Positions 1-22,501 of a DNA stretch of 22,501 bases are shown one piece after another. A model generated the notes under the pieces. It was given only the letters and a program-made list of their open reading frames with translations. It had not been told where the DNA came from and made no database searches. Source of the DNA: a virus. The position numbers and the translations under genes were made by a program. Location: positions 1-22,501 of IMG/VR virus record IMGVR_UViG_3300017917_004203. The stretch is one strand, 5' to 3'. Positions within the stretch are counted from its first letter, which is position 1. The number at the start of each line of letters is the position of its first letter.

Positions 1-555
1 ACGGCTCCCGCATCGACCAAAAAAAGCTACTACAATGCGTTCCCAGGGGGGTATGTTCTGCATGTTTTAGACATCTGTAAGGCCGCTGCTCTTCTGTATG
101 ATGTTTGGGAAGAAATGGTAGGAGAGTTGGATTTCTCTTGGGAAGAGCTTGCTTTTGTTGCTTTAAATCACGATCTGGGGAAGATTGGTACGGAAACGGA
201 AGATTACTACGTACCGTGTACAGAGGAGTGGATGATTAAAAAAGGGACTGTCTACGTCTTAAACCCTAAACTGCAGTACATGAAAGTAGCAGATAGGTCT
301 TTGATGACTCTAAGCAACAGAGGGGTGAGAATGTCAGATAAGGAATATCTGGCGATAAAACTGTATGACGGGTTGTATGACGAAGCTAACAAGCCTTATT
401 TTTTAAGCTACAGCGAAGATTACGAACTCAAAACTTTTCTCCCCTACGTTATTCACCAAGCTGATCTTTTGAGTACCAAAGCCGCCTCTATTAAAAAGAA
501 AGAGGTTGCGAAAAAAGTAGTAGCAAGTAATGTAGTGTCTAAATTTTTTAAATAG
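1..555 (+). CDS. HD-domain phosphohydrolase, 5'-truncated
   Basis: The reading frame is open from the first base, so the N-terminus lies outside the window; 184 residues are visible. In visible numbering, an upstream His (about residue 21, in GGYVLHVLDI), the HDLGK motif at 57-61 and a late Asp in HQADLL (about 155) give the H...HD...D metal-ligand pattern of the HD superfamily. The segment EDYYVP and the DGLYDEANKPY region resemble HD proteins carried by T4-like phages. HD enzymes hydrolyse phosphate esters, often of nucleotides; the substrate here cannot be read from sequence. It ends 5 bases before the next gene. An internal ATG at 115 is not the real start, because conserved HD sequence, including the first His, lies upstream of it. 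Confidence 0.85.
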   Translation, partial: TAPASTKKSYYNAFPGGYVLHVLDICKAAALLYDVWEEMVGELDFSWEELAFVALNHDLGKIGTETEDYYVPCTEEWMIKKGTVYVLNPKLQYMKVADRSLMTLSNRGVRMSDKEYLAIKLYDGLYDEANKPYFLSYSEDYELKTFLPYVIHQADLLSTKAASIKKKEVAKKVVASNVVSKFFK

Positions 556-560
556 TCGAT

Positions 561-860
561 ATGCTGACAGCTTTAATTGTAATTTCGATCCTCTTGCTTG
601 TTTCCTTATTGGTTATAAGGAATCTCTTGCTTAAAGTAGAAAAATATGAAGAAGACAACATCTTGAAAGAAGAGTTCATTGTCAAGTTTAAAACTATGAT
701 TGAAGAGGCTCACAAAAAAGTAAAGGAGTTAGACTCCAGGGGAGCCTTTGAAGCAGATGATGAAGTTGGATTCTTTTTCAAAGAATTAATGAATGTTTCT
801 TTGGGATTAGATGCTTATTTTAAAAACTACGTTCAAGAAGAGGATGTAGAAAAAAAGTGA
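561..860 (+). CDS. Small membrane-anchored phage protein
   Basis: This 99-residue protein starts with a hydrophobic stretch (about residues 2-20, rich in Leu, Ile and Val). It reads as a single transmembrane anchor or uncleaved signal, followed by a charged, helix-prone region (about 24-60) and an acidic C-terminus. The segment FEADDEVGFFFKEL (about 63-76) looks like the most constrained part; I recall similar small proteins next to sigma-factor genes in T4-like phages of this type. Its function is unknown. Its place between the HD protein and the late sigma factor suggests co-transcription, not a tail role. The ATG is 5 bases after the previous stop and has no Shine-Dalgarno sequence. Confidence 0.72.
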   Translation: MLTALIVISILLLVSLLVIRNLLLKVEKYEEDNILKEEFIVKFKTMIEEAHKKVKELDSRGAFEADDEVGFFFKELMNVSLGLDAYFKNYVQEEDVEKK

Positions 861-932
861 TTATTAAATATTGCTCAACCTTTAAATTTTTAGTTATGGA
901 GAAAAAAACAATTTTTAACCCCTTAAATTATT

Positions 933-1712
933 ATGCCCAGGAAAAAGAAAGAAAAGGAAGAACTTAACCTTGAGATATATACTAAATCAGGCAAACTCAG
1001 AAAAAGAAAAAAGAAGACCTCTAGAGAGTATTTTACTCAAGAGACGGAGGATGCTATTGTAAAGTATATAGAATCTACAGATGAGTTAGAAAAGAATAGG
1101 CTTTTTGAAGAACATATTAACTACAGCTTACACAAGCTGGTAGAGAATATAATCCACACCTTCAAGTTCTACTACACCGAAGTGGATAATGTAGAGGACT
1201 TAAAACATGAGGTTGTGGTTTTTTTATTGGAAAAATTCCATAGATATGATAGAAATCTTGGAAAGGCTTACTCTTTTTTTGGAACGATTGCTAAAAGGTA
1301 TCTTATAGTATATAATGAAAATAACTATAAGAAATTAAAGTCTAAAGCCGAATTAGAAGACGTAGACGAGGACAAAAGGGTTTACAACGAGATATTAAAT
1401 CAGAACTCGGATAAAGAGTTATTAAAGTTTGTCAACACTTATATAAAGCATGTAGGTACTCACATGGAAAAAATATTTCCATCTGAGACGGATCAATCTA
1501 TAGCGATTGCTGTTATGGAAATATTCAAGAGAAGAGAAAATCTTGATGTTTTCAATAAACAGCAATTTTATTTTTATATAAGGGAGATAACAGGGCAAAA
1601 CACCCCTGCTATAACAAAAGTTATGAAGGAGCTTAAAAGGACCTACAAGAAGCTTTTGAACGAGGCGTACAGAAACGGAGGAGTAGAAACTGATGAAGAG
1701 GATATTTATTAA
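933..1712 (+). CDS. gp55: gp55-like RNA polymerase sigma factor for late transcription
   Basis: A 259-residue basic protein with a Lys/Arg-rich start. Residues about 60-137 resemble sigma-70 region 2: the stretch from NVEDLKHEVVVFLLEKF (86-102) to the KAYSFFGTIAKRYLIVYNEN segment (111-130) matches the core-binding and -10-recognition helices of phage late sigma factors. T4 gp55 directs host RNA polymerase to late promoters and works with the sliding clamp. T4 gp55 is 185 residues, so this protein is clearly longer. A second helical region at about 183-245 (including FNKQQFYFYIREITG and TKVMKELKRTYKKLL) could be a helix-turn-helix-like or region-4-like part. The C-terminus is acidic with a final Tyr. 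It is the likely regulator of the structural genes downstream. The 72-base gap before it shows no convincing promoter or terminator. Confidence 0.85.
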   Translation: MPRKKKEKEELNLEIYTKSGKLRKRKKKTSREYFTQETEDAIVKYIESTDELEKNRLFEEHINYSLHKLVENIIHTFKFYYTEVDNVEDLKHEVVVFLLEKFHRYDRNLGKAYSFFGTIAKRYLIVYNENNYKKLKSKAELEDVDEDKRVYNEILNQNSDKELLKFVNTYIKHVGTHMEKIFPSETDQSIAIAVMEIFKRRENLDVFNKQQFYFYIREITGQNTPAITKVMKELKRTYKKLLNEAYRNGGVETDEEDIY

Positions 1713-1722
1713 AAACTGACAA

Positions 1723-2091
1723 ATGGCAAACTTTGATGAAGTAGTATTTGGGAAGAAAACTTTTTCCGATATACTAAAAGAAATATACGATAGGTCATCT
1801 ACTAAAGAAAAGCAGATTAATGACCTGATCCTCCAACTCCAGGACCTAATACAAAATATAGGAGATGCTACAATGATGGTGCCTCTAATAGCCAAATACA
1901 TGGAGTTAACCATTAAAAACGATGATGCTCTCATAAAGATGGCTAACATAGTTCAAAATGCTATAAGCAGAGGAAAGGCTACTGGGGACGACTCTCTTAC
2001 CGATTCTGAAAGGGATCAGCTTTTGCAGTTAGCTCAACAATCCGTTGCAGATAAAGCAGTAAAAGATCAAAAGGGTATTGCAAAATCATAA
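1723..2091 (+). CDS. Conserved small phage protein of the tail/baseplate block
   Basis: A 122-residue, mostly helical, acidic protein. The first third (VVFGKKTFSDILKEIYD) and the centre (LIQNIGDATMMVPLIAKYME, about 43-62) look conserved; I recall similar short proteins beside hub genes in T4-like marine and Bacteroidetes phages, but no biochemical role. The C-terminal third is Gln/Asp/Lys-rich and probably flexible. Its stop overlaps the next ATG by one base (TAATG), implying translational coupling with the first hub protein. It may be a hub assembly factor or minor baseplate part; that is inference from position only. Confidence 0.7.
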   Translation: MANFDEVVFGKKTFSDILKEIYDRSSTKEKQINDLILQLQDLIQNIGDATMMVPLIAKYMELTIKNDDALIKMANIVQNAISRGKATGDDSLTDSERDQLLQLAQQSVADKAVKDQKGIAKS

Positions 2092-3500
2092 TGGCAGGTC
2101 AATTTGAAAATAACGTGTCAATATTTCCTGCTAGGGTTTCCTATGTACTTTTAGATGACAGCGACAAAGAAAAGTTTGATAAGTACGGAGGATGGAAATC
2201 TATAGGAGCTATAGAATTCTACCAGTTCATTAACAATCAGACTGAGAACCGGGAAGTGTTTTCTGCGCTTCCTTTAAACGCCAATATTACTAAATTCCCT
2301 CTTTTAAATGAAGTTGTAGCTGTGGTAAGGCTCATAAGATACTCTGCGCAATCAAGCATTCCAAACTATGATCCGCAATATTATTATATGAGCGTACTAA
2401 ACACTTGGAATTCCCCGGAACATAACGTCACTCCGGATTCTAATGATCCTGTATCACAAATATCCGGATTATTTAAAGAGCTAGGATTTTCCCGGCTATC
2501 TAAAAACCCAGGAGACTTTACTATAGAAGGTAGAACTAAAAATAGCATAAAGCTGGGGTCTTCCATAGAAGGGTTTAACAATGTCTTTAAGGGAGCAAAT
2601 AGATCTCCTTTTTTAGTTGTATCTAACAATAGGGAGACCTCTAATACAACTAATAACTCCACTTTTGAGGATATCAATAAAGATGGATCATCGTTATATT
2701 TTTTAAAAGGCCATGACGTTTCTCTACTTCTTAGCACAGATAATTTTAAAAGCTATAAAAAAGATTACACTCCGGCAGAAAAAAGAAACATTGTTGAGCC
2801 GAAAATAGAACCTGTTAAAATAGAACCTGTTAAAAAAGAAGAGACAAAGAAAGAGGAGAAAGTAATCGTAGAAAAAGAAGCTCCTAAGCCTCCTAAACCA
2901 GTATCAGGGAATACTCCGAATACTCCAGCCAATCTAGAGTCTAAAAAAATATATGGTTTTGGAAATGTTTCAAACTCCGTACCCGTTTATGCACGACCTA
3001 TATTAGACATGCTTTCTTATTCTGAGGGAACTGCAGGGTTTTCTAAAGAGTACAACGTGGTTGTGACTTTTAAGATTATAGATGAATGGCAGGAAGCATA
3101 TGAAAAAGGGCATCCTAAAATATCTGTTTACGTTGGAAGAGATTCTACAGGAAAAGATTTATACTCTAATGCAGCTGGTCGGTACCAGTTTTTATATTCC
3201 ACTTGGGTTGGAATAAACAAAGGAAATCTTGCTTTTAGTAAAATAAACCAAGATAACTCTGCGTATAATCTTATATCAGATAAAGTTGACGACTCAATAT
3301 TAAAAAAAGCATACGATAAAGCAAAACAAAACGAATCTTACTCAAATAACGTAGAATTCAAAAATATATTAGACTCTTTGCACAAAACGTGGGCTAGCAT
3401 ACCTAATTCTGTAGGAAGGTACGGGTATGCGGGACAAATAGGAAACAAAACTCCTGAATACTATTACAACGTTTATTTATACGCTGTAAGTAAATATTAG
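2091..3500 (+). CDS. Baseplate hub protein fused to lambda-R-like (GH104-type) lytic transglycosylase
   Basis: A 469-residue protein in three parts. Residues about 10-225 form a beta-rich hub domain with KEKFDKYGGWKS (26-37), IEGRTKNSIKLGSS (145-158) and EDINKDGSSLYF (193-204). This resembles the gp5-type hub and OB region of T4-like phages and is paralogous to the next gene. Residues about 228-290 are a Pro/Lys/Glu linker with an exact 15-base tandem repeat. Residues about 298-469 resemble lambda endolysin R: LDMLSYSEGT (305-314, Glu312 the likely catalytic acid), AAGRYQFLYSTW (361-372), NQD (386-388) and WASIPNS (434-440). Lambda R cleaves glycan strands without water to give anhydromuropeptides. 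T4 gp5 instead carries a T4L-type lysozyme, so this is an analogous but different domain choice. It would act at the tail tip during entry. Confidence 0.84.
   Translation: MAGQFENNVSIFPARVSYVLLDDSDKEKFDKYGGWKSIGAIEFYQFINNQTENREVFSALPLNANITKFPLLNEVVAVVRLIRYSAQSSIPNYDPQYYYMSVLNTWNSPEHNVTPDSNDPVSQISGLFKELGFSRLSKNPGDFTIEGRTKNSIKLGSSIEGFNNVFKGANRSPFLVVSNNRETSNTTNNSTFEDINKDGSSLYFLKGHDVSLLLSTDNFKSYKKDYTPAEKRNIVEPKIEPVKIEPVKKEETKKEEKVIVEKEAPKPPKPVSGNTPNTPANLESKKIYGFGNVSNSVPVYARPILDMLSYSEGTAGFSKEYNVVVTFKIIDEWQEAYEKGHPKISVYVGRDSTGKDLYSNAAGRYQFLYSTWVGINKGNLAFSKINQDNSAYNLISDKVDDSILKKAYDKAKQNESYSNNVEFKNILDSLHKTWASIPNSVGRYGYAGQIGNKTPEYYYNVYLYAVSKY
2802..2831 (+). repeat. 15-base exact tandem repeat in hub linker
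   Basis: Two head-to-tail copies of AAAATAGAACCTGTT in the coding sequence of the first hub protein, each adding a Lys-Ile-Glu-Pro-Val-type unit to the linker. The unit is a multiple of three, so copy-number change would alter linker length without a frameshift. Confidence 0.85.
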
Positions 3501-3503
3501 AAA

Positions 3504-5066
3504 GTGGCTTTAGAAAACAGTATAAAAAGCGGATTAGATTCTTTTGCTAGATCAGCAAATAGAATAGCAAACACTTTACAAAATCCAAAAGTAGAGTATG
3601 CTTTTTCTATAGCTAGAGTTACTTTTGTTCTTTTAGATAGTAGTAACAAAGAAAAATTTGATAAGTACGGAGGGTGGAAGTCTTTGGGGCTCATAGAATG
3701 CGCCCCGTTTATAAACAATAACTTTAGCACTGATGTAATCTCTGCGCTTCCGATAAATCCTAATGTGACTCAGTTCCCCATAATAAATGAAGTAGTGTTG
3801 CTAATTAGAAGCATTACTTATGAAGCTCAGTCTTCTGTACAAAACTATCTACCTCAATACTATTATATAAATGTAATCCCTGTGTGGAATAGTACGGAAC
3901 ATAACTCTATTCCTAACGATTCTTTATCTAAGGCAGGAGTAAACCCTCCTACTAGCTTATTTAAAGAAACAGGAAAGATAAAAAGAGTAATAAAGGCTCC
4001 TGGAGACATCTCAATTGAAGGGAGATCAGGAAATTACATAAGACTTGGGTCTACGATATCTGGGTTTAATAGCCCGTATTCAGGGGAAAATAGAAGTCCG
4101 GTAGTAGCCATAATAAATTCTCAGAGAGATGTAACAGATTCTAAAATTGCTATATACGAGGATATAAATTTAGATGGGTCTTCTTTATACATGTTAGATG
4201 GACAGAGTGTTGCTTTAAAAGTAGCAAGTCCTAATTTTGATAGTTATAAACATAAGATAGATCAAAATCCTCTAAGTAATTATATTGAACCGACTATACC
4301 AAAAGAAACTAAACCTGACAACCTAGCGGATATAAAAGACGATCCTCCTCCGGTAATAAAAGAGATTACAAATGTTAATAAGAAAGAAGATCCTAAGATA
4401 GAGAGTAATCAAAAATCTGACGAATTCATTCTAGAAGAGAATAAGTTTGCTGAGCAACCTTTTGATTTAACTGAGGGGGGAGATATAGTTCCTTTTGAAG
4501 AAGTTGATGAAGTGTCTGTATTTAAAGAAATTACCGTAGAGGAAGAAGATAAGGCTACTACTAATACAGGAGCTCCTAAAAATAACAGTCCTTTATCCTC
4601 TTATATTGATCCTAAAGTTAAATGGCAAGCTCAACCTGCTGGAAGTACTTGGTGCTATGTTACTACGATATCCATGGTATTAAATTATTATGGAATACCA
4701 AACGCTACACAACGGAATGTTTCTACGTGCAATGATAAAAATGGAAATATGAGGTCAGAAACAGTAGCATCAAGATTTGGAGTAAACTTCAAGAAAACTA
4801 TTTTACCTTCAGGAAAAGTTAATTCGTATGAAGAATTAAAAAGAATATGTAAGAGTAGAAAAAAAGATAATTATGTAAAACCTTTTATATTAGAGAGGGC
4901 TAGTAATTATGGATATAAAAGCCATTTTGTTACAGTAGTAGGTATAACAGATGATGATAAGATAATAGTCTTTGATCCTGGATCTAAAAGATTTGCAGGG
5001 GGTACCATATTGAATATAAAAAATTTAAAAGAATCAGGAGGATCTGTAAGATTCTTTGATAAATAA
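3504..5066 (+). CDS. Second baseplate hub paralogue fused to C39-like cysteine peptidase
   Basis: A 520-residue protein. Residues about 34-250 repeat the hub domain of the previous gene: KEKFDKYGGWKS is identical, and the ALP.N.N.T.FP..NEVV, QYYY, WNS.EHN, IEGR.....LGS and EDIN.DGSSLY positions match. An acidic linker follows (about 255-365). Residues about 370-520 look like a papain-like C39 family peptidase: Cys384 in AGSTWCYVTTISMVLNYYGI, His474 in KSHFVTVVGI and Asp491 in VFDPGS would form the catalytic triad, and the order Cys-His-Asp fits. It might cut peptide stems in peptidoglycan or process a virion protein; the target is not visible. The start is GTG, 3 bases after the upstream stop; the next in-frame ATG is far inside the conserved domain, so GTG is preferred. 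Confidence 0.83.
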   Translation: MALENSIKSGLDSFARSANRIANTLQNPKVEYAFSIARVTFVLLDSSNKEKFDKYGGWKSLGLIECAPFINNNFSTDVISALPINPNVTQFPIINEVVLLIRSITYEAQSSVQNYLPQYYYINVIPVWNSTEHNSIPNDSLSKAGVNPPTSLFKETGKIKRVIKAPGDISIEGRSGNYIRLGSTISGFNSPYSGENRSPVVAIINSQRDVTDSKIAIYEDINLDGSSLYMLDGQSVALKVASPNFDSYKHKIDQNPLSNYIEPTIPKETKPDNLADIKDDPPPVIKEITNVNKKEDPKIESNQKSDEFILEENKFAEQPFDLTEGGDIVPFEEVDEVSVFKEITVEEEDKATTNTGAPKNNSPLSSYIDPKVKWQAQPAGSTWCYVTTISMVLNYYGIPNATQRNVSTCNDKNGNMRSETVASRFGVNFKKTILPSGKVNSYEELKRICKSRKKDNYVKPFILERASNYGYKSHFVTVVGITDDDKIIVFDPGSKRFAGGTILNIKNLKESGGSVRFFDK

Positions 5067-5073
5067 AAAATAT

Positions 5074-5601
5074 ATGCAGCCGGTATTAACAGCTAATAGA
5101 GAAGCTCCTTCTCCTTCTGGGGGGTTTATAGACTTTAATTCGTATAAAGATAACTATGTCATTCTAACATCCGATAGGTTAATATTAAATTCTAAAGCCG
5201 ATTCTATATTTTTAACTTCTAAAAAAACAATAGGGTTTTCAGCAATAGATCAGATTCATTTTAACATAGGACCTCTGCAAAATCCAGACCCTAAGAAAAA
5301 TTATATGGTTATCAATTCTCCTATGATTCAATTAGGATTGCCTGAGAATTACAAAGGAATTAGAAATGAACCAGTTGCGAAGGCTTATTCAACTATAGAG
5401 TATATAAACTTAGTAGTACAAGCTATTACCAAGTTTTGCGATTCTATAACCTCTGCTAAAGGTACTGGTGTTGGTGTTGTTTCTCTTGTGCAGATAGACG
5501 CTTCTGCAAGAATATTAAAAAACGATTTAATCTCTTACACTAAAGAATATAAAAATATTAAGGATTCAAAAATAGTATCTAAAACCACAAATGTGATATA
5601 A
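5074..5601 (+). CDS. Beta-rich baseplate/tail-tip-associated protein
   Basis: A 175-residue protein when started at the ATG at 5074, 7 bases after the upstream stop. An in-frame TTG at 5056 overlaps the previous gene and is less likely. The segment from about residue 34 has short alternating strands (VILTSDRLILNSKADSIFLT, then KKTIGFSAIDQIHFNIG), the repetitive beta pattern seen in phage baseplate and spike proteins of the 'ILNS.R...NAK.D.IFLS' kind. An Asn-Glu-Pro segment and a helical region follow (IEYINLVVQAI, then a Lys-rich C-terminus). I take it as a small baseplate protein, possibly forming a beta-prism or capping the hub; the exact role is unknown. Its stop overlaps the next ATG by one base. 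Confidence 0.7.
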   Translation: MQPVLTANREAPSPSGGFIDFNSYKDNYVILTSDRLILNSKADSIFLTSKKTIGFSAIDQIHFNIGPLQNPDPKKNYMVINSPMIQLGLPENYKGIRNEPVAKAYSTIEYINLVVQAITKFCDSITSAKGTGVGVVSLVQIDASARILKNDLISYTKEYKNIKDSKIVSKTTNVI

Positions 5602-6512
5602 TGGCCCTCTCCTCTCAAAATATAGAATCTGTAAGAAATACAAAATCTCAAGCGTCTAATCCTATAGACGATATTCAAGAAAATGTATTATCGTCTGTAA
5701 AAGATCCTTTTGGAACTATAATAACTAATGTCATTTCAAAATTAGGAAATTTAACAAGCTCTGTAGAAATTAAAATAAATCAGCTATCTGATGATTTAAT
5801 TAAATCCGTAGACAATAAAGGAAGAGTAACAATACAAGGTAATACTATAGTTATATCAGTGGAACCTGAAGATGCTCAAGAAGCAAACGCTATAAAAGAA
5901 AACATATCTAATAAAATTAGATCCATTCAAAAATCACTAACTGTTTTAAAAACCACCTTGCAAACTTTAAATACAATACAAACAGGAATATCCACCCTCC
6001 AAACCGCCTTAACCATACAGGAGTTGGCATTATCCTCAAACCCAGGCACTGGGCCGATATACCAAGTTTTGAAGCAGGGAATTAAAATAATATTTTTAAA
6101 GGATATAATAAAAGAGTACTCATCTATATTAAAAAAACAACTTAAGCAAAATTTAAAAAGTTTTGAAAGAATATCGGAAAAGTTTAAAAATTTACAGGTT
6201 TCTGTAATAATACAGGATGAAAAAAATAAGGGAAATGACATGACTTTTGATGAGGCTACAAAAGTAATAGCAAGTCAACTTTTATCTAATAATGAAAACG
6301 ATATTACTACAGAATCGGTTACGGAAGAGTATGTTGACAATAATCAAGTAGAGTATATACTTAAAGTTGAAAAATACCAAGAAGATAAAATTATTGCAAG
6401 AGCGTACGAAAAAAAATCAGGTCTTGTAAAACAACAAACTTCTCCTAGTTTTTTCTCTACTCCTGAAGAATTGCTTCAAGAGTTAAAAACAATTTTAAAT
6501 ATTCAATCATAA
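5601..6512 (+). CDS. Helical coiled-coil structural protein, hub-associated
   Basis: A 303-residue protein with no motif I can name. Residues about 92-200 are strongly helical, with Leu/Ile periodicity and many Lys, Gln and Thr (from NAIKENISNKIRSIQKSL through TLNTIQTGISTLQTALTIQE, then IIKEYSSILKKQLKQNLKSF). A more mixed alpha/beta C-terminus follows (about 240-303, with VEYILKVEKYQEDKIIARAY and a PEELLQELKTIL helix). It lies between the tail-tip gene and the wedge block and starts on the upstream stop (TAATG). By position it could be an internal hub or tape-related component; the evidence is context only. Confidence 0.68.
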   Translation: MALSSQNIESVRNTKSQASNPIDDIQENVLSSVKDPFGTIITNVISKLGNLTSSVEIKINQLSDDLIKSVDNKGRVTIQGNTIVISVEPEDAQEANAIKENISNKIRSIQKSLTVLKTTLQTLNTIQTGISTLQTALTIQELALSSNPGTGPIYQVLKQGIKIIFLKDIIKEYSSILKKQLKQNLKSFERISEKFKNLQVSVIIQDEKNKGNDMTFDEATKVIASQLLSNNENDITTESVTEEYVDNNQVEYILKVEKYQEDKIIARAYEKKSGLVKQQTSPSFFSTPEELLQELKTILNIQS

Positions 6513-6540
6513 TTTAATCCTCATTATATTTATATAAGCC

Positions 6541-6954
6541 ATGACTAAAGAAGAATTATTCTTAATTAAAGAATTAATCAAAGAAACGGTAAAATCGGTA
6601 GTAAAAGAAACTATTCGAGAGGAATACCAGTCACAAGACGTTAAAAAAGACATGAAAGAAGTAAAGCTTCTTTTAGCTAAAGTTATTAAAGAAGGGTACG
6701 TTCCCATGAAAAAAGAGACGTATGGAGAAGGGATCAGCACAGATCTAAAAAGTAAGATACGAGAAGCTGTGGGAGATGATTTTAAAACAGTTATAAGCAG
6801 AACAACAAGTAACTTATCTTCAAACATAAGAATGTCTCCTGAATCCGCTGCTAATCTTTCTGTAAACGGAACTCTTCCTGATGTTGACGCTCCTATTCCT
6901 TTTATAGACAAGTCTTCCCCCTTATGGAAAAACTTAAAAGAAAAAACAAGCTAA
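6541..6954 (+). CDS. Small helical phage protein upstream of gp25
   Basis: A 137-residue protein of unknown function. The first 55 residues form highly charged amphipathic helices (KEELFLIKELIKETVKSVVK then EEYQSQDVKKDMKEVKLLL). The remainder is polar with conserved-looking segments SPESAANLSVNGTLPDVDAP (about 100-119) and PLWKNL near the C-terminus. Its stop precedes the TTG start of gp25 by one base, so the two are probably translated together. A 28-base A/T-rich gap lies before it. It could be a baseplate or head morphogenesis accessory protein; nothing in the sequence decides. Confidence 0.65.
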   Translation: MTKEELFLIKELIKETVKSVVKETIREEYQSQDVKKDMKEVKLLLAKVIKEGYVPMKKETYGEGISTDLKSKIREAVGDDFKTVISRTTSNLSSNIRMSPESAANLSVNGTLPDVDAPIPFIDKSSPLWKNLKEKTS

Positions 6955-6955
6955 G

Positions 6956-7354
6956 TTGAGAAAGAGGAAGACATACAAAATTAATACTCTAGATATAAAT
7001 AAAAATAGAGGCATAGGTATAAAAGTACCTTTTGACCCCGTACGGATATTTCAAATTACATATAATACAAAAGATCAGGTTAAATCTAACCTATTGAATT
7101 TTTTGATGACTAATAAGGGAGAAAGAGTATTCAATCCTAATTTTGGAGCTGATTTAAGAAGTTTGATATTTAAACAAATGTCTAATCTGGAAGAAATAAG
7201 AGAGTCTTTAATTGACGAAATTTCTTTATATTTTCCAAATATAACAGTAACAGATTTAATATTTACTCCTGATTATAATACTAATAGTTTAAATATAAAA
7301 TTAAGTTACAGGCTAAATACTGAAGAGGACACATTATCAATGAAAATAACCTGA
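6956..7354 (+). CDS. gp25: Baseplate wedge subunit gp25-like
   Basis: A 132-residue protein, the same length as T4 gp25. The core segment GERVFNPNFGADLRSLIF (55-72) is the signature of the gp25/GPW family, with DPVR and NLLNFLMTNKG before it and helix-turn-strand sequence after it. Members of this family sit at the inner core of contractile baseplates, where gp25 joins the wedge to the sheath and starts its assembly. The start is TTG, one base after the previous stop; the first in-frame ATG (residue 51) would remove half the domain. Its stop overlaps the gp6 ATG (TGATG). Gene order gp25 then gp6 follows the conserved arrangement in contractile tails. Confidence 0.9.
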   Translation: MRKRKTYKINTLDINKNRGIGIKVPFDPVRIFQITYNTKDQVKSNLLNFLMTNKGERVFNPNFGADLRSLIFKQMSNLEEIRESLIDEISLYFPNITVTDLIFTPDYNTNSLNIKLSYRLNTEEDTLSMKIT

Positions 7355-9243
7355 TGACAGATAAAGACATAAAATATATAAATAAAGATTTTTCCGGATT
7401 TAAAAACGATTTAGTACAATACGCAAAAAACTATTTCCCGGAAATCTACAATGATTTTACTGAGGCCTCTCCTGGTAGTATGCTAATAGAAATGGCATCT
7501 TATGTGGGAGATGTTCTTTCTTTTTACTTAGATAAGCAGACTCAGGAAAACTTTTTACTGTTTGCTCAAGATAAGCAGAACCTGTTATCTCTGGCCTACT
7601 CTTTAGGATACAGGCCAAAGGTAACATCTACTGCAATAGTAGACTTAGAAGTCTTCCAGCAGATACCGGCTATAATATCAGGAAGTACTGCTTTTCCTGA
7701 TTATAATTACTGTTTGGTAGTAGATAAAGAAGCAAAAATAAGAGCTAATACTCAACAAGGACCTGTATTTGTAACTCAGGAATTTGTAGACTTTAGCTTT
7801 TCTTCTTCTGCTGATCCTACTAATATATCTATATACCAAATAAATCAATCAACAGGACAACCTGAGTATTACTTATTTAAAAAGAAAGTAAAAGCAATAG
7901 CTGGTGAAGTAACTACAGCAACTTTTTCTTTTACCGATCCTGAAAAATTCGCTTCCGTAGAACTGCCTGATAGCAACGTAATACAAATATTAAGTGTTAT
8001 TGATAGTGACGGTAACAATTGGTTTGAAGTTCCATATCTTGCTCAAAGCACTGTATTTTTGGAAGTTGCTAACAATGAGCTTAACGATCCAACTTTAGTA
8101 CAATACGCTGATACTACTCCATATTTATTAAAATTAAAAAAAGTATCGAGAAGGTATGTAACTAGATTCAATTCTAACGACAGGTTAGTTCTGGAATTTG
8201 GATCAGGCATGGTATCTAATCCGGACGAAGAAATAATACCAAATCCGGATAATGTGGGAATGGGAGTCATAGATTCTATTTCCAAATTAAATACCGCCTA
8301 TGATCCCGCTAATTTTGTATACACTAGAGATTATGGATTAGCCCCAGCAAATACTACATTAACAGTAAGATATCTTATAGGAGGCGGAGCTGAAACAAAC
8401 GTTCCTTCTAACACTATAGTGTCCATATCTGAAATTAACACTAAAACTGTTTCTTTAAATAGCACTACTCTAAATCAAAACTTATTAGCATATATAAGAA
8501 ACTCTGTAGGGTTTAATAATATAGACCCATCATCTGGAGGTGCTTCCGGTGATACTGTAGAAGATATACGTTTAAGAACGATGGCCTCTTTTCCAACTCA
8601 ATTAAGAAATGTTACAAAAGAAGATCATATTATAAGAGCTTTAAGCATGCCTTCTAAATTTGGAACTATTGCCAAAGCTTACATTACACAAGATTTATCT
8701 TTTAACGAAAATCAATCAGTAGATTTCTTAAATAGTAATCCTTTGTCTTTAAGTATGTACGTTCTATCTTTTGATGCTAATAAAAAACTTGTGAATACTA
8801 GTTACGGTATAAAACAAAATTTAAAGAATTATTTGAGTATTTATAAAATAACAACAGACGCAATTAATATAAAAAATGCATATTATATTAATATAGGACT
8901 TAATTTTGATATAGTTGTATTGCCTTCTTACAATAATAGAGAAGTTCTTACTCAATGCATAGACATATTTAGAGACTACTTTAATATTGATAAATGGCAA
9001 ATAAATCAACCTATAGTTCTTTCTGAGCTATATAATTTGGTACTTTGCAAAGTTAAAGGAGTTCAAAATGTATCTAAAATAGAGATTGTAAACAAACAAG
9101 GAATATCTTCCGGGTATTCCCCATATGCTTACGATATAAAAGGAGCTACAAAAAATAATGTTATATATCCAAGTTTAGACCCTTCTATATTTGAATTAAG
9201 ATATCCAGACAATGACATATACGGTAGAGTAATAACTATGTAA
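7354..9243 (+). CDS. gp6: Baseplate wedge subunit gp6-like (baseplate J family)
   Basis: A 629-residue protein close in length to T4 gp6 (660). The N-terminus FSGFKNDLVQYAKNYFPEIY, followed by SPGSMLIEMASYVGDVLSFY and a SLAYSLGYRP segment, is typical of T4-like gp6 and baseplate J proteins. The middle has the polar, Gly-rich run YLIGGGAETNVPSNTIVSI and the RTMASFPTQLRNVTKEDH region (about 409-426), the usual J-family core that dimerises around the inner baseplate. The C-terminal part (about 480-600) is the alpha/beta dimerisation region. gp6 forms the wedge ring that controls opening of the baseplate. It is preceded by gp25 and followed after 10 bases by the M15 peptidase. Confidence 0.9.
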   Translation: MTDKDIKYINKDFSGFKNDLVQYAKNYFPEIYNDFTEASPGSMLIEMASYVGDVLSFYLDKQTQENFLLFAQDKQNLLSLAYSLGYRPKVTSTAIVDLEVFQQIPAIISGSTAFPDYNYCLVVDKEAKIRANTQQGPVFVTQEFVDFSFSSSADPTNISIYQINQSTGQPEYYLFKKKVKAIAGEVTTATFSFTDPEKFASVELPDSNVIQILSVIDSDGNNWFEVPYLAQSTVFLEVANNELNDPTLVQYADTTPYLLKLKKVSRRYVTRFNSNDRLVLEFGSGMVSNPDEEIIPNPDNVGMGVIDSISKLNTAYDPANFVYTRDYGLAPANTTLTVRYLIGGGAETNVPSNTIVSISEINTKTVSLNSTTLNQNLLAYIRNSVGFNNIDPSSGGASGDTVEDIRLRTMASFPTQLRNVTKEDHIIRALSMPSKFGTIAKAYITQDLSFNENQSVDFLNSNPLSLSMYVLSFDANKKLVNTSYGIKQNLKNYLSIYKITTDAINIKNAYYINIGLNFDIVVLPSYNNREVLTQCIDIFRDYFNIDKWQINQPIVLSELYNLVLCKVKGVQNVSKIEIVNKQGISSGYSPYAYDIKGATKNNVIYPSLDPSIFELRYPDNDIYGRVITM

Positions 9244-9253
9244 AATCTATAAA

Positions 9254-9790
9254 ATGGAAGATAATCTTACATTAGAAAGAATAAAACTAATGCATCCTAA
9301 AGTTAGGAATGAAGTAGAAAGTATATATAGAGGTCAAATTGTTCCGGCTTTATCTGGAAGGGCTATATGCAGATTTGTATACACTTTAAGGACTTTTCAA
9401 GAGCAAGCCGACATATATGCTCAGGGAAGGACTAAACTATTCGATTCAAAAGGTAATCGACTAGGAAAGGTAACTAATGCTGCTCCTGGTCAATCTATTC
9501 ATAACTATGGATTAGCTTTAGATATAATACTTCTTTTAGATACTAATAATGATGGTAAATATGAGACTGCTTCTTATGAAACAACTGTAGACTATGATAA
9601 AGATGGAAAAGCAGATTGGATGGAAGTAGTAGGAATCTTTAAAAGAAATGGATGGGATTGGGGAGGAGATTGGAGATCTTTTAAAGATCCTCCGCATTTT
9701 GAAAAAACCCTCGGATACAGTTGGAGACAGCTTAAAGAAATGCATGATAAAAAACAGTTTATACCCGGCACACAATATGTAAATATATAA
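9254..9790 (+). CDS. M15 zinc peptidase, probable endolysin, with calcium-loop-like insert
   Basis: A 178-residue single-domain enzyme of the M15 family (L-Ala-D-Glu or D-Ala-D-Ala peptidases). SIHNYGLALDI (81-91) supplies zinc ligands His83 and Asp90, and DPPHFE (145-150) supplies His148. The Arg-rich YTLRTFQEQADIYAQGR segment (43-59) is the usual substrate-side helix. Residues 96-122 hold two acidic loops, DTNNDG and DYDKDGKAD, resembling EF-hand or dockerin calcium loops. T5 endolysin has a calcium-controlled loop at a similar position, so calcium control is possible but inferred. No signal peptide or holin is visible nearby. It may serve lysis; its place among baseplate genes leaves a tail-borne role open. 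Start context is TATAAAATG, without Shine-Dalgarno. Confidence 0.87.
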   Translation: MEDNLTLERIKLMHPKVRNEVESIYRGQIVPALSGRAICRFVYTLRTFQEQADIYAQGRTKLFDSKGNRLGKVTNAAPGQSIHNYGLALDIILLLDTNNDGKYETASYETTVDYDKDGKADWMEVVGIFKRNGWDWGGDWRSFKDPPHFEKTLGYSWRQLKEMHDKKQFIPGTQYVNI

Positions 9791-9791
9791 A

Positions 9792-10889
9792 ATGGCAGCA
9801 TATAAAATATTCGCTGAAAAAGATACTACTCTGTATTCAGATTATAACGACATGAATACAGGAATGGATTCTATTTTAGAATTTTCTAAAAATACTAGCC
9901 TTTTATATATAAGCCAATCTACAGCAGCAAGAGTCCTTATTAAATTTTCTGACTTAGATATTCAAGAAGTTAAAGATAAGTATGTTCAAAGTTCAGATTT
10001 TAAGGCATATCTAAACATATATTTGGCAGATGCTACATCGTTACCCACAGACTACACTATAGAAGCTTTTCCTATATCAGGGAGTTGGGATATGGGTACA
10101 GGCAAGTATGGAGATTCTCCTATGGTATCTAATGGGGCTACTTGGAGGTATAGAAACTCAGGTAAAACAAGCCCTTGGGAAACTTCTAGCTTTGCTGCAA
10201 ATACCACTGGGTCTTTTACCACATCTAATATAGGAGGGGGAGTATGGTATACTAATTACACAGCTACTCAATCTTTTGGAGTATATACTAATAAAGATAT
10301 ATGTTTAGATGTAACTCCAATAGTTAAAAGCTACGTATCTGGAACAATACCTAATAATGGGATCCTATTAAAAACTTCTGGATCGTTAGAGTTCGATCCG
10401 GCTTATAATTACCTCCTATCTTTCTTTTCTAGAGACACCAATACAGTATATCCTCCTAATTTAGAAATAAAGTGGGATGATTCTTCATTTTCTGTTAGTG
10501 GGTCTACTGCGACTCCTATAAGCACACAAGATATAGACGTTACAATTTCAAATAATAAAGAAATATACAGCGAGGACGAAATATATAGGTTTAGGCTAAA
10601 CGTAAGAGATAAGTACCCAACAAGAACCTTTAGCACCTCTTCTTTATATACACAGCCTAAGTACTTGCCTAGTTCCTCTTATTATGCTATTAAGGATGTA
10701 AAATCTAATTTAAACGTAGTAGATTTTGATGATACCTACACTAAAATAAGTGCGGATAAATCTGGGAATTACTTTGATGTATATATGTATGGTTTAGAGC
10801 CTGAGAGATATTATAAACTTCTTATAAAGACAAAAGTAAGTGGATCTACTATTATTTATGACAATAGGTATTTTTTTAAAGTAGTATAA
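9792..10889 (+). CDS. Peripheral baseplate/fibre-attachment protein with DNRLRE-like N-terminal domain
   Basis: A 365-residue, beta-rich protein. The N-terminus (KIFAEKDTTLYSDYNDMNTG, later ARVLIKFSDLDI and an IEAFPISGSWD strand) resembles DNRLRE-type carbohydrate-binding beta-sandwich domains (about residues 1-230, including DVTPIVKSYVSG and NNGILLKTSGS). The remaining part has strand-rich sequence with DEIYRFRLNVRDKYP and YGLEPERYYKLLIKT and may be a second beta domain. Similar proteins occur in T4-like phages beside wedge genes. A role in building the outer baseplate or binding surface sugars is likely but not proved. It follows the M15 gene by one base and shares its TATAAAATG start context. 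Confidence 0.72.
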   Translation: MAAYKIFAEKDTTLYSDYNDMNTGMDSILEFSKNTSLLYISQSTAARVLIKFSDLDIQEVKDKYVQSSDFKAYLNIYLADATSLPTDYTIEAFPISGSWDMGTGKYGDSPMVSNGATWRYRNSGKTSPWETSSFAANTTGSFTTSNIGGGVWYTNYTATQSFGVYTNKDICLDVTPIVKSYVSGTIPNNGILLKTSGSLEFDPAYNYLLSFFSRDTNTVYPPNLEIKWDDSSFSVSGSTATPISTQDIDVTISNNKEIYSEDEIYRFRLNVRDKYPTRTFSTSSLYTQPKYLPSSSYYAIKDVKSNLNVVDFDDTYTKISADKSGNYFDVYMYGLEPERYYKLLIKTKVSGSTIIYDNRYFFKVV

Positions 10890-10890
10890 T

Positions 10891-11214
10891 ATGGGGGAAA
10901 TCATACCTGTAGAGAGACAGATTTATGGAAAAAGCACATTCACAAATACTGTGGATGTTCAATTTACAGAATTAATCCCAAGTACTCAAACAGAGGCTGT
11001 AGCTCCTACTATTGATGTAGATAAGTTTTTTGATGAGTACGATACTCTTTTTTTTGATATTCCTCCTAGTGGTTCTAATTCTCATGAAACTATAGTAGCT
11101 AGGTCTACTGAATATATTGGAATAAGCATAGAAGAACTTGAGGAAGAAATAAGACAGCTAAGGGAAGAAAATGTATCTCTCAGACAACAATTATTTTCTC
11201 TATCTAATTCATAA
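10891..11214 (+). CDS. Small virion protein with C-terminal leucine-zipper coiled coil
   Basis: A 107-residue protein. Residues 1-75 are a Thr/Pro-rich, probably extended region with acidic and aromatic FFDEYDTLFFDIPPS. Residues 80-104 form a near-perfect heptad series: positions a are Ile80, Ile87, Asn94 and Leu101, and positions d are Leu83, Leu90, Leu97 and Leu104. The buried Asn at one a position is also a feature of the GCN4 zipper. It is probably an oligomeric connector of the baseplate or fibres, placed between the DNRLRE-like protein and the gp7-like wedge protein. I do not recognise the family. Confidence 0.7.
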   Translation: MGEIIPVERQIYGKSTFTNTVDVQFTELIPSTQTEAVAPTIDVDKFFDEYDTLFFDIPPSGSNSHETIVARSTEYIGISIEELEEEIRQLREENVSLRQQLFSLSNS

Positions 11215-11219
11215 TATTA

Positions 11220-14200
11220 ATGGTACTATCTGAAAAAAGGCTGGATATAAACTTAAATTCTTACGATGTTGTAGATAAAAATCTAGTAACATCTATAGAT
11301 TTTATTAGAAATTTTGGAGCTCCGGAAGATTACATAGAGACGCATGTATATTCTGCCAACAATAAGTTAATTAACTCTAATTATAATTTCAAAGGTTATT
11401 CCATACCTCCAACTTTAAAAGGAGAAGAAGATACTACTACTAACTATTTAGAACTATTCCCAGGAAAGTATATAGAGGACTTAGGGTATATATCTGGAAA
11501 ATATAGAGTAGTCTATAACATATTAAGAAAAAAGATAGTAAACGTATCTGGTAAGCCTTTCTTTATAAAAACAATATCTCCTAATAGAACAGAACTAAGA
11601 ATTTCTTCTAACCAGTTATCAGATGCCGTAATACAATCAGGAACTCTTAATTTTATAGATGAATTTCAATCATCTGATTACTATAAAGATTTTTTAATAA
11701 ATTTTGGAGATAATAAATTAGTTAATGCGGTAAACATAGCATTAGATACAAATACCACTCCTTTTTCAATATTAGTAAAGTTATATAAGCCATTACCTCA
11801 AGAATTTTCTGAAAAGGCTACTTTATGGTTTGTAGAAGAAATGGCTACGCCGATAGTATATGAGGTACAAGTAACTCCTAGCGTTACAAAAAATAAAATC
11901 CCTTTTTTAAAATCTGCTAATTTTAATATAGAAGTAGATTTTAAAGCAAATTCTATTTCTGATTACTATAATAAAAAAACAATATTAAGTAACGACTCTT
12001 TATTTTCATATCAAAATTTAATAAATAAATTAAATAAAAAGGGAATTTCAATAAGTATAGATTATGAAGATTATAATAGTTTTATACACTTTTCTTCTGC
12101 AACTAGAAGATTAATAAATTTTATAAATAAAGTAAAAAGTCTTGAATCAAAAAATCAAGATTTACAATTAATTAAAAGTTCTCCGTCCTATACTAATTCA
12201 ACAAATACTAGTCAAAGTGCGTATCTTATACAAAAAGAAATTACTGATATTGTAGCAAACTTTGATGGGTACGAAAATTTTTTGTATTATGAAACTAGCT
12301 CTAAGTCCTGGCCTAAATCAGGAAGCAGTAAACCATATGCTTTATATCCTAGCACAGGATCAGAAGCAGTTACTTGGATAGGAAGTTTAAACGAGAATAG
12401 TGCATATTACGGAGGGCAGATATATGAAGCTTCCGAGTATGACAATCAAAACGAGAACAACTTAGTATACACGATCCCAGAGTATCTCAGGATGGATGAA
12501 CAAAATGAAAAGTTCGACCAGTTCGTAGAAATGATGGGTCAGTATTTTGATAACATATGGATTTACATAAAATCAATTACAGATTTATACAGAGCAAAAA
12601 ATAATCTTAACGAAGGCATATCTAAAGATTTAGTATATTTTGCTTTAAGGTCTTTAGGCGTAAAATTATATAATTCAAAGGCAAACGATGATTTATATAG
12701 GTATTTAGTAGGGTCCTCAATATCAGGAAGTTATGTAAATCAATCTTCTCCTTATGATACATTGGTAAGCGCTTCCGCAGAAATAGTTCCTGGACAGGAC
12801 GTTCAAAAAGAAATACTAAAAAGGATATACCATAATTTACCCAGTTTATTAAAGAAAAAAGGCACAAACGATGGTATAGACGATTTGATTACGTTATACG
12901 GAATACCATACACAGTACTATCTCCTACTCAATTTGGAGGGTCTGATAAATCGAATCAGACTGTAGAATATACCTATAGTAGGTTCTCTTACTCTGTATA
13001 CACTACAGGATCTGCTAGTATTTCTGTTCCCTGGAATTCTTTGTATTCTACAGCTACACCTATTTTTAAAAGCTATGTACCAGATACAATAGAATTCAGA
13101 TTTAAACCTCAAAAAAATACATATTTTGTTACCTCATCTATATTAGAAGTAGCGGATACTGGATCCACGAAAAGGAGTTTTGGGGTAGATATCAGACCTG
13201 ACTCTCAATTAGGATTTCCTTACAGCAAACTAAATTTCTATTTATCGGGAAGTGCCGGAGTAGTAAGTTCTAGCGTATCTCTTCCAATATATAATACTGG
13301 GTCTACCGGGGAAGTGGATTGGTGGAATATAATGCTTAGAAGAGAAAATCACACTAGCGCTTCTCAAAACTCTGTTACTCAATCGTATACACTAGTTGTT
13401 GCTAATAAGATAGATACATATGTAGGCCACAGAGCTTCTTCATCGATCTTTGTTCATGGAGCTCTCTCATCCTCTTACAACTATGCATGGTCAAACCCTA
13501 ATCAAACTTTATATTTAGGATCTTCTGGTTTAACTACCGACACTTATTTTTACCCTAGTAATAGATTTGTAGGCAATTATCAAGAACTTAGATATTGGGC
13601 TGCTCCTCTATCTCAATCTACTTTTTTTTCTCACGTATTAAATCCTGAATCAATTCAAGGAAATGTTAGTGGGTCTTCATATCAAGATTTAGTAGCAAGG
13701 TTTGCTTTAGGGAACGATCTGTCATATTATAATCATTCTTTAATTACGACAGTTCAATCTATACATCCTAACTATTCTTATAGAGTATTTTATAATACTT
13801 CTGTAAGCCAAAGTGCAAGTTTTAGTAATTTTGAAAATAAAGTTAACTATATTAGTAATATAGAAGAATATATAGCAACTTCTCCAAATTCTGTTTATTC
13901 TATTCCTGTAAATAATAAAGTTAGGATTGTTGATAACAACATAACAGGTAGCGTATTATCTAATATTTTGAGATTAGAGGATGAGTCTAATGTGTACTTT
14001 ACAAAAGATTTACATTTTACTGATGTTTCTTTTTCTCCTCAAAACGAGATAAATAAAGATATCATAAGCAATTATGGAACAACGATAGATCTAGACGAAT
14101 ATATAGGAAATCCTAAAGAATCTACTTTAGAAAACTATCCTAGATTAGTGCTGTTAAATGAAGAGTATTATAAAAAATACAAATCAAAGTACAATTATAA

Positions 14201-14525
14201 AGACTTTGTCAGACTAATACAATTTTATGACAATGCTCTTTTTAAAATGATATTAGATTTTGTACCTGCTCGAGATAATGTGAGTACAGGATTAACAATA
14301 AAATCTCCAATATTAGAAAGGCCTAAATTTAAAACTCCTCCTGTTTCTGGAGATTCTGAGTATAATGCGTATTTTTCTGAAATATCCGGATCAAATTTAA
14401 CAGCAGATAGTATTTATAGTAGCGGTGTTGGAGACGGAAGGGATTTCTATACAGGGGAATTATCTGGTTCCGAGATAGACATATACGCTATATTTTTAGA
14501 GAAAAATAGAAATCCATATCTATGA
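11220..14525 (+). CDS. Large baseplate wedge protein, gp7-like, with gpI-type segment and LamG-like domain
   Basis: A 1101-residue protein, close to T4 gp7 (1032). Residues about 100-125 hold FFIKTISPNRTELRIS, a segment common in large wedge proteins of T4-like phages. Residues about 418-565 resemble phage tail protein I (P2 gpI): EYLRMDEQNEKFDQFVEMMG, a run of helices, then RIYHNLPSLLKKKGTNDGID (536-555) and a LITLYGIP turn. The KGT motif is characteristic. Residues about 580-830 are beta-rich and LamG/concanavalin-like (FRFKPQKNTYFVTSS, LNFYLSGSAG, DWWNIMLRREN, GNYQELRYWAAPLSQSTF). The C-terminal region (about 1000-1075) has FVRLIQFYDNALFKMILDFV. It is translationally coupled to the next gene by an ATGA overlap. 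The gp7 assignment rests on position, size and the gpI-like part. Confidence 0.8.
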   Translation: MVLSEKRLDINLNSYDVVDKNLVTSIDFIRNFGAPEDYIETHVYSANNKLINSNYNFKGYSIPPTLKGEEDTTTNYLELFPGKYIEDLGYISGKYRVVYNILRKKIVNVSGKPFFIKTISPNRTELRISSNQLSDAVIQSGTLNFIDEFQSSDYYKDFLINFGDNKLVNAVNIALDTNTTPFSILVKLYKPLPQEFSEKATLWFVEEMATPIVYEVQVTPSVTKNKIPFLKSANFNIEVDFKANSISDYYNKKTILSNDSLFSYQNLINKLNKKGISISIDYEDYNSFIHFSSATRRLINFINKVKSLESKNQDLQLIKSSPSYTNSTNTSQSAYLIQKEITDIVANFDGYENFLYYETSSKSWPKSGSSKPYALYPSTGSEAVTWIGSLNENSAYYGGQIYEASEYDNQNENNLVYTIPEYLRMDEQNEKFDQFVEMMGQYFDNIWIYIKSITDLYRAKNNLNEGISKDLVYFALRSLGVKLYNSKANDDLYRYLVGSSISGSYVNQSSPYDTLVSASAEIVPGQDVQKEILKRIYHNLPSLLKKKGTNDGIDDLITLYGIPYTVLSPTQFGGSDKSNQTVEYTYSRFSYSVYTTGSASISVPWNSLYSTATPIFKSYVPDTIEFRFKPQKNTYFVTSSILEVADTGSTKRSFGVDIRPDSQLGFPYSKLNFYLSGSAGVVSSSVSLPIYNTGSTGEVDWWNIMLRRENHTSASQNSVTQSYTLVVANKIDTYVGHRASSSIFVHGALSSSYNYAWSNPNQTLYLGSSGLTTDTYFYPSNRFVGNYQELRYWAAPLSQSTFFSHVLNPESIQGNVSGSSYQDLVARFALGNDLSYYNHSLITTVQSIHPNYSYRVFYNTSVSQSASFSNFENKVNYISNIEEYIATSPNSVYSIPVNNKVRIVDNNITGSVLSNILRLEDESNVYFTKDLHFTDVSFSPQNEINKDIISNYGTTIDLDEYIGNPKESTLENYPRLVLLNEEYYKKYKSKYNYKDFVRLIQFYDNALFKMILDFVPARDNVSTGLTIKSPILERPKFKTPPVSGDSEYNAYFSEISGSNLTADSIYSSGVGDGRDFYTGELSGSEIDIYAIFLEKNRNPYL

Positions 14526-16564
14526 GTATAGATTACGAAAAGTTTATAAGATCGGATTACAATACTACTATAAACAACGTATCTTCTAGCGTTGATTCTA
14601 TTTTATTTAAAAAAGTAAACCCTTATCAAAAAATACTAGAGCCGGTTCAAATTCAAGATTGGAAATATGATGATATTGCTTATCTAGGTCCTAGATATAT
14701 AGGAGCTAAAACTACTAGTCAAAAGTACACTTTTTATACTGATGGGGACATTTCTTACGGAAAATCTGCTGCAATAGACATAAATACTACAAAATTTGGA
14801 TGGGCAAACCCTACAACTGAGAGAAGCTTAAACTTCTTTGATAAAACTACGATAACTGTAAAATATTTGATAGATGCTTCAGGATCTTTAACTGAGTTGT
14901 CTAGAAAAAATAAAAACTGGTTTGAAGTTCAAAATATCTACAAAAAAGGAGATTTAGTTAATATATCGTTACTTGACAGAAATAATCCTAGTAGTCAAAT
15001 AGGATTAGATGGCAACAAAGTAATATACGAGTCTGGGTATGGGTATTCTCCTATAGTGTTCAGGGAATTGAACGAAACTTTAAAATTTATATATAATACA
15101 CCCAAAGAAACTACTGATAATAAGTTAGGAGTTAAGAGCGTAAGCACATCTTCATTTGTATTTCAAACTGTAGGTAATACGGATACTAACTTTACTGATA
15201 CTTCCGATATTTGGACATATTTTAAAATAGACGGAGTAGATAAACCGGGAATACCATTTTCTTTCAATAGAGCCCCAATTACTCAGTGGCCTTATACCAA
15301 CAACGCAAGTTTAACAACTACAGGACCGTATAGAACCAGGTCTGGTGTAAATTTTTATAATAGTCAATTAAATTTAAGCTTTTCAGCCGATAACCCAGGT
15401 AACCTTGGAGGGGGGAAGTTTTTTTATACGATGGATTGGTTTATACCTAATCAGTCTGGGTCTTCATATGGAGGGTACGCCACTCCGGATAGTGTTGGGG
15501 CCATGAAAGTTAATTTGTCTGGAGGGGAATGGTATTCGTATTTTCAAGCTCCTAGAAATTCTAATTATGCTGTAAATTTAAACATTCCTATTAAAATATC
15601 ATACGCATCAAATCCTGATCCTGGCCCCTCTGTTTTAAAAGTTGTCGGTATTTTAGAAAAACAACCAGTAGGGACATCAACATGGAACTTTGTTGCAGTT
15701 TCTAAAATAGAAGCTACAAATATACCTAATAGTAATCCTTTAAATCAGATAGGAGTAGACGAAGCTAATAGTTCAATTTACATGGACTGGTCTCCCGAAT
15801 CCTCAGGAAATCCTAACATTCAGTTTAACTGTGTATTTAAAAACGAAAAAATAGGATCTTTAGATAAAGACGATAAATTAAGATTAAAGTTCTATGTAGT
15901 TGAGGTAATGAACTGGTTTAGAAGATCCGAAAGTGTGTATTTTGAAATAGGAGCAGGGGATCAATCTAAATCTTTTTTTGAAGTTTATGATGAAATAAAT
16001 TCTCAAATTACTCTTGATTTTGACCAAGATATAATAGGAACTACTGCTACTTATGCTATGTTCACTGCATTAAGTGATGATACTATTGAATTTGATGTTA
16101 CTTCTTCACTATTATACAATAATAGTACTTTTTCCCCTCCTACTTCAAGTCAAACTTTGACTATTGGGGATTACTACAGTTCCGTAGAATCTCAGTTTGT
16201 TTTTGAGCCTGGTGACGTAGTTCGATTTGGGACATACTTTTCAATAAAGCCGGAACTATATTTTATAGAGTCTGTAACTCCTCCGGTAATTCAAACAATA
16301 GGAAACGTTGATACTGTAATATCAAATCTAAGAATTAAGCTTGATAGGAGAGTAAATCCGGCAAAAGTAAATTCTAGGTCTTTTGCTATACTTAAAAGAG
16401 TAAAAGATGAAACTAGTTTGATAATAGAATATAAAAAAGCGGATGGTATATCTTCTAATTCTTTAGTAATACCTTTTAATTTAGATAAAGAAATAGAAAA
16501 AAATACAAGTAATATAATAAACCCAATAAAAGATACAATACTATTAAAAGTTTTGAGCGGATAA
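14522..16564 (+). CDS. Large peripheral baseplate/tail structural protein
   Basis: A 680-residue, beta-rich protein. The N-terminal region has the pattern DWKYDDIAYLGPRYIGAKTT, followed by QKYTFYTDGDISYGKSAAID, which I associate with structural proteins of T4-like marine and Bacteroidetes phages (the 'RY.G.K......Y..GD.SYGK' pattern). The central part (about 250-480) is rich in Gly, Ser, Pro and Trp and reads as repeated beta-sandwich domains. The C-terminal part contains VRFGTYFSIKPELYFIESV and a charged tail. It starts four bases inside the previous gene (ATGA). By order it may take the place of T4 gp8, gp9 or gp10, but no specific match is seen. A 65-base gap with a promoter-like sequence follows. 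Confidence 0.7.
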   Translation: MSIDYEKFIRSDYNTTINNVSSSVDSILFKKVNPYQKILEPVQIQDWKYDDIAYLGPRYIGAKTTSQKYTFYTDGDISYGKSAAIDINTTKFGWANPTTERSLNFFDKTTITVKYLIDASGSLTELSRKNKNWFEVQNIYKKGDLVNISLLDRNNPSSQIGLDGNKVIYESGYGYSPIVFRELNETLKFIYNTPKETTDNKLGVKSVSTSSFVFQTVGNTDTNFTDTSDIWTYFKIDGVDKPGIPFSFNRAPITQWPYTNNASLTTTGPYRTRSGVNFYNSQLNLSFSADNPGNLGGGKFFYTMDWFIPNQSGSSYGGYATPDSVGAMKVNLSGGEWYSYFQAPRNSNYAVNLNIPIKISYASNPDPGPSVLKVVGILEKQPVGTSTWNFVAVSKIEATNIPNSNPLNQIGVDEANSSIYMDWSPESSGNPNIQFNCVFKNEKIGSLDKDDKLRLKFYVVEVMNWFRRSESVYFEIGAGDQSKSFFEVYDEINSQITLDFDQDIIGTTATYAMFTALSDDTIEFDVTSSLLYNNSTFSPPTSSQTLTIGDYYSSVESQFVFEPGDVVRFGTYFSIKPELYFIESVTPPVIQTIGNVDTVISNLRIKLDRRVNPAKVNSRSFAILKRVKDETSLIIEYKKADGISSNSLVIPFNLDKEIEKNTSNIINPIKDTILLKVLSG

Positions 16565-16584
16565 GATAAATTACCTTAATTTTG
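16552..16584 (+). promoter_or_regulatory. Candidate Bacteroidetes-type promoter (TTTG / TAnnTTTG)
   Basis: TTTG (16552-16555) and TAATTTTG (16577-16584) lie 21 bases apart, fitting the primary Bacteroidetes consensus TTTG-N19-21-TAnnTTTG. They sit at the end of the upstream gene and in one of the two longer gaps in the structural cluster. A transcript would start about 7 bases downstream, leaving a leader of roughly 40 bases before the TTG start at 16630. In AT-rich DNA such matches arise by chance, so the evidence is moderate. Confidence 0.45.
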
Positions 16585-16620
16585 ATATTTATATACAAAT
16601 TACAATACTAACTTCTAAAC

Positions 16621-16632
16621 TATATAAAATTG
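16621..16632 (+). promoter_or_regulatory. A/T-rich, SD-free translation start (TATATAAAATTG)
   Basis: The TTG at 16630 is preceded by TATATAAAA and lacks a Shine-Dalgarno sequence. The same context, TATAAA directly before the start codon, occurs at 9254 and 9792. This supports TTG as the start and fits Bacteroidetes-type initiation, in which A-rich upstream DNA replaces the SD sequence. Confidence 0.55.
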
Positions 16633-17289
16633 GGATACTTAAATAATGTTGTAGTTACTGTAGATGCCATCTTAACAAGAAAAGGTAGAGAGCTACTCGC
16701 CAGGAATGACGGCTCCTTCAGAATAACTCAATTTTCTCTCGCTGATGATGAAATAGATTATACCCTGTATAATCCTAATCATCCTTCAGGATCTGCTTTT
16801 TATGGACAAGCCATAGAAAACATGCCGTTGTTAGAAGCTTTTCCTGATGAAACGCAGGTAATGAAGTACAAGTTGGTAACTCTTCCTAGAGGAACTAGTA
16901 AACTCCCTGTAATAAATGTAGGGTATAACTCCATTACATTAAAACAAGCTGGGTCTCTTGTAATAACTCCTTCGACATTAAACTATTTAGGAGCAACCAG
17001 CACTTTTGAGCCTAACGGCTATATAGTAACTGTGGGTGATGCTAGGCTTCTTTCTACCTTTACTGCTATAGGTATAGACACTACTGCTGTAGGAATCCCG
17101 AGTTTGACTACAACCACAGGAACACAACTTAGTAGGTCCTTAATTGGTACTTCTTTTACTTTAGTTGGTACTACTGTAGATACCCTATTTGGAAGTACTG
17201 CTACCAGTCTTAGCACAACACTGACGGTTCTTGGTCGAGATTCGGGAGCTAGGATAACTATTCCTTTAACTGTAACAAAAAATAGATAA
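16630..17289 (+). CDS. Conserved virion structural protein (MGYLNN family)
   Basis: A 219-residue protein. Its first 60 residues (MGYLNNVVVTVDAILTRKGR, then ELLARNDGSFRITQFSLADD) match a strongly conserved phage structural family that I recall from T4-like marine phages. The second half, from about residue 90, is Thr/Ser/Val-rich with alternating strands and ends LTVTKNR; it looks like an Ig-like beta domain. It is probably a minor tail or decoration protein; the role is unknown. The TTG start is preferred because it gives the expected MGYLNN beginning and sits after TATATAAAA. It is the first gene after the promoter-like gap, so it may lead a separate late transcript with the following genes. 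Confidence 0.78.
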   Translation: MGYLNNVVVTVDAILTRKGRELLARNDGSFRITQFSLADDEIDYTLYNPNHPSGSAFYGQAIENMPLLEAFPDETQVMKYKLVTLPRGTSKLPVINVGYNSITLKQAGSLVITPSTLNYLGATSTFEPNGYIVTVGDARLLSTFTAIGIDTTAVGIPSLTTTTGTQLSRSLIGTSFTLVGTTVDTLFGSTATSLSTTLTVLGRDSGARITIPLTVTKNR

Positions 17290-17291
17290 TA

Positions 17292-18320
17292 ATGTCTTTT
17301 ATACAATTTAGTCCAGACGATAGCGTAGTAAGTTTAGAATTAATTACTTCTCCCATGTGGAGCCGCAATTATTATACACTAACGGCTTCCTTTAGCTCTA
17401 GCGCTCAGGAAGGCTCTACTAGTGGGCGAAGCTATCTAAACGTATACAATTTACAATATGATGCTTCAGGATCTGAGGTTCAATATTCTATAGCTTATGG
17501 ACATATATCTGGTAGCGGTTCTGTTCTATTTAATAATTCTGTTAATGAAAAATCTCCTACTAGGGACGTATACGGGCAATTTAGAAATATTGCATACGGA
17601 GACGAGAATTCGGTGTTTAATTTTGGAGGATCCGGAGGAGCCTCCAGAGATATATTTGCACTATCTGTAAGTAGGGCTAGATTCAAAGAAGCAATGAATC
17701 CGGGAACATGGGGATTAACATTAACAAATGGCGCTAACACTATCAGTTTAACAGATAATAGTAATGATAGTTCATTAGTAAACTTTATAGCAGGTAATAG
17801 AGTGTATTATGTTGTTAGTGGAACTTTAGGAAAAAGCTATGATGGAGCAACTGTTCAAACGAATAGTGGAAGCTACGGACTATTCTTCCCTGATATGGGA
17901 GTACTGGTACTTAACCCCAGGGCTTTATCTTTAAGTTATGCTAATAAAGGAATAGGTCTGACTATAGATGAAACAGCAGCTACTTCTTATACATACGGAT
18001 ATAATATCAACAACTCTACCCTTTTTAGAGCTATTAGTAGCGGACAATCTTTTTCTGCAAGAAGCCAAGAAACTATCTCAGCTAGGTATTTTTTTGTAAA
18101 CGTAAAAAGCTCTCAATACAACTACACCACAAATCCATCAATAATTGATAGTAACGGAAATATATTATATTCTACATTAATAGACAACCCTCAAACATTT
18201 CCTACAACTATAGGAATGTATAATGCGAGTGGAGATCTTCTAGCAGTCGCCAAACTAAGTAAGCCACTGCCTAAAGATTTTACTAAACAGATAACTTGTA
18301 GAGTTAAGCTAGAATTTTAA
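17292..18320 (+). CDS. Conserved virion structural protein
   Basis: A 342-residue beta-rich protein. The middle holds KEAMNPGTWGLTLTNG (about 133-148), and the C-terminal region has ETISARYFFVNVKSSQYNYT, then TTIGMYNASGDLLAVAKLSK and PLPKDFTKQITCRVKLEF. This C-terminal pattern is recurrent in T4-like phages, where it is annotated only as structural. Ser and Gly are frequent (SGSGS and GGSGG runs), as in its neighbours. It starts two bases after the previous stop (TAATAATG context). It probably assembles with the MGYLNN protein in the tail or baseplate periphery, inferred from order. Confidence 0.77.
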   Translation: MSFIQFSPDDSVVSLELITSPMWSRNYYTLTASFSSSAQEGSTSGRSYLNVYNLQYDASGSEVQYSIAYGHISGSGSVLFNNSVNEKSPTRDVYGQFRNIAYGDENSVFNFGGSGGASRDIFALSVSRARFKEAMNPGTWGLTLTNGANTISLTDNSNDSSLVNFIAGNRVYYVVSGTLGKSYDGATVQTNSGSYGLFFPDMGVLVLNPRALSLSYANKGIGLTIDETAATSYTYGYNINNSTLFRAISSGQSFSARSQETISARYFFVNVKSSQYNYTTNPSIIDSNGNILYSTLIDNPQTFPTTIGMYNASGDLLAVAKLSKPLPKDFTKQITCRVKLEF

Positions 18321-18336
18321 ATTGTTATGAATAGAA

Positions 18337-20094
18337 ATGTCATCCTTCAAAAGATTAAATAACGCAGATGTTGTAGAGGTTCCCTACATAGCTAATAAAC
18401 TATGGGAGTATACATCTTGTGAATTAAATCAGAACAATATAATCGTTCTCAGTGGCAAGAGAATGACAGGAAGCTTTGATCCTTTAAATGAATCAAAGTT
18501 TGGAGGTCAATATGAAAGATTAGTATACAACTCGGTAAATCATTTATTTTATCAAGATTTTTCCGGGTCTTACTTAAATAATCTATCTAGCCTATCCTCT
18601 ATATACTATAGCGGATCTAGTATATACAGAGCTTCTGGGTCTTACTATGATTATACTCCTGTGGGGTATATGAATAAAGATTTTCCCACTTACTTAGATT
18701 ATCAGAATCAGTACGTTAGTAAAATATACGCTGATAGGCCTAACAGAATCGTAGTAGAGTTCAATCAGGATATGGGATATAGCTCCTTAGGGCTTACTCC
18801 ATGGTCTGCTAAAATAAACAACGTTAATTGGAAAGTAATTGATCTAATATACGATATTAGAGCTTTCTATTTTTATATGGAAACGAATGCTAATATCAAT
18901 GACAATATTACATTTTCTTATAATTCTAGTTCAGGAGACATTGCCATAGTATTGGGATCTATTCCTTTACCATCTATTAACAATGCTGTTGTTTTTAATA
19001 ATATAGATGGAAGGTATAAACAAAATCAAATACCTTCTTCATCTTTATCACAAAGCGCAGCAGAGATTAAAGTACTATCCTTCCCTCAAGACATATACGG
19101 CAATTCTATATATCCGGGATCATTTTCAGTATCTGCGTCTTCTTATTATCTGATAGATGATAAAAAGGGAAATATATACGATATTTCCGGGTCTGCAAAT
19201 ATCCAGGTAGGTAACATATTTTATGATCATGGGCTAGCTATAATAACTCATAGGGACTATCAAAAACTATTTCCTGTTCCTCCGTATGCTAAAGATGATT
19301 ACTACGAATTTAAAAAATCAACATCTCCCAAAGTTGTATATCCTTTAGCGAATGACGATCCTAAATATTGGACTATAAATACAGGATCCATAGTACTTTC
19401 TGGATCTAACTCTAGTATGTTTACAACGGCTTCTAATGGGTCTATGGCTTTTTCGGGATCAACTCCTGGGAATTATGAAGTTTACTATAAGTATACTAGC
19501 GTAGCTCCTGATTCTTCTTGTACTTTAGAATCTAACTATGCTAAGTTAGTTGTGAAAGTAAAAGAGCCGATGTGTTCGTTTAGTTTCGTTGTGTCTGAAT
19601 TAATAGACTGTGTGATTGATGGAGGATCGGCTGGTGTTGTTACTCCTACGCCTACGCGTACTCCAACATCTACTCCCACATTAACGGCTACTCCTACTCT
19701 CACAACGACTCAAAATTTTGTACCATCTTCAACACCAACCTTAACAGCAACTAGCACACCTACGTTGACTGCTACTTCTACTCCGACTTTAACAGCTACA
19801 CCAACCCCTAGCCTCACTCCCACTTTAACGCCTACGTCTACTGAGATAGTATCGTATCTGTATGCTAACTCAGGATATGGAAATACTCCTGCTTCTGCTT
19901 GCGCAGATGCTACTACGTATAGCAGAAACTTATATTCAGATTGTCCTGCAATAACTCAAGGATGTATTTTATATAGAGGATCTAGATTACAAACTCCTAT
20001 ATTAGGATACAGTGTAATTAATGTAGGCGGTATAAACTTTAATGCTGATCCTGCAACCGGACAAATTATAGATATAGCATACGTGCAATGTTGA
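18337..20094 (+). CDS. Modular tail/fibre protein with (X-Thr)n linker and C-terminal Cys domain
   Basis: A 585-residue mosaic. Residues 1-125 and 230-306 look like one conserved phage structural domain (LNESKFGGQYERLVYNSVNH; later AAEIKVLSFPQDIYGNSIYP and VGNIFYDHGLAIITH). It is interrupted by a SwmB-like beta domain at about 128-221 (RIVVEFNQDMG ... NINDNITFSYNSSSGDI). Residues about 317-410 resemble a cadherin-like or Ig-like repeat (AKDDYYEF, VVYPLANDD, WTINTGSIVLSGS). Residues 435-504 are a Thr-alternating linker, and 505-585 form a small four-Cys domain ending in AYVQC, related to a domain of the next gene. It probably anchors in the virion by its N-terminus and displays the C-terminal domain for host binding. 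All domain names are by pattern only. Confidence 0.78.
   Translation: MSSFKRLNNADVVEVPYIANKLWEYTSCELNQNNIIVLSGKRMTGSFDPLNESKFGGQYERLVYNSVNHLFYQDFSGSYLNNLSSLSSIYYSGSSIYRASGSYYDYTPVGYMNKDFPTYLDYQNQYVSKIYADRPNRIVVEFNQDMGYSSLGLTPWSAKINNVNWKVIDLIYDIRAFYFYMETNANINDNITFSYNSSSGDIAIVLGSIPLPSINNAVVFNNIDGRYKQNQIPSSSLSQSAAEIKVLSFPQDIYGNSIYPGSFSVSASSYYLIDDKKGNIYDISGSANIQVGNIFYDHGLAIITHRDYQKLFPVPPYAKDDYYEFKKSTSPKVVYPLANDDPKYWTINTGSIVLSGSNSSMFTTASNGSMAFSGSTPGNYEVYYKYTSVAPDSSCTLESNYAKLVVKVKEPMCSFSFVVSELIDCVIDGGSAGVVTPTPTRTPTSTPTLTATPTLTTTQNFVPSSTPTLTATSTPTLTATSTPTLTATPTPSLTPTLTPTSTEIVSYLYANSGYGNTPASACADATTYSRNLYSDCPAITQGCILYRGSRLQTPILGYSVINVGGINFNADPATGQIIDIAYVQC
19639..19848 (+). repeat. (X-Thr)n repeat segment in the 18337 gene
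   Basis: About 70 codons in which nearly every second codon is Thr, with units such as STPTLTAT. It is interrupted once by QNFVPS. The period is 6 bases, with 16- to 24-base higher units of varied third bases. The same repeat type dominates the next gene. Confidence 0.9.
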
Positions 20095-20097
20095 TAA

Positions 20098-22501
20098 ATG
20101 GCGGACAAAAAAACAATAATAGTACAGGTTACCACTATTGGTAGCGGAGCAGGACCTTTCAATTTATCTACCGATACAGATGGTATATTAGCTACTGGAG
20201 TTAGCGCTATACAATTAATTAATGGCTATTATTTAGAAGTATCAGTTGATGCCTCTTATTTGTATATACAATCCACTGGGACTTGTTCTACTAATTTAAC
20301 GCTAAGTATAAATAATAATCCCACCCCTACTATAACTCCGGGATTAACTCAAACTCCGACTAGAACTTCTACTCCGACTCCAAGCATTACTGCCACTGCC
20401 ACTCAAACATCTACTCCTACCAGCACTCTTACTTTAACTCCTACTCCTAGCAATACTCCTACTCAAACAATAACCGCTACTAACACTCCCAGTAATACTG
20501 CTACTAGTACTCCCACTACTACCACAACTCCCGGATTAACTTTAACTCCGACATTAACTTCTACCAATACACCTACTTTAACTGCTACTCAAACTCTTAC
20601 TCCGACATTAACTAAGACTCCTACATTAACTGCTACTGCTACTAAGACATTAACTCCAACAATATCTGTAACAAATACTAGGACTTCTTTCAGAACTCCT
20701 ACTCCGACTAATACTCTTACTTTAACTAGGACCCTAACTCCTACTCCGACTAATACTCCTACATCAGTGCCGGGAATATGGATAGTAAGAGGAGATTATG
20801 ATGGCAGTACTACTTGTAGCGGATCAGTTACGTATGTGGATTGCAATGGGGTGCCACAAACTATATACGTAAATGATTTTCAAGAAATATATATATGCTC
20901 CCTAACTGTACCTATATCTACAGATTCTTGTGCAAACATAGCATTCTATTCCCCAGGGAATATAATACCTACTCTTACTCCTACTCCTAGTTTTGGGCCT
21001 ACTAATACTCCTACTCCTACTTTAACTAGTACTCCCACACCTACTTGTAATAGGCCTCTAGGACTATCAATATATTATTTCTGGACTGAGCTATGTTTAA
21101 ACAACACGTGTACAAATTTTACATCTTCTTATTCTGAGGCCTGTTCTGCAGCTGCTCTTTACATAAACACTGTAACTACATATTACTACAAGGGATTAAC
21201 TGCCCAACTATCTCAAAAAGCTGTAGGAGAAAAAGTGTATTCCGGCGTTTCTAATAATTGCTCTTTATTGCCTACAGGATACTATGTAACTAATGATGCT
21301 ATAGGAGAAGTAACCTATGTATTGAATGGAGTAATACAATCTATAACAACATGTGTATTTTTAACTCAAACTCCTACACCTACTTTAACTAGAACTTTAA
21401 CTCCTACCCCAACTTCAACCAATACTCCGACCTTAACTGCCACTCAAACTGTAACAGCGACCCAAACTGTTACATCTACTAATACTCCTACATTAACAGC
21501 TACTAACACTCCTACGCTAACTTCTACGAATACACCTACTAATACTCCCACATTAACTGCTACCAATACTCCGACCTTAACTGCTACTCAAACTGTTACT
21601 TCTACTAATACTCCTACATTAACAGCTACTAGCACACCTACGCTAACCTCTACTCAAACGTTAACCGCAACTCCTACTCAAACGGTAACTGCTACTCAGA
21701 CAGTAACCTCAACTTCTACTCAAACTTTAACTGCGACTAATACTCCTACTTTAACTTCTACTAATACGCCTACTTTAACTTCTACTAATACGCCTACTTT
21801 AACTCCTACTCAAACATTAACTTCTACTCCAACTCAAACCGTAACTTCTACTCCAACTGTAACTGCGACTAATACGCCTACCTTAACTGCTACTCAAACG
21901 CTAACTACTACTTCTGGAGCTACTTCTACTCCTACGCCTACTCAAACTGTAACAGCTACGAATACTCCTACGCTAACTGCTACACCTACTATAACCGCTA
22001 CAAATACTCCTACGCTAACCGCTACTCAAACTGTTACTTCTACTAATACTCCTACTCTAACAGCTACACCTACATTAACATCTACTAATACTCCTACTCT
22101 AACTGCTACTAGAACTGTTACTCCGACTAATACTCCTACTCTTACTTCCACTCAAACCGTAACTGCTACTAATACTCCTACCTTAACAGCTACTCCTACT
22201 TTAACAGCTACCAATACTCCGACATTAACTGCTACTCAAACCGTAACAGCTACCAATACGCCTACTTTAACAGCTACTCAAACCGTAACAGCTACGAATA
22301 CTCCTACTTTAACAGCTACTAGAACTGTAACTCCGACTAATACTCCTACGTTAACTTCTACGAGTACGCCTACTTTAACTGCTACTAATACTCCGACCTT
22401 AACTGCTACTCAAACTTTAACAGCTACTAATACTCCAACATTAACCGCGACTCAAACTTTAACGGCTACTAATACGCCTACCTTAACTTCTACGAGTACG
22501 C
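20098..22501 (+). CDS. Giant Thr-alternating repeat adhesin/fibre protein, 3'-truncated
   Basis: The frame starts at ATG 20098, 3 bases after the previous stop, and stays open to the window end (801 complete codons, no stop). Residues 1-74 form an N-terminal beta domain ([36 protein letters not shown]). Residues 75-223 are repeat block A. Residues 224-290 are a four-Cys domain with [18 protein letters not shown]. Residues 291-316 are a short repeat block, and 317-421 are a six-Cys domain ([27 protein letters not shown]). From 422 onward the protein is uninterrupted (X-Thr)n, units mostly NTPTLTAT and QTVTAT. These small Cys domains are of a kind seen in Bacteroidetes and phage surface proteins. 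It is likely a long fibre or adhesin with extended Thr/Pro stalks; receptor and length are unknown. Confidence 0.85.
20320..20766 (+). repeat. (X-Thr)n repeat block A
   Basis: About 149 codons alternating Thr with Pro, Leu, Ala, Ser, Asn, Gln, Arg or Lys. The order is less regular than in the distal block, and Lys and Arg appear more often. It separates the N-terminal domain from the first Cys domain. Confidence 0.9.
20968..21045 (+). repeat. Short (X-Thr)n spacer between two Cys domains
   Basis: About 26 codons of Thr/Pro/Leu repeat (PTLTPTP ... [14 protein letters not shown]) broken once by SFGP. It joins the four-Cys and six-Cys domains. Confidence 0.85.
21361..22501 (+). repeat. Long uninterrupted (X-Thr)n array, open at window end
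   Basis: At least 380 codons. Every second residue is Thr, except one position near 21916 where Gly replaces it without loss of register. The X positions follow a recurring cycle N-P-L-A (unit NTPTLTAT, 24 bases) with Q-V-A or Q-L-A units (18 bases). All four Thr codons are mixed, so most units differ at DNA level. The array runs past the window edge. Confidence 0.93.
21757..21804 (+). repeat. Exact 24-base tandem duplication within the array
   Basis: Two identical neighbouring 24-base units encoding Ser-Thr-Asn-Thr-Pro-Thr-Leu-Thr. Most other units have diverged in third bases, so this pair points to a recent duplication. Confidence 0.85.

Follow-up and report, generated by a model that had tools for sequence, protein, structure and literature searches.

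The window, by which we mean the whole stretch of DNA analysed (22,501 nucleotides), is a linear viral fragment of 22.5 kb in which two hub ORFs lie next to each other on the + strand. Hub A (2091-3500) starts with ATG and encodes 469 amino acids; hub B (3504-5066) starts with GTG and encodes 520. The predicted features of the locus, with the basis of each assignment in brackets, are:

1723-2091, + strand: conserved 122-aa gene directly upstream of hub A (same position in relatives)
2091-2759, + strand: hub A N-terminal OB and prism domain, aa 1-223 (BLASTP to hub B, model)
2760-2978, + strand: hub A Lys/Glu/Pro-rich linker, aa 224-296 (low pLDDT; no family matches)
2979-3500, + strand: hub A GH104 (lambda R-type) lytic transglycosylase domain, Glu312 (PHROG_90, PDB 1AM7/3D3D, lambda R alignment)
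3504-4250, + strand: hub B N-terminal arm (36 aa) with OB and prism domain, aa 1-249 (BLASTP, tree)
4251-4613, + strand: hub B acidic/Pro-rich linker, aa 250-370 (sequence; no family matches)
4614-5066, + strand: hub B C39-like cysteine peptidase domain (Pfam PF13529; Gln375 or Gln377, Cys384, His474, Asp491)
5074-5601, + strand: separate beta-helix-type needle gene (homology to the C-terminal part of one-piece hubs)
6956-7354, + strand: baseplate wedge gp25-like gene (Pfam GPW_gp25, E 1e-11)
7354-9243, + strand: baseplate wedge gp6-like gene (PHROG_10646, E 6e-16)
9254-9790, + strand: separate M15 D-Ala-D-Ala peptidase gene in the baseplate cluster (Pfam M15_4, E 2e-17)

The stop codon of the 122-aa gene overlaps the start of hub A. 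A gene of this kind also lies directly upstream of the hub in Flavobacterium phage immuto and in L001, L009 and L010 (related loci are given here by L numbers), and its best matches are clade relatives. Baseplate synteny is conserved, the gp25- and gp6-like genes included. The M15 gene is the third wall-active enzyme of the cluster and occupies the same position in L168, L170, L001 and L009.

An earlier note, made from the sequence alone, had described an N-terminal domain of about 220 residues common to both genes and followed by unrelated C-terminal ends, and both observations hold. BLASTP aligns aa 14-223 of hub A with aa 37-249 of hub B over 216 columns (53% identity, 215 bits, E 2e-68), and the two C-termini show no relation to each other (best E 9). 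A second search, covering the whole window, found two copies of the N-domain only. A family model built without A and B scores 184 bits with hub A and 200 bits with hub B, and the core of the family, defined as the 37 columns conserved in at least 85% of rows, is retained at 33 positions in hub A and 34 in hub B. That the core is kept equally suggests that both hubs are likely to be structural; we reject the idea that one of them is a decaying copy. They differ in the arm that precedes the conserved Arg, which measures 14 aa in hub A, against a median of 31, and 36 aa in hub B. Short arms also occur in two single-hub rows, L120 (5 aa) and L126 (8 aa).

The C-terminal domain of hub A (aa 297-469) matches the endolysin family PHROG_90 (E 1e-17), the lambda lysozyme structures 1AM7/3D3D in a profile search of the PDB (E 1e-10) and lambda R itself (hhalign, 98%), with Glu312 aligned to lambda R Glu19. 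The hub A model is of low quality here, so the GH104 call is based on sequence and not on the model. Hub A thus carries a GH104 transglycosylase domain that is predicted to cleave glycan strands, as the earlier description of a lambda R-like enzyme with Glu312 had it. Lambda R endolysin shares this catalytic domain but acts free in lysis, whereas in hub A it is fused to a structural hub domain. Its nearest GH104 relative (46% identity) sits on a baseplate protein of about 900 aa in L246; the GH104 domains of other OB hubs are only 27-33% identical.

The C-terminal domain of hub B matches Pfam Peptidase_C39_2 (PF13529; E 6e-10, 40.4 bits against a cut-off of 24), in agreement with the proposed C39-like peptidase, whose residues Cys384, His474 and Asp491 had been placed exactly. 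All three residues, and the Gln upstream of them, are unchanged in L001 and L010. A PDB search with the C39 alignment returned only weak matches, papain-like and C39-like enzymes among others. The predicted peptidase probably acts on stem peptides or cross-links.

The N-domain is not recognized by Pfam or PHROG models, and PDB sequence searches with either hub or with the N-domain alignment gave no matches. The AlphaFold model of hub A is confident over most of aa 11-215 and contains an OB fold. It aligns with the central spikes of P2 (gpV), P1, Mu and the Anabaena and Streptomyces injection systems over 110-133 residues with Z scores of 6-6.7; contractile-tail central spikes recur once matches confined to the OB barrel are set aside, at scores that are moderate on their own. 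The model of a one-piece relative, L033 (mean pLDDT 84), aligns over 150-169 residues with the spikes of P1, AFP and the Streptomyces and Anabaena injection systems, over 147 with A-1(L) gp25 and over 125 with VgrG. T4 gp5 is absent among the matches listed for the N-domain models. The OB domain comes first in the hub chains, starting 14 or about 37 aa after the N-terminus, and a gp27-like part is absent. Taken together, the moderate fold scores, the adjacent gp25- and gp6-like wedge genes and the needle gene make a gp5-like central spike platform the best reading of the modelled N-domain.

The needle gene was not recognized by Pfam, PHROGs or NCBIfam models, and was identified by its match to the C-terminus of the L002 hub (47% identity over 43 aa, E 6e-12). 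Orthologues lie directly downstream of the hub in L001, L009, L010, L070, L168 and others. Most often in the family (123 of 194 clusters), OB domain and needle share a single chain that carries no enzyme. The hub of phage immuto (QQO92072) is an example: it shares hub family and gene order with the window, but its OB domain and needle form one chain without an enzyme, and a VanY domain is found instead on a protein of about 900 aa (QQO92155). Where a recognized wall enzyme directly follows the OB domain, the needle is encoded separately. In some relatives an M15 wall enzyme forms a gene of its own between hub and needle.

In T4 gp5, the OB domain binds gp27 and the chain is cleaved between lysozyme and needle (PMC7650644). 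The layout of the window resembles gp5 cut into genes, with OB-enzyme chains and a needle ORF of its own: the order of OB domain, linker, wall enzyme and beta-helix needle is the same, and the genes lie in a baseplate cluster near gp25- and gp6-like genes. However, the T4 needle belongs to a single cleaved chain, the T4 enzyme is a GH24 lysozyme and not GH104 or C39, and T4 has one OB-enzyme gene where the window has two. The comparison with a T4 gp5 whose domains had been exchanged was right about the paralogous spike domains but missed the separate needle gene.

Across about 194 hub clusters, at least six recognized enzyme types are found at the position that follows the OB domain. Pfam models identify C39 domains in L001, L010 and L168, SLT transglycosylases in L009, L170, L092 and L095, M15 peptidases in L102, L120 and L175, Amidase_2 in L124 and L146, and M23 in L126; PHROGs models identify GH104 in L097 and L099 and an endolysin-type domain in L070. 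The domains of L174, L176, L342, L347 and L090 are SLT-like as judged by eye only, and those of L094 and L098 are unassigned. An alignment built on GH104 fragments was left out because the fragments aligned onto the N-domain. Exchange of the enzyme is seen directly in L174 and L175, whose DNA is 92-93% identical over about 9 kb save for one swapped block (4199-4947 in L174, 6788-7341 in L175) that encodes an SLT-like end in the former and M15 in the latter. The wall enzyme can also reside on the different protein of about 900 aa, as GH104 in L246, GH24 in the L012 genome and VanY in immuto, where its gene lies near the tape measure gene; this protein may be a gp27-like barrel hub.

The window is the sole locus with two hubs among all those examined. 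One hub is present in all 233 other loci of the main survey (some of which share a contig), in 51 loci found independently via the gp6-like gene, and, per record, in 48 whole records, among them isolate genomes 160 and 190 kb long. IMG/VR contigs being mostly fragmentary, some could hide a second hub that lies far off, whereas a tandem pair would seldom escape. Merging these surveys gives 223 distinct hub sequences, which fall into 194 clusters at 95% identity and include the two from the window. The same gene pair, which the earlier note had proposed to look for in related phages, was not found there, the other surveyed loci being single-hub. No relatives were found in GTDB genome contigs. 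A viral-contig search with the pattern set of full-length hub B gave no match; alignment-based searches succeeded. Two hubs are clearly not required, since the other hubs examined stand alone, each with at most one enzyme.

In the tree, hub B and the only hub of L168, which carries C39, form a sister pair (96/90), with hub A branching outside; the flanking genes are mostly closest to L168 as well. Tree and neighbouring genes thus identify hub B as the resident copy and hub A as the extra one. Forcing A and B to be sisters costs 8-11 log units (p-AU 0.054-0.063), and together with the tree and the neighbouring genes this disfavours, but does not reject, a recent tandem duplication in place. Because it branches outside and its GH104 domain is nearest to that of the L246 protein, hub A looks like an older or acquired copy with a cassette from elsewhere, placed directly before the resident hub B. 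The earlier suggestion of duplication followed by domain replacement accordingly stands for the exchange of enzymes, which the L174/L175 pair and the range of domains in the slot attest, and not for a simple duplication in place, against which the tree, the missing N-terminal arm of hub A and the affinity of the GH104 domain argue.

Central spikes are generally regarded as homotrimers. We consider it an even question whether hubs A and B are instead paralogous subunits that share the positions of one trimeric spike platform, above the separate needle, in a T4-like contractile tail. The fuller reading, in which a phage from a group with exchangeable cassettes builds its central spike as a mixed A/B trimer with two wall enzymes and one separate needle, we put forward tentatively. 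Hub A would probably derive from another hub of the same clade and have received a GH104 cassette similar to that of the second baseplate protein. Both proteins would be incorporated into the virion, where the OB and prism domain of each would seat its chain at the tube tip, followed by a flexible linker and a wall-cutting domain (GH104 in A, C39-like in B). The three platform positions would be divided between A and B, and the separately encoded beta-helix needle would trimerize below them. Once the needle had pierced the outer membrane, glycan strands and peptides would be cut at one spot. The short N-arm of hub A is a warning that A may seat differently or not at all, since in phage A-1(L) the N-terminal helix of the spike grips the tape measure protein.

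Hub A might also stand outside the trimer altogether, as an accessory enzyme that is docked loosely or acts elsewhere in the virion or in lysis, while hub B trimerizes alone. Its OB domain would then be a borrowed one, without the N-arm that its clade otherwise shows; such a role would suit the extra copy that tree and neighbours point to, and relatives with M15 as a gene between hub and needle already keep a wall enzyme apart from the hub. We nevertheless regard this as unlikely: hub A keeps the conserved family positions as hub B does, which a free enzyme would not need, and single-hub L120 and L126 tolerate a short arm. It is also quite unlikely that A and B form separate homotrimers, so that each virion carries either a GH104 tip or a C39 tip in a mixed, bet-hedging population. 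The 47% divergence between the hubs could block mixing, and heterotrimers of VgrG1 and VgrG2 do not occur in Serratia (PMC4924876), but paralogous VgrGs of V. cholerae do interact (PMC3166118), and the window offers a single common needle gene to two adjacent, probably co-translated hub genes.

The best-known role of C39 peptidases is the removal of leader peptides, classically by cleavage after Gly-Gly, and the linker of hub B has a Gly-Gly at 325-326. The C39-like domain could on these grounds be a processing or assembly protease, the counterpart of the maturation cleavage in T4 gp5. We think this very unlikely, because the linkers of L001 and L010 are without Gly-Gly and the other cassettes of the slot (SLT, GH104, M15, M23 and Amidase_2) point to the wall as the target. 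Self-processing through the Gly-Gly, a site that is not conserved in relatives, was rejected. Although the contig is metagenomic, a second hub created by an assembly that joined two related phages is hardly credible, given that the junction falls exactly between the stop of A and the start of B without homologous sequence to mis-join, that the genes on either side of the pair, the one before A as well as those after B, are all best matched by one clade (mostly L168), and that base composition is continuous.

Elements of the favoured arrangement, a mixed A/B spike, are already known separately. In Anabaena phage A-1(L), a single hub chain was assayed for endoglucanase and for peptidase activity and has both (PMC10966104), and two wall-cutting activities at one hub are therefore not new in themselves. 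A-1(L) gp15/gp25 resembles the window in having a glycan-cutting and a peptidase activity at the tip and a separate OB spike; it differs in that both enzymes reside in one chain on a barrel hub, whereas the window has one enzyme per OB paralogue. The 'evolved' VgrG-1, VgrG-2 and VgrG-3 of type VI secretion in V. cholerae are likewise spike paralogues with differing C-terminal effectors that can interact. However, VgrGs unite gp27 and gp5 in one chain and place the effector after the needle; in the window the gp27 part is absent and the enzyme comes ahead of a needle that has its own gene. Among phages, endolysins and tail proteins widely show the shuffling of domains (PMC10684548). In the open-access library searched we found no description of paralogous or mixed phage hubs with different wall enzymes.

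The mixed trimer is the testable part of the finding. If A and B do mix, the three-fold symmetry of the spike would be broken and two chemistries would be brought to one spot. Enzymes of this kind at the tail tip help to decide which bacteria contractile phages enter. Across the family, the OB platform is a natural cassette site that bears GH104, SLT, C39, M15, M23 or Amidase_2 depending on the phage. This makes the gain and change of enzymes by gp5-like spikes directly testable, and provides a ready-made set of natural enzyme-platform fusions for comparison in the laboratory.

The hub enzyme cassette, the exchangeable wall-enzyme domain in the slot behind the OB domain, has been cleanly exchanged between two near-identical phages (L174, 4199-4947, versus L175, 6788-7341), SLT-like for M15. 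In L100, L103, L112, L125, L129, L160 and other loci, the OB hub has no enzyme of its own and a separate M15-type peptidase ORF lies between it and the needle gene, an arrangement that is possibly an intermediate of fusion or fission. Hub loci carry further domains and enzymes:

L007 (Microcystis phage Mel-JY01), 9490-10521: putative chitinase (COG3179) by annotation, immediately 3' of a one-piece hub (OB domain and needle in a single chain)
L184, 6706-7905, and L386, 4016-6241: hubs with long additional C-terminal domains

The putative chitinase gene, whose product has a long, low-complexity N-terminus, is another enzyme sited at the hub locus. The extra domain of the L184 hub comes after the needle and had no match in PHROGs.

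Two genes upstream of the window's hubs lies a gene that is retained by the clade relatives and is reminiscent of T4 gp55:

933-1712: divergent sigma-factor-like gene, weak match to Sigma70 region 2

A reading frame that continues beyond the window's end (20098-22501; 801 aa or more) consists mostly of Thr-Pro-Thr-type repeats, underlain by 42- and 24-bp DNA units; the preceding 585-aa gene has a shorter such stretch (19600-19850). This repeat region is an unusual low-complexity stalk and a candidate fibre.

Wall enzymes are also carried by another protein:

L246, 2796-5522; L329, 1501-4215; Flavobacterium phage immuto, QQO92155: ~900-aa protein with a C-terminal wall enzyme

This enzyme is GH104, GH24 or VanY, and in immuto the tape measure gene lies close by. 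With its own exchangeable C-terminal enzyme, the ~900-aa protein gives these phages a second cassette site.
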